A DNA stretch of 64,000 nucleotides from Prosthecobacter debontii (GTDB taxonomy: Bacteria; Verrucomicrobiota; Verrucomicrobiia; Verrucomicrobiales; Verrucomicrobiaceae), in NCBI RefSeq assembly GCF_900167535.1, contig NZ_FUYE01000002.1, positions 62,001-126,000 of the forward strand, given 5' to 3'. The notes under the pieces are model-generated. The model was not told the origin of the DNA. It saw nothing but the letters and a program-made list of their open reading frames with translations, and did not search any database. This document shows, one piece after another, positions 1 to 64,000 of the stretch; within the stretch, counting starts at the first letter, position 1, and every line of letters begins with the position of its first letter. Both the position numbers and the translations under genes were made by a program.

Positions 1-27
1 GCCGAGGGATGCTGAGGCCATTGATTT

Positions 28-84
28 ACACCGCAGAGATTGGAAGACCGCAGAGAAGACTTTGTTAATGTCCCTCTGCGGTGT
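28..84. repeat. 11-bp inverted repeat with an extra half copy
   Basis: ACACCGCAGAG at 28-38 is the exact reverse complement of CTCTGCGGTGT at 74-84, and a third partial copy (ACCGCAGAGA) lies at 47-56. The repeat sits just upstream of the first gene. It has no T-run, so it is not an obvious terminator. It resembles the dispersed CGCAGAG-type extragenic repeats seen in many bacterial genomes. Copy number cannot be judged from this window. Confidence 0.55.
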
Positions 85-130
85 CATTCCATTCTTGCCT
101 GCTCCTGCGTCTTTATGACACGATGTCGTC

Positions 131-1411
131 ATGAGATATGGCGTATGCCTGCGCTTCCTGCGTTTGAGCCTTTGCATTATCAGCCTGTTCCTCTCTTGGG
201 AGGTCTGGGGCTGTCCCAATTGCAATGTTTACAATCACCTCGCGACCGCCGTTTATACCGCCGATTTTGTGGGCATCGGTTCCGTTGCCACGGTGTCGGC
301 AGATCAGAACAGTGTGACTGTAAGGATGAAAAAGGGATTGCGAGGCAAGGTGACAGCCGCCGAAGGCTTCACCTATGAAAACCCTCTTCGGCACGCGTTG
401 GCACCGGGGGCTGAGGTCGCGATCCTGGGCATGAATAGGTCCACGGGAATGACCGGTGCCCCGATGGTGCTCCCTGATTCGCTGATCCCGGAACTGCATC
501 TGCTGCTCGCCCAGGCACCGGCTCAAAACGCCGATGAGGCGGCGCGCCAGATGACGGCGGTTTCGAGTCTTCTTCATTGGCAGGGAGTCGGGTATTACAA
601 AGCCTTTCCGGATCCGGTGCAGCAGCTATTGAAGGAGAAGGTTCAATCCTTTCGCTACGATCCGGCAAGCACCTCTTTCCATGAGCAAACGCAATGTTTG
701 TTCGGCATCGCCGCCATCATGCGCGGCCCGACCGCAGGCGCGGAGGAGATCGGCCTACAGATCATGGACGAGTTTTGGAAGCTGCCCGAGACCGGGATGG
801 ATCCGCGGCAGGTTCAATGGGCTCTCACCCGGCTGACCGCGGTGTTTGACATGATCACCGCCCTGAACTTGCCACGTCTCAAAGAGCAGGCTGTCAGTAT
901 GATCGGGTCCGCTTCGGGAGGCCAGTTTTTGCGCCTGGCTCAATGCCTGATCGTTTCACGGCTGATGACTCCGGCCGAGATCGCCGGAATGATCCGATAC
1001 GCCCCGAATCTGGCCTTGCTGAAACAGGCGACGGTCCTGGCGGCACTGCGGTTTCAATCCTACTGGTCCAGGGATGAGGCGAGAGATCTGGCCAAGGCGG
1101 CGCGGGCCCTGTCGCCAGGACAGAAGGATCTCGTTCTGGATGGCCTGGAGCGGGAACTGTCAGGACAGCCGATGGCCTTATCCTTCAGACGCCCTTCGTT
1201 GGAAGAAACGCCGGATGGCCCTGGCTGGGCGGTGGAGTCCGCTCTTTACAGCAATGACTTCTGGAACCGCATTGAGCCCTATCGCCCCGTCAGCTTGCTT
1301 TGGAAGCTGAGCCTGGGAGTCCTCGGTCTCGGACTGCTGGCCTTGACGGCATGGGGTTTCAGCCGTCTCAAAAACCGTTGCCGTGGCAGGATGGAGGCCA
1401 TTCCAGCCTGA
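131..1411 (+). CDS. Secreted, C-terminally membrane-anchored protein of unknown function
   Basis: The 426-residue product starts with a signal peptide (hydrophobic residues about 8-25) followed at once by a CPNC motif. It ends with one transmembrane helix (about residues 390-410) and a short basic tail, so most of it should lie outside the cytoplasmic membrane. Residues 40-110 are rich in beta-strand pattern, with phrases such as VGIGSVATV and VAILGMNRS; the middle (about 130-370) looks alpha-helical. I do not recognise a family. The ATG at 131 is kept because it gives a complete signal sequence. The gene is followed 49 nt later by yicC on the same strand. The CPNC motif could bind metal or form a disulfide, but nothing else supports either. 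Confidence 0.7.
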   Translation: MRYGVCLRFLRLSLCIISLFLSWEVWGCPNCNVYNHLATAVYTADFVGIGSVATVSADQNSVTVRMKKGLRGKVTAAEGFTYENPLRHALAPGAEVAILGMNRSTGMTGAPMVLPDSLIPELHLLLAQAPAQNADEAARQMTAVSSLLHWQGVGYYKAFPDPVQQLLKEKVQSFRYDPASTSFHEQTQCLFGIAAIMRGPTAGAEEIGLQIMDEFWKLPETGMDPRQVQWALTRLTAVFDMITALNLPRLKEQAVSMIGSASGGQFLRLAQCLIVSRLMTPAEIAGMIRYAPNLALLKQATVLAALRFQSYWSRDEARDLAKAARALSPGQKDLVLDGLERELSGQPMALSFRRPSLEETPDGPGWAVESALYSNDFWNRIEPYRPVSLLWKLSLGVLGLGLLALTAWGFSRLKNRCRGRMEAIPA

Positions 1412-1460
1412 CAGATAACAGAGGTTGCCAGACCTGCCCGACACCGCTTCAATCGCGGCC

Positions 1461-2336
1461 ATGAAAAGCATGACAGGATTTGGCCGTGGTGAATCGCGGC
1501 AGGCAGACGGCACCACGTGGGTGGTGGAGTGCAGCAGTGTGAACCGCAAGCAGCTGGAGGTCTCCGTCAATCTCCCGCGTGATCTGCATGATCTGGAAAC
1601 GCAGGTGCGCAATCAGGTGGCTCAGGTTTGCTCGCGCGGACGGGTGAACGTGCACATCCGCAGCGATGCCGCCGATGCAGTGAAACTCCCGCATGTGGAT
1701 GAAGCCGTGGCGCTGCGCTATGTCGAGAGCCTGCGTGAGCTCGCGGGTAAGCTGAAAATATCAGCGGAGATCAGTCTGAGTGAGATGCTGCGTCTTCCGG
1801 GTGTACTTAGCGGTGAATCGGTTGAGGCAGACCCCATGATGGCTCTAGAGCCCATCCAGGAGGCGCTCACGGTGGCACTGAACCAACTCTGCCTCATGCG
1901 GGGCGTGGAGGGTGGGCATCTGCGTGAGGAGATGGAGTCAAGGTTGAAAACGATTGAAGCTTTAGCGGCGCAGATCGCCGAGAAAGCTCCTCTGGTGCCT
2001 GAGCATCAGCGGACGGTTTTGCGCCAGCGTTTGGAGCAAGCTGGGTTGCCACTTCCCCTCGACGATGAACGTCTGCTCAAGGAGATCGCGCTCTTTGCAG
2101 ATCGCACCGACATCTCGGAGGAACTCTCCCGTGCCGCGAGTCACTTGAAGCAATTCCGCGCTTACCTCGCCTCCGAGGAACCGGTCGGGCGCAGCCTGGA
2201 TTTCCTCGTGCAAGAGTTTTTCCGTGAGTTCAATACGATGGGGTCCAAGTGCAACAACGCCGAGATCGCCCACGCCGTGGTCAGTGCGAAGACGGAACTG
2301 GAGAAGATTCGGGAGCAGGTGCAGAATGTGGAGTGA
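1461..2336 (+). CDS. yicC: YicC-family endoribonuclease
   Basis: The 291-residue protein matches the YicC/YloC family along its whole length. It begins MKSMTGFGRGE, the hallmark N-terminus, and ends with the conserved C-terminal block (about residues 205-291) containing SLDFLVQEFFREFNTMGSK and the ELEKIREQVQN end. Characterised YicC proteins are hexameric endoribonucleases that take part in RNA turnover and stress adaptation. The frame stays open upstream to a TTG at 1425, but the family start fits the ATG at 1461. In many genomes yicC is followed by gmk; here it is not. The last 56 nt overlap the 3' end of the convergent MFS gene. Confidence 0.93.
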   Translation: MKSMTGFGRGESRQADGTTWVVECSSVNRKQLEVSVNLPRDLHDLETQVRNQVAQVCSRGRVNVHIRSDAADAVKLPHVDEAVALRYVESLRELAGKLKISAEISLSEMLRLPGVLSGESVEADPMMALEPIQEALTVALNQLCLMRGVEGGHLREEMESRLKTIEALAAQIAEKAPLVPEHQRTVLRQRLEQAGLPLPLDDERLLKEIALFADRTDISEELSRAASHLKQFRAYLASEEPVGRSLDFLVQEFFREFNTMGSKCNNAEIAHAVVSAKTELEKIREQVQNVE

Positions 2337-3537
2337 AGTGGCGCAGCATGCGCACTGCTAATCCGAGAGCGACAAGCGAAAGCAAGGCACTGGCAAAGAA
2401 AGCGGCCCCTGGCAAATGCACGGGGGCCCGATCACTGATGAAATAGCCGAAAAGGCTGGTGCACATCAGAGGCCCGATGATGCCAGCCACACTCGCCAGG
2501 CTGGTCAAAGCGCCCTGCAAACCGCCCTGCTGATCCGGCGCGACGCTGCGTGATAAAATCCCCTGTACCGCTGGGCCTGCGACCCCCGAGAGGCTGCCGA
2601 CCAAAATACAGAGGTAGATCATCCACCCCTGACTGCACAGTCCATAGCACACATACATGGCCACACTTAGACCCAGACCATAAAGTGCCGCTTTCATCTC
2701 GCCCAATTTACCAACCACCATGCGGGTGAGGCCGCCCTGCACAATAGCCGTCATGACTCCCACGAAGGCCAAAGACAACCCATTATCCTTCGTATCCCAG
2801 CCGTAGCGGTAGCCCGTGTAGAGCACCCAAATGGCGGGATACACTTGATGCCCCATCGTGAACAAAAAGGTGGTGCTGATCAGGCCCAACACATTGGGAA
2901 ATTGGCGCAAGGCCATCAGGGAACCCACCGGATTGCTTTTAGCCCAACTGAAGACGCGTTTATTTTCCGGGGCCAGGGACTCAGGCAAAACGAAGAGACC
3001 ATACAACCAGTTGATAAGGGTCAGGGCTCCAGCGGCAAGGAACGGCACCCTAAGGCCAAAGTCGCCCAGCCATCCCCCCAAGGCAGGACCGATGATGAAT
3101 CCCAAGCCGAAAGCAGCACCGATCAGACCAAAATTGGCGGCCCGCTTTTCTGGCGGACTGATATCGGCAATGTAAGCCGTGCCCGCCGCGAAGTTTGCCC
3201 CGGTTATACCCGCAATGACACGCCCAATCACAAACCAGGTGAGATTCGGAGCGTAGGCGATCAGCAGGTAATCCAAGCCAGCGCCAAAGAGCGAAATCAA
3301 AATGACGGGCCTGCGCCCAAATCGGTCCGACAAGCTGCCGATCAGCGGCGCAAACAAAAATTGCATCAACGCGTAGGTGGCATGTAAAAGGCCATAGGTC
3401 GTGGATGCCGACTCCAGATCCCCGCCCTGATATTGCTCGATCAACTCGGGCAAAATCGGCACGATCAGTCCGATGCCGAGAATATCGAGAGTCAGCGTGA
3501 TGAAGATGAAACCAAGGGCGGGGCGGCGGCCAGACAT
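2281..3537 (-). CDS. MFS transporter, Tet-type (DHA1) multidrug/tetracycline exporter family
   Basis: The 418-residue protein shows 12 predicted membrane helices and the signature loop 2-3 motif of the major facilitator superfamily (GSLSDRFGRRPVI, about residues 66-78). It also has the TetA-like helix-1 motif LDILGIGLIVPILPELI and the motif C-like stretch IGAAFGLGFIIGPALGG in helix 5. These place it with the proton-driven drug exporters related to TetA of Gram-negatives. The substrate cannot be told from sequence, and distant TetA-like proteins often do not confer tetracycline resistance. It is convergent with yicC and shares 56 nt with it. It is divergent from the S8 protease gene across 145 nt that hold no feature I can name. 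Confidence 0.9.
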   Translation of the reverse strand: MSGRRPALGFIFITLTLDILGIGLIVPILPELIEQYQGGDLESASTTYGLLHATYALMQFLFAPLIGSLSDRFGRRPVILISLFGAGLDYLLIAYAPNLTWFVIGRVIAGITGANFAAGTAYIADISPPEKRAANFGLIGAAFGLGFIIGPALGGWLGDFGLRVPFLAAGALTLINWLYGLFVLPESLAPENKRVFSWAKSNPVGSLMALRQFPNVLGLISTTFLFTMGHQVYPAIWVLYTGYRYGWDTKDNGLSLAFVGVMTAIVQGGLTRMVVGKLGEMKAALYGLGLSVAMYVCYGLCSQGWMIYLCILVGSLSGVAGPAVQGILSRSVAPDQQGGLQGALTSLASVAGIIGPLMCTSLFGYFISDRAPVHLPGAAFFASALLSLVALGLAVRMLRHFTPHSAPAPESSPVPSSH

Positions 3538-3682
3538 GCGGGAGGCTCATTCTGGAGCACGAAAGCATGCAATGTGCAAACGACAGGTCGGTCATTTCCA
3601 GGTCATCCCCCCTACATCTTTCGCATTGCTGCAAACGCAAAAAGAATGAACTTTCCCGACCTCAGAATCATCTGAGTGTGTC

Positions 3683-6600
3683 ATGTCTCGCCCCCCCCTG
3701 GTCCACCACCTCATCCTGGGCATCTGCATTCAGTGCTTTGCATGGATGCTCCTTCCGCTCCATGCCCAGGAGCCGAAGGACTATGTGGAAGGTGAGGTGC
3801 TTGTTACCTTTAAGGCCTCAGCAACTGAGCAAACGGCTGAAACCGCACTGAAACGAAAATCACTGCGATTCACACGTCGCTTTGATCGCATCTCCAGGAT
3901 GCGTGGTAAACCCATGGGGCTCGTCAGAAACAGAGACAAGACGACCCAAGCTCTCATCGAAGAACTCAAAGCAGATCCAACGGTCGAAACGGTGGAGCCT
4001 AACTATTTACGCTATATCAATGCCTTACCCAATGACACTCGTTTCAACGAACTCTGGGCTCTCAAGAATACAGGCCAGACGGTGAACCAAGTTACAGGCA
4101 TCAGCGGAGCCGATGTCAGCTATGAAGCGGCTTGGAGTAAAGGCCGCGAAATCTCAGAAACCGTCGTCGTCGGTGTCATTGACACGGGCGTCGAGTATGT
4201 CCATCCAGACCTCCTGCCGCGGATGTGGACGAATGCCGGGGAAATACCAGGAAACGGCATTGATGATGACCACAACGGCTACAAGGACGATTACTACGGT
4301 TTCGACTTCGTTGGAGGCGATGCCAATGTTCTCGATTCCGGTGAGCATGGCACCCATGTCTCCGGCACCATCGGCGCTCAGGGGAATAACAATCAGGGCG
4401 TCATCGGCATCAACGATAGGGTTCAAATCATGGCCCTGAAAGTCTCTGCAGATGGCGACACCATGAGCACTTCTGCGGTGGTGGATGCCATCGAATATTC
4501 CATCGCCATGAAGCAGCGGGGTGTCCCCATCCTGGCTCTCAATGCTTCCTATGGAGGGAGTAGCTTCAGCAATGCTGAGCGTAATGCCATCGCCAGTGCT
4601 GGCAGCGCCGGAATCATTCTGTGCGCGGCAGCAGGGAACGACAGCAAAGACAATAACAACAACGCCTCCTATCCTGCCTCTTACAATCTCAACAACATCA
4701 TCACTGTCGCAGCGACGGATCAAAATGACGCTTTGGCCAGTTTCTCCAATTATGGCAGCACTTCAGTAGATATCGCCGCTCCCGGCAAAAACATCTTATC
4801 CACTGTCCCCACAGTCGAAATCCAAGTCGGAAATAAAACCTATGAAGCTGAACGCATGGCCTACAGTGGGCGGGTCGTTGGGCTTTCGGGGCAAATCGTT
4901 TATTGCGGCATCGGTAACCCGGCGGACTTTCCAAGCGGCATGAGTGGGAAGATCGCTCTCATTGAGCGTGGTAGCTTGTTTTTTTATGAAAAGGTCGCCA
5001 ATGCGCAAGCCGCTGGGGCCGCTGCCGCCATTATTTACAACAACGTTTCGGGTAGTTTTGGAGGCACACTGCAAAACTCCGACGATTGGATCCCTGCCGT
5101 TTCCATTTCGCGCGCCGATGGTTTAGCCATTAAAGGTGCTTTACCCACGTCAGGTTCGATGAGTCCTGGCATTGGCTTCTCCTTCCTTGATGGCACCTCC
5201 ATGGCTGCGCCGCAGGTCACTGGCGCCGTGGCTTTTGCGGCCATGAATTTCCCGAATGAAACAGTCACCCAAAGAGTTCAGCGCATCCTCAAAAGCGTGG
5301 ATGTTAAAAGTAGTCTGCAGGGGAAGATCATAACGGGAGGCCGTCTGAATCTCCAAAAAATCGTCGATGCCACCCTCGATGGCATTCCAGATTGGCTGGC
5401 GCTCGACCTCCCGATTGAAAATGCAGCTCTTCTACCGGGCAGTCTGATCCATCAACCCTATAACGAGTCCATCATTGCTACCCAAGGCACGGCTCCCTAT
5501 ACCTTCCGGCTGACGAACGGCAGTCCTCCTGCGGGCTTATCCTTATCTTCATCAGGCGTCCTTTCAGGCACGCCCACCGAAGCAGGTCAATTCACCTTCA
5601 CCGTGCTGGTCGCAGACAGTAGTGGGAAAACCGGAGGCAAGGCATTCACGCTTTACATCGCTGCGGAGCCTCTACAGGTCACCAGCACGGAAACCTTGCC
5701 CTCAGGGACAACGGAAGGACCCTACAACGTGACGCTCTCGGCCACAGGCGGCAGCGCTCCTTACACCTGGACACTCAGCGAGGGCAGTCTTCCAGAGGGC
5801 ATCACCTTGAGTTCCAATGGTGTTCTCAGCGGGCTACCATTGTCGACCAGCAGCAGCACTTTTACTGTGAAGGTTGAAGACGCGGGAATGATGGTGGACG
5901 AACAAGAACTCAGCCTAACCATTCTTCAATCTCCCATCACGGTGCTGACTGAAAGCACTCTGACTTACGGCATCAAATCGCTTCTTTACACCCTCAACAT
6001 GGAGGCGGAAGGAGGCACACCGCCTTATACCTGGACACGTTACAGTGGTAACCTCCCCTCTGGGTTAGGCCTGAACTCTAACGGGACCCTCACGGGTAAA
6101 CCAACCACTCCGGGGACCTATCAATTCAGACTCCTCGTCGAGGACGACGTGGGCATTACCACGTCACGACAGTTCAGTCTGACAATCCGCAGTGTTTACA
6201 CCGCTCCAACAATGAACCCATTGAACTTGGGTAGCACCTATGTAGGAGCGGATTATTCCGCCACACTCACCGCGTCTGATTATCCCACCAGTTTCAAAGT
6301 CACAGGATTGCCAAAAGGCCTGAAATACTCCTCTAAAACCGGCGTCATCTCGGGCCGTCCTCAGCAGCACGGAGATTTCACCGTCGTCGCCACGGCTAAA
6401 AACCCTGGAGGCACGAGTGCGGAAGAATCAGCCCTCCTAACCATCCGAGCCTTGGATGAAGAATGGATCGGCAGCTTCACGGGCATCATTCATCGCGATG
6501 ACGCAATGCCCCAATCGTTAGGCAGTCGCTTCACGTTAACCACCACCTCATTAGGCGCCTACACATTGAAAGTCACCACAGGGACCTCCAGCAAATCCGC

Positions 6601-7561
6601 CAAAGGTTATCTCGTGGAAGCGGCTCCTCAGATCCGTGTTTCGATCCAAGACCAACCCCTCGAACTCACCCTCGATCCAGTCACGGAGTTGATCACGGGG
6701 ACCCATGGTAACGCAACGGTTGAGGGCTGGCGCATCCCATGGCATGCCAAGATGAAACCCGCCTCGTCATTCATCGGTTATTACAGCGCAGCGCTCAATC
6801 CTATAACAGATCAGGGGTTGGGTAATGCAGCCATTCCCCAAGGCTCCAGCTACTTCACCATGAATGTAAAAACATCGGGTATTGCTTCCATCACAGGTCG
6901 ATCCGCAACGGGGGATAAGCTCACCAGCTCGATGGGCCTTGGGCCAATAGGACAAGCTTATCTCTACCAATCTCTCTACAAGAATAAAGGTAGCCTCCTG
7001 AGCACCTTCGACACCAATGCAGGCGCTCTGGAATCCGCCGAAGATAATACTCTCACGGGCAGCGCCTCCTGGCTCAAACCCAGTGATACCTCTCGCCTTT
7101 ATCCCGCAGGCTTCGGCCCAACTCCGCTGACTCTCAAAGGTGGTTATCTGGCCTTGAAATCCTCAGGAAGTATCGCGCATGGCTTGCCCGTGACTGGCTC
7201 TGCGGATCTCATCTTTGATGAAGCAGGTCTATCGTCATCCGATACAGATCCAAATATCTTAGACTTTGATTTCACGGCAGCCTTCGTCCCAGTTTTACCA
7301 GCTCTGAATCCAGCCCACACCGCCCTGAAGATCAATAAAGCCTCAGGGGCTGTTACGGGCAGTTTCACACTGATAGAAGAAGACTCCGGCCTGAAACGCA
7401 AGGTGAGCTTCCAGGGCATCGTCGTGCCGCAGGCTCAAGCAGGCGTGAAGGCGCAGGGTTACTTCCTCCTCCCACAAATCCCAGCGACTGGTCAAAAGGC
7501 CAATACCACCTCGATTCTCAGTGGCGGCTTCCAGATTCAGCAGGGTTTGAATGAAGAATGA
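3683..7561 (+). CDS. Secreted S8 subtilisin-like protease with PA domain, Ig-like repeats and a C-terminal surface module
   Basis: The 1292-residue protein has a signal peptide (to about residue 28, ending LHAQ), a propeptide-like segment (about 30-110), and an S8 catalytic domain with Asp167 (VIDTGVEY), His222 (HGTHVSG) and Ser506 (GTSMAAP). A protease-associated (PA) domain is inserted at about 390-490, between His and Ser, as in C5a peptidases and lactocepins. About residues 570-900 hold four putative-Ig (He_PIG) repeats, recognisable by recurring PYTWT/PPGLSL..GVLSGTP phrases. The last part (about 926-1292) matches residues 364-706 of the surface protein at 42859-44979 in three blocks. 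It is probably an exported protein-degrading enzyme. The dioxygenase gene begins inside its last codons, which suggests co-transcription. Confidence 0.93.
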   Translation: MSRPPLVHHLILGICIQCFAWMLLPLHAQEPKDYVEGEVLVTFKASATEQTAETALKRKSLRFTRRFDRISRMRGKPMGLVRNRDKTTQALIEELKADPTVETVEPNYLRYINALPNDTRFNELWALKNTGQTVNQVTGISGADVSYEAAWSKGREISETVVVGVIDTGVEYVHPDLLPRMWTNAGEIPGNGIDDDHNGYKDDYYGFDFVGGDANVLDSGEHGTHVSGTIGAQGNNNQGVIGINDRVQIMALKVSADGDTMSTSAVVDAIEYSIAMKQRGVPILALNASYGGSSFSNAERNAIASAGSAGIILCAAAGNDSKDNNNNASYPASYNLNNIITVAATDQNDALASFSNYGSTSVDIAAPGKNILSTVPTVEIQVGNKTYEAERMAYSGRVVGLSGQIVYCGIGNPADFPSGMSGKIALIERGSLFFYEKVANAQAAGAAAAIIYNNVSGSFGGTLQNSDDWIPAVSISRADGLAIKGALPTSGSMSPGIGFSFLDGTSMAAPQVTGAVAFAAMNFPNETVTQRVQRILKSVDVKSSLQGKIITGGRLNLQKIVDATLDGIPDWLALDLPIENAALLPGSLIHQPYNESIIATQGTAPYTFRLTNGSPPAGLSLSSSGVLSGTPTEAGQFTFTVLVADSSGKTGGKAFTLYIAAEPLQVTSTETLPSGTTEGPYNVTLSATGGSAPYTWTLSEGSLPEGITLSSNGVLSGLPLSTSSSTFTVKVEDAGMMVDEQELSLTILQSPITVLTESTLTYGIKSLLYTLNMEAEGGTPPYTWTRYSGNLPSGLGLNSNGTLTGKPTTPGTYQFRLLVEDDVGITTSRQFSLTIRSVYTAPTMNPLNLGSTYVGADYSATLTASDYPTSFKVTGLPKGLKYSSKTGVISGRPQQHGDFTVVATAKNPGGTSAEESALLTIRALDEEWIGSFTGIIHRDDAMPQSLGSRFTLTTTSLGAYTLKVTTGTSSKSAKGYLVEAAPQIRVSIQDQPLELTLDPVTELITGTHGNATVEGWRIPWHAKMKPASSFIGYYSAALNPITDQGLGNAAIPQGSSYFTMNVKTSGIASITGRSATGDKLTSSMGLGPIGQAYLYQSLYKNKGSLLSTFDTNAGALESAEDNTLTGSASWLKPSDTSRLYPAGFGPTPLTLKGGYLALKSSGSIAHGLPVTGSADLIFDEAGLSSSDTDPNILDFDFTAAFVPVLPALNPAHTALKINKASGAVTGSFTLIEEDSGLKRKVSFQGIVVPQAQAGVKAQGYFLLPQIPATGQKANTTSILSGGFQIQQGLNEE

Positions 7562-8387
7562 GATTCTGCGCAGAACCAATTGGCACGAAGCGAGTTTCAT
7601 GCACCACACCATGAACTCGATCCCCCAGCCTTTTCACATTCGCCTGAACCGGCGTCGCCTATTGAATAGCTTGCTGATGACCACCGGCGGCATCATCACC
7701 AGCGCCATTTACGCGGAGGCCCTGGTGCTGACCCCACGTGCGACGGAAGGCCCTTATTACCCCGATCACCTCCCCTTGGATCAAGACAACGATCTGGTTC
7801 AGATCCAAGACAAAGCAGCTTCTGCATTGGGGACCATCACCGAGTTTGGGGGACGCTTGCTCAATGCCGATGGCAAACCCATCCAGAACGCCATGATCGA
7901 ACTCTGGCAGGCGGATAACAATGGCTGCTACATCCACAGCAATGGCGTGCAGCGGGGGAAGGAGCGTGATCCAGGCTTCCAGGGTTATGGCAAGATCATC
8001 ACCAATGAAAAAGGTGAATATCGCTTCCGCACCATCAAGCCCGGCCTTTACACGGGGCGCACCATCCACTGGCACCTTGCCGTGAAACAGGGGGATAAGC
8101 GCATGCTCACGACCCAGCTCTTCATTGAGGGCGTTCCCCAGAATGACAAAGACGGCATCCTCCGCCGCATGGGCACGGATGAGCAGCGTCTTTCCGTCAT
8201 CCGCGAGTTCAAACCGAAGTCAGCAGGCAGTTCCGAACTTCTCGGCACCTGGGACATTGTTCTGGGAACCACGCCCGAAGAGCCAGAAGAACGTCGTGGT
8301 CCTGGCCCACGGGGACCGGGAGGCCCACCACCCGGCTTCGAAGGTGGACGTCGGCCTCGTCGTGAAGGTCCTCCTCCAGGGATCTGA
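7551..8387 (+). CDS. Exported intradiol ring-cleavage dioxygenase-like protein
   Basis: The central region matches the protocatechuate 3,4-dioxygenase/catechol dioxygenase fold. ATEGPYYP lies near the start of the mature protein, and likely Fe(III) ligands are Tyr127 (GCYIHS), Tyr167 (PGLYTGR), His173 and His175 (IHWH). An RRRLLNSLL sequence followed by a hydrophobic stretch near residues 34-55 looks like a twin-arginine or Sec signal, so the enzyme probably acts outside the cytoplasm. The C-terminal 40 residues are Pro/Gly/Arg-rich low complexity. Start choice is uncertain: ATG at 7551 overlaps the protease gene by 11 nt, and ATGs at 7599 and 7611 are also possible. The substrate is unknown; an aromatic compound such as a lignin-derived or polyphenolic catechol would fit the family. 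Confidence 0.85.
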   Translation: MKNEILRRTNWHEASFMHHTMNSIPQPFHIRLNRRRLLNSLLMTTGGIITSAIYAEALVLTPRATEGPYYPDHLPLDQDNDLVQIQDKAASALGTITEFGGRLLNADGKPIQNAMIELWQADNNGCYIHSNGVQRGKERDPGFQGYGKIITNEKGEYRFRTIKPGLYTGRTIHWHLAVKQGDKRMLTTQLFIEGVPQNDKDGILRRMGTDEQRLSVIREFKPKSAGSSELLGTWDIVLGTTPEEPEERRGPGPRGPGGPPPGFEGGRRPRREGPPPGI

Positions 8388-8435
8388 AGAAGATCACGCA
8401 AGATCGCCCCATCCCCCATTCGTTTCAGCGCGGTC

Positions 8436-9866
8436 ATGCGACCTCTGATTTTACTCGCCCTCAGTCTGCTCTCCATCGCAGCCGCTCAGGCCACCCCGCC
8501 TAACATTATTTTCATCATGGCGGATGATCTGGGTTATACGGATGTCGGCAGCTTTGGCAGTCAGTATTACGAAACACCGAACATCGATAAGCTGGCCAGC
8601 CAAGGCCTGAAGCTGACCAACCATCATCATTGCCAAAACTGCCAGCCCACCCGGGCCGCTCTGATGAGCGGCCAGTATGCTCCACGCACGGGTGTTTACA
8701 CGGTCGGGGACATCGGTCGGTTCGAGTGGCAGACACGACCTCTGCGTCCAGTGGATAACCTCAATTATCTGCCCCTGGAGAAGATCACCATCGCGGACTC
8801 CCTGAAAAAAGCAGGGTATGCCACCGGTATGTTTGGGAAATGGCATCTGGGGCAAAAACCCGAGTATCATCCTTCCAAGCGTGGGTTTGATGAAGCCCTC
8901 GTTTCCGAAGGGAAGCATTTCAACTTCAAGACAGACCCGCTCGTCGAACACCCCAAAGATCAATATTTGGCCGACTTCCTCACGGATAAAGCCCTGGACT
9001 TCATCCAACGCCATAAAGACGGCCCATTCTTTCTCTACCTGCCCCACTTCGGCGTTCACTCGCCACATCACGCCAAGGAAGAGCTGATCGAGAAATTCAA
9101 AAACAAACCGGGCGTGGGTGGCCATAACAACCCTGTCTATGCCGCCATGATCGCCAGCGTGGATGAAAGCGTCGGCCGAGTGATGGCAGAATTGGAGAAG
9201 CAAGGTCTTGCTGACAATACCGTGCTCATCTTCACCAGCGATAACGGCGGTGTCGGTGGTTATGTGCGTGAAGGCATCAAGAAGGCGGGCGACATTACCG
9301 ACAACGCCCCGCTGCGCAGCGGCAAAGGCAGTCTCTATGAAGGCGGCACTCGAGTGCCTTTCATCGTCCGCTGGCCCGGAGTGACCACCGCCGGCGCCAA
9401 GACGGACGTGCCCACCATTCACGTGGATCTGTATCCAACCTTCCTAGCCATTGCGGGAGCCCCCGCACCGGCGGACTACCCGCTCGATGGCGAAAGTCTC
9501 GTCCCCCTCTTTAAAGACAAAGAAGGCAAAGTCAGTCTCAGGCGAGAGGCTATCTTCCAGCATTTCCCAGGTTATCTCGGAGCCGGTGAAAATACTTGGC
9601 GCACCACCCCAGTCGGCCTCATCCAAAAAGGGGCGTGGAAGCTCATGGAATTCTTCGAAGACCACCGTCTAGAGCTCTACAACCTCGACAACGACATCGG
9701 CGAAACGAAAAATTTGTCGGGCGAAATGCCTGACAAAGTGAAGGAACTTCAGCAACAGATGCTGACCTGGCGGGAAAGCGTCGGCGCCAAGATGCCAACA
9801 CCCAATACCCCCACTGAAGCCCCTAAAAAGAAGGGCAAAGGCAAGAAAAAGAAGAAAGCGGAATAA
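8436..9866 (+). CDS. Secreted sulfatase (type I, formylglycine-dependent)
   Basis: The 476-residue protein has a signal peptide (cleavage near residue 18, AAQA) and then the classic sulfatase start PPNIIFIMADDLGYTD, with the paired Asp residues that bind calcium. The CxPxR activation motif is CQPTR with Cys69 as the residue converted to formylglycine, followed by AALMSGQ. FGKWHLG and the later FTSDNGG motif complete the family pattern. The length is normal. The C-terminus is a lysine-rich run. It should hydrolyse sulfate esters, probably on sulfated polysaccharides, in the periplasm or outside. It follows the dioxygenase by 48 nt. No formylglycine-generating enzyme gene is in the window, so it must lie elsewhere. 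Confidence 0.95.
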   Translation: MRPLILLALSLLSIAAAQATPPNIIFIMADDLGYTDVGSFGSQYYETPNIDKLASQGLKLTNHHHCQNCQPTRAALMSGQYAPRTGVYTVGDIGRFEWQTRPLRPVDNLNYLPLEKITIADSLKKAGYATGMFGKWHLGQKPEYHPSKRGFDEALVSEGKHFNFKTDPLVEHPKDQYLADFLTDKALDFIQRHKDGPFFLYLPHFGVHSPHHAKEELIEKFKNKPGVGGHNNPVYAAMIASVDESVGRVMAELEKQGLADNTVLIFTSDNGGVGGYVREGIKKAGDITDNAPLRSGKGSLYEGGTRVPFIVRWPGVTTAGAKTDVPTIHVDLYPTFLAIAGAPAPADYPLDGESLVPLFKDKEGKVSLRREAIFQHFPGYLGAGENTWRTTPVGLIQKGAWKLMEFFEDHRLELYNLDNDIGETKNLSGEMPDKVKELQQQMLTWRESVGAKMPTPNTPTEAPKKKGKGKKKKKAE

Positions 9867-10014
9867 CCTCCCAGTGCTTTGGATTTGAAGCTCATAACAG
9901 CAAGTCCTTCAGGCTTTCTCAAAGCAGCGAGGGGAGCCTCCGCTGATTGAAAAGTTTGACATAGGGCCGGAATGCGTGCCCTTGGTGGCCCCCATTTCGT
10001 AACGTTGTCTCATC

Positions 10015-12636
10015 ATGCCTAAGGCCCTCATTATCGCCGAAAAACCCAGTGTGGCTGCCGATCTCGCCCGAGCTCTGGCCAAAGCCCCGGGAATGACCGC
10101 CTTTAGCAAGGAGAAGGATTATTATGAAAACGAGACCCACATCATCTCCAGTGCTATCGGTCACTTGATCGAGCTTGGAATGCCAGAAGTGAACGGCAAA
10201 AAGATTGGCTGGGGCTGGACTCACCTGCCCATCATGCCGCAGGAGTTCGAGCTTAAACCCATCGAAGACAGCGCAGATCGCTTCAAGCTGTTGAGCAAAC
10301 TCATGAAGCGGAAAGATGTGGATAGCCTCATCAATGCTTGCGATGCCGGGCGTGAAGGGGAGCTCATTTTCCGCTACATTGTCGAGGCCGCCGGGATCAA
10401 GAAACCCGTGCAGCGCCTATGGATGCAATCGATGACGCAGGGGGCCATTCTGGACGCTTTCCAAAAACTGCGCAGCGATGGCGAGATGCGCCCGCTCGCC
10501 GATGCTGCCAAATGCCGCAGTGAATCTGATTGGCTCGTGGGCATCAATGCCACCCGCGCCCTGACTGCGCTGAACTCCCGCAACGGCGGTTTCCGCCTGA
10601 CCCCTGCGGGTCGTGTGCAGACCCCCACGCTCACCATCCTGGCCAAGCGTGAACTGGAAATTCAGTCGTTCGTGCCCCGCACCTATTATGAAGTGCATGG
10701 CCTCTTTGGCGTGCCTGCCGGTGAGTATGAAGGCCGCTGGTTTGACGAGTCCTTTAAGAAGGACGAAACCGACGAGCACAAGAAAGCGGAGCGTCTCTGG
10801 GATCTGGAAAAGGCCCAGGCCATCGTCCAGCGCTGCTTGGGTAAACCTGGCAAAATCGAGCAGATCACCAAGCCGACCAAGCAAATCGCTCCCCTGCTCT
10901 ACGATTTGACCAGCCTCCAGCGTGAAGCCAGCAACCGCTTTGGATTCTCCGCCCGCCGCACCCTGCAAATCGCTCAAGCGCTGTATGAGAAATACAAGGT
11001 CCTGACCTATCCACGAACCGATTCCCGCTTTCTTCCCGAAGATTACCTGGGCACCGTGAAAGGCACCCTTGGCACCTTCGCCAAACAAGATCCGCGGAAA
11101 GGCAGCGCCCTGCCCACCGACCTGAGCACGCATGCTGCCACTGCTCTGGACAAGGGCTGGGTGCGCCCCACCAAGCGTGTCTTTGATACTTCCAAGGTCA
11201 GCGACCACTTTGCCATCATCCCGACCGGCCAGATTCCTCCGAAGGAATTGCCTGAGGCTGAGCAAAAGCTTTTCGACATGGTATCCCGCCGTTTTGTCGC
11301 GGTCTTCTTCCCACCCGCTGAGTTCGAGGTCACCACCCGTATCACGCGCATTGAGAAGGACACCTTTAAAAGCGAGGGCAAGGTGCTTGTCGAATCTGGC
11401 TGGCTGGCCGTTTATGGCAAAAAAGCCGCCGAGGAAGCCGCCTCCGATGGCGAAGGCAAAGGCAAGCTGCTGGTGCAAGCCCGCGACGGCGATGACGCCA
11501 AGACTCTGGATGTCAAAGCTGAGGAGCAGCAGACTCGTCCGCCCGCTCGCTACACGGAAGCCACCCTGCTCTCCACGATGGAAGGTGCAGGCAAATTGGT
11601 CGAAGACGAAGAACTCGCCGAAGCCATGAGCGAACGTGGCCTGGGCACACCCGCCACCCGCGCCGCCATCATCGAAGGTCTCATCTCGGATAAATACATC
11701 GAGCGTGTGGAGCGGAACATCGCCGTGACCACCAAGGGCCTGTCCCTCATCGACCAGATCAGCCAGATCGGAATCGAGGCCTTGAGCAGTCCGGAACTGA
11801 CCGGCCAGTGGGAATACAAGCTGCGCCAGATGGAGCAGAACAAGCTCGACCGCAGCAGTTTCATGCGGGACATCCGCAGCCTCACCAGTCAGGTGGTGGA
11901 AAAAACCAAGGCTTATCAAAAGATCGCCAAGGAGCGTGTCTATCCCGACTTCGAAGCCAAATGCGGCACCTGCGGTCACTTCGGCTTCGAGCAGAAGGAA
12001 GACTTTGTCTCCTGCAAAAACCCGGACTGTAAGGTGCGGGTTTACAAGGTCATCGCTGGCCATGAACTGAGCGATGATGAGCTGCGTCAACTCCTCGAAA
12101 CCCGCTTGCTTCCTCCGATGGAAGGCTTCAGGAATCGCCTTGGGAAAGAGTTCACCGCCGGCCTGGAAATCAAAGAAGACGGCAAAACCGGCTTTGTCTT
12201 TCCTGGAGGCGAAAATGATCCCGACGCTCCACCTCCCTTTGATTTTGCTGCCGCTACACCCATCACCCGCTGCCCGGTGTGTGCGCTGAAAAAGCGGGAC
12301 GGCCAGATTTACAACACCCCTGAGGCTTACGTCTGCAACATTGCCGCCAAGGAACCCAAGGTCTGCAACGCCCGACTACCCAAGGTGCTCTGCAAAAAAG
12401 AGATCAGCGTCGAGAATGCGATCAAATTCTTCAACGAAGGCAAGACCGACGTTGTCGAAGGGATGATCTCTAAAAAGGGCCGACCCTTCAGCGCCTTCCT
12501 CCTGTGCAAGCCGGGTGAAAAACGACTGCTCGGCTGGGAATTCCCTCCGCGAGAAGCCAAACCTAAAGCCCCCCCTGCCGCTAAAAAAGGCCGCTTCGCT
12601 AAAAAAGCCGCCGCTCCTCAAGGTGAGGACTCCTAA
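10015..12636 (+). CDS. topB: DNA topoisomerase III (type IA)
   Basis: The 873-residue protein begins with a Toprim domain ([11 protein letters not shown]; metal-binding [10 protein letters not shown] with Asp110). It then carries the type IA core with the catalytic tyrosine Tyr332 in [12 protein letters not shown]. The [13 protein letters not shown] motif near residue 543 is also typical of the family. C-terminal zinc-ribbon-like repeats follow (CGTCG...CKNPDC near 643-663 and CPVC...[11 protein letters not shown] near 755-785). The tail is rich in Lys/Ala/Pro. It relaxes negative supercoils and decatenates single-strand-linked DNA. It is longer than E. coli TopB (about 650) because of the C-terminal zinc modules. 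A TTGACA hexamer lies at 9956, but I could not pair it with a good -10. Confidence 0.95.
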
Positions 12637-12752
12637 TGCCTGCGTAAGGTGGAAGGAAGCCCATTCTTGCAATTTGCATCCTGCGCCAAAGCTCCGCAAA
12701 AGTGTGCCAATTCTGCCGCCTTTGCAGCGCGTGGTTGCTTTTTTGCAAATAA

Positions 12753-13643
12753 GTGTCAAATATCGCACCTCTTTCCTTCCACGTGACTAAGCCCGCCTTC
12801 CAAATAACTCCCGGTTGCATTTTGTTTTTCGGCATACATGCACTCGCTCTCGCTGCTTTCTTCGTAAAGCCTGACCTCACCGCTATCCTCCTCTGTGTGG
12901 GTCTGTTTTTGCTCCGCAAATTCGGTATCACGGGCGGTTATCATCGTTATTTCTCCCATCGCTCCTTCAAGACCTCTCGCTGGTTCCAGTATGTGTTGGC
13001 TTGGCTGGGTGGCATGTCTGCTCAAAAGGGTGCGCTCTGGTGGGCAGCTCATCACCGCCACCATCACCAGCATTCCGACCAGGAAGATGACATCCACTCG
13101 GTGAAGCAGCAGGGCTTCTACTGGGCTCACGTCGGCTGGATTCTCGCCCCTGACTACAATGATTATGACGCCAAGCGCGTGAAAGACCTGACCAAGTTTC
13201 CAGAACTGGTCTTCATCGACAAATACCACTTCATTCCCCCGATGGTGCTGGCCCTGGCTACTTACGTCTTCGGTCTTCTGATGACAGGCACCGCCATGGG
13301 TGGCCTCAGTTATTTCCTCTGGGGCTTCTGCCTCAGCACCGTGATCCTTTATCACACCACCTTCGCTATCAATTCCTTCTGCCACCTGCTGGGCAGCCGC
13401 CGCTACGAAACCGGTGAATCCAGCAAAAATTCCTTCATCCTGGCCATTCTGACTCTGGGCGAAGGCTGGCACAATAATCACCACTATTACCCGCACTGCG
13501 CACGCCAGGGCTTCTTCTGGTGGGAAATCGATCCAACCTACTATGTGATCAAGGTGCTCAAAATGGTGGGCATCGTCCACGAGATCAAGGAGCCGACTCG
13601 TCGGGTGCTGGAAGGCAAGGAAGCTACGGCTGCTCTGGGTTAA
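12753..13643 (+). CDS. Fatty acid (acyl-CoA delta-9 type) desaturase
   Basis: The 296-residue membrane protein contains the three histidine boxes of the fatty acid desaturase family: HRYFSH, HRHHHQH and HNNHH. The GITGGYHR and LTLGEGWHNNHH contexts are typical of the bacterial acyl-CoA or acyl-lipid delta-9 desaturases related to stearoyl-CoA desaturase. Four membrane helices are visible. It introduces a double bond into saturated acyl chains with a di-iron centre and so adjusts membrane fluidity. The reading frame opens with GTG at 12753; a second GTG at 12783 is possible and there is no ATG nearby. A convincing terminator follows the gene. Confidence 0.93.
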   Translation: MSNIAPLSFHVTKPAFQITPGCILFFGIHALALAAFFVKPDLTAILLCVGLFLLRKFGITGGYHRYFSHRSFKTSRWFQYVLAWLGGMSAQKGALWWAAHHRHHHQHSDQEDDIHSVKQQGFYWAHVGWILAPDYNDYDAKRVKDLTKFPELVFIDKYHFIPPMVLALATYVFGLLMTGTAMGGLSYFLWGFCLSTVILYHTTFAINSFCHLLGSRRYETGESSKNSFILAILTLGEGWHNNHHYYPHCARQGFFWWEIDPTYYVIKVLKMVGIVHEIKEPTRRVLEGKEATAALG

Positions 13644-13670
13644 TCCCGAGTTCATCCAACTTTTCACGTG

Positions 13671-13703
13671 AGCGGAGGTCCCCCTAAGGATCTCCGCTTT
13701 TTT
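13671..13703 (+). terminator. Rho-independent terminator of the desaturase gene
   Basis: A 10-bp stem (AGCGGAGGTC at 13671-13680 with GATCTCCGCT at 13689-13698, one G-U pair) closes an 8-nt loop and runs into six Ts at 13698-13703. It lies 28 nt after the desaturase stop codon. Confidence 0.85.
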
Positions 13704-13767
13704 ATGCCTCCGATGACGCGTCTGCTGGACGGATGCCTCGGAGTTGTGGAGACTCAGGCACTCCATC

Positions 13768-15585
13768 ATGCTGACTCTGACACATCCCGCTGCTCTATGG
13801 GCTCTGCTCGGGATTCCTGTCGTATTAGCAATTCATTTCCTTCAGCGCCGCAGCCGACGGGTCACCGTCACCACCCTCTTCCTCCTTCAGCAACTTCAAA
13901 AAGAGTCTGAGCAGGGCAATCGCATCGAGCGCCTGCGCCTTTCCATTCCCCTCTGGCTGCAACTGCTCATGGTGCTGCTTTTCACTTGGCTCCTAGCCGG
14001 GCCTCGGTGGTTAAGACAGGACGCAGTGCACCGCATCGCCATCATCATGGACGATTCCGCCTCCATGCAGGCTTTCCGGGAGGCTGCGATCGAGGGTGTC
14101 CAACGCGTACTCAGCCGGAGTGTGCCTTCGGGCTCGAAAGCCGAGCTCGCTCTCCTCGGCTCGGATGTCCACGAGGCAAACCTCTACTATGGAGGTAGCG
14201 CTCAGGAACTGGTGAAAAGCCTTGCTTCCAGATGGCATCCCACTGCAGGCGTTCACGATTTCACCCTGGCCCTGCGACAGGCTCGAAGCCTAGCGGGGCC
14301 AGAGGGGGCGGTTTTGCTCGTTACCGATCACCCACCCGCAACGCCCCTGCCCTACGCTGCCAAAACCCTCTCCGTAGGGCGACGGATTGAAAACGTCGGC
14401 TGGGCAGGTGTGACGGTGGAAGAAAAAGACGGTCAGTGGTTTTGGCGTGCGCTGGTCCGCAACTATGGCGAGAGCCCTCAGCAGCGACAATGGCACGTGG
14501 AGACCCAAGGGCAAACCACCCCTCCCATGTCATTGGCCTTAGCCCCACGGGAAACGCGAACTTTGAGCGGACCCTTCCCTGGATCGGATGCCACACAGGC
14601 CCTGACCCTCCAGCTCACCCCGGATGCCTTCGGAGTGGATGATCAGCTCCCGCTTGTGCAGCCAAGCCCCAAAAAGCTGAGCGTTCATCTTCCCCGCAGC
14701 CGTGATGAATCTTCCACTCAGCTTGCCGATCTCTTTGGCCGGTTCGCTCATCTGAATGTCTCACCTCTCGTGACAGAAACCGACGTCCGCGTCATGACGT
14801 GGCCGCCTTCCACCGCTTTGGAAAACCATCAGCATGCCTGTGTCTTTGCCTCCCCATCCCGAGCTGACAAGCCCGCCCCTGTGCGCGGTGCGGTCGTCAG
14901 CGAATCTCACCCTCTGGTGGAAGGGCTGAACTGGAACTCCCTGCTGATCCCTGAAGGCATGGTGATGCCGCGAGATCCTCAAGATCAGGTTCTGCTCTGG
15001 CAGGGGGAGCGACCTCTCATCAGCCTGCGGATCACTCCCGTCGGTGCCCGCCAACTTTTCTGCCATTTCGATCTCATCGGCAGTAACGCCCGCAAGCTTC
15101 CAGCCCTGGCGATTTTGCTACACCGCTTTCTCGAGACGATTCGTCAGGATAAACTGGCGGCAGAATCCGCCAATTATGAATTACGTCAGTCCCTCAGCGT
15201 CGCCCATCGCCAGGGAGAGGCGGCTCAGCCTCTGGTGTTAAAAGGCTCAAACGGGCTCCATGAGACCATCCCTCAGACCCAAGCACGCCTGCTCCGCTCC
15301 CCGGCAGTGCCCGGATTTTTTCAAATCTCGCAAGGACCTGACACTTGGCTCACCGCTGCCGCGCACTTTGCCGATAGCCGCGAAGCCGATCTCTCCAAGG
15401 CAGCTCCCTTTGACGAAACACCCCAACTCGAAGCTGAACAGGTAGATGCCCTTCAAGAAGCCGATCCTCATTGGCAATGGTGGACACTGCTCCTCCTGCT
15501 CTGCCTCCTGGGAAGCTGGTGGTGGGGCAAAAGAGTGCTGACATCCAATGCGCCATTCGGTGAGCAATCCTCCCCTGCACCATGA
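13768..15585 (+). CDS. BatA/VWA-domain membrane protein
   Basis: The 605-residue product starts with the aerotolerance-regulator N-terminal domain (two membrane helices at about residues 5-25 and 60-80; PVVLAIHFLQRRSRR is typical). A von Willebrand A-like domain follows, with the MIDAS-type sequence DDSAS (Asp95, Ser97, Ser99). A long periplasmic segment ends in a membrane helix near the C-terminus (residues about 575-595). ATG at 13768 is chosen over a TTG at 13744 because the family begins just before the first helix. It overlaps the next VWA gene by 4 nt (ATGA), so the two are translationally coupled. Such proteins usually sit beside a MoxR ATPase and a DUF58 protein; neither is present here. 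The exact role is unknown. Confidence 0.85.
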   Translation: MLTLTHPAALWALLGIPVVLAIHFLQRRSRRVTVTTLFLLQQLQKESEQGNRIERLRLSIPLWLQLLMVLLFTWLLAGPRWLRQDAVHRIAIIMDDSASMQAFREAAIEGVQRVLSRSVPSGSKAELALLGSDVHEANLYYGGSAQELVKSLASRWHPTAGVHDFTLALRQARSLAGPEGAVLLVTDHPPATPLPYAAKTLSVGRRIENVGWAGVTVEEKDGQWFWRALVRNYGESPQQRQWHVETQGQTTPPMSLALAPRETRTLSGPFPGSDATQALTLQLTPDAFGVDDQLPLVQPSPKKLSVHLPRSRDESSTQLADLFGRFAHLNVSPLVTETDVRVMTWPPSTALENHQHACVFASPSRADKPAPVRGAVVSESHPLVEGLNWNSLLIPEGMVMPRDPQDQVLLWQGERPLISLRITPVGARQLFCHFDLIGSNARKLPALAILLHRFLETIRQDKLAAESANYELRQSLSVAHRQGEAAQPLVLKGSNGLHETIPQTQARLLRSPAVPGFFQISQGPDTWLTAAAHFADSREADLSKAAPFDETPQLEAEQVDALQEADPHWQWWTLLLLLCLLGSWWWGKRVLTSNAPFGEQSSPAP

Positions 15586-18302
15586 TCCTCCTTCACCCAG
15601 AATGGCTCGCCCTTTTTCCTATCCTGCTTCTGGCAGGCTGGGGCTGGCCTCGACTGGGTTTGTTCAAGCCTCTGCGGCTTCTCTTGTTAGGCCTGCTCAC
15701 TTTCAGCCTGGCCCAACCGCAATGGCAAAAGCAGGCGGAGGGTGTGGATTTGTGGCTGTTACTAGACAGCTCCGTTTCTGCCGAGGAACCTATGGCCAAG
15801 GGCTTACCCGAGTGGGAAAAGCTTTTGGAACAGAGCCGTGGTCCTCAAGACCACCTTCACCAGCTTGCTTTTGCGGGGGAGGTGATGAAGCCAGAGGCTG
15901 AGGGAGCAACTCTCTACGATCACCAACGGCAAGCTACCCGCACGGCCCTCGCCATCAACCAAGCGCTCGCTCACGTGCAGAAAGAAAGTGCCGGACGCCC
16001 GGCACGCCTACTCATTTTTACCGATGGTTATGCCACCGAGCCACTCTCTGGCGTGGCGGAAAAACTGATTCAGCAGGGGGTCGAATTGGACATGCACCTA
16101 GCTCGTCAAAACGAGGTCACTGATTATCGTATCGCGGCTCTACGCACCCCGACAAAGGCTCAACTCGGCGAGCCCTTTCTTTTGGAGGTGGAAGTGCGTG
16201 GCAGCCAAGATGGGCGCGTGCCGCTCAAGCTTCTCCGACAGGGCCGCGAGATCACCGCCGCCCAAGTGGATGTGCGTCTCGGCACCGGCATCGCCCGCTT
16301 CACGGACCGCTCAAACATGGCCGGAGTGATCCGCTATGAAGCCGTCATCCAACCTGCGGAAGACGCTCATCTGGGCAATAATCAGCATCAAGCCTTGGTG
16401 GAAATTGCCGGTGGGCCACGGGTGCTCTTGCTCACAGCCTACACAGATGATCCGCTGACTCAGATTCTCCAGCAGCAAGGCTTCACGGTGGACCTCGTCA
16501 CTGACCTCCACCATGCGCAACCCGGACAGCTTACCGGTGCCCGCTGTGTGATCCTCAACAACGTGCCTGCCTTTGAACTGAACAACGACTTCCTCGACGC
16601 CATCGACTTCTACGTCCGTGAGCAAGGCGGCAGTCTTCTCATGGCCGGGGGTCAGAAAAGCTTCGGTGCGGGAGGTTACTTTGAGTCCGCCATCGATTCC
16701 CTCCTTCCCGTCTCCATGGAGTTGAAGCAGGAGCATCGGAAACTCATGGTGGCCATGGGGATCGTGCTGGACCGCAGCGGCTCCATGAGCATGACCGTGC
16801 AGAATGGTTTCTCCAAGATGTCTCTGGCTGACGAAGGTGCAGCCAATGCGGTTCGTTTTCTCGGTCCTCAAGATCTGCTGACCGTCTTCGCCGTAGATAG
16901 CGAGGCGCATGTGATGGTGCCTCTACAGCCAGTCGGCCCCAACCGCGACAAGATGGAGAGCGCCATCCGCCGCATTGAGAGCACAGGCGGAGGCATTTTC
17001 GTCTATGAAGGCCTGAAAGCCGCCTGGGATGAACTCAAGAACGCCGCCGCAGGCCAACGCCACATCATTCTGTTCTCGGATGCCGCAGACTCCGAACACC
17101 CCGGTGACTACAAGAAGCTACTGGCGGAAATCACTACCAATGGCGGCACGGTGAGCGTGATCGCCCTCGGCACGCGACAAGATCCTGATGCACGGCTTTT
17201 GGAAGACATCGCCAAACTCGGCAAAGGACGCATCTTCTTTACAGATCGGGCCGAAGAACTACCCAGCATCTTCAGTCAGGAGACCGTGACCGTCGCCCGC
17301 AGCGCCTTTGTGCAAGACCCCGTCAAAACCAAGGCCATTAGCGGCTGGCTGGAAATCACCAGTCAATCGCTCAATTGGTTAGGCGAAGTGGATGGTTACA
17401 ACCTCAGCTATGCACGAGATTGGGCCAGCCAAGCCCTCATCAGCCAGGATGAATACGCCACCCCACTGGTCGCCTTCGGACAGCGCGGAATCGGCCGAAC
17501 TGCCGCCGTGAGTTTTCCTCTCGGGGGTCCCTTTTCCGAGCGTGTGCGAGCTTGGCCCGCCTACGGTGATTTTTTGCAGACCCTCACCCGCTGGCTTATG
17601 GGGGAATCTTTACCTCCAGGAATAGGGCTCAAGCATCGCCTGCAAGGCACCACGCTCACACTAGATCTCCTGCATGATGAAAGCTGGGAAGCCCCCTTGA
17701 TGGCACGTGCTCCACGCCTCGTTTTGGCTCAAGGGCTCAAGGGCACGCCCCAGGAAATTGCCTGGGAACGCCAATCTCCCGGTCATTACCAGGCCAAAAT
17801 CGATCTGCCGGAAGGCGAGATGGTTCGAGGCGCAGTTCAGCTCAATTCACAGGCCCTTGCCTTCGGTCCCGCCCTTGTCGGAAAAAGCACCGAATGGGCC
17901 TTCGATGAAGCCCGCACCGACGAACTCCGCCAAGTCGTGCAAGCCAGCGGTGGGCGCGAGCTGTTGGAACTCAGCCAAGCGTGGCGCAGTCCAGACACGG
18001 ATCGTTTTGTCGATCTTCGTAACGAGCTGCTCTTGTTCACACTGGGCCTCATGCTGTTCGAGGCTTTCGTCACCCGCACGGGTTGGCGGTTGCCCAAGTT
18101 TTCGCTTCCGGTTCGGAAGACTCGACTGGCATCCGCCAAATCTCCCACTCCGGCCACGGTCCACCAGAAGCGCTTGGCAAAACCCTCTGACCAGCCTTCC
18201 CCGACAGAGGCTTCCAAAAATTCTACCCCACCCATCATTCAGGCCGAACCCCAAGTGGATCGACAAAGCCGCTTTGACCGAGCCAAACGTCGGTCACATT
18301 GA
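15582..18302 (+). CDS. Large VWA-domain membrane protein with a glutamine-amidotransferase-like fold
   Basis: The 906-residue protein has N-terminal membrane helices (about 5-25 and 30-45) and a first VWA-like domain with DSSVS (Asp62, Ser64, Ser66). A class I amidotransferase-like segment (about 275-380) contains VLLLTAYTDDP and GGSLLMAGGQKSFG. A second VWA domain has a perfect MIDAS, DRSGS (Asp397, Ser399, Ser401). A membrane helix lies near residue 820 and a basic, Pro-rich tail follows. This is the architecture of a well-spread PVC/proteobacterial membrane family with no proven function. It probably works with the preceding BatA/VWA protein, since the two genes overlap by ATGA. Its stop is 73 nt before the sigma factor start. 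Confidence 0.85.
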   Translation: MILLHPEWLALFPILLLAGWGWPRLGLFKPLRLLLLGLLTFSLAQPQWQKQAEGVDLWLLLDSSVSAEEPMAKGLPEWEKLLEQSRGPQDHLHQLAFAGEVMKPEAEGATLYDHQRQATRTALAINQALAHVQKESAGRPARLLIFTDGYATEPLSGVAEKLIQQGVELDMHLARQNEVTDYRIAALRTPTKAQLGEPFLLEVEVRGSQDGRVPLKLLRQGREITAAQVDVRLGTGIARFTDRSNMAGVIRYEAVIQPAEDAHLGNNQHQALVEIAGGPRVLLLTAYTDDPLTQILQQQGFTVDLVTDLHHAQPGQLTGARCVILNNVPAFELNNDFLDAIDFYVREQGGSLLMAGGQKSFGAGGYFESAIDSLLPVSMELKQEHRKLMVAMGIVLDRSGSMSMTVQNGFSKMSLADEGAANAVRFLGPQDLLTVFAVDSEAHVMVPLQPVGPNRDKMESAIRRIESTGGGIFVYEGLKAAWDELKNAAAGQRHIILFSDAADSEHPGDYKKLLAEITTNGGTVSVIALGTRQDPDARLLEDIAKLGKGRIFFTDRAEELPSIFSQETVTVARSAFVQDPVKTKAISGWLEITSQSLNWLGEVDGYNLSYARDWASQALISQDEYATPLVAFGQRGIGRTAAVSFPLGGPFSERVRAWPAYGDFLQTLTRWLMGESLPPGIGLKHRLQGTTLTLDLLHDESWEAPLMARAPRLVLAQGLKGTPQEIAWERQSPGHYQAKIDLPEGEMVRGAVQLNSQALAFGPALVGKSTEWAFDEARTDELRQVVQASGGRELLELSQAWRSPDTDRFVDLRNELLLFTLGLMLFEAFVTRTGWRLPKFSLPVRKTRLASAKSPTPATVHQKRLAKPSDQPSPTEASKNSTPPIIQAEPQVDRQSRFDRAKRRSH

Positions 18303-18341
18303 GACCCTGATGCAGAAACCAGAAAAAGTTCGTTAAATCCC

Positions 18342-18372
18342 GGCGGGTTTTGGAAAATACCCATAACCCGCC
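18342..18372 (+). promoter_or_regulatory. Hairpin just before the sigma gene start codon
   Basis: GGCGGGTT at 18342-18349 is the exact reverse complement of AACCCGCC at 18365-18372. The 8-bp stem with a 15-nt loop ends 3 nt before the ATG at 18376, exactly where a ribosome would bind, and there is no Shine-Dalgarno sequence. It could limit translation of the sigma factor or be an operator. It could also be chance. Confidence 0.4.
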
Positions 18373-18375
18373 ATC

Positions 18376-18909
18376 ATGTCCCCTGCCGAGATCGAACAAC
18401 ATCAGCGTTTTCTGCGTGCTCTCTCCACGCATGAGCCGACGGTGCGTGCCTACATTCGCCGTCTGGTCCCCAGCCGTAGCGATGCCGATGATGTGATGCA
18501 GGAGGTGGTGATCCTGCTGTGGGAAAAGTTTGGAGAGTTTCGGGAAGGTGCGGAGTTTCTTCCCTGGGCCTTTGGCATCGCCCGCTACAAGGTGCTCTCC
18601 TGGCTGCGAGATCGGGGGCGAGATCGGTTGGTGCTCAGTGAAGAAGTGGTGGACCTCATCGCCGAAGAGACCGCTCAGGATGAAACCCGACTGGATCGTC
18701 AGCGTCGCGCCCTGGAAACCTGCACGCAAAAGCTGGAGCCTGAACAAAGAGATCTGCTCATGCGTGCCTATCAGCCGCAGGCCCAGATTCAAAACATCGC
18801 GGTGACCAGTGGCCGCTCCGTAGCGGGCTTCTATCAATGGCTACATCGCATCCGACGCTCTTTGTTAGACTGCATTCAACGTGAAATGATTCGGGAGGAA
18901 CCGTCGTGA
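18376..18909 (+). CDS. ECF RNA polymerase sigma factor, Rhodopirellula/Verrucomicrobium type
   Basis: The 177-residue protein shows sigma region 2 ([17 protein letters not shown] and [19 protein letters not shown], about residues 36-82). It also shows a region 4 helix-turn-helix (about 118-165) with the [10 protein letters not shown] motif and a relaxed second helix. It belongs to the ECF group named after Rhodopirellula and Verrucomicrobium (TIGR02989-like). It should direct RNA polymerase to a small regulon that normally includes its own operon. The next gene, a FecR-type membrane protein, starts inside its stop codon (GTGA overlap), which marks that protein as its likely anti-sigma partner. 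Confidence 0.92.
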
Positions 18910-20363
18910 ATCTCGAAGAACTCACCCATCGTTATCTGGATGGCCACGCCACCGAAGAAGAGGTGCGGAAACTGGATCGTCTGCTTTTGGCCCAAGCCGA
19001 TGCCCGCCGTGCCTTTGCAGAACTGGCCAATCTGGATTCTGCGCTGGCTGAACAAGCTGCTGGATGGCAAGAGACCACGACAACTCCCATCAAAGCAGCT
19101 CCTCCCGCGCGGATGAATACGTGGCGTTGGCTCACAGCCGCCGCAGCGGTAATCGCGATATTTCTAGGCATCTGGGGCTGGGTTATCAACGCTCAACCCT
19201 ATGCGACCGTGGTGCGGGGCATGGGCAGGCTAGACTTCACTCCCGGCATGGAGGTTGGTTCCGGCTGGCATGACATTGAGGTTGGCACGGTGGAATTCGT
19301 CACGACACGCGGTGCCCGTGTGGTCATCGAGGCACCGGCCTCCTTTGCTTTTGAAAATGGTCAAAGACTGCGTCTGAAACATGGGCGGGTGGCAGCGGAT
19401 GTGCCGCCTCCGGCAAAAGGTTTCACCGTCATCACTCCCACCGGGAAGGCCGTGGATCTGGGCACCAAGTTCGGAGTCGATGTCTCCCGGCAAGGGCAAG
19501 CGGAAATCCATGTGTTTCAAGGCGAAGTCATCGCACAGTCGGCTCAAGGGGGCAAACGCCAGAGCCTGCGCGATGGTGAAGCTTTCTCCCTAGAATCTGG
19601 AGCGGGCACCTCACGCGAAATCCGCTCCGCGGCGTTCATTCAACCGGATGAAACCGCAGCACTCCAAGCAGCGCTCGCCGCAGGTCAGCAAGCCCACTCC
19701 GATGCCGCCACTGCTGCTTTACGCAAGGACCCCACTTTGATCGCCTATCTCGATTTCGAAGGCAGCTCGCTCCCTGAAGGTGTCTTTCACCTCACGCAAG
19801 GCCGTTGGCCAGGTTCGAAGGCCCCTGAGTTTGTGCATGTGGGGGATCACATGAAGCTCAATGTCGGTGGCGATCATTCCTGGCCACAACTGACGCTTGC
19901 CGCATGGGTGCGCCTGGATCGGCTTGGGGCTCCTTACCAATCCCTCTACCACACCGATGGCTGGGATGAAGACAAGTCAGGGCAGGTGCACTGGATCATC
20001 AACCGAGACAGCACCATGCGTTTCGCGCTGAAGCACAACACGCTGGCTCCAGGCTCCACGGAGACTCAAGGCTTCCCCGATTCACGGACTCCGGTGCTAC
20101 CCGAGCAAGGACGCTGGGTTCATCTCGCCGTGGTTTACGACTCGGTTGCCAAGACGGTGCGCTTTTATCTGAACGGTCGTTTCGACAAAGAAACGCGGCA
20201 AGCCATCGCGCATCCAGCTCGTCTGGGCCCAGCGCAAATCGGCAACTGGAACTCACGCGACCGGAAGCTGAGCGGACGGGTGGACGAACTCTTTTTGTTA
20301 GGCCGTTGCATGCGTGAGGATGAAATCCGCCGCCTGTATGAGGCAGGCAATCCCTACCGCTGA
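18906..20363 (+). CDS. FecR-type anti-sigma/sensor protein with C-terminal LamG domain
   Basis: Domains in order: a short cytoplasmic N-terminus (1-70) containing [17 protein letters not shown], like anti-sigma zinc-free domains; one membrane helix (about 73-93); and a periplasmic FecR domain (about 115-230; [20 protein letters not shown] is the core motif). A LamG/concanavalin-like jellyroll follows (about 270-480; [38 protein letters not shown]). FecR proteins pass signals across the membrane to ECF sigma factors; LamG domains often bind glycans. This architecture therefore suggests a sensor that reads an extracytoplasmic ligand. The GTG start has a good ribosome site (GGAGG at 18894-18898, 7 nt spacing), rare in this window. 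The PSD1 cytochrome gene follows after 20 nt. Confidence 0.88.
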
Positions 20364-20383
20364 AGCCCTCTCCACTTTCAACC

Positions 20384-23131
20384 ATGAAGCTGCTCTCCAT
20401 CACTTGGGTTCACCTTGTCGCCTCCGCGTCTCTCGCGGCGCCTGTCGATTTCATCCATCAGGTGCGGCCCATTCTGGAACAGCATTGCTACTCCTGCCAT
20501 GGCCCGGAAAAGCAGAAGTCCGGCCTACGCTTCGACATCAAGAGTGAAGCCTTACGCGGCGGTGATTCCCATGCGCCCAATATTCACATCGGCAAGGCCG
20601 CCGAGAGTCCGCTGATCCACTTCATCACCACCCAGGACGAAGACACCCGCATGCCACCGAAGGGCGAACGCCTATCGGCGGAAGAAATCGCTCTGCTCAC
20701 GCGTTGGATCGATGAAGGAGCTGCTTGGCCTGATGGTGTCGATGTGGCTCAGGCAGTGGATAAGCGGGACCATTGGGCCTTCAAACCCATTCAGCCGCTC
20801 AGCGGATCTCTGGATTCCTTTGTCGAAACCAAGCTGAAAGAGAAACAACTCAGCCTTTCTCAAGAGGCCGACAAACGCTCGCTCATCCGTCGCCTTTATC
20901 TTGTGCTGCATGGCCTTCAACCCACTCCTGAAGAAGTCGAGTCCTTCATCGCTGACAACGATCCCAAAGCGTATGAAAACTTAGTGGATCGTTTGTTAGC
21001 CTCGCCACGTTATGGCGAGCGCTGGGCGCGGCATTGGCTGGATGTCATCGCCTTTGGTGAAACCCATGGCTTCGAGGTGAATACCCCGCGCCCCAATGCC
21101 TGGCCTTATCGGGATTATGTGATTGAGGCTTTCAACAAAGACACGCCTTACCCTCAGTTCATCCTGGAACAGCTCGCTGGGGACACCGTGGGCAAGGATG
21201 CAGCCACCGGCTTCATCGTGGCGAATGCCGCCTTACTCCCAGGCCAGATCGGCAAGGACGAGGAGTCGAAAGCCAAGGCCCGACAGGATGAGCTCAATGA
21301 CATGGTGAGTATCACGGGTGGGGCATTCCTAGGCCTCACGCTCCATTGTGCACGCTGCCACGATCATAAATTCGATCCGGTTTCCCAGACCGACTATTAC
21401 AGCCTGCAAGCGATCTTTGCCGGAGTTCGCCATGGAGAGCGTCCCCTGAAGAGTGCCGATGCTCAAAAGCACGAGGAGGATCACGCCACCCTGCTGCTTC
21501 GGCTTGCCAAGGCGACTCATCGTTTGCTGAAGTTTGAGCCCCCGGCACTCTCGGGCACTCAACGCACACCGGTGCATCCGCATCGCAATCTGGAGCGCTT
21601 CGCTCCAGTCACGACGCAAAAGCTGCGCTTCACCGTCTCGGCCACTTCGGATAACAATCGTTATGAACCCTGTCTGGATGAGCTGGAGATCTATTCCACC
21701 AGCGGCCAAAACATCGCTCTAGCCAGCCTAGGAGCCAAGGCCAGTGCCTCTGGAAGTTGGAGCTCTGACAGACATCGGCTGGAGCATGTGAATGATGGTC
21801 TGTATGGCAACAGCCGGAGCTGGATCAGCAAGACCAAGGGCGGAGGCTGGGTGCAGATCGAGTTTCCGCAAGCCACCCTCATTGAGGGAATCGCTTGGGG
21901 GCGCGACCGTTTGGATGAATTCAAAGACCGACTGCCTGTCAGCTATCGCATCGAGGTGGCCCAACCAGATGGTTCGTGGCTCAAAGTGGCGGACTCCACG
22001 GATCGTCAAACTTACCCCGGCTCGAAAGCCAAACTGGCCATGCCACAGCCCGAGAACGTGGAGGCTTCCGTCATTGCTGAATGGCATGATGCACGTGGCG
22101 AACTCAATGCGCTGGAAACCCGGCTCAGCAGCAGCAAGACCGGCCCCATGGTCTATGCAGGCCGCTTTGAGCAACCTAGCCCGATTTTCAAACTCAATCG
22201 AGGCGATGTCACCCAACCGAAGGAAGAAGTCGTGCCTGCCGCCGTCAGTGCCATCGGTTCCCCTATGAAACTCGCGGGCGATCTCCCTGAGCAAAAGCGT
22301 CGGGTCGCCCTTGCTCAATGGCTGGCAGATCCGGCTAACCCCTTACCCGCGCGAGTGTTGGTGAATCGTCTCTGGCAGCATCATTTCGGTGAAGGCATTG
22401 TGGCAACACCGAATGACTTTGGCCGCAATGGCGCCATGCCCACGCATCCCGAGCTTCTCTCCGGGTTAGCCGCCGAGTTCATCCGTAGCGGCTGGAGCAT
22501 CAAGCACATGCAAAAGCTCATTGTCATGAGCCGCACTTGGCGACAGAGCAGCGCTCCGAATGAGGCAGGTCTCGCTGCCGATGCGCAAACGCGTCTGCTC
22601 TGGCGCTATCCGCCTCGGCGTGTCGAGGCGGAGGTGGTGCGAGATGGCATGCTGGAGGTCGCTGGCACTTTGGATCTCAAAATGGGGGGGCCTGGATTCA
22701 GCGTCTTCGCACCTAACAGCAATTACGTTCGCGTCTATGATCCCAGGGCAGAATTTGGCCCCGAGGAGTGGCGGCGGATGATTTACATGACCAAGGTGCG
22801 CATGGCTCAGGATGCCACCTTTGGCAGCTTTGACTGCCCCGATGCCGGGCAAGGTCAACCCAAGCGACCGCGCTCCACCACGGCCATCCAGGCGCTGAGC
22901 CTTTTCAACAGCGGCTTTGTCAATCAACAGGCGGAGCTCTTTGCTCAACGCTTACAGAAGGAGGCCGGGAATGATTTAACACGTCAAATCGAACGGGCCT
23001 TTGCTCTCACGGCGCAACGATCTCCTGCACCCGATGAAGCTCAGGTCTGCGCCACCCTCGCTCGTGAACATGGCCTGCCCGCCGTCTGCCGTGTGTTGCT
23101 GAACACTAACGAATTCCTCTTTGTGCCATGA
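20384..23131 (+). CDS. PSD1-type planctomycete cytochrome C protein (DUF1549/DUF1553) with discoidin-like insert
   Basis: The 915-residue protein has a signal peptide and then a PSD1 cytochrome C domain with one haem site, Cys35-Tyr-Ser-Cys38-His39 ([10 protein letters not shown]), followed by [13 protein letters not shown]1549 occupies about 135-340 ([34 protein letters not shown]). A discoidin/F5-8C-like segment lies at about 405-545 ([19 protein letters not shown]). DUF1553 occupies about 625-900 ([34 protein letters not shown]). These proteins are abundant in Planctomycetes and Verrucomicrobia and always come with DUF1501 partners. They are thought to act in the periplasm in polysaccharide breakdown; the reaction is not known. 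It overlaps the next gene by ATGA. Confidence 0.94.
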
Positions 23132-24594
23132 CTGCCCCTCTCTCCTCCCATGGACTCGGTCTGCTCGACCGTCGGCATTTTCTCTCCAGTGCAGCCGGGT
23201 TAGGCTTAGCATCGCTGCTCGGCTCCAGGGCTACTCAGGCCTCCACCCCACCGATCCGTCCTGTGATAGAGGCAACGAATCCGTTGCATGCTCGCGCACC
23301 CCATTATCCAGCCAAGGCCAAACGTGTGCTGGTCCTGTTTTGCTCCGGTGCCGTCAGTCACCTGGACTCCTGGGACTGGAAACCCGAACTACTGCGCATG
23401 GATGGCAAACCCATGCCTGGAGCCAAGGAGAACTTTCTAACGTTTCAAGGCGAAAACGGAAACTTAGTTAGGCCGCTGTATGAGTTCAAGCCACGTGGTC
23501 AGACGGGCAAGATGGTGTCGGATCTTTTTCCACACCTCGCCTCGATGACGGATGACCTCACGTTCATCCACTCCATGACGGCCAAGTCTAATACCCATGG
23601 TCCAGCGGAAAATCAGATGAGCACGGGATTCATCTTCGATGGCTTCCCGAGTCTGGGTTCCTGGGTGAGTTACGCACTTGGTTCGGAGGCCGATAATCTG
23701 CCAGCTTATGTGGCCATTCCTGATCCTCGTGGCGTGCCTCAAGCCGGTGTTAACAATTGGGGCAATGGCTTCCTCCCCGCTGTCTTCCAAGGCACCGCCT
23801 TTAACTCCAGTCGCCCGATTTACAATCTGGCACGGCCTAACAACGTTTCAGTCGCCAGTGATCTGGCCTCACGAGACGTGCTGAAGTTTCTCAATGACAA
23901 GCACCTGGAGCAGTTCCCTGGCGACACCGAACTGGCCGCCCGAATCGCCAGCTATGAACTCGCCGCAAAGATGCAGCTCTCCGTGCCCGAGGTGAGCGAT
24001 CTCTCCAAGGAATCGACCACCACGCTGAAGGCCTATGGCGTGGATGATCCGAATCCCATCAAAAGTGGCTTTGCCAAAAACTGCCTGCTTGCTCGTCGCC
24101 TGCTAGAGCGTGGAGTGCGCTGTGTGAAACTCTACAATGGCGCTTATGCCATGGGTGAAGGCATCGGCAACTGGGATGGTCACAAGAAGCTGAAGGAGCA
24201 GTATGACAAACACGCACCGATCTTTGACCAACCTGCCGCCGCACTGATCCGTGATCTACGTCAACGTGGACTGCTGGAGGATACCCTGGTGGTCTGGTGC
24301 ACCGAGTTTGGCCGCATGCCTACCTTCCAAAAAGGGGCCAGCGGGCGCGATCATAATCCGCAAGGGTTTACCGTCTGGATGACTGGGGCTGGCGTGAAGC
24401 CCGGCATCAGCTATGGCTCCACCGATGCCTTAGGACACAAAGCCGCTGAGAACGTCACCACCATCTACGACTTCCACGCCACCATCCTCCATCTCATGGG
24501 GCTGGACCACGAGCGCCTGAGCTACTATCACAACGGCATCGATCGCCGCCTCACGGATGTGCATGGACATGTGATCCGGGACATCCTGGCTTGA
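23128..24594 (+). CDS. Tat-exported DUF1501 protein
   Basis: The 488-residue protein begins with a twin-arginine signal ([19 protein letters not shown], about residues 14-32). The DUF1501 domain follows, related to the alkaline phosphatase/sulfatase superfamily. Typical stretches are [20 protein letters not shown] near residue 66, [18 protein letters not shown] near 152, [14 protein letters not shown] near 388 and [21 protein letters not shown] after it. The catalytic role is unproven. It overlaps the PSD1 gene by 4 nt, the usual pairing, so the two proteins probably act together in the periplasm. It ends the four-gene sigma/FecR operon. Confidence 0.94.
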
Positions 24595-24756
24595 ATATCA
24601 GTGATGTGGCCACTCCTGGCCGCAGGTTCCCGGACGTAGTTGTAATCCATGGTCCTGCACAGCCTTGCGTCTCTGCCAGTGCTGTCTTTGGCTGGCGCAG
24701 ATGACGACTCTACCTAGCTATGCGGAAATGTGGCTGGCAGCAGAATTCCTAAACGT

Positions 24757-24774
24757 GCAGCCAAGAGTGGCTGC
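24757..24774 (+). other. Short hairpin in the 24595-24833 intergenic region
   Basis: GCAGCCA (24757-24763) and TGGCTGC (24768-24774) form a perfect 7-bp stem with an AGAG loop, 59 nt before the next start codon. No T-run follows. I see no gene, terminator or clear promoter in the rest of this 239-nt gap. Confidence 0.35.
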
Positions 24775-24833
24775 ATCACTTCTGATTTCCTCTCTGGACA
24801 TTCGTTGGTGCATCATCTCCAATAACGCCCTGC

Positions 24834-25826
24834 ATGAACCGGACCGCCTTTTTTGCCCTCGCCCTGACCTGCTCCCTGAGTGGAGTGGCCGCCATTGCTC
24901 AGGAGACGGCCGCCCCTTCACCCGCGCCTGTGTCTGCCTCTGTGCCGCCGCAGAAAAAGACCTTTGAATTCAAAGAGGGAGATCGCCTTGTCCTGTTGGG
25001 GAATACGGTCATCGAGCGTGAGCAGCACTACGCCACCTTCGAGCCTCGCTTGGCTCTGGCTTTGGGAGAAACCAAGGTCACTGTGCGTAACTTGGCCTGG
25101 AGCGGCGACACCGTGTATGGTCATGCCCGGTCCTACTTTGGCCCGCCTGAGGAAGGTCTGGAGCGTCTCTCCAAGCATCTGGAACTGCTGAAGCCCACCG
25201 TGGTGCTACTATGCTACGGATCGGAAATGGCCTTCGAGGGGCTGCAGGATCTGCCTCGTTTCCTGACCGGTTACCGCAATCTAATCAGCCTCATCCGCAA
25301 GCAATCCCCCGGCGTGCGCGTCATCATCGCCTCCCCACCACCGCTGGAAAATCTGGCTCCCCCGATGCCCGACCAGACCGATGCCAACAAGGACCTCTCC
25401 AGCTTCCGCGATGCCCTGCGGAAGTTCGCCGGTTCTCAGAACGCCTTCTTTGTCGATTGGTTCGAGCTCATGGGCGGCATCCCTAAACCAGGGCAAACTG
25501 CCAAGCCTCTAACCGAAAACGGCGTCCATTACACCCGTGCCGGTTATGAAAAACTCAGCGCCAAGCTGGTCGAGGGCCTGGGATTGAAGACGCCTGCCAT
25601 CGCATCCGCTGAGCTCGCCCCCCTCCAGCGTGAAGTGCTCAAAAAAGACGAACTCTTCTTCAACCGCTGGCGCCCGCAGAATGAAACCTACCTCTTCGGC
25701 TTCCGCAAACATGAGCAGGGCCAAAACGCCAAGGAAATCCCCATGTTCGACCCGCTGATCGATCAGGCGGACGCGAAGATTCAGGAGATCAAAGCGGGGC
25801 TGCTAGCTTCGAAAAAGACTCTTTGA
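24834..25826 (+). CDS. Secreted SGNH/GDSL-family protein with altered catalytic residues
   Basis: The 330-residue protein has a signal peptide (cleavage near AIAQ, residue 23), a Pro/Ala-rich linker and a single SGNH domain. The usual GDS of block I is replaced by Gly56-Asn57-Thr58 (VLLGNTVIERE), and the block V DxxH appears as Asn229-Gly-Val-His232 (ENGVHYTRAGY). The block III Asn position is also changed (CYGSEMAFEG). The fold is therefore clear but the serine and the aspartate of the triad are not. It may be inactive, use Thr, or bind a carbohydrate. A GNT version of block I is, to my knowledge, common in planctomycete-type multidomain proteins. It stands alone between DUF1501 and rpsA. 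Confidence 0.85.
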   Translation: MNRTAFFALALTCSLSGVAAIAQETAAPSPAPVSASVPPQKKTFEFKEGDRLVLLGNTVIEREQHYATFEPRLALALGETKVTVRNLAWSGDTVYGHARSYFGPPEEGLERLSKHLELLKPTVVLLCYGSEMAFEGLQDLPRFLTGYRNLISLIRKQSPGVRVIIASPPPLENLAPPMPDQTDANKDLSSFRDALRKFAGSQNAFFVDWFELMGGIPKPGQTAKPLTENGVHYTRAGYEKLSAKLVEGLGLKTPAIASAELAPLQREVLKKDELFFNRWRPQNETYLFGFRKHEQGQNAKEIPMFDPLIDQADAKIQEIKAGLLASKKTL

Positions 25827-26152
25827 GTTGATATCGAGCTGTTTAGTTGGCGCGCATGAGCGAATAGTGGCGCGATTCGTTGAGCGGATTGACTCGCCTC
25901 CTGGAGGGAGGCCAGATAAACGACTGTTTGAGTGGCGGCCGGTGGGACTTAATCTAGAAAACCCCCGCCCAGGAATCACCTCCCGCCGCCCCCCTGTTTT
26001 TCCCCTTGCGAAAAGGCGCTGACGCCCGACAATGGCGGCCCTTTTGTCCGGTAGCCCTCAGGTTATGCGGGACATCAGCCCGCGATAGCCCTCAGGAGTG
26101 GAAGGCTGTGCGCGGTTATCATTGCCAGCACTCCCAACCCAAACACACATAC
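25827..26152 (+). promoter_or_regulatory. Long untranslated leader and promoter region of rpsA
   Basis: This 326-nt stretch holds no gene. TTGCGA at 26006 and GACAAT at 26028-26033 (16-nt spacing) form a plausible weak promoter. The transcript part contains an 11-nt direct repeat, TAGCCCTCAGG, at 26052-26062 and 26086-26096. The two copies flank a hairpin with stem GCGGG (26067-26071)/CCCGC (26079-26083) and a 7-nt loop. Ribosomal protein S1 genes in other bacteria are controlled by S1 binding to their own leader, so this may be the control site. There is no Shine-Dalgarno sequence before the ATG at 26153. Confidence 0.45.
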
Positions 26153-27829
26153 ATGAGCGCAAGCACACTCGCGGAGATGATCGCAGGATCCTTCCGTGAA
26201 CTCTCCGAAGGATCCATCGTTAAAGGCCGGATCCTCGAAATCAAACCGCAGGTCGTCCTGGTGGACATTGGCTACAAGTCCGAAGGCGCTATCCCTGCCA
26301 GCGAGTTTGAAGATGAAGACATCCAGGTCGGCGATGAGGTCGAAGTCCTCCTCGAGAAACTGGAAAACGACGAAGGCATGGTCGTTCTCTCCAAGGAGAA
26401 AGCCGCCTACAAACAGAACTGGGAAAAAATCGCCTCCGTGTTCCGCGATGGCGGCCTCGTCAAAGGCAAGGTCAAGTCCGTCGTCAAAGGTGGCCTTATG
26501 GTCAACGTCGGCGTGGAAGCCTTCCTCCCAGGCAGCCAGATCGACATCATCCCGCCGAAGGATCTCAACGAATACGTCGGCAAGGTGTTCGAATTCAAGA
26601 TCGTCAAGATCAACGACGACCGCAAAAACATCGTCCTTTCCCGCCGCGAAGTCATCGAGGCTGAGCGCGCCGAGCAGCGTCAGAAGTTCCTCGACTCCGT
26701 CAACCCTGGCGACAAAGTCGTCGGCGTGGTCAAGAACATCACCGACTTCGGTGTGTTCGTGGACCTCAACGGTATGGACGGCCTGCTTCACATCACCGAC
26801 ATGTCGTGGGGCCGCCTGAACCATCCTACCGAAATGGTGGGTATCGGTCAGCGCCTGGACGTCGTGATCCTGGAAGTGAACCGCGAGAAAGAGCGCGTCT
26901 CCCTGGGCCTCAAGCAGCTCCAGAACAACCCTTGGGAAAACATCGAAGCCCGCTATCCTGTCGGCCAGACCGTCAAGGGCAAGGTCACCAAGCTGGTCGC
27001 CTACGGTGCTTTCTGCGAAGTGGAAGAAGGCGTGGAAGGTCTCGTCCACGTGTCCGAGCTCTCCTGGACCAAGCGCATCGCCCGTCCATCCGACGTGCTG
27101 CAGGTCGGTCAGGAAATCGAAGCCGTCGTCCTTGGCATCAACAAGGAAGAGCGCAAGATCAGCCTGGGCGTGCGTCAGCTCGACGCCAACCCATGGGACG
27201 ATATCGACGTCCGTTACCCGATCGGCACCGTGCTTACCCGCCCGGTCCGCAACCTCACCGCTTACGGTGCCTTTGTGGAACTGGAAGAGGGTATCGATGG
27301 CATGATCCACGTGTCCGACCTCTCCTGGACACGCAAGGTCAACCATCCTTCCGAAATGCTCAAGAAGGGCCAGGAAGTGGAAGCCACCGTGCTCGGTATC
27401 GACAAAGCCAACCAGCGCATCAGCCTGGGCATGAAGCAGCTTGAGACCGATCCATGGTCCGAAATCGACAACCGCTTCAAGGTGGGTGACGTCGTCAAGG
27501 GCAAGGTCGCCAAGATCGCTTCCTTCGGTGCTTTCGTGGAACTCGAAGGCGATATCGACGGTCTGGTGCACATCTCCCAGCTGAGCGAAGACCACGTGGC
27601 CAAGGTCAAAGACGTGCTGAACGTCGGCGACGAAGTGGAAGCCCGCGTGATCAAAGTGGACAAAGTGGAGCGCCGCGTTGGCCTCTCCATCAAGGCCATG
27701 AACTACAGCGACGCCGAGATCCAGAAGGAAAGCCAAGCTTTCGAAGCCCTCCGCCCAAGCACCGACCTCGTCGGTCTGGAGCAGGCCTTCAAGTTTGCTA
27801 CCGAAGACTGGCGTCCAGGCGGTCAATAA
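26153..27829 (+). CDS. rpsA: 30S ribosomal protein S1
   Basis: The 558-residue protein consists of six S1 (OB-fold) RNA-binding repeats, at about residues 17-85, 103-170, 188-258, 275-345, 360-430 and 448-518. The later ones share the phrases GAFVELEEGIDGMIHVSDLSW and KISLGVRQL. S1 binds mRNA on the small ribosomal subunit and helps recruit messages with weak or no Shine-Dalgarno sequence, which fits this window. The frame is open upstream to a codon at 26006, but the family start is MSASTLAEMI at 26153. The length equals E. coli S1 (557). A clean terminator follows. Confidence 0.97.
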   Translation: MSASTLAEMIAGSFRELSEGSIVKGRILEIKPQVVLVDIGYKSEGAIPASEFEDEDIQVGDEVEVLLEKLENDEGMVVLSKEKAAYKQNWEKIASVFRDGGLVKGKVKSVVKGGLMVNVGVEAFLPGSQIDIIPPKDLNEYVGKVFEFKIVKINDDRKNIVLSRREVIEAERAEQRQKFLDSVNPGDKVVGVVKNITDFGVFVDLNGMDGLLHITDMSWGRLNHPTEMVGIGQRLDVVILEVNREKERVSLGLKQLQNNPWENIEARYPVGQTVKGKVTKLVAYGAFCEVEEGVEGLVHVSELSWTKRIARPSDVLQVGQEIEAVVLGINKEERKISLGVRQLDANPWDDIDVRYPIGTVLTRPVRNLTAYGAFVELEEGIDGMIHVSDLSWTRKVNHPSEMLKKGQEVEATVLGIDKANQRISLGMKQLETDPWSEIDNRFKVGDVVKGKVAKIASFGAFVELEGDIDGLVHISQLSEDHVAKVKDVLNVGDEVEARVIKVDKVERRVGLSIKAMNYSDAEIQKESQAFEALRPSTDLVGLEQAFKFATEDWRPGGQ

Positions 27830-27860
27830 TCCGCCTCGGTCACAACTTCAAAACCTCACG

Positions 27861-27891
27861 GAGGGACGTCGCAAGACGTCCCTCTTTTTTT
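27861..27891 (+). terminator. Rho-independent terminator of rpsA
   Basis: GAGGGACGTC (27861-27870) pairs perfectly with GACGTCCCTC (27875-27884) around a GCAA tetraloop and is followed by seven Ts (27885-27891). It lies 31 nt after the rpsA stop. Confidence 0.95.
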
Positions 27892-27918
27892 GTTGGAGGC
27901 GCGAGGCGAAAGATCCAC

Positions 27919-28091
27919 GCGTAGCTCGATTTTCCAAAATCGAGATGGGGAACGGGCTAGCGACATGATTCGCGGCATTATTTCAGAACATCGATAACAG
28001 CCGAGGCTCAGAACATGGGTCACACATGGGAGCCACAGCCCCACCTGCTGAAGCTCTTCCAAGCCCTCGATTTTGGAAAATCGAGCTACGC
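27919..28091. repeat. 173-bp element bounded by 26-bp perfect inverted repeats
   Basis: Positions 27919-27944 are the exact reverse complement of 28066-28091. Each arm carries a palindrome: CTCGATTTTCCAAAATCGAG at 27925-27944 and the version with GG in the middle at 28066-28085. The outer six bases (GCGTAG / CTACGC) complete the arms. The 121 bp between them have no gene and do not match each other. No target-site duplication is visible. It fills most of the 307-nt gap between rpsA and the next SGNH gene, whose start codon is 46 nt beyond the right arm. It may be a miniature inverted-repeat/REP-like element or a pair of operator sites. Confidence 0.75.
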
Positions 28092-28136
28092 TTCTCGATG
28101 AAAGGCTGCTTCTCTACCGTTCTGTCTTTCCCAACC

Positions 28137-29666
28137 ATGCGCCTTTCCATCTTCCCCCTCGCAGCTTGTTTGTTGCTGCATCTCGCCCTTCCCGTCTTCG
28201 CCGGTGAGCCCACCAATGCCAAAGAAGCCGAGGCCCAGAAGAAAGCTGCGGAAGCCCAAAAGGTCGCCGAACAAAAAGCGCTGAATGAGAAGTTCGCCGC
28301 TTGGAAAGCCACCCTGTCACCAGAGCAGCAAGCCTGGGAAACCGTGCTGGAGCAAAACCTCGGCATGGGCTTTTACCTGCCGCTTTACCAGAAGGACAAG
28401 CTCGCTGGCCGGGTCACCGCTTGGGATTATGTGAAGGCTGATCCCAAGCTGCCACGAGTGCTGCTGATTGGCGATTCCATCTCCCGGGGTTACACCCTCG
28501 CCGTGCGGAAAGAATTGGCCGGTGTCGCCAACCTCCACCGTGCGCCCGAGAACTGTGGCCCAACCGCCAACGGCCTCAAGAAACTCCCCGTCTGGCTGGG
28601 CGAGGGCAAGTGGGACATCATCCATTTCAACTTCGGCATTCATGACCGGAAGACACCGCTGCCGGATTACGAATCGCGGCTGGATCAGATCGCCACGCAG
28701 CTCAAGGCGACGGGGGCGCGTGTGATCTGGGCGAGCACCACCCCGGTGGCCGAAGGCGGCATGAAGGACGCCACGAATGCGGACCTGATCGCCCGCAACG
28801 AAATCGCCGCGAAAGTGATGCAAAAGCACGGCATTGAGATCAATGATCTCTACACCTGGATTGAGCCTGATCTCGCCAAGTATCAGAACCCGAACGATGT
28901 GCATTTCAGCAATGACGGTTATGATCGCCTGGGCGAACAGGTCGCCGGAACCATCCGCAAAATCATTCCTACGCTGCCCGGCATCAACACCGCGCTCATC
29001 CCCATGGGGAAGCTGGAAAAGGACGGCTATGACTGGGAGGCCCGTCATGCTGAGATCATGAAGATCAAAAACGAGGTCAATCCGGAAGTCGTCCTCATTG
29101 GCGACTCCATCACCCATTTCTGGGGCGGCCTGCCGGAGGGCGGGAAGATCGGCAATCGCGGTACAGAGACATGGCAAACCTTGTTCGGTCAGCGCCGCGC
29201 CCTCAACCTGGGTTTTGGCTGGGATCGCACTCAAAATGTCTTAAAGCGGATTCAGTTAGGCGAGTTGGATGGCTTAAACCCGAAGGCCATCGTGATCCAC
29301 ATCGGCACCAACAACCTGGCGAAAACCGTGAATGCCCGCGATAACACGCCCGAAGAGATTGCCGCAGGCATCAGCGAGATCGTCGCGCAAGCGCATCTGA
29401 AATGCCCGCAGGCCAAGATTATTCTCATGGCCATCTTCCCGCGCGGTAAAACAGCAGCGGAACCTCGTCGGGCCATTTTGCGCGATATCAATCAGCGCAT
29501 CGCCCCTCTCGGCAGCCAGCCCTACGTCACCTTCCTGGACATCACAGACAACTGGCTTGAAAAGGATGGCTCCATCTCCAAGGAGATCATGCCGGATGCC
29601 CTGCACCCTAACCAAAAGGGCTATGGCATTTGGGCCGAGGCGTTAAAAACCTTGTTGCCTGAGTAA
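28137..29666 (+). CDS. Secreted protein with two SGNH/GDSL hydrolase domains
   Basis: The 509-residue protein has a signal peptide (cleaved near VFAGE, residue 22) and a Lys/Ala/Glu-rich helical linker (about 25-60). SGNH domain one has IGDSISRG with Ser114 and NDVHFS with Asp254/His256. SGNH domain two has IGDSITHFW with Ser324, the HIGTNN motif and DALHPN with Asp487/His490. Both triads look intact. The second domain resembles acetylhydrolases/platelet-activating-factor acetylhydrolase-like esterases; the first resembles the sialate/carbohydrate esterase kind. A likely role is removing ester groups from polysaccharides. ATG 28137 is chosen because it gives the signal peptide; the frame is open upstream to 28026 through the inverted repeat. 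Confidence 0.9.
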   Translation: MRLSIFPLAACLLLHLALPVFAGEPTNAKEAEAQKKAAEAQKVAEQKALNEKFAAWKATLSPEQQAWETVLEQNLGMGFYLPLYQKDKLAGRVTAWDYVKADPKLPRVLLIGDSISRGYTLAVRKELAGVANLHRAPENCGPTANGLKKLPVWLGEGKWDIIHFNFGIHDRKTPLPDYESRLDQIATQLKATGARVIWASTTPVAEGGMKDATNADLIARNEIAAKVMQKHGIEINDLYTWIEPDLAKYQNPNDVHFSNDGYDRLGEQVAGTIRKIIPTLPGINTALIPMGKLEKDGYDWEARHAEIMKIKNEVNPEVVLIGDSITHFWGGLPEGGKIGNRGTETWQTLFGQRRALNLGFGWDRTQNVLKRIQLGELDGLNPKAIVIHIGTNNLAKTVNARDNTPEEIAAGISEIVAQAHLKCPQAKIILMAIFPRGKTAAEPRRAILRDINQRIAPLGSQPYVTFLDITDNWLEKDGSISKEIMPDALHPNQKGYGIWAEALKTLLPE

Positions 29667-29730
29667 ACGGGAGCTCTGGGGCCTACCAGCCTCCCCTTCA
29701 GTTCCCTCGACTTGTTAGTAGTGTGGATTT

Positions 29731-29975
29731 AAGCCCAACGGGCTTGTGTCATTCAGCCCGGGGTTGGCTCAACCCCGGATCGTGGGACGAAAGACATCCC
29801 CAGCAGAGGCGAAGCCTGAAAGGCTTCCGTCCATCCCGGAAAGACCAAAAAGACAGGGCACCTCCTCTATCGTGGACGGAACCCCGTTGGGGTTCGTCTC
29901 AGATCCGAACGTTCGTTCTTGGAATATCCCAGGGTTCAGAGAACCCTGGGCTCAGTTCCACAAACCCTTTGGTTT
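29731..29975. repeat. Chain of six short hairpins in a gene-free region
   Basis: The 335-nt gap 29667-30001 contains six separate palindromes of different sequence, each with a 3-4 nt loop: 29731-29745 (AAGCCC/GGGCTT), 29758-29778 (CCGGGGTTG/CAACCCCGG), 29811-29827 (GAAGCCT/AGGCTTC), 29879-29895 (GAACCCC/GGGGTTC), 29928-29950 (10-bp stem CCCAGGGTTC) and 29962-29975 (AAACC/GGTTT). Stems pair only with themselves. The region can be read as a short open frame, but its sequence is fully explained by the palindromes. It lies between two convergent genes. Function unknown; a structured RNA or a dispersed repeat family would fit. Confidence 0.7.
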
Positions 29976-30001
29976 TGAAGAAGAAGGTATTCTCAGTCCA
30001 C

Positions 30002-30658
30002 CTAGCGGCGGCGGCGAAGCAGCAGGCCCAGGGAACTGATCAGGAGAAAGAGCAGACGTGAGGGCTCAGGCACCATGCTGGAGGCCCCGGCGGTGCTGTA
30101 GGCGGCCTGGATTCCTTCGCCAAAGTAGTTGCCGGAGTGAGCGGTGGAACTGCCCCACAGGAGGGTGGCATTGCCACTGCTGAGGTCGATGATGGCGGAG
30201 GCGTTGAAGAAGGGGGAGTCCTCTTGAAAGAGGCCGCTGTGCTTAAAGATAAGCAGCTCGGTGGAGTCGGCCAGCGTGGCGGCATTGCCGATGATGGAGT
30301 AGATAGACTCGCCGATGAAGTCGCTACCTTCCAGGATGGGGGCCTGGGCATTGCCTTCCAGAGCTCCGGCGCCAAAGGCCCACCAGGCGCTGGCTTCATC
30401 CAGAGCCTCGAAGGCACCGCCGGAGGTCACCAGATCAAAGGCGATGGCGTCCAGGTTCTGGAGTTGGGTATCGCTGAGGCCGGAGAAGTAACCCACGCCG
30501 ACATAGACGTTTTGCAAAGCCGTGCCGGTGCTGGAGACGATGGCATTGGTGGAGCCGTCGTGGGTGACGTTGGTGATCAAGACCGAAGCGGCCGGGCTGA
30601 CGACGGGCAGCAGGGTCATCAGGGCAGCGATGCCGAGGGTGCAGAGGGAGAAACGCAT
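30002..30658 (-). CDS. PEP-CTERM-sorted secreted protein
   Basis: The 218-residue protein has an N-terminal signal peptide (to about ASPA, residue 24). Its C-terminus is a canonical PEP-CTERM sorting signal: VPEPSR, a hydrophobic helix (LLFLLISSLGLLL) and a terminal RRRR. Such proteins are recognised by an exosortase, cleaved, and attached or released at the outer surface, often with exopolysaccharide. The body (about 25-195) has beta-rich, Gly/Ser/Ala-rich sequence with no domain I know. The TIGR02597-like gene lies 51 nt upstream on the same strand, so the two may be co-expressed. No exosortase is in the window. Confidence 0.88.
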   Translation of the reverse strand: MRFSLCTLGIAALMTLLPVVSPAASVLITNVTHDGSTNAIVSSTGTALQNVYVGVGYFSGLSDTQLQNLDAIAFDLVTSGGAFEALDEASAWWAFGAGALEGNAQAPILEGSDFIGESIYSIIGNAATLADSTELLIFKHSGLFQEDSPFFNASAIIDLSSGNATLLWGSSTAHSGNYFGEGIQAAYSTAGASSMVPEPSRLLFLLISSLGLLLRRRR

Positions 30659-30709
30659 GGGGGGTTGGTGCGAGACAGGGTTGGAAAAGGCAGACGGGGA
30701 GGCAGGGAA

Positions 30710-31714
30710 TTAAAGATCCCCGTAGAGGCTGCTGTCTGGGGCCAGCTTGATGTTGGAGGCGGCGGCTTTGCGCTCGATGATGAACCCCGGTGTCAGGGCC
30801 ACTCCGGCTTGGTCGGCATTCCCTGCTCCAATGGCGCGCCACCCGGCAGTGATGCTGGGGGGCTGGGCCACGGCGTAGTAGTATTTGTCATAGCCGCCGG
30901 AGGCATTGGTGAGCCAGATGACATCCGCTGTGGTCGGGGTGCCGGACTGGAGAGAGGTGGCCAGGCCCGAGTTCCCCAGGGTGGCTCCCAGAGGGTAGCT
31001 GCGCTCCAGGTAGTTGAATCCGCTGGTGATGGGGATGACGCTGACGGTCGTCTTCACCACGCCGGAGACCGTCAGCCGCAGGTCGCCTGGGGCGCGGCGC
31101 TCAATGATGATGCCCTCCACGTGATAGATGGGGGTCTTCGCCATATCCGCGTTCCCGGCCCCGATCATGCGCCAACCGGCGGTGAGGAAGGGAGGGCTGG
31201 CAGCGGCGTAGTAGAGCTTGTCAAAGCCGCCGTTTTCCTTGGGCACCCACACCATGTCCGCCGTCTGGGAGTTTCCCGTTTTCAGTCCCGCCTCGTTGTT
31301 GAGGCCAAAGATGTCCGCCAGGGTGGTGGCAGCGCGGATTTCGTAGCGCACGCCTGCCGTCACATAGGCGGAGAGGTCGCTCACGGTGTCCAGGGTGGTG
31401 GCACCGATGGGGGTGATGATGGACCAGCAGCCTTGATTCACCCCATCCACCAACTCCAACCACAGCCGGGTGCCGGGGGGCAGCGCGGTCTGGAAGTCTC
31501 CCTGAGCATCCGTCACGCTCGTGGCGGTGGCGGATTCCAGCGATCCCGAGGCGAGCACGGGACGCAGAAAGTTGATCCCGATCAGGCTGTAGTTTCCGCC
31601 TTTCACCGTCAGGGTCTGGAAGCCGGAAGGCTCCGTCTTGGCCTCCTGAGCTGAGGCAGAAGTGAGGGCTAAAACGGCAGCGGCCAGCCAGGGCAAGGCG
31701 GCTTGGGGTTTCAT
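30710..31714 (-). CDS. Secreted protein with an internal two-fold repeat (TIGR02597-like)
   Basis: The 334-residue protein has a signal peptide (MKPQAALPW...SASAQE). It contains two copies of a motif: a W-[VI]-P/T-N-G-G-[FY]-DK-[LY]-YYA phrase, then TAGWR-[MA]-IGAGNAD, then GIIIERR or GFIIERK. The copies lie at about residues 165-215 and 270-325. This pattern recalls the Verrucomicrobium paralogous family TIGR02597, from memory. The function is unknown. ATG at 31714 is preferred over codons at 31723 and 31732 because it starts the signal peptide. It is divergent from the lipoprotein gene across 270 nt in which I see no clear element. Confidence 0.78.
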   Translation of the reverse strand: MKPQAALPWLAAAVLALTSASAQEAKTEPSGFQTLTVKGGNYSLIGINFLRPVLASGSLESATATSVTDAQGDFQTALPPGTRLWLELVDGVNQGCWSIITPIGATTLDTVSDLSAYVTAGVRYEIRAATTLADIFGLNNEAGLKTGNSQTADMVWVPKENGGFDKLYYAAASPPFLTAGWRMIGAGNADMAKTPIYHVEGIIIERRAPGDLRLTVSGVVKTTVSVIPITSGFNYLERSYPLGATLGNSGLATSLQSGTPTTADVIWLTNASGGYDKYYYAVAQPPSITAGWRAIGAGNADQAGVALTPGFIIERKAAASNIKLAPDSSLYGDL

Positions 31715-31984
31715 CGGGGGCATCTCAAACATGCCAGGGGGATAGCGTGAAATCTCAGCCTGCGTTATTGATTTAGCGTGACGATCTCGAGCCAGATCTC
31801 GGGGTCTCGTGGACTTTCATTAGGGCTGGTCGGGGGCCTAAAAACCCGTTCTGTAGGATCAAAAAAGCACGCGGTAGAGGCCAGGGGTGGGCTGCAAACT
31901 GTCGCCGAGTTGAAACAAATACCCGCTTTCCCTGGCACAGATTCGTATTCACTGTCTGACCGCGTGATGTTTTTTTCCTCGACC

Positions 31985-32755
31985 ATGATCGTCCGGCTGC
32001 TGCTGCCGATGCTCATCCTCCTGGGATGCAGTTCTTGCAGTTCCATGCAGAGACTGGCGAAAGCCGGTGCTGCCGAGCCCTCCGCCTTCCTCGCCAACGG
32101 ACCCAAGCTGCAGAAGACCAAGGCCAAGTATGACCCCTTCCTGCGTGTGTGGCGGAATGACTCGCGCGAGGTCTGGGCCAAGGCGGAGGCGAAGAAAAAG
32201 CTCTACATCGCCCCGGTCTCCCTGGACTACCTGAGACCGATGACCCAGCCGCTTTCCCGCGTGGAGGTGAGGGAGAAATCCCGGCAGAAGGAGGCCCAGA
32301 AACTGGCGGTGTATATGCGGGAGCAGTTTGCCCTCGCCTTTAAAAACTCGCCAAACGCGCATTACGAGATCGTGGACGAACCGGAGAAGGACGCGCTGAC
32401 GCTGGAGATGGCCATTGTGGAGTTCAACCCCAACTCGATCGTAGCCGGGATCACAAGAAGGGCCATCAACCTGATCGCCGTGCCCGGCGCGGAATCCCTG
32501 GTGGGCCGCCAATTGAAGGGGAATATCGCCATGGAGGGTCGCGTGACCGATCCGGCGCAGAAGCAGAGCCTCTACGAATTTGCCGATGCCGAGCAGAATC
32601 AATCCGCCCTGATCCTGTCCGTGCACGATTACAATGCCTACAGCGCCGCCCGGAAGATCATCCGTGGCTGGGCGACCCAGTTTGAGGAGGTGACGCGCAC
32701 CAAACCGGGCGAGCGGGTGAAGGACAGCGCTGCCTTCACGCTCTGGCTGTGGTGA
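31985..32755 (+). CDS. Lipoprotein of unknown function (possibly DUF3313-like)
   Basis: The 256-residue product starts MIVRLLLPMLILLGCSSC, a lipoprotein signal with lipid-modified Cys near residue 15. The body includes a helical LRVW...REVWAKAEAKKKLYIAPV segment, a region resembling proteins that are targeted to the outer membrane (YMREQFALAFKNSPNAHYEIVDEPEKDALTLEMA split over about 115-150), and a final basic, Trp-rich end. The pattern of a stated value that must be compared across a lipoprotein family suggests DUF3313, but I hold that weakly. The open frame extends upstream to 31778 without signal features. It converges with the small PEP-CTERM gene, 25 nt away. Confidence 0.72.
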   Translation: MIVRLLLPMLILLGCSSCSSMQRLAKAGAAEPSAFLANGPKLQKTKAKYDPFLRVWRNDSREVWAKAEAKKKLYIAPVSLDYLRPMTQPLSRVEVREKSRQKEAQKLAVYMREQFALAFKNSPNAHYEIVDEPEKDALTLEMAIVEFNPNSIVAGITRRAINLIAVPGAESLVGRQLKGNIAMEGRVTDPAQKQSLYEFADAEQNQSALILSVHDYNAYSAARKIIRGWATQFEEVTRTKPGERVKDSAAFTLWLW

Positions 32756-32780
32756 GGCCGGACCTAGCGGATGGGATTAG

Positions 32781-33011
32781 TTAGCCTTTGCGTTTCAAAT
32801 TCAGCCACGCTTTCCGGTAAGTGAAGGCGATGGCCATGATGCCGACTCCCAAAAGCACCGCCCGGGAAGGCTCGGGCACAGGCAGAACATCCGCAGCACC
32901 CGAGGGTGCCCAGAGAAGATCTGCCGCCTCACCCGCCGCTGACTGCCCAGAGGAATGCGCCATCGCCACAGCAAATGCTGTCGTCGCCAGCCAATAAAGA
33001 ATCGTGCGCAT
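32781..33011 (-). CDS. Very small PEP-CTERM protein
   Basis: The 76-residue protein has a signal peptide (about 1-27), only about 20 residues of mature sequence, and then a PEP-CTERM signal: VPEPSRAVLLGVGIMAIAF followed by the basic TYRKAWLNLKRK. After both cleavages almost nothing would remain. It could be a real small sorted peptide, a remnant, or a linker for the surface. The arrangement of features is complete, so I treat it as a gene. Confidence 0.68.
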   Translation of the reverse strand: MRTILYWLATTAFAVAMAHSSGQSAAGEAADLLWAPSGAADVLPVPEPSRAVLLGVGIMAIAFTYRKAWLNLKRKG

Positions 33012-33097
33012 ACCGTCGGGGGGAACCTCTTGATTAAGAAATCAAATTTAAGAAGACAGGGCAAGACAAATCCATCTTCTTCAACGGATTACGTTTC

Positions 33098-34630
33098 TCA
33101 GCGGCGCCACTGATACATCCAGCGCTCGGAAATGATACGGTCGCCATCCTTCATCTCACACATCAGCTCCAGGAGATTGGTGCTGTCAGGCACGTCCAGT
33201 TTGAAAAAGGCGCGCCAGCCACCCGTCTCGCGGTTAAACATCACACGCTTATCCAGCACCTTCGCCGGATCGCCGTTAACCACCACGTCCACATCTGGCA
33301 CCCAGTCCTGGGGTTTCTTCAGATTCAGGCCTCCCTTGGTAAAGTCGATGACGTACTCGTGATCGTCCGCCTTCATCACAAAACCACGGCGGGTGGAGAT
33401 AACCTTGCAGAGCAGGCCAGGGAGTTGCTCATCCTGCCAGGCGAGGCGGTATTCGAAGCTGATCGGCTCGGTCGGGCTCTTCGGCAGCTCGCTGGGCCGC
33501 CACATGGCGACAATGTTATCCCAGGTCTCCTCGCCGGTGGAGAGCTCCACGAGGACGACGGAGCCCTTGGAGAAACCTTTGATCGGCTCCACCCACACGC
33601 TGGGGCGGCGGTGATACATGGCCTCGAGGTCCTGGAAATTGGCAAAGTCACGATCGCGCTCGCCCAGACCAAAGCCCTTGAGTTTATCGACATCGAAGAC
33701 GCTCAGGCGGAGATCTCGGCTGACATCCAGCGGACGCCAGATGGAGGGGCCGTTCTCGATCTCGATCTGGAGACCATCACTGTCATGCACCTCCGGGCGG
33801 AAGTCATAGGGCTTCGGATGGCTGTTTTCACCAAACCAGAACATGCTGGAGAATGGGGCGATGCCGAGCATCTCCACGGGTTTACGTAGAAACAGCGTGG
33901 CTTTCACGATCATGTCCGTGGTCTTGCCTGGGCTGGCATCGAATTGATACGCTCCCGTGATGCTGGGACCATTGAGCAGGGCCAGCACAGTAAAGTATTT
34001 TTCACCGGCCTTCGGCTGCTTGAACCAAAAGTGGGTGAAGTCTGGAAACTCCTCCGGTTTCCCGCCGATGGTGTTCACCGCCACGCCACGAGCACTGATG
34101 CCGTAACCCAACTCCGTGGTCACCGCCCGATAGTAGCTGGCCCCCATGAAGACCATGAACTCGAAACGCTTGCCCATGAAGGCATGCGGGGCCAGGACGC
34201 GGAAACCGGCATAACCTTCGGGCTTCTTCAGGTTCTCAGGCAGTTTCAAATCATCGTAATCAAAGAGCCCTTGATCAAAGGCGATCGGTGTGGTGGTGAC
34301 GCCATCCACATTGTAAAAAACGACCGGCTTTTTAAACATCCAGCCAGGATGGAAGAACTGGACTTTGTAAGTATCCCCCAAGTCTGAATACACCGATTTC
34401 TCCTCCCGGAAACGGATCTTGCGATGGCCGTCATACTTCAGTCCTTCAAAGAACGGATCGAGCTGCTGAGAGGGAGCCTCGTATGGCTGCTGGGCCAATT
34501 GAGCCGCCAGTTTCTGCAACGACTCATAGTCCGTCACCTCCGTCAGGGGAAGATCAGCAGCATGAGCGGCCAGGGAGGCAGCAGCGGATAAAGACAGAAT
34601 CCAAGACCCAAGGGAGCGGGGGGCAGTCAT
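33098..34630 (-). CDS. opgG: Glucan biosynthesis protein OpgG/MdoG family
   Basis: The 510-residue protein has a signal peptide (to about AAHA, residue 25) and matches the periplasmic OpgG/OpgD family throughout: PYEAPSQQLDPFFEGLKYD, FHPGWMFKKPVVFYNVDG, APFSSMFWFGENS, HDSDGLQIEIENGPSIWRPL split over about 275-310, and FQDLEAMYHRRPS. OpgG-type proteins make the beta-glucan backbone/branches of osmoregulated periplasmic glucans; recent work shows glucanase activity for this family. The membrane glucosyltransferase OpgH is not in the window. ATG at 34630 is preferred to one at 34669 because it opens the signal peptide. The YceH gene lies 66 nt upstream on the same strand. Confidence 0.92.
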   Translation of the reverse strand: MTAPRSLGSWILSLSAAASLAAHAADLPLTEVTDYESLQKLAAQLAQQPYEAPSQQLDPFFEGLKYDGHRKIRFREEKSVYSDLGDTYKVQFFHPGWMFKKPVVFYNVDGVTTTPIAFDQGLFDYDDLKLPENLKKPEGYAGFRVLAPHAFMGKRFEFMVFMGASYYRAVTTELGYGISARGVAVNTIGGKPEEFPDFTHFWFKQPKAGEKYFTVLALLNGPSITGAYQFDASPGKTTDMIVKATLFLRKPVEMLGIAPFSSMFWFGENSHPKPYDFRPEVHDSDGLQIEIENGPSIWRPLDVSRDLRLSVFDVDKLKGFGLGERDRDFANFQDLEAMYHRRPSVWVEPIKGFSKGSVVLVELSTGEETWDNIVAMWRPSELPKSPTEPISFEYRLAWQDEQLPGLLCKVISTRRGFVMKADDHEYVIDFTKGGLNLKKPQDWVPDVDVVVNGDPAKVLDKRVMFNRETGGWRAFFKLDVPDSTNLLELMCEMKDGDRIISERWMYQWRR

Positions 34631-34696
34631 AGAGAAACGTAAGAGCACCGCAAGCATGCCCTTACGCATCTGACAGTCAACACCCAGACACGACGC

Positions 34697-35374
34697 TCAA
34701 GCCTCAATTCCGAGCTTCGTTTTCAAACGTGAGAGCTGGGCCTTTAATAGCTCGATCTCCATCTCCATGCGTCGCTTCCACTCCTGATCCTCCTGGCTCA
34801 CAGGCTGCGCCACCGTCGCCGAGACGATCTCCTCCTGTGGGGCCAGACCTACTGGATCTCCGGTGAGAAGCTGGGCATACAGCGCCACACGACGGCCAGG
34901 CCCTGCGGGGAGACAGGCTGCGACCGGGCCTTCGGGATAAGCGATAAGGTTATTCAACTCGGCCTCCACGCTCTCCAGATCCGGGAAGGTCTGCAGACGC
35001 TCCGTGCGCTGGCGGAGTTCCCCCAGCGTCTGAGCCCCACGTAGCAACAGCACTGCCAGCAAGGCAATGCTTGGCTTCTCTAGCCGTGGCAGTTTGCCTT
35101 TCACATTGTGCCGAAACTTCTGCACGCGTGCTCCTACAACGGTGACCTGAAAGACCCAGCCACGGGTCTTCATGTTCTCCAAAGCACGCTGCACCGTGCC
35201 TTCATCCAGGTTCATCACCGGCTCTCGATTCGTCGATTGGTTACAGGCAGAAACCAAGGCGTTCAGAGTCAGAGGATAATAATCGGGGAGAGTGATTTCC
35301 TTCTCGATCAGGCAACCAAGGATGCGCGCTTCCGTAGCCGTGAGAGTTGGAGAAGAGGGTTGGGGGTCTTCCAT
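34697..35374 (-). CDS. YceH/DUF480-family winged-helix protein
   Basis: The 225-residue protein matches the YceH family: TATEARILGCLIEKEITLPDYYPLT at the start, NQSTNREPVM, then GARVQKFRHN and a second winged-helix unit (LLLRGAQTLGELRQRTERL). It ends in a coiled-coil-like tail with repeated Glu/Lys/Leu (about 190-225). The family is conserved in bacteria but has no established function; two winged helices suggest DNA binding. It is divergent from the FmdB gene over 166 nt and precedes opgG. Confidence 0.92.
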   Translation of the reverse strand: MEDPQPSSPTLTATEARILGCLIEKEITLPDYYPLTLNALVSACNQSTNREPVMNLDEGTVQRALENMKTRGWVFQVTVVGARVQKFRHNVKGKLPRLEKPSIALLAVLLLRGAQTLGELRQRTERLQTFPDLESVEAELNNLIAYPEGPVAACLPAGPGRRVALYAQLLTGDPVGLAPQEEIVSATVAQPVSQEDQEWKRRMEMEIELLKAQLSRLKTKLGIEA

Positions 35375-35540
35375 GACTACAAACTATCCGACAATTTCTT
35401 ATCCGCAAGACTGAGCCCCGTAAGCGGAGCAAATCCTCGAATGTGAATTTCCCTTTGCACGGGAGCGACGTATCCCGCATACATCCGCCCCCAAACGTTT
35501 TCACAGTCCCCCCGAAACTCGATCCCCAAGGAGAATAGCC

Positions 35541-35831
35541 ATGCCCACCTACGACTACGAATGCCAGACCTGCGGTCATCAGTTCGAAGCTCGTCAGTCC
35601 ATGAAGGACCCGCATCTCACCGATTGCCCCGTCGAGTCCTGCCCTGGTCCCGTGAAGCGTAAGATCGGCCTCGGCTCCGGCCTGATCTTCAAAGGCAGCG
35701 GTTTCTACATCACCGACTATCGCAGTGACTCCTATAAAGCTGCTGCGAAGAGTGACGCCGCCTCTTCATCCTCTAGCAGTGGCAGCAGCACTACCTCACC
35801 CCCCGCCAGTCCCAAACCCAGCGGCAGTTAG
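35541..35831 (+). CDS. FmdB-family zinc-ribbon protein
   Basis: The 96-residue protein begins with the diagnostic FmdB motif MPTYDYECQTCGHQFEARQS and a second Cys pair (CPVESCPG), four Cys that bind one zinc. The middle block GSGLIFKGSGFYITDY is also typical. The tail is Ser/Thr/Pro/Ala-rich low complexity. The role is unclear; FmdB was first linked to formamidase regulation. It has the only textbook Shine-Dalgarno for a first gene that I found here, AAGGAG at 35528-35533, 7 nt before the ATG. It ends 5 nt from the convergent Nudix gene. Confidence 0.93.
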   Translation: MPTYDYECQTCGHQFEARQSMKDPHLTDCPVESCPGPVKRKIGLGSGLIFKGSGFYITDYRSDSYKAAAKSDAASSSSSSGSSTTSPPASPKPSGS

Positions 35832-35836
35832 GGAGT

Positions 35837-36322
35837 CTAGCTCCAGTCCACCTGGTGGCTGAGCATGGTGTCGTCGTCGAAGAGAAATCTGCCGACGAAG
35901 TGCTTTTGTTCAATCAGCACTCCTGCCAGCCAGAGCTGATCATCGGACCACATTTCCTCGAAAGGCAAGGCAGACAGCGGCGTCCATAGCGGCACAGCCT
36001 CGTCGGTTTCCACCGCCTCACCCGTCCACTGCGTGGCGCGGTAAACATCCACATGCAGAGCCAGCCCATCGACAAACTGGAACCAAAGCTCGCCATGATG
36101 AACGGGATTCATCGCGGTCACCCCCAACTCCTCCTGAGTCTCCCGGACGGCACATTCTTCGGAGGTTTCTCCGGGGTCCTGCTTCCCCCCAGGGCCATTG
36201 ATTTTCCCTGCACCCAGGCCGCGCTTCTTCCGGATCAGCAGCACTTGGTCTCGCCCCTCGTCCACGATGAACATGAGTGTCGCGCGAACAGAGGGCTGCC
36301 AGTGATTCCAGTCAGGGGTCAT
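35837..36322 (-). CDS. MTH1-like Nudix hydrolase
   Basis: The 161-residue protein carries a complete Nudix box (GGKQDPGETSEECAVRETQ running into EELGV), the Mg-binding motif. Before it, LLIRKKRGLGAGKINGPGG and, near the C-terminus, SDDQLW...VLIEQKHFVGRFLF are close in pattern to human MTH1 (NUDT1). The conserved Asp/Trp pair that reads oxidised purines in MTH1 is represented by MWSDDQLW. It probably hydrolyses 8-oxo-dGTP or related oxidised nucleotides and so protects the DNA precursor pool. It is convergent with FmdB. Confidence 0.93.
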   Translation of the reverse strand: MTPDWNHWQPSVRATLMFIVDEGRDQVLLIRKKRGLGAGKINGPGGKQDPGETSEECAVRETQEELGVTAMNPVHHGELWFQFVDGLALHVDVYRATQWTGEAVETDEAVPLWTPLSALPFEEMWSDDQLWLAGVLIEQKHFVGRFLFDDDTMLSHQVDWS

Positions 36323-36453
36323 AAGGGACGGCGATCATGGCACGACGCAGAAAGAATGCCACCCCGGAAGCCGCATGGCATGAAAACAAGCTCGGGGTCG
36401 CTCCGCCCGCCCTTCTTTCTCTTCGTCGTTAGTTTTCCTGTCCAAATCTCCGC

Positions 36454-36478
36454 TCTCTCGGCCTATCTTCCTGAGAGA
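36454..36478 (+). promoter_or_regulatory. Hairpin just before the second sigma gene start codon
   Basis: TCTCTC (36454-36459) pairs with GAGAGA (36473-36478), and GG/CC just inside add two more pairs past a one-base bulge. The stem ends 4 nt before the ATG at 36483. Position and form parallel the hairpin before the first sigma gene, though the sequence is unrelated. I see no clear promoter hexamers in 36323-36482. Confidence 0.3.
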
Positions 36479-36482
36479 ACCA

Positions 36483-37001
36483 ATGTCTGCCGATAAGACC
36501 ACGACCTTTTTAGAGCTGTTGACCGCGCATGAGCGATCTCTCTCGCTCTATGTCCATGGCCTCGTGCCGCGTGACAGCGAAGCGGAAGACATCCTCCAGC
36601 AGACGAAGCTGCTGCTGTGGAAGCATTTCGATGATTTCACCCTGGGCACCAACTTCATTGCCTGGGCCAGGAAAACCGCTTTTCACCAAATCCTCACGCA
36701 TCGCCGGCAGAAGAAGCGCGAGCATTTACCCCTGGATGAGGAGGCGCTGGAAGCACTCGGACACGCCATTTCTGAATTGGCGGAGGAGGGCAGTGCTCGG
36801 CAGGAGGCCCTGCGCGCTTGTTTGACGCGCCTACCCACGGAGCACCGCCAACTGGTGCACTTACGTTACTTTGATGACCTAGAGATTGATCAGATCGCTG
36901 AGCGTGTCGAGCGCACGGAGGCGGCCGTCTATCGCGCACTCAGCCGTGTGCGCATGACTCTGATGCAATGCGTGCAAAAACAGATGGAGACTCATTCATG
37001 A
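36483..37001 (+). CDS. ECF RNA polymerase sigma factor (second copy of the type)
   Basis: The 172-residue protein has region 2 (DSEAEDILQQTKLLLWKHF; TNFIAWARKTAFHQILTHR) and region 4 (LTRLPTEHRQLVHLRYFDD then the helix-turn-helix QIAERVERTEAAVYRALSR). Region 4 is better conserved than in the first sigma factor of the window. It belongs to the same Rhodopirellula/Verrucomicrobium ECF type. It overlaps the next gene by ATGA, so sigma factor and membrane partner are made together. It should transcribe its own operon and other targets unknown. Confidence 0.92.
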   Translation: MSADKTTTFLELLTAHERSLSLYVHGLVPRDSEAEDILQQTKLLLWKHFDDFTLGTNFIAWARKTAFHQILTHRRQKKREHLPLDEEALEALGHAISELAEEGSARQEALRACLTRLPTEHRQLVHLRYFDDLEIDQIAERVERTEAAVYRALSRVRMTLMQCVQKQMETHS

Positions 37002-38437
37002 AAACTGACGAAACCTGGCACTGGCTGGAGCTGTGGGAGCGTGCCCGCGATCATGCTCTGACGACTGATGAACAAGCCCGGCTTAACGACGCACTGAAGA
37101 ACAATGCTGAGGTGCGTAACCTCCTGGCTGAAGCCGCCCTTCTCGAGGCGGAGCTACGGAGCGGTAGTCTGGAGGAAGCCCCGGTCTCCCCCGCCGCTGG
37201 ATCCACTTCCCCTTCCCGCTCTTGGGCCTCGCGTGTGGCCCAGGTGGTGCTGCCCCTAGCCGCAGCCATCGTCTCCGCCGGAGCCGTTTGGCTTCTGAGC
37301 CGTGAGCCCGCCCCCGCAGCCACACTCACGAAAGCCAGTGCTTGCAAGTGGGGTAACAGTGCTCTGCCCACGCTGGAGGGATCCAGCTTACAGCCTGGAA
37401 TGCTCGAATTGCTGGACGGGATTGCCACCTTGAAATTCGCCAGTGGAGCGGAGGTGGCCCTCGAGGCCCCCGTCACCCTGGAGGTAGTCTCGGCCATGGA
37501 GTGCCGCGTGAAAAAAGGCACCGTGGTGGCTGAAGTGCCGCCTCAAGCCAAGGGCTTCACCATTCACACGGATGAAACCACCGTGGTGGACTATGGCACA
37601 CGCTTCGGGGTCAGTGCCGGAGAGGATGGCAAATGCCTCGTGCATGTGATCGAGGGCCTTGTGGAGGTGGAGCACGCCGGAGTGAAAGGCCGCAAAGAAC
37701 TGCGCGCGGGCCAACGCGTGGACTACGGTGGCTTCATCCAGAGCGCCGCCAATCCCGACGCCAACGTAACGGACTCCCAACCCGAACCCGGCCGCTGGCT
37801 GCCTAGCCCGATTAACGACTTGGGTGACGGCTGGCAGATCCTCACCACCGCTTTTGGCCGTGGCAAGGATTCGTGGATTCAATCCAACCTCAAGCAAGAC
37901 GTCACAGGGCGTGAATCCTACCTGCGCATCAAACACACCACGCATGACATGAATCTGGATCGCAAAGCCTATGTGGCTTTCGATCTCACACGCTTTGCCG
38001 ACAAGCACATCGCAGAGGCTGAGTTCACCCTGCACGTGGAGCCCAGTGATCTCGGCTTTGCCTCTCTCGTGCCTGACGCCGTGTTCAGCGTCTATGGCCT
38101 CACGGATGAAACCCAAGATAGCTGGGATGAAAAAGAGCTGCATTGGTCGCATGCCCCCGCTCACAGCATGGCCTCTGAGCACCGAACCGGAGTCGTCGAA
38201 GGACAAGCTCTGAAGTTGGGCCAATTCACCGTGCCCCAGGGCACCACCCGTGGTGGGTTCACCGTTAAAGGCCCAGCCGTGGCAGATTTTCTGCGGTCTG
38301 ACACCAACGGTTTGGCGACCTTCATCATTATCCGTGAGACCGATGAAACGGCCCGAAACGGCCTCGCCCATGCCTTTGCCAGCAAGGAAAATACCCGTAA
38401 TACGCCTCCCATGCTGAAAGTGCGCTTAGAAGATTGA
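36998..38437 (+). CDS. FecR-type anti-sigma/sensor protein with C-terminal CBM96/DNRLRE-like domain
   Basis: The 479-residue protein parallels the one at 18906: a cytoplasmic N-terminus (about 1-75; LWERARDHALTTDEQARL), one membrane helix (about 80-103), and a FecR domain (about 125-245; AKGFTIHTDETTVVDYGTRF is the core). A C-terminal domain (about 290-479) has LRIKHTTHDMNLDRKAYVAFDL, ELHWSHAPAH and a late TFIIIRETDETARNG; this pattern fits the DNRLRE/CBM96 carbohydrate-binding-like family. The ATG at 36998 is in a 4-nt overlap with the sigma gene; an upstream in-frame codon at 36968 is unlikely. No PSD1/DUF1501 pair follows, so this is a two-gene module. Confidence 0.86.
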   Translation: MKTDETWHWLELWERARDHALTTDEQARLNDALKNNAEVRNLLAEAALLEAELRSGSLEEAPVSPAAGSTSPSRSWASRVAQVVLPLAAAIVSAGAVWLLSREPAPAATLTKASACKWGNSALPTLEGSSLQPGMLELLDGIATLKFASGAEVALEAPVTLEVVSAMECRVKKGTVVAEVPPQAKGFTIHTDETTVVDYGTRFGVSAGEDGKCLVHVIEGLVEVEHAGVKGRKELRAGQRVDYGGFIQSAANPDANVTDSQPEPGRWLPSPINDLGDGWQILTTAFGRGKDSWIQSNLKQDVTGRESYLRIKHTTHDMNLDRKAYVAFDLTRFADKHIAEAEFTLHVEPSDLGFASLVPDAVFSVYGLTDETQDSWDEKELHWSHAPAHSMASEHRTGVVEGQALKLGQFTVPQGTTRGGFTVKGPAVADFLRSDTNGLATFIIIRETDETARNGLAHAFASKENTRNTPPMLKVRLED

Positions 38438-38484
38438 GGGGCTTCCGCTCCTGCAAGAAAGGTCGGGAATTCACTGCGCAACGG

Positions 38485-38513
38485 TTGCCTTTATTGAGGC
38501 CCCGAGTTTAAAT
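38485..38513 (+). promoter_or_regulatory. Possible sigma-70 promoter of the bifunctional nuclease gene
   Basis: TTGCCT (38485-38490) and TTAAAT (38508-38513) are 17 nt apart. Transcription would start at or within a few bases of the ATG at 38520, so the message could be leaderless. Both hexamers match the consensus at four of six positions. Confidence 0.35.
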
Positions 38514-38519
38514 TCCCAC

Positions 38520-39197
38520 ATGAATCGTGATGTCATCGAGATCCAAGTGCGCGCTGTCCTGCCCTTGGAGGGAAGCTTCGCCGTGTTTCTGGGGAACGCC
38601 GACAAGACCTTTGTGATTTATGTGGATGAGTCCGTGGGCACCGCCATCTCGATGTTCATGCGAGGGATCGCCAAAGATCGTCCGCTAACGCATGATCTAT
38701 TGGCGAGTGTCTTGCTCGCCTTCGGGGCCAAAGTGGAACGCGTGATTATCAATCATGTGGAAGGCAGTGTCTTCCATGCCCGCATGATTCTTTCTGCCTC
38801 GAATGAATTGCATCAGCGGAAACTCATCGAGCTGGATGCCCGCCCGAGCGACAGCATCGCCATGGCTGTGCAGCAGGGCGCACCACTCTTCGTGGCCAAA
38901 TCGGTGTGGGATAGCGTGGAGGATGTGACTCACACCCTTCACGAGATCGAAAAACAGGGTCTGGAAGGCACGTCCGCGGGCGCCGACCTCTCCGAGGACG
39001 AAGAGGATGAGGAAGAGGAGGGCGCGGATGAAGAAGACGATGAGGATACGGAGGATCTCGATCCTGACGATATCGACTTAGACGACCTCGAAGATTTAGA
39101 ACTGGAAGACGACGAGGGGGAGGATGACGACGACGGCTATGACGACGGCTACGGCAACGATGACGACGACGAAGGCGAAGAGTGGAAAAAGAAGTGA
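38520..39197 (+). CDS. Bifunctional nuclease (BFN/DUF151) with acidic tail
   Basis: Residues 1-150 match the BFN domain: VIEIQVRAVLPLEG, then FVIYVDESVGTAI, and the LIELDARPSDSIAMAVQQGAP motif near 100-120, which is the hallmark of the family. BFN proteins have been reported to have RNase and DNase activity. Residues about 155-220 are a tail of almost only Asp and Glu with a few Gly, Leu and Tyr, ending in KKK. The tail is not part of the usual family and may mimic nucleic acid, bind metal, or be flexible ballast. It follows the FecR gene by 82 nt and may have its own promoter. Confidence 0.9.
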   Translation: MNRDVIEIQVRAVLPLEGSFAVFLGNADKTFVIYVDESVGTAISMFMRGIAKDRPLTHDLLASVLLAFGAKVERVIINHVEGSVFHARMILSASNELHQRKLIELDARPSDSIAMAVQQGAPLFVAKSVWDSVEDVTHTLHEIEKQGLEGTSAGADLSEDEEDEEEEGADEEDDEDTEDLDPDDIDLDDLEDLELEDDEGEDDDDGYDDGYGNDDDDEGEEWKKK

Positions 39198-39221
39198 GGC
39201 GGCGAACCGCAAGCCGCCTCA
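39195..39221. other. Perfect 9-bp hairpin over the nuclease stop codon
   Basis: TGAGGCGGC (39195-39203) pairs with GCCGCCTCA (39213-39221) around a 9-nt loop. It includes the TGA stop of the preceding gene. There is no T-run on either strand, so it is not a classical terminator; it could stop RNA decay or mark a convergent gene end. Confidence 0.5.
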
Positions 39222-39283
39222 AGGCCTGCCAACGCACTTCTTTAGGTCTGCCTCCTCCGACTAACGTGCCTCCAATCCAGTGC

Positions 39284-40864
39284 CTACTTCTCTGCCAGAT
39301 AGCGGTGATGTTGCTTCACCAGCGGTGTCGGGAAAAGAATCGCGATGGCCACGGTCACGAAGGTGCCCAAGGTAATGCGCCAAGGAAACGACAAGACGAA
39401 CGGTGTCTTCATGCCCAAGGCCTTTTGAACCCCGAGCACATTGCTCAGGAAAAGCACAGCCAGAATACCACAGGTCATGGCAATGATGTTCCCAGCATCG
39501 CTGCCTCGTGTGCGAGTGAGCACCGCCAGGAGGAAGACTCCCAACAAAGATCCAAAGGTAAACCCAAGGATGCCTAACACCAAGGGTAGGATCTCGACCT
39601 TCGGATTGTGGGCCATGAACCAAGCGGTCCAGACACCGACTCCGATGATGAGAATGGCAAAGAAGACTGTGCTCCAGCGTAACACAGAGATCTTTTTCGC
39701 TTCAGGCGCATCCTCGCCAAGGCGAGGCAGGATGAAGTCGCGAGACAGGCTGGTGGCCAAAGCATTTAGCGCTGTGCTCAGGGAACCCATGGCCGTAGCG
39801 AGAATACCAGCGGTGACGAGGCCGCGCATTCCTGCGGGCATTTCATGCATGATGAAGAAGGGGAAGACCTCCCGGCTTTCAGCAGGTAATTCTGCACTCG
39901 GATGGGCCATGTAATACGCCTTCAAAAGCACGCCAATGAGGATGAAGGCCGAGACAATCGGAAGATCCACGATGCCTGACAGAATGGTGGCAAAGGCGCT
40001 CTGGCGGCGGTTCTTCGCCGTAAGCATCCGCTGCACTGTATCCTGGTCGATCCCATGCGTGCTCATCGTGACAAAAGTACTGCCGATGATGGCGGCCCAA
40101 ATGGTGTATTCGCTGGTGAAGACGTTTTTAAACCACGCCCAAGCGCCGGCTTCGGCGGGTTTTGCAAAGTCAAAGAACACAGGATTTTTGATCACCTCGC
40201 CCACCGTTTCCCAACCCCCTGGAATTTTCATGAGCAGGTAGGGAATGGTGAAGCCTAAGGAAGCAACGAGCACACCGACCTGGATGAAATCCGTCCAGAT
40301 CACAGCGCGGATACCGCCCACGCTGGTGTAGAGTGCGGTCAAGAGTGTGACCACCACCACAGCACCGGCATACAGCCAAAACTTGGTTTGAGCATCCACG
40401 GCTCCCCCCTGCCACAGCGCCACCGCAAGGACGAGAATGATGGCGGAAACATACAACCGTGTCCCCATGGCCAGCACCCGAGTAAACATAAACGTGATGG
40501 AAGCGAACTTACGCGTCACCGGGCCGAAACGGGTCTCGAGAAACTCGTAGAGCGAGATCACACCGTGCTTGTAGAAGACCGGGATGAACAAGAAGCTAAC
40601 GATGATGCGCGCCATCACAGTGCCGATGGCAAACTGCGCATAGCTCCAGTTTTGCCGGCTGTATCCAGCCTCCGGTGCACCTAAAAAGGTGGCGGCACTG
40701 ATCTCCGCCGCGAGGATCGACGCCAACACTGCCCACCAAGCGATCTGACGATCCCCAAGTGTAAATCCCTCAACGCTACCGCTCTTACTCCGCTGAGACA
40801 GGCCAATGCCAATGATGAGGCCGAAGTAGGCTACGATGACGATGGCGTCGATGAGGTAAGGCAT
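39284..40864 (-). CDS. Sodium:solute symporter (SSS family)
   Basis: The 526-residue protein has about 13 membrane helices and the features of the SSS family: an N-terminal SVEGFTLGDRQIAWW loop, SAATFLGAPEAGY in helix 2, and TALYTSVGGIRAVIWTDF, the sodium/substrate region. The GIDQDTVQRMLTAKN loop is also typical. It uses the sodium gradient to import a small organic solute, perhaps a sugar, amino acid or organic acid; the sequence does not say which. It is convergent with the nuclease gene and follows the GT2 gene on the same strand by 48 nt. Confidence 0.92.
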   Translation of the reverse strand: MPYLIDAIVIVAYFGLIIGIGLSQRSKSGSVEGFTLGDRQIAWWAVLASILAAEISAATFLGAPEAGYSRQNWSYAQFAIGTVMARIIVSFLFIPVFYKHGVISLYEFLETRFGPVTRKFASITFMFTRVLAMGTRLYVSAIILVLAVALWQGGAVDAQTKFWLYAGAVVVVTLLTALYTSVGGIRAVIWTDFIQVGVLVASLGFTIPYLLMKIPGGWETVGEVIKNPVFFDFAKPAEAGAWAWFKNVFTSEYTIWAAIIGSTFVTMSTHGIDQDTVQRMLTAKNRRQSAFATILSGIVDLPIVSAFILIGVLLKAYYMAHPSAELPAESREVFPFFIMHEMPAGMRGLVTAGILATAMGSLSTALNALATSLSRDFILPRLGEDAPEAKKISVLRWSTVFFAILIIGVGVWTAWFMAHNPKVEILPLVLGILGFTFGSLLGVFLLAVLTRTRGSDAGNIIAMTCGILAVLFLSNVLGVQKALGMKTPFVLSFPWRITLGTFVTVAIAILFPTPLVKQHHRYLAEK

Positions 40865-40912
40865 CCCGCAATCTCGCAGGTAATGCCCGAGGTCGCCAAG
40901 TGAATTGTCAAC

Positions 40913-42052
40913 TTATCCCTGGAAGCCTTTACGCAAGATGTGAACTCCCAAAAGACCGAAGGCGATCATGGCGGGTACAGCTAGGAAGTGCAGCCAAATG
41001 ACCAGGGGCCCGATCTCATTCAGCCCACCGAAGCCAGCCAATGTCCACTTCGCAAACAACCAAAGGATCACCGCACCAATCGCGGTCATCAGGCTTGACA
41101 GCAAAAAGAAGAGACCGCCTTCATCCATCTCAATGAGGCGGCGGGTGATCGCTCGCGGTTTCTCCGTCTTTTGTAAAAACATGGCGGCAGACAGCATATA
41201 AATCTGCGTGCCCAAGAGTGCAGCCAGCATCAGCAGCACTTGGCTGTGGATGTTGAAAATGTTAAACCCGCCCAGATTGATCGGTCCGGTGAACCCGGCC
41301 ACAGCTTGCAGGATTGAGGCCAGAAGAATCAGCGTGAGCCCCTTCAACTCAAACAACCGGGGACGCTCAGAGAGAATGAACAGCAGGTGCCGCATGCCAT
41401 CCCGCCAAGTGCGCAGGTGTGGCACACGATCAACCGGCGCTGGACGCAGGCCCGAAGGGATCTCAACCGTGCTGGCTCTGTGCTTTAGCGCTTTGATCAA
41501 CAACTCCGAGGCAAACTCCATGCCGCTAGCGCGGATGTCCCATTTTAGATAAGACGTTTTTTTCAGACAGCGGAACCCGGAGTTACAGTCACTCAGGCGC
41601 CCCTTGAAAAGCAGATTGATCAGCGTGGTCAGCACGGGCGTGCCCAGGATGCGGTGCAGCGTGGGCATGGCACCGTCTTCGATCTTCCCTTTCATCCTGG
41701 AGGCGATACCCATATCCACATCCGCGATAGACGTGGTCTTATAAAGATCCAGCGCGTGCTCGTAGCAGTAGGTGCCGTCCGCATCCGCAAACATGACGTA
41801 TTTGCCCTCAGCCGCTTCGATTCCGCCCCGCAATGCAGCGCCGTATCCTCGCTGAGCGACAGGCACGACACGAGCGCCGAGCCCTGCCGCGATTTCCCGG
41901 GATCCATCCGTGCTGCCATTGTCCGCAACGACGATCTCATACTTCAGCGCCGGATCAGCCCGCAGAGAGTCGTTCACGGCGTTGATACACAGAGCGATCG
42001 TGCGGCATTCATTGAGGCAGGGGAAGACAAAGGTCAGATCCATTACAGGCAT
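40913..42052 (-). CDS. Membrane glycosyltransferase, family 2 (DPM1/GtrB-like)
   Basis: The catalytic domain (about residues 1-235) has FVFPCLNECRTI, the nucleotide-sugar region VVADNGSTDGSREIA, the DXD-type motif MFADADGTY, and SDCNSGFRCLK near residue 150. The latter is typical of polyprenyl-phosphate sugar synthases. The C-terminal part (about 240-380) has four membrane helices, as in GtrB-type enzymes. It should move a sugar from a nucleotide donor to a lipid carrier. The start is not fixed: ATG 42052 is given, with ATG 42043 and an upstream one at 42106 possible. It precedes the symporter gene and is divergent from the prepilin gene. Confidence 0.9.
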   Translation of the reverse strand: MPVMDLTFVFPCLNECRTIALCINAVNDSLRADPALKYEIVVADNGSTDGSREIAAGLGARVVPVAQRGYGAALRGGIEAAEGKYVMFADADGTYCYEHALDLYKTTSIADVDMGIASRMKGKIEDGAMPTLHRILGTPVLTTLINLLFKGRLSDCNSGFRCLKKTSYLKWDIRASGMEFASELLIKALKHRASTVEIPSGLRPAPVDRVPHLRTWRDGMRHLLFILSERPRLFELKGLTLILLASILQAVAGFTGPINLGGFNIFNIHSQVLLMLAALLGTQIYMLSAAMFLQKTEKPRAITRRLIEMDEGGLFFLLSSLMTAIGAVILWLFAKWTLAGFGGLNEIGPLVIWLHFLAVPAMIAFGLLGVHILRKGFQG

Positions 42053-42200
42053 TGGATGGCGAGCACCTTCGTTTTCGCCAGCAAATTGTCTAAAAGTCCG
42101 CTTCAAAAGATTCGTTTCACAAACAAAGGCGCGATTTTAGGCATTCTTCCTGTCAAATTTTCGTTTCGTCTGACGAGCCAGCGCAATGAGGACAATAAAG

Positions 42201-42228
42201 TTGCTTCCCATCGGGCATGGGTTATAAT
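42201..42228 (+). promoter_or_regulatory. Promoter of the prepilin-like gene with a palindrome at the -10
   Basis: TTGCTT (42201-42206) and a perfect TATAAT (42223-42228) are 16 nt apart. The -10 lies in the palindrome TTATAATTATTATAA (42222-42236), which might be an operator. The expected start of transcription is near 42235, only about 13 nt before the GTG at 42248. Confidence 0.5.
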
Positions 42229-42247
42229 TATTATAACACCCTGCTCC

Positions 42248-42658
42248 GTGATCGTTTCCCCTCGTCATCAGGCTTCTTTACCGTCCATGTGGAGCCAAGC
42301 GTTCAGTTTGGTGGAGATGCTCATCGTCATCGCCATCGTTGGTGTCATGTCAGCGGTGGTCATTGCCTTTCTCGGTGGCGCACATCGTGAAAGCATGACG
42401 CGAGTGCGCGATCAGCGGAATGCTCAAGAAGTGGTCAGCCTGTGCATGGGGGCCGTTGCAGTGGGTGCCCCTGTCGTGGAGCCTGGAAATATGCGGACCA
42501 CGATCGAGAATCTCATGGAGGGGAAGGCTGCATCATCCGGCATCTTTCAAGGCCGGATTTTCCGCATCAGCCAAATGAGTGAAGAAGAAATTGATGGCGC
42601 TCTTAAATATCTCTCTTGGCACGACAGCCAGCCTGTCTATGACGCCAAAGCCCATTAA
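42248..42658 (+). CDS. Prepilin-like protein with type IV N-terminal methylation signal
   Basis: The 136-residue protein contains the class III signal FSLVEMLIVIAIVGVMSAVV, with the Glu at mature position 5, preceded by SQA rather than the usual Gly. The GTG at 42248 gives an 18-residue leader with Arg and His; ATG at 42287 would leave only five uncharged residues, so the GTG is preferred. The body is mixed helix and coil with no further domain. It may be a pseudopilin or minor pilin. It sits 200 nt upstream of the 706-residue surface protein, and no pilus machinery is near. Confidence 0.75.
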   Translation: MIVSPRHQASLPSMWSQAFSLVEMLIVIAIVGVMSAVVIAFLGGAHRESMTRVRDQRNAQEVVSLCMGAVAVGAPVVEPGNMRTTIENLMEGKAASSGIFQGRIFRISQMSEEEIDGALKYLSWHDSQPVYDAKAH

Positions 42659-42858
42659 AACGTTTTTCTGGATGGGGCCGAGTTCGCCACTAACAACAGG
42701 GTAAACAAGCCTCAAACTCTGGTCGGCAAGCGGGAATAGCTAGCGCCTCGTCGTGCAACTAATCTTTTTCGTGATTTTTTTGTAACGGGAGACTCTTAGA
42801 CCCGGTAAAGTCTCTACTGAGTTGAGGCCTCAGCCCCGCTCATCATCCCGCTCCCCTC

Positions 42859-44979
42859 ATGTTATCCATCTCGACCGTTATTCAAAAGCGTGCAGCGCTC
42901 TTTGCTGTGGCCGTCTTGGGGTTATCCAACCTCCAAGCTGCCTCACTGCCTTACCCTGGTAAACTGTTGTCGTTCTCCGCAAAGGAATCATATACGGATT
43001 ACGTTTATTCATACAAGGATTCTGAAACCCGTGATACTTACACGGAGCAAGCATCGAAAGGAACCACCACCGTCTCTTTCTCCATGGCCCTCGGCCAAGA
43101 AAACGAGGAGACATTCGAGATTGAAGGGTTGGATTTATCCACAATTACGAGCGAAACTGCCTTTTCGTTTAACGTGGGGGAGGCCCTTTACGAAGGAACT
43201 TTGGAGATGGATCCCAACATCGATACGAATCTCCCTAAGCGTCGTGCCATTATTCCTCTCGGCTATGATGACGAAACGGGGGAGCCTTCTGCAGCTTATG
43301 CCAGCATCAAGCTATCTTGGACTGCGACAAAACTGACGGTAACTAGCGTGTTCCCATCAACTGAGAGCAACATTTATTTGTCCAATGTTCTGGGCGTTGA
43401 ACCAGGCACTTCGGAGACCGTCCGAGGCAAGGCAGCCATTATGATTAATTTCGGGCCTGTGGAATCCAGCAACTACTACAGTGACGGTCTGGATGGCTAC
43501 GTTTCTGGCACCACAAAAACGGTTATCAAGACCGTTGGAAAAGGAGAATCTGCGATGGAATTCGAACTTTCATCAGCGAGCCTCTCCGTCGTATTGGATA
43601 CAGCTCCGCCGAAGATTACGCTACTGCCCCCCAAAGGTGGCTTCGTCGCCAAGAACGGTATGGTTACGCTTAAAGGCAAAGTGACTGATGCCTATGGCGT
43701 TCCGACGCTCTATTATTTCAATCCGAATGCAGAAGAATACGTTTACGAAGTTATTGACGATATCAACATCATCAAGGGGATAGAGCCTGAAGATGGACCT
43801 CCAGATTGGTGGGGGCCCGCAGAGGTAGAGTGGGAAGCCACCCTGCCTGTGGTTGAAGGAGTCAATGAATTTGAAATTGATGCTTATGACCAATCTAGCA
43901 ACTACGCCTCCGTGCCCGTAAAAGTCATCGAACAAGTGTCTGATGTAAATGTGGGGCAATGGGTGGGCTTGATGGATCCTGAAGCGGGAGGAGGCGGCGG
44001 CTACATCAGTTTTACGGTCACTTCGACAGGTTCAGTGTCAGGCAAGTTGAGCCTCGAAGGCGGCCTCACAAAATCCCTCACTGGAATCTGGCATGGGCCT
44101 CATTTCCATGCCTACATCGACAAAGGCAAAAGCAGTGAGCTTTATGTGAGTGCTTACGCTGACGGCGAAAGCGTCGAAGACGTTCAATTGGTGATCGATG
44201 TGACGGATAACTTCGGTGACTATTCCTTCTCGGGCATTGCTTTCCGTGCACCGTACTCCACGACCAACAAGATACCAGCCGACAACACCTTGTTAGGCCA
44301 ATTCAATGTGCAGATCGGTCAACCCGAAGAAACCTCTCTGGGTTACGGCTACTTCTCCATGATCATTGCAAACAAAGGCATCAATACTGTCGCCGGACGT
44401 TTGGCGGATGGGACTGCTTTCACCGCCTCTGGTTTGGTCGGGGCAGCAGGCCAGTTGCCGTTCTTTACACATCTCTACAAATCCGGGGCTTTCCAAAGTT
44501 CACAGTCCACTCTGGACAGCAACTCACTGAACATAGGCAATGCCTACTGGTCCAGACCTCCACTGTTCTCTGACAAGCAACTACCTGATGGCATTTGGGC
44601 CTCCCTCCCCACCAATGGTAGTCGCTACATCGCTCCAGGCGCTGGTGAGCGTATCCTCAATTTGGGCTCTGACATATCCCCAATCGGAGTTGTCGCAACT
44701 TGGTTCGGAGATGAAGTCATCATTGAAGAAAGCCAAGAGATTTTCATCTCGAACAAAAATGGCATTTCGGTGACTGATGGTGCGGCATTCACAGGAAAGG
44801 TTGATGCCAAGAAAAGCCTCGTCACTGGCTCCTTCAAGCTTCAAAACGATGCCACACGTGTGGCCACCTATTCGGGAATGATCGTCGGGGATAGCGTTGT
44901 CGGCCACTATATCCTGCCGCCCGAAAAAGGGACTGGCCCCGAAAAAGGCTTCGGAAAATTCAGGATTGCACTGCCATAG
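42859..44979 (+). CDS. Large secreted surface protein with Ig-like middle and shared C-terminal module
   Basis: The 706-residue protein has a signal peptide (to about residue 28, LQAAS). A beta-rich N-terminal half with no known domain comes next (about 30-235), then a bacterial Ig-like segment (about 240-360; TAPPKITLLPPKGGF...VTLKGKVTD). Residues 364-706 resemble residues 926-1292 of the S8 protease in three blocks: GQWVGLMDP (364), LLGQFNVQI...FTHLYKSGAF (478-550) and LVTGSFKLQ...GHYILPPEKG (652-697). I do not know the module's function. It likely serves surface anchoring or binding. A terminator follows. Confidence 0.82.
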   Translation: MLSISTVIQKRAALFAVAVLGLSNLQAASLPYPGKLLSFSAKESYTDYVYSYKDSETRDTYTEQASKGTTTVSFSMALGQENEETFEIEGLDLSTITSETAFSFNVGEALYEGTLEMDPNIDTNLPKRRAIIPLGYDDETGEPSAAYASIKLSWTATKLTVTSVFPSTESNIYLSNVLGVEPGTSETVRGKAAIMINFGPVESSNYYSDGLDGYVSGTTKTVIKTVGKGESAMEFELSSASLSVVLDTAPPKITLLPPKGGFVAKNGMVTLKGKVTDAYGVPTLYYFNPNAEEYVYEVIDDINIIKGIEPEDGPPDWWGPAEVEWEATLPVVEGVNEFEIDAYDQSSNYASVPVKVIEQVSDVNVGQWVGLMDPEAGGGGGYISFTVTSTGSVSGKLSLEGGLTKSLTGIWHGPHFHAYIDKGKSSELYVSAYADGESVEDVQLVIDVTDNFGDYSFSGIAFRAPYSTTNKIPADNTLLGQFNVQIGQPEETSLGYGYFSMIIANKGINTVAGRLADGTAFTASGLVGAAGQLPFFTHLYKSGAFQSSQSTLDSNSLNIGNAYWSRPPLFSDKQLPDGIWASLPTNGSRYIAPGAGERILNLGSDISPIGVVATWFGDEVIIEESQEIFISNKNGISVTDGAAFTGKVDAKKSLVTGSFKLQNDATRVATYSGMIVGDSVVGHYILPPEKGTGPEKGFGKFRIALP

Positions 44980-45025
44980 TGAATTGAGACTCTAAATTGG
45001 CGATCGTCTCCAAAACCGCAATTCA

Positions 45026-45060
45026 GGCTTTCTCTGGCCATCCAGAGAGAGCCTTTTGTT
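45026..45060 (+). terminator. Rho-independent terminator of the surface protein gene
   Basis: GGCTTTCTCTGG (45026-45037) pairs with CCAGAGAGAGCC (45042-45053), one G-U pair in 12, around a CCAT loop and is followed by TTTTGTT. It lies 47 nt after the stop. Confidence 0.85.
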
Positions 45061-45152
45061 ATGGCTTATCGATGAGAAGTCTACTGGCGGATGCTCAGGA
45101 AACTAGACGTGAGGAGGCTCCTTTTCTCGTGCTGCTCTGACCCTAAAATCGA

Positions 45153-45671
45153 TCAATGGATCGGACCACCATCGCTATCTTCGAGATCCATCGCGCGAAC
45201 ACGTTTGCGGTCCCGTTCTGCCTGAACGACATTGCGCAGCTTTTCACGCACGTCTTCGACTCCCGCGATCGCTTTCATCTCCACCGTTGGCGTGGAGGCA
45301 TCTGAGGTAATCATGGTAAGATTCCCAAGCCCCATGAGACGCAGGAAGAGCGGCTGGGTCATGGAATAATCTTTGACACGAAAAAGCTCCAACTCATCCA
45401 AATGCTTATTCAGGATGCCAGTGCTGATTCTCAAACGCTGTGTTGTCAGTTCATAGGAGGTGCACTTGGTCATCCACCAGCGGATGATCCACATGAAAAA
45501 AGGCACCACCAAGCCAATCGCGGACAGACCGGCAGTAAAAGGAATGCCTCCGATGGCCGCTGTAGCCAAAATCAGACAGAAGAGGTAATACCAAAAATGG
45601 ACCCACTGGGAAGTGTGTCCTTTCCAGAGAGTGGTCTCAGCCGGTGAATTTAAGGGAGCAGGCGTGGACAT
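45153..45671 (-). CDS. bPH2/YdbS-like PH-domain membrane protein
   Basis: The 172-residue protein has two adjacent membrane helices (about 28-48 and 52-70). A bacterial PH (bPH2) domain follows with YELTTQRLRISTGILNKHLDELEL, the usual signature, and GNLTMITSDASTP. Many genomes carry such short YdbS-type proteins; the role is unclear. The tail is charged. Its stop is about 90 nt from the terminator of the upstream-strand gene, and the 279 nt between its start and the next gene at 45951 hold nothing I recognise. Confidence 0.85.
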   Translation of the reverse strand: MSTPAPLNSPAETTLWKGHTSQWVHFWYYLFCLILATAAIGGIPFTAGLSAIGLVVPFFMWIIRWWMTKCTSYELTTQRLRISTGILNKHLDELELFRVKDYSMTQPLFLRLMGLGNLTMITSDASTPTVEMKAIAGVEDVREKLRNVVQAERDRKRVRAMDLEDSDGGPIH

Positions 45672-45950
45672 AAGTTTTAAGTTTGGGAACGTGCGTGGCC
45701 AGAATAATCCTGGAGCGATCTTCGCGCCAAGTCTCTTTCGAGGGTTTTATTGTAACGAGATCAGATAGGATTTTTAGCATTTGCAGAAACATGGCTCCGC
45801 CCGAGTGCTTTCAAAGCCTCTGTGGTCTCAATTCGAGTCTCGGCCCAGTCGCCCAACCCAGCCGCAGGGACAAAGAACATCCCAGAAACACAGTCTCTGA
45901 GACGAAGTGATTGATTCGGCGCGGAGACGCGACACGGTGGCGGCCCTGAC

Positions 45951-46541
45951 ATGCTCACTGACCTGCACAATTACCTCTATCATCTGGAGCCCACCGGGGG
46001 CATCCCGCTGAAGCCTACGGGCGTCGTGCTGGGTCTCGCCCTGCTGGGCAGTCATCTCTGGGCTTGGCTGAAGGCGGATCAAGCCCGCGCTTTTTTGAAG
46101 GCCTTTCCCCGCCACTACGGCTGGGGGGTAGCACTGCTGAGTGTGGGTTTCCTGTGGGGAATGATGTGCCTGTTTAACATGGACATGGGGGAGTTCTTCT
46201 TTTTGCGGAAGTGGTTTCTCATGGCTGTGCCCATCGGCTTTGTGCTGGTGCTGACTCAGGTCAAGGAATTCCTGGCCGTGCGCGCGCTGGGTAGCCTGAT
46301 GCTGCTGGCGGCTGGGCCGGTGTTGGCGGCGGCTTTCCTACAGCCGCAGGTGACTCGCCTGCTGCTACCACTGCTGGCCTATGTGTGGATCATCGTCGGC
46401 ATGTTCTTTGTCGGCATGCCTTATCTGATGCGGGATTGGATCGACTGGGTCTTGGCCAAACCTGTGCGCTGGAGCTTGGCGGTGTGGTCAGGGGTGGCCT
46501 ACGGGGCTCTGATGCTGATCCTGGCGATCACGACTTACTGA
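45951..46541 (+). CDS. Polytopic membrane protein of unknown function
   Basis: The 196-residue protein has a short N-terminal amphipathic stretch (LTDLHNYLYHLEPTGG) and five to six membrane helices spanning most of its length. No family motif is recognisable. The GT9 glycosyltransferase gene begins 6 nt after its stop, so the two are almost surely co-transcribed; a role in envelope glycan or lipopolysaccharide work is possible by association only. Confidence 0.72.
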   Translation: MLTDLHNYLYHLEPTGGIPLKPTGVVLGLALLGSHLWAWLKADQARAFLKAFPRHYGWGVALLSVGFLWGMMCLFNMDMGEFFFLRKWFLMAVPIGFVLVLTQVKEFLAVRALGSLMLLAAGPVLAAAFLQPQVTRLLLPLLAYVWIIVGMFFVGMPYLMRDWIDWVLAKPVRWSLAVWSGVAYGALMLILAITTY

Positions 46542-46547
46542 TCTCCC

Positions 46548-47480
46548 ATGAAAGGGCAGCCACCGCGTGTCCTCGTTATCCGTGGGGGAGCCATTGGGGA
46601 CTTCGTCCTCACGCTGCCTGCCATCCGGCTGATCCGGCAGAACATTCCCGGCTGTCACCTGGAAGTGCTAGGGTATCCGGGGATCATGGATCTGGCCGTA
46701 ACGGCGGGTCTGGCCGATGCCACGCGCAGCTTGGAGCACCGCAGTATGGCTCTACTCTTTGCCAAAGGGGCTGCCCTGGATCCAGCATTGGTGGATTACC
46801 TGCGCAGCTTCAACCTGGTGGTCAGTTACCTCTTTGATCCCGATGGTATTTTGAAAGGGCAAATGGAAGCGGTCGGCGTGAAAACCTATCTCGAATGCCC
46901 GCATCAAGTCTTGCCTGGCCAAGGTCATGCCGCTGAACAACTCGCACGACCGCTGGAGAAGCTGGCCATGTTTCTGGAACCTGAGCCCGATTGGCGCAGC
47001 CCGCTTTTCCAATTCGGTGAACCTCTGAGCAAGAAACCCCGCATCGCGCTCCACCTCGGCAGTGGTTCGGTGAAGAAAACCTGGCCCGTCGAGCATTGGC
47101 TACAGGTGACCAAGACGCTTCGGGAGGTCATGCCGGAGACTGAACTCGTGCTGATCACCGGGGAGGCCGAGCAGGAACGCGGCCTCACCGCAGGCTTTGA
47201 AGAGGCGGAGCGTTGGCACAGTCTGCCTTTACCAGAACTCGCCGCACGGCTTTGTACCTGCCGTCTTTTCCTCGGCCATGACAGCGGCATTTCCCATCTC
47301 GCTTCGGCTTGTGGAGTGCCTAGTTTTCTCCTCTTCGGGCCTACCGATCCAGCCACCTGGGCTCCACCTCAGGCTCAGGTGACCGTCGTGCAAGCCGAGG
47401 GAGGGGTTTGGGAACTGCTTCTCCCTGAGAAGGTGACTGAGGCACTCGTGACCAAGGTGCTGCCAGCGATGCCCCTCTGA
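46548..47480 (+). CDS. Glycosyltransferase family 9 (heptosyltransferase-like)
   Basis: The 310-residue protein fits family GT9: the N-terminal VLVIRGGAIGDFVLTLPAIRL motif binds the acceptor side, and the C-terminal ALHLGSGSVKKTWPVEHW plus LFLGHDSGISHLASACGVP and LFGPTDPATW bind the ADP-heptose-like donor. The usual family members transfer heptose in LPS core synthesis. This version is a little short. It may transfer heptose or another sugar to an envelope glycan. Confidence 0.9.
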   Translation: MKGQPPRVLVIRGGAIGDFVLTLPAIRLIRQNIPGCHLEVLGYPGIMDLAVTAGLADATRSLEHRSMALLFAKGAALDPALVDYLRSFNLVVSYLFDPDGILKGQMEAVGVKTYLECPHQVLPGQGHAAEQLARPLEKLAMFLEPEPDWRSPLFQFGEPLSKKPRIALHLGSGSVKKTWPVEHWLQVTKTLREVMPETELVLITGEAEQERGLTAGFEEAERWHSLPLPELAARLCTCRLFLGHDSGISHLASACGVPSFLLFGPTDPATWAPPQAQVTVVQAEGGVWELLLPEKVTEALVTKVLPAMPL

Positions 47481-47563
47481 AACAAGAAATGAGCATCTGG
47501 ATGGTTTTACCATCCAAAGCTGATAAAGGGGCACCTAGATTCCTTTTCCTCAGGTATGCGGGA

Positions 47564-47593
47564 TTGACAGTGCCCACTTCTTTCCGTCATAAA
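47564..47593 (+). promoter_or_regulatory. Probable sigma-70 promoter of the ABC exporter operon
   Basis: A perfect TTGACA (47564-47569) is followed 18 nt later by CATAAA (47588-47593). The expected transcript start is near 47600, about 11 nt before the ATG at 47611, so the leader is very short. A hairpin (47498-47516) lies upstream, without a T-run. Confidence 0.5.
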
Positions 47594-47610
47594 GTTCTGC
47601 CCCTCCCCGA

Positions 47611-48480
47611 ATGTCCCAACCACCCCCTCCAACCCCTGCCGTAACTGTGGAGAACCTGACCAAGGTCTTCAAAGCTGGGCTGGGAAAAAAAGCGTTTATC
47701 GCCGTGCGCGAGCTCTCCTTGCAGGTGCAGCCTGGCGAGGTGTATGGCCTGATTGGGCCCAATGGCTCTGGCAAATCCACCACGATGAAGGCTATCCTAG
47801 GCCTTCTGTCTCCCACTCGCGGCAAGACCACCGTGTTTGGGAAATCCAGCACCGAAGTGGCCAGCCGCCGTGAAGTGGGTTTCTTACCGGAGAACCCTTA
47901 TTTCTACAAACATCTCAACGGTCTCGAAACACTGCATTTTTATGGGCGCCTTTGCAGCATGAGCGGTAAGGATCTGCAAGATCGTGCCCGAGAAATGCTG
48001 GCCCTCACCGGCTTAGAAGATGCGTCGGATCGCCGCGTTGCAGGTTACTCCAAAGGCATGCTCCAGCGCCTTGGTCTGGCACAAGCGCTGTTGCATCGTC
48101 CGCGCTTGATCGTTCTGGATGAGCCCACAGCCGGGGTGGACCCGGCAGGCTCACGGAAGATTCGTGATCTCATTCTCGGATTCAAAGAACAGGGCATCAC
48201 GGTGCTCGTCACCAGTCACCTGCTGGAACAGATGCAGGAAGTCTGCGACCGCGTCGGCATCATGGCACACGGCCAGATGATGCGTGAGGGCCGTGTGGAT
48301 GAACTGATTGCTGTCGAAAACCACACGGAGTTGGTTCTTGAAGATGCCAGCCCTGAACTGCTCACCGAGATCAATCGTCTCATCAGTCAAGATAAACGGG
48401 CAAAGCTGCTGCATCAGGGCCACCCACGCACGACCTTGGAGCGCCTCTTCTTAGAAGCTACGGAAGACCCCAAGAACTGA
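47611..48480 (+). CDS. ABC transporter ATP-binding protein (ABC-2 exporter type)
   Basis: The 289-residue protein has Walker A GPNGSGKST (about 47-55), a signature YSKGMLQRLGLAQAL (about 146-160), Walker B LIVLDEPTAGVDP and the switch His in VTSHLLEQ. The short subunit with a C-terminal extension fits the CcmA/drug-type ABC-2 ATPases. It pairs with the permease gene that starts 25 nt later. The substrate is unknown. Confidence 0.93.
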   Translation: MSQPPPPTPAVTVENLTKVFKAGLGKKAFIAVRELSLQVQPGEVYGLIGPNGSGKSTTMKAILGLLSPTRGKTTVFGKSSTEVASRREVGFLPENPYFYKHLNGLETLHFYGRLCSMSGKDLQDRAREMLALTGLEDASDRRVAGYSKGMLQRLGLAQALLHRPRLIVLDEPTAGVDPAGSRKIRDLILGFKEQGITVLVTSHLLEQMQEVCDRVGIMAHGQMMREGRVDELIAVENHTELVLEDASPELLTEINRLISQDKRAKLLHQGHPRTTLERLFLEATEDPKN

Positions 48481-48505
48481 TCCAGCCGTCCTCCCCCCCA
48501 CTCCA

Positions 48506-49384
48506 ATGTCTCACTCGAATTTCTCTCCAGCCCGCATCTGGACCCTTGCCTCGGCGACGGTCACTCAGTTGCTGCGCATGAAGATCCTGGCCTTTCTCAT
48601 TGTCTTCAGCGTCATCGTTGTAGCAGCCGGTTTTGCCTTCCCCGTGCTGAATCCTGAGCAGCAGCTCAAACAGCTGAAAGACGTCTCATTCGGGGCGCTT
48701 CAGGTGTTCAGCATCGTGATCGGCATCGTCGCGACCGCCCTACTGCTACCTCGCGATCTCGAAGACCGCACGCTCTACACGATCTTGTCGAAGCCTGTTC
48801 CTAGACATGAATATTTGTTAGGCAAGCTTCTAGGCGTCTTGCTTCTCATTGGCGGGGGACTCATTCTCATGGATCTGGGTTTCAGCGCGGTCCTCTGGCT
48901 GCGACAAAAGCTACTGTTAGCCCAAATGATTCAGTCACTGAATGCGCAGCGGCCCGAGGACGTCGCTCAATTGGAAAGCATCGTGGCTAAGCAGGGCCTG
49001 ACCTGGAATCTTCATCTCGGCGTGCTTGCCGTGTTTCTCAAAGCCTCGGTCGTTTCTGCTCTAGCGCTCATGGTTTCCTGCTTTGCCAGCAGCACTCTTT
49101 TCACCGTCGTCATTACATTCTGCATCGTTATCATCGGCCATGGTCAAGGGATGATGCGGGAGTATTTCTTGAATGGTAAAATGAGTGCCTGGGCCGAGAA
49201 AGGTTTCTCTGCCTTGCTCGCCATTCTTACCCCCGACCTTGCCGTCTTTGACGTGGTGGAAAATGTCATTCAGGGGGAGCTTGTGACTTGGGGAGCTACC
49301 CAAGTGATGCTTGGCACGGCTGCCATGTATGTGGTGGCTTACTGCGTGGTGTCACACCTGTTGTTTGTTGAGAAGGAGCTGTGA
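48506..49384 (+). CDS. ABC-2 type transporter permease
   Basis: The 292-residue protein has about six membrane helices, at about 25-45, 65-85, 105-130, 170-195, 200-220 and 265-285. The ILSKPVPRHEYLLGKLLGV stretch after helix 2 is a recurrent feature of ABC-2 permeases such as NosY-like proteins. It forms the membrane part of the exporter with the preceding ATPase. The next gene starts 4 nt after its stop. Confidence 0.88.
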   Translation: MSHSNFSPARIWTLASATVTQLLRMKILAFLIVFSVIVVAAGFAFPVLNPEQQLKQLKDVSFGALQVFSIVIGIVATALLLPRDLEDRTLYTILSKPVPRHEYLLGKLLGVLLLIGGGLILMDLGFSAVLWLRQKLLLAQMIQSLNAQRPEDVAQLESIVAKQGLTWNLHLGVLAVFLKASVVSALALMVSCFASSTLFTVVITFCIVIIGHGQGMMREYFLNGKMSAWAEKGFSALLAILTPDLAVFDVVENVIQGELVTWGATQVMLGTAAMYVVAYCVVSHLLFVEKEL

Positions 49385-49388
49385 CCGC

Positions 49389-50174
49389 ATGAAACGCAAC
49401 ATTCAGGCTCTGCTCGTTCTCCTCCTCCTCGGTATCATCAAGTTACCCGTGGAACAGGCTGCCACGGGCTATCTGCGCCAGCAACGTCTCCTGAGCCCCC
49501 CGCCCGATATGAGTGTGCGGGATAGCATCGGTCAAATGGGCTTTGCAGCCTCACTGGGAGGTCTGCGCTCTCTGGTGGCTAGCATTCTCTATCTCCAAGC
49601 CTACGATGCCTGGACGAATATCAACTGGGCCAAAGTGGATAGCCTTTTCCAGCTCATCACCAGCCTGCAACCTCGCTTTGATCGCTACTGGGATGAAGCC
49701 GCCTGGCACATGGCCTACAACGCCGCCTCCAGTTATTTGAATAACCAAAAGTTAAACTCCGCAGTGCGAGGCAAACTTTTCCACGATCACATCCAACGTG
49801 GAGTGGACATTCTTCAGCAAGGGTTGCGCTTCAATCCCAACAGTGCCCGTCTCTGGAATACTCTGGCGGAGACGTACGAGCGCCGTGTGCATGACCCCAA
49901 GAAAGCCGCCGAGTGCTATCTGGAAGTGGCACGTGTCATGAACAACGCCCGCTATGCCCGTCTCGCTGGCTATCAGTATGCACAGACCAGCGACCCTGAG
50001 CTGTGGAGGAAAGGCTATGATTTGCTCAAGGCCTCCTATGATCGCGGCCAGCGCCAGCCGACACTGATCAACACCCTCAAGCAGCTTGAACACCAGCTCA
50101 AACTCCCGGCGACTCAGCGCATTCCTGATGCCCCTGTGCCTGTCCAGATAGAGCGTGGTGCAACCGGGCCTTAG
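49389..50174 (+). CDS. TPR-like membrane-anchored protein linked to the ABC exporter
   Basis: The 261-residue protein has a single N-terminal membrane helix (about 5-22). A helical solenoid follows in which TPR-like phrases can be seen: ILQQGLRFNPNSARLWNTLA, KKAAECYLEVARVMNN and KGYDLLKASYDRG. The C-terminus is Pro-rich. ATG 49389 is chosen because it is 4 nt after the permease stop and opens the helix; the frame upstream overlaps the permease. It may be an accessory subunit of the exporter. I do not recognise a named family. Confidence 0.78.
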   Translation: MKRNIQALLVLLLLGIIKLPVEQAATGYLRQQRLLSPPPDMSVRDSIGQMGFAASLGGLRSLVASILYLQAYDAWTNINWAKVDSLFQLITSLQPRFDRYWDEAAWHMAYNAASSYLNNQKLNSAVRGKLFHDHIQRGVDILQQGLRFNPNSARLWNTLAETYERRVHDPKKAAECYLEVARVMNNARYARLAGYQYAQTSDPELWRKGYDLLKASYDRGQRQPTLINTLKQLEHQLKLPATQRIPDAPVPVQIERGATGP

Positions 50175-50281
50175 AGAGAAGCTATTTATCGCGCAGTCGT
50201 AAAATTCTGACCTCCGCTCTTCGTCAGAAAAAGTTGGACTTTCGTTCTTTCAGACCACGACCTTTTCGCCTGTATAAGTGT

Positions 50282-51121
50282 ATGTCGTCAGCCTCCACTC
50301 TTCGGTCTTGTTGTGCCTTAATTACTTTCGTTTCGGTCTTTGCGTCGCTTTTGCCAAGCCTAAGCACGGAATTGCCACTCCGAGTGACGCTGACAGGCAA
50401 GCCTGGGCTCTACACCCAAGCCCAGTGGAAGATGGACTGGCCAGGTTGTGAATTTGAGGGAGGGGTGACTCCAGGTCGTGTCGAACTGCGACCCGCTGAT
50501 CTGGCGGCGAAGATGGGCCCAGCTCTACGTATCCACTTTGCCCCCGGTCAAATCGGTCCCGAAGAGGGTGGTGCTGGCTGGCGCTGGCCCATCGGCACCC
50601 ATGACGCGGTAGAGTTGCTCTACACGGTGCGCTTTTCCCCCGACTTTGAATTTGTTAAAGGTGGCAAGCTTCCCGGCCTTTGTGGCGGACCTGAAAATGT
50701 CAGCGGTGGCCGTCGTGCGGATGGTCATAATGGCTTCTCCGCCCGTCTGATGTGGAGACGTGAGGCTCGTGGTGAAGCTTATCTCTATCACAAAAACCAG
50801 CCGGAGAAATACGGGCAAAGCTTCGCCTTCCCCAAGGACTTTCATTTCCCCGTCGGTGTGCCTGTGAAGGTGCGCCTAGCTGTGACAATGAATCGTCCAG
50901 AGCAAAAGGATGGCAGTGTACGCGTCTGGATCACGTTACCTAACGAAAAGGAAAAAATGCTAGTAGAACAGACCCACATGGAGTGGCGCAGCTCGGCCAA
51001 ATTCGGAGTGGATGGCCTCTATTTCGAAGCATTCCACGGTGGCAGCGATACCACTTGGGCTCCTAAAACTCCCTGCTGGGCTGAGTTTAGCGACATCCAG
51101 GTGACCGCTGCGAGTCGGTAG
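50282..51121 (+). CDS. Polysaccharide lyase family 14-like secreted protein
   Basis: The 279-residue protein has a signal peptide (about 1-30). The body matches the PL14 pattern in several places: VELLYTVRFSPDFEFVKGGK, LPGLCGG, then HNGFSARLMWRREARGEAYL and near the end FEAFHGGSDTTWAP. PL14 enzymes cleave alginate or glucuronans. The typical catalytic Lys/Tyr positions seem present (KGGK; YLYHKN), but I cannot align them exactly. ATG 50282 is chosen over a TTG at 50234. It could supply uronic acid units for uptake. Confidence 0.82.
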   Translation: MSSASTLRSCCALITFVSVFASLLPSLSTELPLRVTLTGKPGLYTQAQWKMDWPGCEFEGGVTPGRVELRPADLAAKMGPALRIHFAPGQIGPEEGGAGWRWPIGTHDAVELLYTVRFSPDFEFVKGGKLPGLCGGPENVSGGRRADGHNGFSARLMWRREARGEAYLYHKNQPEKYGQSFAFPKDFHFPVGVPVKVRLAVTMNRPEQKDGSVRVWITLPNEKEKMLVEQTHMEWRSSAKFGVDGLYFEAFHGGSDTTWAPKTPCWAEFSDIQVTAASR

Positions 51122-51167
51122 AAGGAGTCTTTTCAGCTCGCTGATTGATAACAGTCCGTCCTGGCTT

Positions 51168-52136
51168 TCAAGTGCAGCACGGACAAGGTTGCACCCAGTG
51201 ACCGGGACTCACTTCCTTGAGAGAAAGGTCCATGCCCACACTCTTTTCCCAGAGAGGATGCTTCATCCGGTGACCGAAGGCACAGCCTGGGGGTGGGTTG
51301 ATGGGAGATGGGACGTCGCCTTGCAGGAGCAGCCGCTTGCGGCGCTTCGTCGGATCAGGTTCGGGAATGGCATCCAAGAGAGCCCGCGTATAAGCATGTC
51401 GAGGCTGGCGATAGAGTTCCTCGGCTGGGGCGAGCTCGACGATCTTGCCGAGATACATCACCGCTACTCGGTCGCTCATGTGCTTCACCACGCTCAGTCC
51501 GTGTGCAATGAAGAGGTAGCTGAGACCCATCTCACGTTGCAGGTCTAACAGGAGATTGAGAACCTGACTTTGCACGGAGACGTCCAGGGCCGAAACGGGT
51601 TCATCGCAGATGATGAGCTTGGGTTTCAAGGCGATGGCTCGGGCAATCCCAATGCGCTGACGCTGCCCCCCCGAAAATTCGAAGGGGAAACGATCTGCGG
51701 ATGCGGCAGACAGCCCGACTTTATCCAGAAGCTCGGCCACCCATTTGCGCCGTTCGTCTTTCGTGCCCAGTTTCTGGACGATGAAAGGCTCTTCAAGAAT
51801 GTCGCGCACAGTATGCCGAGGATTGAGGGACTCAGCGGGATCTTGAAAGATCATCTGCATGTATCGGCGCATGGGACGCAGTGCGCCGATGCCAGCCGTG
51901 GTGATGTCCTTGCCCTCGAAGTGAATGCTGCCACTGGTGGGTTTCAGCAGGCGAACGATGGCTTTGCCGAGCGTGGTCTTACCACAACCCGATTCGCCCA
52001 CGAGCCCCAGCGTCTCACCTTCCTCCAGAGAGAAACTCACCCCATCCACGGCCTTGCAGGAGGCGACGGAACGGCGAAGCAGACCACCCCGCACCGGGAA
52101 ATGCTGCTGAAGATTTTGAACAGTGAGAAGGCTCAT
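51168..52136 (-). CDS. Oligopeptide ABC transporter ATP-binding protein (OppF-like)
   Basis: The 322-residue protein has Walker A GESGCGKTTLG, the signature FSGGQRQRIGIARA and Walker B KLIICDEPVSALDVS. The C-terminal extension ends with the Cys-rich motif typical of Opp/Dpp ATPases (GCAFGHRM...CPCC). The frame opens upstream to a TTG at 52145, but ATG 52136 forms an ATGA overlap with the stop of the preceding gene and is preferred. It is the last gene of the peptide importer operon. Confidence 0.93.
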   Translation of the reverse strand: MSLLTVQNLQQHFPVRGGLLRRSVASCKAVDGVSFSLEEGETLGLVGESGCGKTTLGKAIVRLLKPTSGSIHFEGKDITTAGIGALRPMRRYMQMIFQDPAESLNPRHTVRDILEEPFIVQKLGTKDERRKWVAELLDKVGLSAASADRFPFEFSGGQRQRIGIARAIALKPKLIICDEPVSALDVSVQSQVLNLLLDLQREMGLSYLFIAHGLSVVKHMSDRVAVMYLGKIVELAPAEELYRQPRHAYTRALLDAIPEPDPTKRRKRLLLQGDVPSPINPPPGCAFGHRMKHPLWEKSVGMDLSLKEVSPGHWVQPCPCCT

Positions 52137-53119
52137 GCGACGCAAACAGGGCAGTTTTCCACCCAGTGACCCGGGGAGATTTCGATGAAGGGGGGACGAT
52201 TTTGCAGATGTGCTTCCGTGTGAGGACGACGTGAACGGGCTGCAAATCGGCAGCCGGGTAGGAAGTCGGCAATCCCAGGCACGTTACCGGGGATCGCTTT
52301 CAGAGGCGTCTTGGGCACGCTATCCAGGCGGGGGATGCTGGCCAGCAGGCCTTGGGTATATGCATGGCGGGGATGGGCAAAGACATCGTTCACACCGGCT
52401 CGCTCGACGATGCGACCCGCATACATGACCGCGACTTCGTCACATACTTCGGCAATGACACCGAGATCGTGCGTGATCAGCACCACACTCATGCCCATGT
52501 CCTTTTGCAGATCAGCCATCAGTTCCAGGATCTGCGCCTGCACGGTGACATCCAGAGCCGTGGTGGGTTCATCGGCGATGAGGAGCTTCGGTTTGTTGAT
52601 CAACGCCATGGCGATCATCACGCGTTGACGCATGCCGCCGCTGAGTTGGTGCGGGTATTCGTTCAGGCGAGTCTCCGGCGCGGGGATTCGCACCTTGCGC
52701 ATCATGTCCAGGCTGCGAGACAGCACTTCGTTCTTGCTGCACTGAGTGTGTAGCAGGATGGCCTCAGCCAATTGCTTGCCGACGGTTTGCACCGGATTCA
52801 GCGCCGTCATGGGCTCTTGGAAAATCATGCTGATTTCCTGCCCACGCAGCTTTTGCATCTCCTCCAGGGGAAGCGTGCGGAGGTTATGTCCTTCAAATTG
52901 GATGCTGCCGGAGAGAACCTGGCCGTGCGGTTGGGGCAGCAGGCGCGTGATGGAAAAGGCGGTGACACTTTTTCCGCAGCCGGATTCCCCGACGATGCCG
53001 AGGGTGCGACCGCGTGGCACATCAAAGCTGATGCCATCCACCGCAACCATGCGCCCCGCATCGGTATCAAAGGCGGTGACGAGGTCTCGGACCTCAAGAA
53101 TGGAAGATGGGGAACTCAT
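52133..53119 (-). CDS. Oligopeptide ABC transporter ATP-binding protein (OppD-like)
   Basis: The 328-residue protein has Walker A GESGCGKSVTAF, signature LSGGMRQRVMIAMAL and Walker B KLLIADEPTTALDVT, and the Opp-type C-terminal region (PGCRFAARSRR...CPVCVA). It forms the heterodimeric ATPase with the next gene. It starts in an ATGA overlap with the binding protein gene and ends in another with OppF. Confidence 0.93.
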   Translation of the reverse strand: MSSPSSILEVRDLVTAFDTDAGRMVAVDGISFDVPRGRTLGIVGESGCGKSVTAFSITRLLPQPHGQVLSGSIQFEGHNLRTLPLEEMQKLRGQEISMIFQEPMTALNPVQTVGKQLAEAILLHTQCSKNEVLSRSLDMMRKVRIPAPETRLNEYPHQLSGGMRQRVMIAMALINKPKLLIADEPTTALDVTVQAQILELMADLQKDMGMSVVLITHDLGVIAEVCDEVAVMYAGRIVERAGVNDVFAHPRHAYTQGLLASIPRLDSVPKTPLKAIPGNVPGIADFLPGCRFAARSRRPHTEAHLQNRPPFIEISPGHWVENCPVCVA

Positions 53120-55110
53120 GGCTGGGGATCACGAAACTGCTCAAATACGCGGCTGACTTCGCCAAAGGAACGCCCTTCACGCATGGCCTTCTGGGTTTCT
53201 TCTTTGATGTCTTCATCAATCCACCAAGCAAAGGCCTCATTGGCCTCACGGGTAAACTTGAAGTTACCGCCCTCCGGCCAGCGCAGCCAGCGCCAGTGGA
53301 AATAACGATAAAGCGGCACCTCCCAGGTGGGGATCTCGGAGGCTTGCTCTTGCACCTTTTCCTCAATCAACCAGCAAAGGCGCTGCATCTCGTCTTCGTT
53401 TGGAGCCTCGCGCTGTTCATCAATCAACTTGTCCAGCTCGGCGTTGGCTGTTTGGGTGAAGTTATTGGTTTCAGTCTTGGGTTTACGGGTGCCTTTTTCA
53501 TAGGCGTTATCGCTGTGATAAAACTGCCAGGGTTCAGGATAGGGCGGTGTTGCGCCGAAACCTGCGAGCACCAACTCATGCTTTTTCTCAGCCGCTTTTT
53601 TGAAGAGTTGAGTGAAGTCCAGAGACTCGATCTGAAGGTCCACCCCCGCTTTCAGCGCATCTTCTTTCCAGATCAAGGCCGCTTGGTTATAAAGCGGCAA
53701 ATTGCCGACACTGAGCGTGAAGGTGAGGCGTTTCCCGGCATCATTGGTTAGAACGCCATCGCGTCCAGATTTCGTGAAGCCTGCTTTGGTAAAAGCCTCC
53801 CGAGCTTTGGCCGGATCATAAGGACGAGCGCGCAGGTTGGGACTGGTGAAACGGCCAAATCCCGCAAAGGCGCTCTGCATGCGCACGGCGTCATCCCGCA
53901 GCACCACAGAGATCACCTTCTCCATATTGAAGGCGTGATGCAGACCCACACGGATGTCTAGGTTATCCAACAAAGGCTTGCTTTGATTGATGAAAATACA
54001 GCGTGGGATGCGAGGGTATTGATTGTAAAAGGAATAACGCTCGATGTAGCCATTGAGCAGTTCAGGGATGTCACCTTTGTCATACCAATAGGTAGGCGGC
54101 AGGAGTTGGGCGCTGCTGGAAAAAAGATCGAGCTTGCCCTGACGGAACATCTCAAAGGCTTTGTCCATGGAGCTGATCATGCGATAGACGACGTGATCCG
54201 CATTGTAGCGATAGCGATAGTATTTCTTGTCCTTCGCCCACCAGTTTTTCACGCGTGTGAGCGTGATGCTGCGGCCAAATTTAACATCTTCGAGCTTGAT
54301 GTCGTAGGCACCAGCTGTTGGCATCTTACGCCACTGATAGCGAGCGGGGAAATCATCGGTGAACTCGCGGAAAAAGTGCCGTGGCATCGGTCCCATGTTG
54401 GCGGAGTAGATGGGGTCAGGCTTCGGTTTCGTTAGAGTCACCGAGAGTGTGCGTTCATCGTATTTGGTGATGCAGGTGAACTCGCGTTGAAAGTAGTCGG
54501 CCCGGAAAGGGTCCTTGGCATGCTTTGACAGCGACATGTAAAAGGCCATGAAGAAATCTTCGACCTCCACTTTCACGCCGTCCGAATAGGTGGCATCCGG
54601 ATCGAGGCGGAAGAAAACGGTGAGGCGATCTTCGCTGACGGCCCATTCATTCGCCAAGCCCGGGATCCAGGTGTCCAAATCCAGGTGCTTGCTCAGCAGG
54701 CTCATTTCGATGTTGTCATAGTGCTCGCTACGGAAGGTGTTGTTACCGTCTGGACCCATGAAACGCAGGGTCGAGGGGTAGTTCGGCATGTCATAGTTGA
54801 ACGTGCCGCCCTTCTTCGCCTCAGGGGAACCCATGTCGGGATAATCCAGGCCTGTTTCCCACTTCAAGTTAGGCGGAAGGTCGGCGGGGGTGCGGAAGCG
54901 ATACAGATCAGGCTTGGCCTGCCAGGCGGCTTTGACCTCCTCGGTGTTGTCGTAGGGAGGAAAACGATCATCCGTCACGGTGCGCGAGCACGCGCTTATG
55001 AGCAGGGTGCAACCGAGCAGCAAGGCTGTTAAGGTTTGATGGAATGAAAATCTCATGGCTCGTGTCAGTCCAGTTGCTGCGAGTAATGTAACCATCGGGA
55101 CTGGGCTCAT
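53116..55110 (-). CDS. Extracellular solute-binding protein of the peptide importer (YejA-like)
   Basis: The product is a lipoprotein of family SBP_bac_5: LLISAC marks the lipid-modified Cys. Family stretches include FNYDMPNYPSTLRFMGPDG, DPDATYSDGVKVEVEDFF and GKLDLFSSSAQL. It is close in pattern to YejA-type binding proteins. ATG 55110 overlaps the permease gene by ATGA like the rest of the operon, but a second start at ATG 55056 gives a cleaner signal sequence (MRFSFHQTLTALLLGCTLL). Having the binding protein in the middle of the operon, between permeases and ATPases, is unusual. Confidence 0.9.
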   Translation of the reverse strand: MSPVPMVTLLAATGLTRAMRFSFHQTLTALLLGCTLLISACSRTVTDDRFPPYDNTEEVKAAWQAKPDLYRFRTPADLPPNLKWETGLDYPDMGSPEAKKGGTFNYDMPNYPSTLRFMGPDGNNTFRSEHYDNIEMSLLSKHLDLDTWIPGLANEWAVSEDRLTVFFRLDPDATYSDGVKVEVEDFFMAFYMSLSKHAKDPFRADYFQREFTCITKYDERTLSVTLTKPKPDPIYSANMGPMPRHFFREFTDDFPARYQWRKMPTAGAYDIKLEDVKFGRSITLTRVKNWWAKDKKYYRYRYNADHVVYRMISSMDKAFEMFRQGKLDLFSSSAQLLPPTYWYDKGDIPELLNGYIERYSFYNQYPRIPRCIFINQSKPLLDNLDIRVGLHHAFNMEKVISVVLRDDAVRMQSAFAGFGRFTSPNLRARPYDPAKAREAFTKAGFTKSGRDGVLTNDAGKRLTFTLSVGNLPLYNQAALIWKEDALKAGVDLQIESLDFTQLFKKAAEKKHELVLAGFGATPPYPEPWQFYHSDNAYEKGTRKPKTETNNFTQTANAELDKLIDEQREAPNEDEMQRLCWLIEEKVQEQASEIPTWEVPLYRYFHWRWLRWPEGGNFKFTREANEAFAWWIDEDIKEETQKAMREGRSFGEVSRVFEQFRDPQP

Positions 55111-56621
55111 TTGTAGATCGTGAACTTTTTCGGATCGAAGGCTTCGCGAACGGCTTCACCCACAAAGGTGACTAGCACGAGAACCGAGGCCATGGCGAAG
55201 AACGCGCTGCTGACGATCCAGGGATAGGAGAAGTTATCCACGCCCTCATGCAGCAGTCGGCCCCAGCTGGGTTCATCTGGGGGGAGGCCAAAGCCCAGGA
55301 AGTCCAGGGCAGCCAGGGAGGTGATGACACCGGCGACTTCAAACGGGGCGAGTGTCACCAGGATGGCGATCACATTCGGCAGCACTTGGCGGAAGATGAT
55401 GCGGGGTGTGCTGGCTCCGAGCAGGCGTGCAGCAGCCACGTAGTCTCGAGCTTTCTCACGGAAAACGGCGGTGCGCAGGTAACTGGTGGTGCCCATCCAG
55501 CCGAAGGCGGCAATCACGGCCACAAGCACCGTCAAGCTCGGCGTGATGAGTGAACTGATGATGGCCACGACAAAGAGGAAGGGCAGCACGGACCAGATCT
55601 CCATGAAACGCTGGACGGTGATGTCCACCCAGCCACCGAAGTAACCCAGAGCGCCCCCGACAAAGATGCCAATGACAAACACCGCAGACACATAAAGAAC
55701 GGCGGCGACGAGAGCCTGCTGCCAGCCCCCGAAGAGCATGGCCAGCACGTCTTGCCCAGTGGTATTGGTGCCCAGGTAATGTCGATGAGCAGCGGAGGGA
55801 TAGGATGGCGGATAAACGAGGCGCTGCCAGACGGAGCCCGCTTGGGATTCCAGGGCTGCTGCTTGGCCATCTGAGAAGTCGGTGTAAGCCACGCGCTGGC
55901 CGTTTTCATAACGGCCTTTCTCCACCTGTTCACCCTTTTCATTCCAGCCTCGGAAGTCGCCATGCTTCAGGCCTCGGCGAAACTGGAACTCTTGGCGTTT
56001 CTGGTCGGGATTGTTGGCAAAGACGGTGTAAGCCGTGCCATTGAGTGGGAGGCCACCCTCTTTAAGGCTGAGCTTGTCACCATGCATTTCCAACTCTTCG
56101 ATGATGGGTGGCGCATCCAATTTAGTCGCAAAAGGCACCAAGGGCAGAATCACCCAGTCACCCTTGTTCTCACGTCGGCTGCGAGTCTGCAACTCACGGT
56201 AATCCGTCTCCGCTTCCGTCTCGAAACCGAACGTCTTGCCTGGCAGAAAATCGCCACGCAGGAAGGGAAAATAAAACTCCCCAGCATAACGAACGATGAG
56301 GGCGCGTTTGCCCACCACCAGATTATCCAGGCTTGCCAACCCGGCGAGACCGAGCAAGATGAGGAAGGAAATGTAACCCCGACGAATGGAACGAAAGCGT
56401 CGGATCTGCTTCAAGGTCAGTGGGCTGAATTGCCACTCCCGCTGGGGGCGCAGGATGAGGCGCAAGCCCATGACTGTGAGAAGAGCCAGAAGAATCCAAC
56501 CTGGCCAAGGGCCGCCGAGAAAGGGAATCTTAAACACAGGAACCTGAAAACCCAGGCCCTGAAACAACGCCGAAAGAACAGCGAAGCCAACAGAGAGATA
56601 ACCAGTGGTGCGTGGGCTCAT
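55107..56621 (-). CDS. Oligopeptide ABC transporter permease (YejE/OppC-like) with enlarged periplasmic segment
   Basis: The 504-residue protein has the C-terminal permease domain (about 295-490) with the EAA loop (LGASTPRIIFRQVLPNV) and DFLGFGLPPDEPSWG, as in OppC/YejE. It is much longer than the usual 300-345 residues. Two extra N-terminal helices (about 5-55) precede the family's first helix (about 85-105). The segment from there to about 290 is large and contains a MORN-like motif at about 213-250 (LKHGDFRGWNEKGEQVEKG). It ends with a 4-nt overlap with the binding protein gene. Confidence 0.9.
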   Translation of the reverse strand: MSPRTTGYLSVGFAVLSALFQGLGFQVPVFKIPFLGGPWPGWILLALLTVMGLRLILRPQREWQFSPLTLKQIRRFRSIRRGYISFLILLGLAGLASLDNLVVGKRALIVRYAGEFYFPFLRGDFLPGKTFGFETEAETDYRELQTRSRRENKGDWVILPLVPFATKLDAPPIIEELEMHGDKLSLKEGGLPLNGTAYTVFANNPDQKRQEFQFRRGLKHGDFRGWNEKGEQVEKGRYENGQRVAYTDFSDGQAAALESQAGSVWQRLVYPPSYPSAAHRHYLGTNTTGQDVLAMLFGGWQQALVAAVLYVSAVFVIGIFVGGALGYFGGWVDITVQRFMEIWSVLPFLFVVAIISSLITPSLTVLVAVIAAFGWMGTTSYLRTAVFREKARDYVAAARLLGASTPRIIFRQVLPNVIAILVTLAPFEVAGVITSLAALDFLGFGLPPDEPSWGRLLHEGVDNFSYPWIVSSAFFAMASVLVLVTFVGEAVREAFDPKKFTIYK

Positions 56622-56629
56622 GGGTAGGT

Positions 56630-57883
56630 TTACTCAAAGCGGACTCGCGGATCGGTAAGCGCCACGAAGTAGTCAGACAGGATGTTGCCAAGCATGATGA
56701 GAAAGACATCCACCGTGAGGATGCCCAGAACGAGAGGGTAATCACGATCCGTGATGCTCTGGATCATGAGCAACCCGAAACCATCGATCTGAAAGATGCG
56801 CTCGATCAGCATAGAGCCTCCAACGAAGATGGTGGTGATGCTGCCCAGGGTCGTCGCAATCGGGATCAAAGAGTTTCTCAGCGCATGACCAATCACCGCG
56901 CGGCGGAAGCTGCCGCCTTTCGCAATGGCCGTGCGGACATAATCCGCGGCGAGGTTATCCATGAGGTTATTCTTCATGAGCATGGTCATGAAGGCAAAGC
57001 TGCCGATCATGTAGCAGATCAGGGGCAGCACGGCGTGGTGCAGGATGTCCCACACCTTGCCGCCGAAACTGAGAGAGTCGAAGTTTTCCCCGGTAAAGCC
57101 TTCCGTGGGAAACCAGCCGAGGCGGGCGGCCAGATACACCACCATGAGACTGCCGAGCAGGAAGCCTGGGATGGAGTAACCGATGAAGATGAGCATTGAG
57201 GTCACGTTGTCGATCACCGTGCGGTGTTTAATCGCCTTCAAGACACCCAAAGGGATACACACCACATAAGTCATGATGAAGGTGAGCAGTCCGTAGAAGA
57301 TCGAGACGGGCATCTTCGAGGTCATCATCTCCAGCACAGGCTGATTGTAGCTCGATGACACATGGAAGTAGCCGTGGATGACCCCTTTGCGTTGCGGGCG
57401 ATAGATGACCACGCGTTCCTTCGCAGGCTCGGCTCGGGTTTCCCAGCCTTCGAGCGCCTTGGCATCTTCGGCCTTTAGCGTGCCGTCGCGCGTTACCGTG
57501 GCTTGGGTGAGCTTGTAGGCGTTGTTGGGGGTCCATTCCTCCTTGGGCAGCAGCACCTTCAGCGTGACGGACATCTCCTTGGTTTCTTTTTCGAACTTCA
57601 CAAACTGAAGTGACTCTTCGCGTGGTAAGACGCCTAGCCAGATGCCATAGGCCTGGAGGAAAGGCTTATCGAAGCCATAATAGGCAGCGAGCTCTTCCAT
57701 CTGCTCTTCGCTCAGAGACGAGCCGGCGTTTTTACCCCCACCTTTTTCATTCATCAGCGCTTGCTGCATGACTCTCTCCATGGGGCCGCCGGGCGTGATG
57801 CGTGTGATGAAAAAAACCACCAGGGTCGCCCCGATCAGCGTGGGGAAGATGAGGAGAAAGCGCCGGATGAAATAGTCTCGCAT
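56630..57883 (-). CDS. Oligopeptide ABC transporter permease (YejB/OppB-like) with extra periplasmic segment
   Basis: The 417-residue protein starts with YFIRRFLLIFPTLIGATLVV, a typical OppB/YejB N-terminus with FFITRITPGGP after helix 1. The EAA loop lies in AIAKGGSFRRAVIGHALRNS, and the last helix ends near the C-terminus. Residues about 75-185 form an additional periplasmic insert (for example QFVKFEKETKEMSVTLKVLL). It is the first gene of the minus-strand operon, 8 nt before the YejE-like gene, and divergent from the second binding protein gene over 90 nt. Confidence 0.92.
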   Translation of the reverse strand: MRDYFIRRFLLIFPTLIGATLVVFFITRITPGGPMERVMQQALMNEKGGGKNAGSSLSEEQMEELAAYYGFDKPFLQAYGIWLGVLPREESLQFVKFEKETKEMSVTLKVLLPKEEWTPNNAYKLTQATVTRDGTLKAEDAKALEGWETRAEPAKERVVIYRPQRKGVIHGYFHVSSSYNQPVLEMMTSKMPVSIFYGLLTFIMTYVVCIPLGVLKAIKHRTVIDNVTSMLIFIGYSIPGFLLGSLMVVYLAARLGWFPTEGFTGENFDSLSFGGKVWDILHHAVLPLICYMIGSFAFMTMLMKNNLMDNLAADYVRTAIAKGGSFRRAVIGHALRNSLIPIATTLGSITTIFVGGSMLIERIFQIDGFGLLMIQSITDRDYPLVLGILTVDVFLIMLGNILSDYFVALTDPRVRFE

Positions 57884-57973
57884 GAGATAGGTGGACAGAA
57901 ACTCTCAGGCATACGTTCGCCAGAGACAAGGAATTGTGTGGTTTTTCCTCGGTAGAGGATTCATCTTCAGTTT

Positions 57974-59620
57974 ATGCGTTGGCTCCTCCGAATCATTGTC
58001 CTGGCTGGCCTTGGGCTGGGACTCATGGCTTTTCACCAGACCCGCACGCATCGGCCCACGCGCGTGGCTGAGGCGACCGAGAAAGGCATCCTGATTTTGG
58101 GCAATGGCTCCGAGCCTGAAACCATGGATCTGCATCTGGCGACCGGAACTCCTGAACATCACATCTTTGATTCGCTTTTTGAGGGCCTCGTGGCTGCCTC
58201 GGTGGAAAATCCAGACGGTAATACTCCTGGCGCTGCCAGCCGTTGGGAGACGGCGGACTTCATCACCTGGACCTTTTATCTTCGCCCAGAGGGTAAATGG
58301 AGCGATGGCGTGCCGGTCACCGCAGAGGATTTCCTATTTTCCTTTCAGCGCATCCTGTCTCCCGAGCTAGCAGCACCCTATGCGCCCATGCTTTACCCCA
58401 TGCGCAATGCAGAGAAGTTCAATAAGGGCGAGCTCAAAGATTTCACTCAGGTGGGAGTCAAAGTGATTGATGATCACACCCTGCAGATCGTTCTGGAAGG
58501 CCCCGCGCCCTATCTGCCCTCCATGCTGAAACACTACTCCTGGCACCCCGTGCCACGGCATGTGATCGAGCGATTTGGCAAGATGACGGATCGTGATACG
58601 AAGTGGACCCGCGTCGGTAATCTGGTGGGCAATGGCCCGTTTCAGCTCAAGGAGTGGCGCTACACCCACTCTCTCACCGTGGAGCGTAATCCTCACTATT
58701 GGGATGCCAAGACGGTGAAACTGAACGGCATCGAATTCATCCCGATCGTCAGCGATGCGACCGAGGAACGAGCTTTTCGCGATGGTCAGATCCATCAGAC
58801 TCAAACCATCCCACTGCCGAAGCTGGATTACTACCGACAGCAGAAGCCGGAGTTGTTTCATGAAGACCCCCTTTTAGGCACCTACTTCTACCGCCTGAAT
58901 GTCACCAAGCCTCCCTTCAATGACAAACGGGTGCGCCGGGCGTTGACCTTGGCGGTGGATCGTGAAACACTGATCCGCAATGTGTTACGAGCCGGGCAAA
59001 AACCTGCCCTGGGTTTCACCCCGCCAGGAGCAGGCGAGGGCTACACCACGCCGATGCCTTTGAAGTTCGATCCCGAAGAAGCCCGCCGATTGCTGGCCGA
59101 GGCAGGTTTCCCCAATGGCAAGGGTTTCCCCAAGTTCGACATCCTCATCAACACCATGGAATCTCATCGCACCATCGCTGAGGCCATCCAGGAGATGTGG
59201 AAAAAGCACCTCAACATTCCCGCTGGTGTGCTCAATCAAGACTGGGGGGTGTATCTGGAAAACCAACGCAAGCTCGACTATCAAGTCTGCCGCGCTGGCT
59301 GGATCGGTGATTACCTGGACCCTTACACCTTTCTCAGCATCTGGCAGACCGGCGATGGCAACAACAACACCGGCTGGGGCCTCCCCCGCTACGACGCCCT
59401 CATGCAGGCCTCCCTCCGCGAAGGCGATGCGACCCGCCGCATGGCTATCCTGTCTGAGGCCGAAAACCTCCTGCTCGACGAACTGCCCATGGTGCCGATC
59501 TACTGGTATGTCCGCAACTACCTCAGCCGCCCCGAAGTGCGCGGCATGAAGCCCTCCCTCCTCGAACATCGCTGCTATAAGGCGGTGTGGCTGGAGGGTG
59601 CTCCTGCTGCGCGCGAGTAG
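57974..59620 (+). CDS. Oligopeptide ABC transporter substrate-binding protein (OppA-like)
   Basis: The 548-residue protein has a signal-anchor or signal peptide (about 1-20, no lipobox) and the SBP_bac_5 family pattern: GSEPETMDLHLATGTPEHHI, FDSLFEGLVA, FYLRPEGKWSDGVPVTAEDF, and LTVERNPHYWDA with GLPRYDALMQAS. It is related to OppA/MppA, the periplasmic binders of oligopeptides or murein tripeptide. It is divergent from the importer operon, so it is probably a second binding protein for the same permease. Confidence 0.93.
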   Translation: MRWLLRIIVLAGLGLGLMAFHQTRTHRPTRVAEATEKGILILGNGSEPETMDLHLATGTPEHHIFDSLFEGLVAASVENPDGNTPGAASRWETADFITWTFYLRPEGKWSDGVPVTAEDFLFSFQRILSPELAAPYAPMLYPMRNAEKFNKGELKDFTQVGVKVIDDHTLQIVLEGPAPYLPSMLKHYSWHPVPRHVIERFGKMTDRDTKWTRVGNLVGNGPFQLKEWRYTHSLTVERNPHYWDAKTVKLNGIEFIPIVSDATEERAFRDGQIHQTQTIPLPKLDYYRQQKPELFHEDPLLGTYFYRLNVTKPPFNDKRVRRALTLAVDRETLIRNVLRAGQKPALGFTPPGAGEGYTTPMPLKFDPEEARRLLAEAGFPNGKGFPKFDILINTMESHRTIAEAIQEMWKKHLNIPAGVLNQDWGVYLENQRKLDYQVCRAGWIGDYLDPYTFLSIWQTGDGNNNTGWGLPRYDALMQASLREGDATRRMAILSEAENLLLDELPMVPIYWYVRNYLSRPEVRGMKPSLLEHRCYKAVWLEGAPAARE

Positions 59621-59730
59621 TGAACATTCCACTGGCGTTTTAAGCAGAGGATTGCTCGATGCTGTTGGTAGGAAGGCGAAGAAGTCTTGCTAGGAAGTTC
59701 AATTCATCCCGTCGGGCGGTGCCTATATCA

Positions 59731-60996
59731 TCATATTCCCCACCCAGTGCGATACGCTCGCGTCCAGAGTTTTTCGCCTTCGGGATTGTCTAGCATCTTG
59801 CCTGTCTTGGGGTCGCAGCGCACGACGGTGTTGGTGCGATAGGCGATGTTCCCCAAGTGACAGAGCATCGTGCTCTTTTGTCCCTCTTCGATGGGACTGT
59901 TGAGTTGAGCCTGACCACGAATAGCATCCAAGAAATTGCCGATGTGAGCGGGATCACCACCTCCGGCCCCCTTGCCCTGACTCATCTCCTTGCCCTTTGG
60001 ATCATAAATCGTCCAAGAGTCTCGATTGATGCCCATGGTGCCGTTGTCCCCATAGAACACTACTTCAGCCAAGGGTTTTTCCGCCGCCCGCGGATGACAG
60101 GAACTCTGCACCCACTCGAAGCCTGATTCACCAAAGTCATAGACGGCGGTTCCTGTATCCGGCGTCTCCTGAGCATCATCATAAAAGTAGCGACCACCAT
60201 TGTAGGTGACTTTCACAGGGTAGTCCGCCTTTAAGCCCCAGCGCAGGATGTCCATGGTGTGGATTCCGTTGTTGCCGAGTTCACCATTGCCCCAATGCCA
60301 CAGCCAGTGCCAGTCGTAGTGGGCAAATTTCTTGATGTCATGCTTGGCATCATCTGGAACCGGTCCTTGCCACAGATTCCAATCCAGATCGGCTGCGGCA
60401 GGGAGGGCGAGTTTGCCCACTTCCTTGCGGGAATTGTAATAGAATCCCCGTCCAAAACGCACCGGACCAATGGCTCCGCCATGGAGGGCTTCGATCGCCT
60501 CTTTCATCCAAGTGCGACGCTGATTGCCCATCTGCACCACACGGTTGTATTTTTTCGTGGCGGCGACCAGAGCTTCGGCTTCGCCGGGGTTTTGGCTGCC
60601 AGGTTTTTCTACATACACATGTTTACCTGCCTGCATGGCTAAGATGGCCATGGGGGTGTGCCAGAAGTTAGGTGTAGCGATGAATACCGCATCCACACTC
60701 TTATCCTCGAGGATCTTGCGGAAGTCCTTCACGCCTTGGCAAGATACGGCCTGCTGATCCGTGACCACCTTCAGCCCTTTCTCCAGTCGATTGGAATCCA
60801 CCTCGCAGAGGTAAGCAATTTCGACGTTTGGCAACTTCAGCAATGCCTGCACATGCCCCATACCTCTCCCCAGAGCGATAACGGCTACTTTCAGTTTGTT
60901 TGCCTGTGCATCCGCAGCACGAAGCCGCGGCAGCGAGGATAAAGCGGCTGTAAGGCCGAGGGCGGAGGTCTGGCGGAGGAGAGTGCGACGGTTCAT
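59731..60996 (-). CDS. Gfo/Idh/MocA oxidoreductase, Tat-exported
   Basis: The 421-residue protein begins with MNRRTLLRQTSALGLTAALS, a twin-arginine signal. Next comes the Rossmann domain (KVAVIALGRGMGHVQALLKL, about 33-55), the conserved EKPGSQNPGEAEAL and the C-terminal Gfo/Idh/MocA barrel (NNGIHTMDILRWGL, a likely active-site His). Substrates in the family are sugars or inositols, used with NAD(P). The exported, solitary form is common in Verrucomicrobia/Planctomycetes. The reading frame extends to 61644 antisense to the next gene, which is surely not real. Confidence 0.93.
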   Translation of the reverse strand: MNRRTLLRQTSALGLTAALSSLPRLRAADAQANKLKVAVIALGRGMGHVQALLKLPNVEIAYLCEVDSNRLEKGLKVVTDQQAVSCQGVKDFRKILEDKSVDAVFIATPNFWHTPMAILAMQAGKHVYVEKPGSQNPGEAEALVAATKKYNRVVQMGNQRRTWMKEAIEALHGGAIGPVRFGRGFYYNSRKEVGKLALPAAADLDWNLWQGPVPDDAKHDIKKFAHYDWHWLWHWGNGELGNNGIHTMDILRWGLKADYPVKVTYNGGRYFYDDAQETPDTGTAVYDFGESGFEWVQSSCHPRAAEKPLAEVVFYGDNGTMGINRDSWTIYDPKGKEMSQGKGAGGGDPAHIGNFLDAIRGQAQLNSPIEEGQKSTMLCHLGNIAYRTNTVVRCDPKTGKMLDNPEGEKLWTRAYRTGWGI

Positions 60997-61059
60997 GAGG
61001 ATATGAACCGAAACATCGCTGGCAGAAGCCCCCGTCTTTCCCTGTGTAGTCAACGGCCT

Positions 61060-61088
61060 TTGATACTTTTCGAACTTATTGGGATAAC
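61060..61088 (+). promoter_or_regulatory. Possible sigma-70 promoter of pbpC
   Basis: TTGATA (61060-61065) and GATAAC (61083-61088) are 17 nt apart, giving a leader of about 80 nt before the ATG at 61175. It lies in the divergent gap with the oxidoreductase gene. Confidence 0.35.
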
Positions 61089-61174
61089 ATGAGGATGTTG
61101 CAGAAACCGCCAGTTGTGATCCCTTGGGCGCTGATCGTTGGTAGCGTGTTTCTGAGCTATCCTGACCTTGACCC

Positions 61175-63442
61175 ATGCACCCCTGGTTGAAACGCATTCT
61201 TCGCCTCTTGGGAGCAGGTTTGCTGTTCGCATTACTCGGTTGGTGGGGCCTGCCTTGGCTGGTGCCACTGCCGGAGGCGCTGGAGACTCCGTTGCAGGCT
61301 TCGCCACGTTTTCTCAGCCGTGGGGGACAGCCTCTCCGGATGCTGCTCACCCCAGAGGGCGACCGTGTCGCCGAGGTGCTGCGGTTTGAAGAGATCCCCG
61401 AACGTCTGATCCAGGCCACCTTAGCGGCCGAGGATAAGCGCTTTTGGAAGCATGGCGGGGTGGATCTCCTGGCCACCGCGCGTGCGGCCTGGGACAATGC
61501 TAGCAATGGGCGGATTGTCTCCGGAGCTTCGACCATCCACCAACAACTCATCAAGGTTGCCGCGGCGCGAAAGGAAAAGCGTGGGTGGCAGATGAAGCTC
61601 ATCCAAACCCTCCAAGCCCGAAGGCTCGCGCTGAGTTGGAGCAAGCCTCAAGTCATGGCGGAATACCTGAATCGCATCAGCTATGGCAACCTGCTCACTG
61701 GCTGTGCCAGTGCGGCTCAGGGATACTTCAATAAGCCTTTGAGCGATCTCAGTCCGGCGGAATGTGCCTTACTCGCCGCCATTCCTCAGTCACCCAGGCG
61801 GTTCAATCCCTTCCGCAATCCTGAGGTTATCCAGCCGCGGCAACATCGTATTTTGGATAAGATGCATCAGCTCGGCTGGCTACCCCCAGAGGTATGGCAG
61901 ACTGCACTCAAAGAGCCGCTGAAACTCCAGCGCTATCATGGTGGGTTCGAGGCACCCCACGCGGTCGGCATGCTGCCAGCGACTCCGGGCTCGATCACCA
62001 CCACGACACTAGATGCTGCTTTGCAACGACAGGTCGAGACCATCATCACCCAGAGGCTGAATGTGCTGAAGGATCGCCATGTCACTCAGGCTTCGGTGAT
62101 CGTCATTGAAAACACCACTGGCCATGTGCTGGCGCTGGCTGGCTCTCGCGACTTTTTCGCGACGGATGGAGGTCAAATCAATGGTGCTTGGGTGCCCCAC
62201 TCTCCGGGGTCAGCGATGAAGCCGTTCACGTATGTCATCGCACTGGAGCGAGGAGCGAGCGCTGCCAGCCTCGTGGCGGATCTGCCCGTGGAATACGCCA
62301 CCAGCACCGGCACTTACCGCCCCGAAAACTATGCTCATCGGTTATACGGTCCGATGACCTATCGAGGTGCTCTGGGCAATAGCTTAAACATCTCGGCGGT
62401 GAAAGTGCTGAGCAGCATCGGTGGTGCTGAGACCCTGCTGGAGCAAATGCACATGTTAGGCCTAACGACATTGACCGAAACACCTGACCATTACGGGCTC
62501 GGCCTCACCATCGGCAATGCACCTGTACGCTTGATCGAATTGGCCAATGCCTATGCCTGCCTCGCACGTTTAGGGGTTGATCGCCCTTGGGCATTGGTGG
62601 CGGATTCGAGCACTCATGAACCTCAGCGCCGGTTTGATGAACGTGCCTGTTATATCCTGGCGGATATTCTCGCCGACAATCAGGCTCGACAGCTCACCTT
62701 CGGTCAGCATTCGCCTCTCCGTCTGCCCTTTCCGGCGGCGGTCAAAACGGGCACCAGCACCAGCTATCGAGATAACTGGTGCGTGGGGTTCACCCCCGAG
62801 TTTACTGTAGGCGTCTGGGCCGGAAACTTTGATAATACCCCCATGCAGGAAGTCTCCGGCGTCACGGGAGCAGCGCCCATTTGGCGGGATGTCTTTTTAG
62901 AGCTGCAACGGCGCTTTGGTGTCACTTGGTATTCCGAGCCCGCAGGCCTCGTGCATGCACGCATGGATCCCCGCACGGGGAAACGACTTTCGCCTCAGGT
63001 GCCCCCGGCCCGCGTCAGTCGAGAGGAAATCTTTTTGCCCGATCATCTCCCACCGACTGCGAGTGCAGCCGACTACGACCCCCAAGGACGCGCTCTGCTG
63101 CCTCCTGAATACAACGCCTGGGTGCGAAGCCGTGATAACTGGATGGGCGATCTCGTGATCGCCGATAGCAAGGCAAATGCCCCGCGTCCCTGGCATATCC
63201 GCCAGCCCATTCCAGGCACCGTAGTGCGGCTCGATCCCGATCTGCCTGGAGACGGTAAGCGCATGCTGCTCACCACGGAACCCCATCAGCCTCAAGTGCG
63301 CTGGGAGTGTGAGACGCTGACTATCCGAGATGACGCTGGGTCGCCCTACGTGGAGTTGAAACCCGGACGTCATGAGTTGCGTGCCATCGATCCCAACACG
63401 CAGGAAGTTCAGCGCACGTTCGTAATCGTACATCCAGAGTGA
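61175..63442 (+). CDS. pbpC: Penicillin-binding protein 1C
   Basis: The 755-residue protein has an N-terminal membrane anchor (about 10-30). The glycosyltransferase domain has catalytic Glu86 in AAEDKRFWKHGG, and GASTIHQQLIKV. The transpeptidase domain has Ser346 in SPGSAMKPF (SxxK), SLN in GNSLNISAVKV and Lys524 in KTGTS. The last part (about 660-755) is the biPBP_C domain of PbpC. It polymerises and may crosslink peptidoglycan. No alpha-2-macroglobulin gene, its usual partner in E. coli, is beside it. Confidence 0.95.
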   Translation: MHPWLKRILRLLGAGLLFALLGWWGLPWLVPLPEALETPLQASPRFLSRGGQPLRMLLTPEGDRVAEVLRFEEIPERLIQATLAAEDKRFWKHGGVDLLATARAAWDNASNGRIVSGASTIHQQLIKVAAARKEKRGWQMKLIQTLQARRLALSWSKPQVMAEYLNRISYGNLLTGCASAAQGYFNKPLSDLSPAECALLAAIPQSPRRFNPFRNPEVIQPRQHRILDKMHQLGWLPPEVWQTALKEPLKLQRYHGGFEAPHAVGMLPATPGSITTTTLDAALQRQVETIITQRLNVLKDRHVTQASVIVIENTTGHVLALAGSRDFFATDGGQINGAWVPHSPGSAMKPFTYVIALERGASAASLVADLPVEYATSTGTYRPENYAHRLYGPMTYRGALGNSLNISAVKVLSSIGGAETLLEQMHMLGLTTLTETPDHYGLGLTIGNAPVRLIELANAYACLARLGVDRPWALVADSSTHEPQRRFDERACYILADILADNQARQLTFGQHSPLRLPFPAAVKTGTSTSYRDNWCVGFTPEFTVGVWAGNFDNTPMQEVSGVTGAAPIWRDVFLELQRRFGVTWYSEPAGLVHARMDPRTGKRLSPQVPPARVSREEIFLPDHLPPTASAADYDPQGRALLPPEYNAWVRSRDNWMGDLVIADSKANAPRPWHIRQPIPGTVVRLDPDLPGDGKRMLLTTEPHQPQVRWECETLTIRDDAGSPYVELKPGRHELRAIDPNTQEVQRTFVIVHPE

Positions 63443-63459
63443 GTTGACAGCGGAACCTT

Positions 63460-64000
63460 CTACAATTTCCCAAGGTTATTGATCCGCTGACTACTTTCAG
63501 CGAAGGCTCGCAGTTTATCACGGTGATAGCCCGTGGGCACCTTGTCCAACGCTTGGTGGAGGGCAAGCTGGGCATGATGCCGAGCGGCTTGGGCGAGGAG
63601 AGGATGCTCAAGGGATTGCAAGGAACGGAAGGCCTTTTGCAGGCGCATACCCACCTCAAACATGGCGGCACCATCCCGGGCGATGGGAGTGAAGGCATCA
63701 TCCAGCAAGTCTTCGGCATCCAGCGGTGGCACCTCGATCTTGGGAAATTGCACCTTGGCTTGATCCAACTCGCGGGTGGCATCTGCCCACTGACTTAGCA
63801 AGCGCACCTGACTGCCGATGACGGCGATGGCAGTGCCTGGGTCATTGATCCCTGGAGACAGCGCACGGTCCGCGATTTCCGCCAGCATGACGAGGCCAAA
63901 GCGGGGGTCGGACTCGACATGGCGCTCCACCCCTAAGGTGAAGGCACGCACGAGCCGCTCTTTCAGTTCATCGTCTAGACTCGTGATTCCCTGCACGATG
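63460..64000 (-). CDS. DUF2254 membrane protein, C-terminal part (cut at the window edge)
   Basis: The visible 180 residues contain the DUF2254 signature DPRFGLVMLAEIADRALSPG followed by INDPGTAI, then a helical tail. The reading frame runs off the right end of the window, so the N-terminal membrane helices are missing. Function unknown. It is convergent with pbpC, 17 nt away. Confidence 0.85.
   Translation of the reverse strand, partial: IVQGITSLDDELKERLVRAFTLGVERHVESDPRFGLVMLAEIADRALSPGINDPGTAIAVIGSQVRLLSQWADATRELDQAKVQFPKIEVPPLDAEDLLDDAFTPIARDGAAMFEVGMRLQKAFRSLQSLEHPLLAQAARHHAQLALHQALDKVPTGYHRDKLRAFAESSQRINNLGKL

Follow-up and report, generated by a model that had tools for sequence, protein, structure and literature searches.

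The window, the whole 64,000-nucleotide stretch of DNA analysed here, corresponds to C2:62001-126000 in the 6.3-Mb, 99.6% complete genome of Prosthecobacter debontii. At 36483-38437 it carries a sigma factor gene followed by a gene for a FecR-type protein with a CBM96-like C-terminus, as a sequence-only reading had stated, and the TIGR02989, FecR and CBM96/DNRLRE profile scores confirm this assignment. Adjacent to the module are a 161-aa ORF on the minus strand, a gene with a bifunctional-nuclease domain and one for an SSF transporter. A sister module lies 18.1 kb away, in agreement with the spacing of 18 kb first given, and is followed by PSCyt1/2-PSD1 and DUF1501 genes. The features are as follows.

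36439..36445, plus strand: -35-like element TGTCCAA of the predicted autoregulatory promoter (pattern match; conserved upstream of orthologs)
36461..36466, plus strand: -10-like element GCCTAT, exactly 15 bases past TGTCCAA (ortholog upstream alignment)
36483..37001, plus strand: ECF sigma factor of the TIGR02989 (Rhodopirellula/Verrucomicrobium) subfamily, 172 aa (158 bits)
36998..38437, plus strand: single-pass anti-sigma factor of FecR type, 479 aa counted from the start in the ATGA overlap, with a CBM96/DNRLRE C-terminus (Pfam FecR and CBM96, NCBIfam DNRLRE)
37244..37300, plus strand: single transmembrane helix, VLPLAAAIVSAGAVWLL region (Kyte-Doolittle maximum 2.16 over 19 residues)
37496..37666, plus strand: FecR domain, extracytoplasmic (Pfam PF04773, residues 177-233)
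37865..38422, plus strand: CBM96/DNRLRE beta-sandwich sensor domain (NF033679, residues 300-485; Foldseek top match 7vbo, also 8wab)
18331..18356, plus strand, for contrast: the different predicted promoter of the LamG module, CGTTAAAT-N13-GGAAA (conserved in orthologs)
18376..20363, plus strand: sister module, TIGR02989 sigma and FecR-LamG anti-sigma (Pfam/NCBIfam profile matches)

The sigma ORF exceeds the TIGR02989 cut-off of 124.55 bits and covers model positions 2-158. The genome encodes about 28 TIGR02989-like sigma factors and four FecR proteins, every one of which lies behind such a sigma: two carry LamG and are linked to PSD1 genes, one carries LamG and stands alone, and the fourth is the CBM96 protein of the window, whose sigma alone in this genome has a FecR-CBM96 anti-sigma as its partner. 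Judging from the overlap with the sigma stop codon (...TTCATGAAAAC... around 36998), an ATGA arrangement seen in many homologs (gap -1), the anti-sigma more likely starts at 36998 than at 36968, where the ORF had first been placed.

The anti-sigma ORF scores 30.6 bits for FecR (Pfam cut-off 24) and has one hydrophobic helix, after about 80 residues, which the AlphaFold model places at 75-100. The whole-protein model matches the FecR-family anti-sigma 4m0n and PupR 6ovk in Foldseek. The protein has the characteristics of a FecR-type anti-sigma: a FecR domain, a helical N-terminal domain, a single TM helix and a gene directly after that of an ECF sigma. An ECF sigma with a FecR-fold anti-sigma is likewise found in FecI-FecR-FecA and PupI-PupR, but the window module has a CBM-type C-terminus, and no TonB-dependent receptor gene was found among the adjacent ORFs. 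The closest functional parallel is SigI/RsgI of the cellulosomal clostridia, which works alike. RsgI anti-sigma factors carry exchangeable carbohydrate-binding domains. They are membrane proteins, each with its own sigma, and sense different polysaccharides (PMC4711584, PMC6056542, PMC12203970). The window pair differs in belonging to another sigma family and in having a FecR domain in place of the RsgI domain; a Pfam scan of the anti-sigma gave only FecR and CBM96 above cut-off. Its host, unlike those of SigI/RsgI, is Gram-negative, so that with a single inner-membrane helix the CBM96 sensor probably faces the periplasm. For this reason the earlier description of the module as a switch for surface ligands appears doubtful.

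The C-terminal domain scores 34.6 bits for CBM96 (Pfam cut-off 26) and 45.6 bits for DNRLRE (cut-off 34). Searched against solved structures with phmmer, it matched 7vbo, the CBM96 of an alginate lyase (E=1.7e-7), and a profile of 19 homologs gave two matches only, 7vbo and 8wab, a DNRLRE protein that the structure library lists as the chondroitin-sulfate-binding module of a chondroitinase. 7vbo was also the best PDB match in Foldseek for AlphaFold models of both the whole protein and the C-terminus alone, in which confidence is modest (mean pLDDT 57 and 63, respectively); the fold resembles TGF-beta/BMP prodomains too. Among 19 homologs picked by C-terminal similarity, FecR was present in 19 and CBM96 in 18. 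The idea that the C-terminus lacks a CBM-type fold thus fails, both on family membership and on the first rank of 7vbo by fold.

The window domain has its family and fold in common with 8wab and with the CBM96 TM6-N4, but sits in an anti-sigma instead of a lyase. Seven residues of TM6-N4 are essential for alginate binding (PMC9971899). Two of these, K27 and R36, have equivalents in K322 and R332 of the anti-sigma, which are invariant in 19 sequences, although this conservation may be structural. K22 and K31 are replaced by S317 and H326, K25 is not conserved in paralogs, and K10 and Y159 are not aligned. With only two of the seven kept, alginate itself is not indicated, and we reject it as the specific ligand. 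Elsewhere in the genome a DNRLRE domain occurs just once (L033, C9:239372-239929), in an 850-aa open frame, the upstream part of which matches glucose/sorbosone dehydrogenase.

One alternative, which would leave the regulon described below unchanged, is that the C-terminal domain does not bind sugar at all and is a stress or protein-interaction module, like FecR in cell-surface signalling, with the switch triggered by a protein partner or by damage to the envelope. The loss of most alginate-contact residues and the likeness to prodomains are consistent with this, as is the occurrence of DNRLRE domains in proteins without known sugar binding (PMC9971899). In addition, ECF factors of R. baltica, including one with a link to a PSD1/PSC gene, went up under heat, cold and salt stress (PMC2754498). 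However, the nearest relatives of the domain in both sequence and structure are CBMs for alginate and chondroitin sulfate, LamG and PA14-like domains occupy the same place in sister modules, and one target has a Golvesin_C domain, while some PSCyt genes encode CBMs. We therefore think this alternative rather unlikely, and prefer a saccharide-binding sensor.

Full-length orthologs of the anti-sigma (E below 1e-99) were found in 61 of the 68 Verrucomicrobiaceae genomes, in Prosthecobacter and other members of the family. The genes directly after 85 sampled TIGR02989-like sigmas, a sample that favours high-scoring sigmas, were tabulated by the domain following FecR, as the sequence-only reading had proposed. 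About 33 had LamG (with membership assigned via clustering with tested representatives), 19 CBM96, one a PA14-like domain scoring just under the cut-off, and about 13 FecR with an unassigned C-terminus; the rest were without FecR. The two modules of the window are therefore not isolated cases, and the suggestion of a modular family of sigma switches with varied C-terminal domains is borne out. The accompanying idea of sensor swapping fared less evenly. In a tree of 80 of the sampled sigmas, which has long branches and hence unsure deep joins, all 19 sigmas of the CBM96 type form one clade with one change of state (support 96/89), so that frequent swapping is rejected for this class. In contrast, the LamG label changes more often, 8 times, at least 6 of which are forced by starred branches.

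Two further observations concern sensor variety. The sigmas of L180 and L216 are nearly identical on the tree, yet the next gene encodes a 489-aa FecR-LamG protein in one and a 310-aa protein in the other, a difference that may reflect truncation, a frameshift or real domain loss. Separately, three FecR proteins behind TIGR02989-like sigmas (L144:4557-6020, L172:899-2329 and L188:907-2328) have C-termini that cluster together; no Pfam match for this region was found in the two members scanned, L144 and L172, and it is a candidate new sensor domain.

Systems in which a TIGR02989 sigma and a FecR-LamG protein lie next to PSCyt/PSD1/DUF1501 genes in Planctomycetes and Verrucomicrobia share with the window module the sigma subfamily, the single-pass FecR anti-sigma and the target families. 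The window module differs in having a CBM96 sensor in place of LamG, a distinct promoter and a predicted regulon that is dispersed and unlinked from its own position. A link between the R. baltica ECF factor RB10049 and the PSD1/PSC2 gene RB10051 was suggested earlier by Studholme et al., as cited in PMC2754498, and a connection with carbohydrate metabolism has been made for verrucomicrobial PSCyt genes (PMC5615132). In the literature searched, neither FecR-LamG nor FecR-CBM96 anti-sigma factors were found to be described. The present analysis contributes the CBM96 class, its promoter motif and a predicted regulon in trans.

A pattern search places TGTCCAA-N15-GCCT at 36439-36464, 44 bp upstream of the window sigma. 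The same motif, with a spacing of exactly 15, precedes the sigma gene in each of the 25 distinct main-group orthologs for which upstream sequence was available, the -10-like box being GCCT or, rarely, GACT, ACCT or GACC. Both boxes are kept while the spacer has diverged, in alignment sets partly chosen by the motif. The remaining CBM96 lineages have close variants, and the element differs from one sigma lineage to another: TGTCCAT-N14-GACTA, CGTTAAAT-N13-GGARA in the LamG module of the window and its orthologs, and GGCAAAT..GGAATGT. In the genome of the window the LamG pattern, CGTWAAAT-N13-GGARA, occurs once, at the LamG sigma. The promoter classes are not fully separate, since some LamG lineages share a GTCCAAA -35-like box but have a different -10 box. 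In the LamG-type modules L152, L157 and L163, a TGTCCAAA -35-like box upstream of the sigma is combined with a downstream box of another kind, a hint that promoter specificity changed step by step.

A conserved bipartite promoter before the sigma operon, with lineage-specific variants, is characteristic of ECF autoregulation, and we infer that the window sigma recognizes it. With about 28 TIGR02989-like sigmas in the genome, the element could instead be read by another sigma or an activator, the window sigma being merely one target. This we consider improbable, since the element varies along with the sigma lineage that it precedes, as expected for autoregulation, and the genome has only the one FecR-CBM96 anti-sigma.

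The exact motif has 7 sites in the genome of the window, as many as a control pattern, so that the case for a regulon rests on position and conservation. One site precedes the sigma gene. Of the 6 others, 4 stand 27-66 bp upstream of genes for exported proteins, namely two FAD_oxidored paralogs and two PS_pyruv_trans (polysaccharide-pyruvyl-transferase-family) paralogs. None of the 11 newly found one-mismatch sites in this genome had a plausible gene at promoter distance. Across the genus (48 genomes), a longer pattern gave 49 matches against 10 for the reversed pattern, and 24 of the 45 unique sites lie at promoter distance from an ORF start, compared with 5.8% of random positions. The genes behind the genus sites encode the sigma, PSCyt1-PSCyt2-PSD1, DUF1501, FAD_oxidored (one type with Golvesin_C) and PS_pyruv_trans proteins. 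When orthologs were selected by homology, the exact motif or a close variant was found before nearly all PSCyt1/PSD1 genes, and the motif before 13 of the 29 PS_pyruv_trans genes, many of the others appearing to sit closely behind another gene. The absence of a target gene adjoining the module in the window and the chance-level motif number would suit a degenerate or ordinary stand-alone ECF/FecR pair that regulates itself only, but this is very improbable given the full-length orthologs across the family and the motif conserved before homologous targets in other genomes.

One PS_pyruv_trans gene in the genome of the window (C27:40265-42919; L274, L012) has a CBM96-type promoter and lies directly behind another ECF sigma match and a short membrane-protein-like ORF, and may thus have two inputs. 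Other DNRLRE-type sigmas of relatives could also read the same promoters.

The sequence-only reading had contrasted the CBM96 module with its sister by the lack of PSD1/DUF1501. None indeed lies next door, but as a functional difference this is misleading, since the motif precedes such genes elsewhere and relatives keep them adjacent to the module. In several relatives the orthologous sigma pair stands back to back with PSCyt1-PSD1, with DUF1501 nearby. For example, at L261:5780-5903 and L270:6395-6509, two TGTCCAA-N15-GCCT promoters face each other at a distance of only a few bases, with the sigma operon on one side and a PSCyt1-PSD1 gene on the other. The genes for sigma, anti-sigma, PSD1 and DUF1501 form a collinear array in L174, L187 and L195, which belong to a sister lineage. 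In the subclade of the window the module is stand-alone. The genome of the window does have a PSD1-DUF1501 operon, at about 49.8-54.35 kb of C20, with no sigma pair directly in front. A near copy of the motif, TGTCAAA-N15-GCCTTATA, is found 41 bp upstream of its start and differs at two positions, which makes it invisible to the one-mismatch search. The PSD1 protein of this operon has 79% identity to that of the L187 operon, a type that elsewhere follows a CBM96-type sigma/anti-sigma pair. As the sole FecR-CBM96-paired sigma, the window sigma would be the natural candidate to drive the C20 operon, and the module probably controls PSD1/DUF1501 in trans.

The reading that we favour, and consider reasonably likely, is that of a sigma switch that spans the membrane, responds to glycans and controls a dispersed regulon. 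In the scheme that we infer from the computed domain architecture, the cytoplasmic N-terminus of the anti-sigma would hold the TIGR02989 sigma, and the protein would cross the inner membrane once and present its FecR and CBM96-type domains to the periplasm. The sigma would be freed or activated once a saccharide, probably an anionic oligosaccharide, binds the CBM96 domain, and would go on to initiate transcription from TGTCCAA-N15-GCCT promoters, serving its own operon and unlinked exported-protein genes of the FAD_oxidored, polysaccharide-pyruvyl-transferase-family, PSCyt1-PSCyt2-PSD1 and DUF1501 types.

More tentatively, and with less expectation that it will hold, the Verrucomicrobiaceae may possess a set of sigma switches that respond to glycans and are insulated from one another, their sensor domains having diverged in step with their promoter code. 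In this view the switch with CBM96 would have become detached from its ancestral PSD1/DUF1501 operon, and in the genome of the window would also govern the orphaned PSD1-DUF1501 operon, whose own sigma pair would have been lost. The PSCyt/PSD1/DUF1501 proteins, at present poorly understood, would on this reading be an inducible periplasmic glycan-processing machinery.

In Planctomycetes and Verrucomicrobia, PSCyt, PSD1 and DUF1501 form amplified but functionally uncharacterized families. With the promoter and the sigma defined and a candidate class of sensor at hand, there is a direct route to the inducers of these proteins. The data also suggest a path by which a linked sigma-operon unit can become a dispersed regulon.
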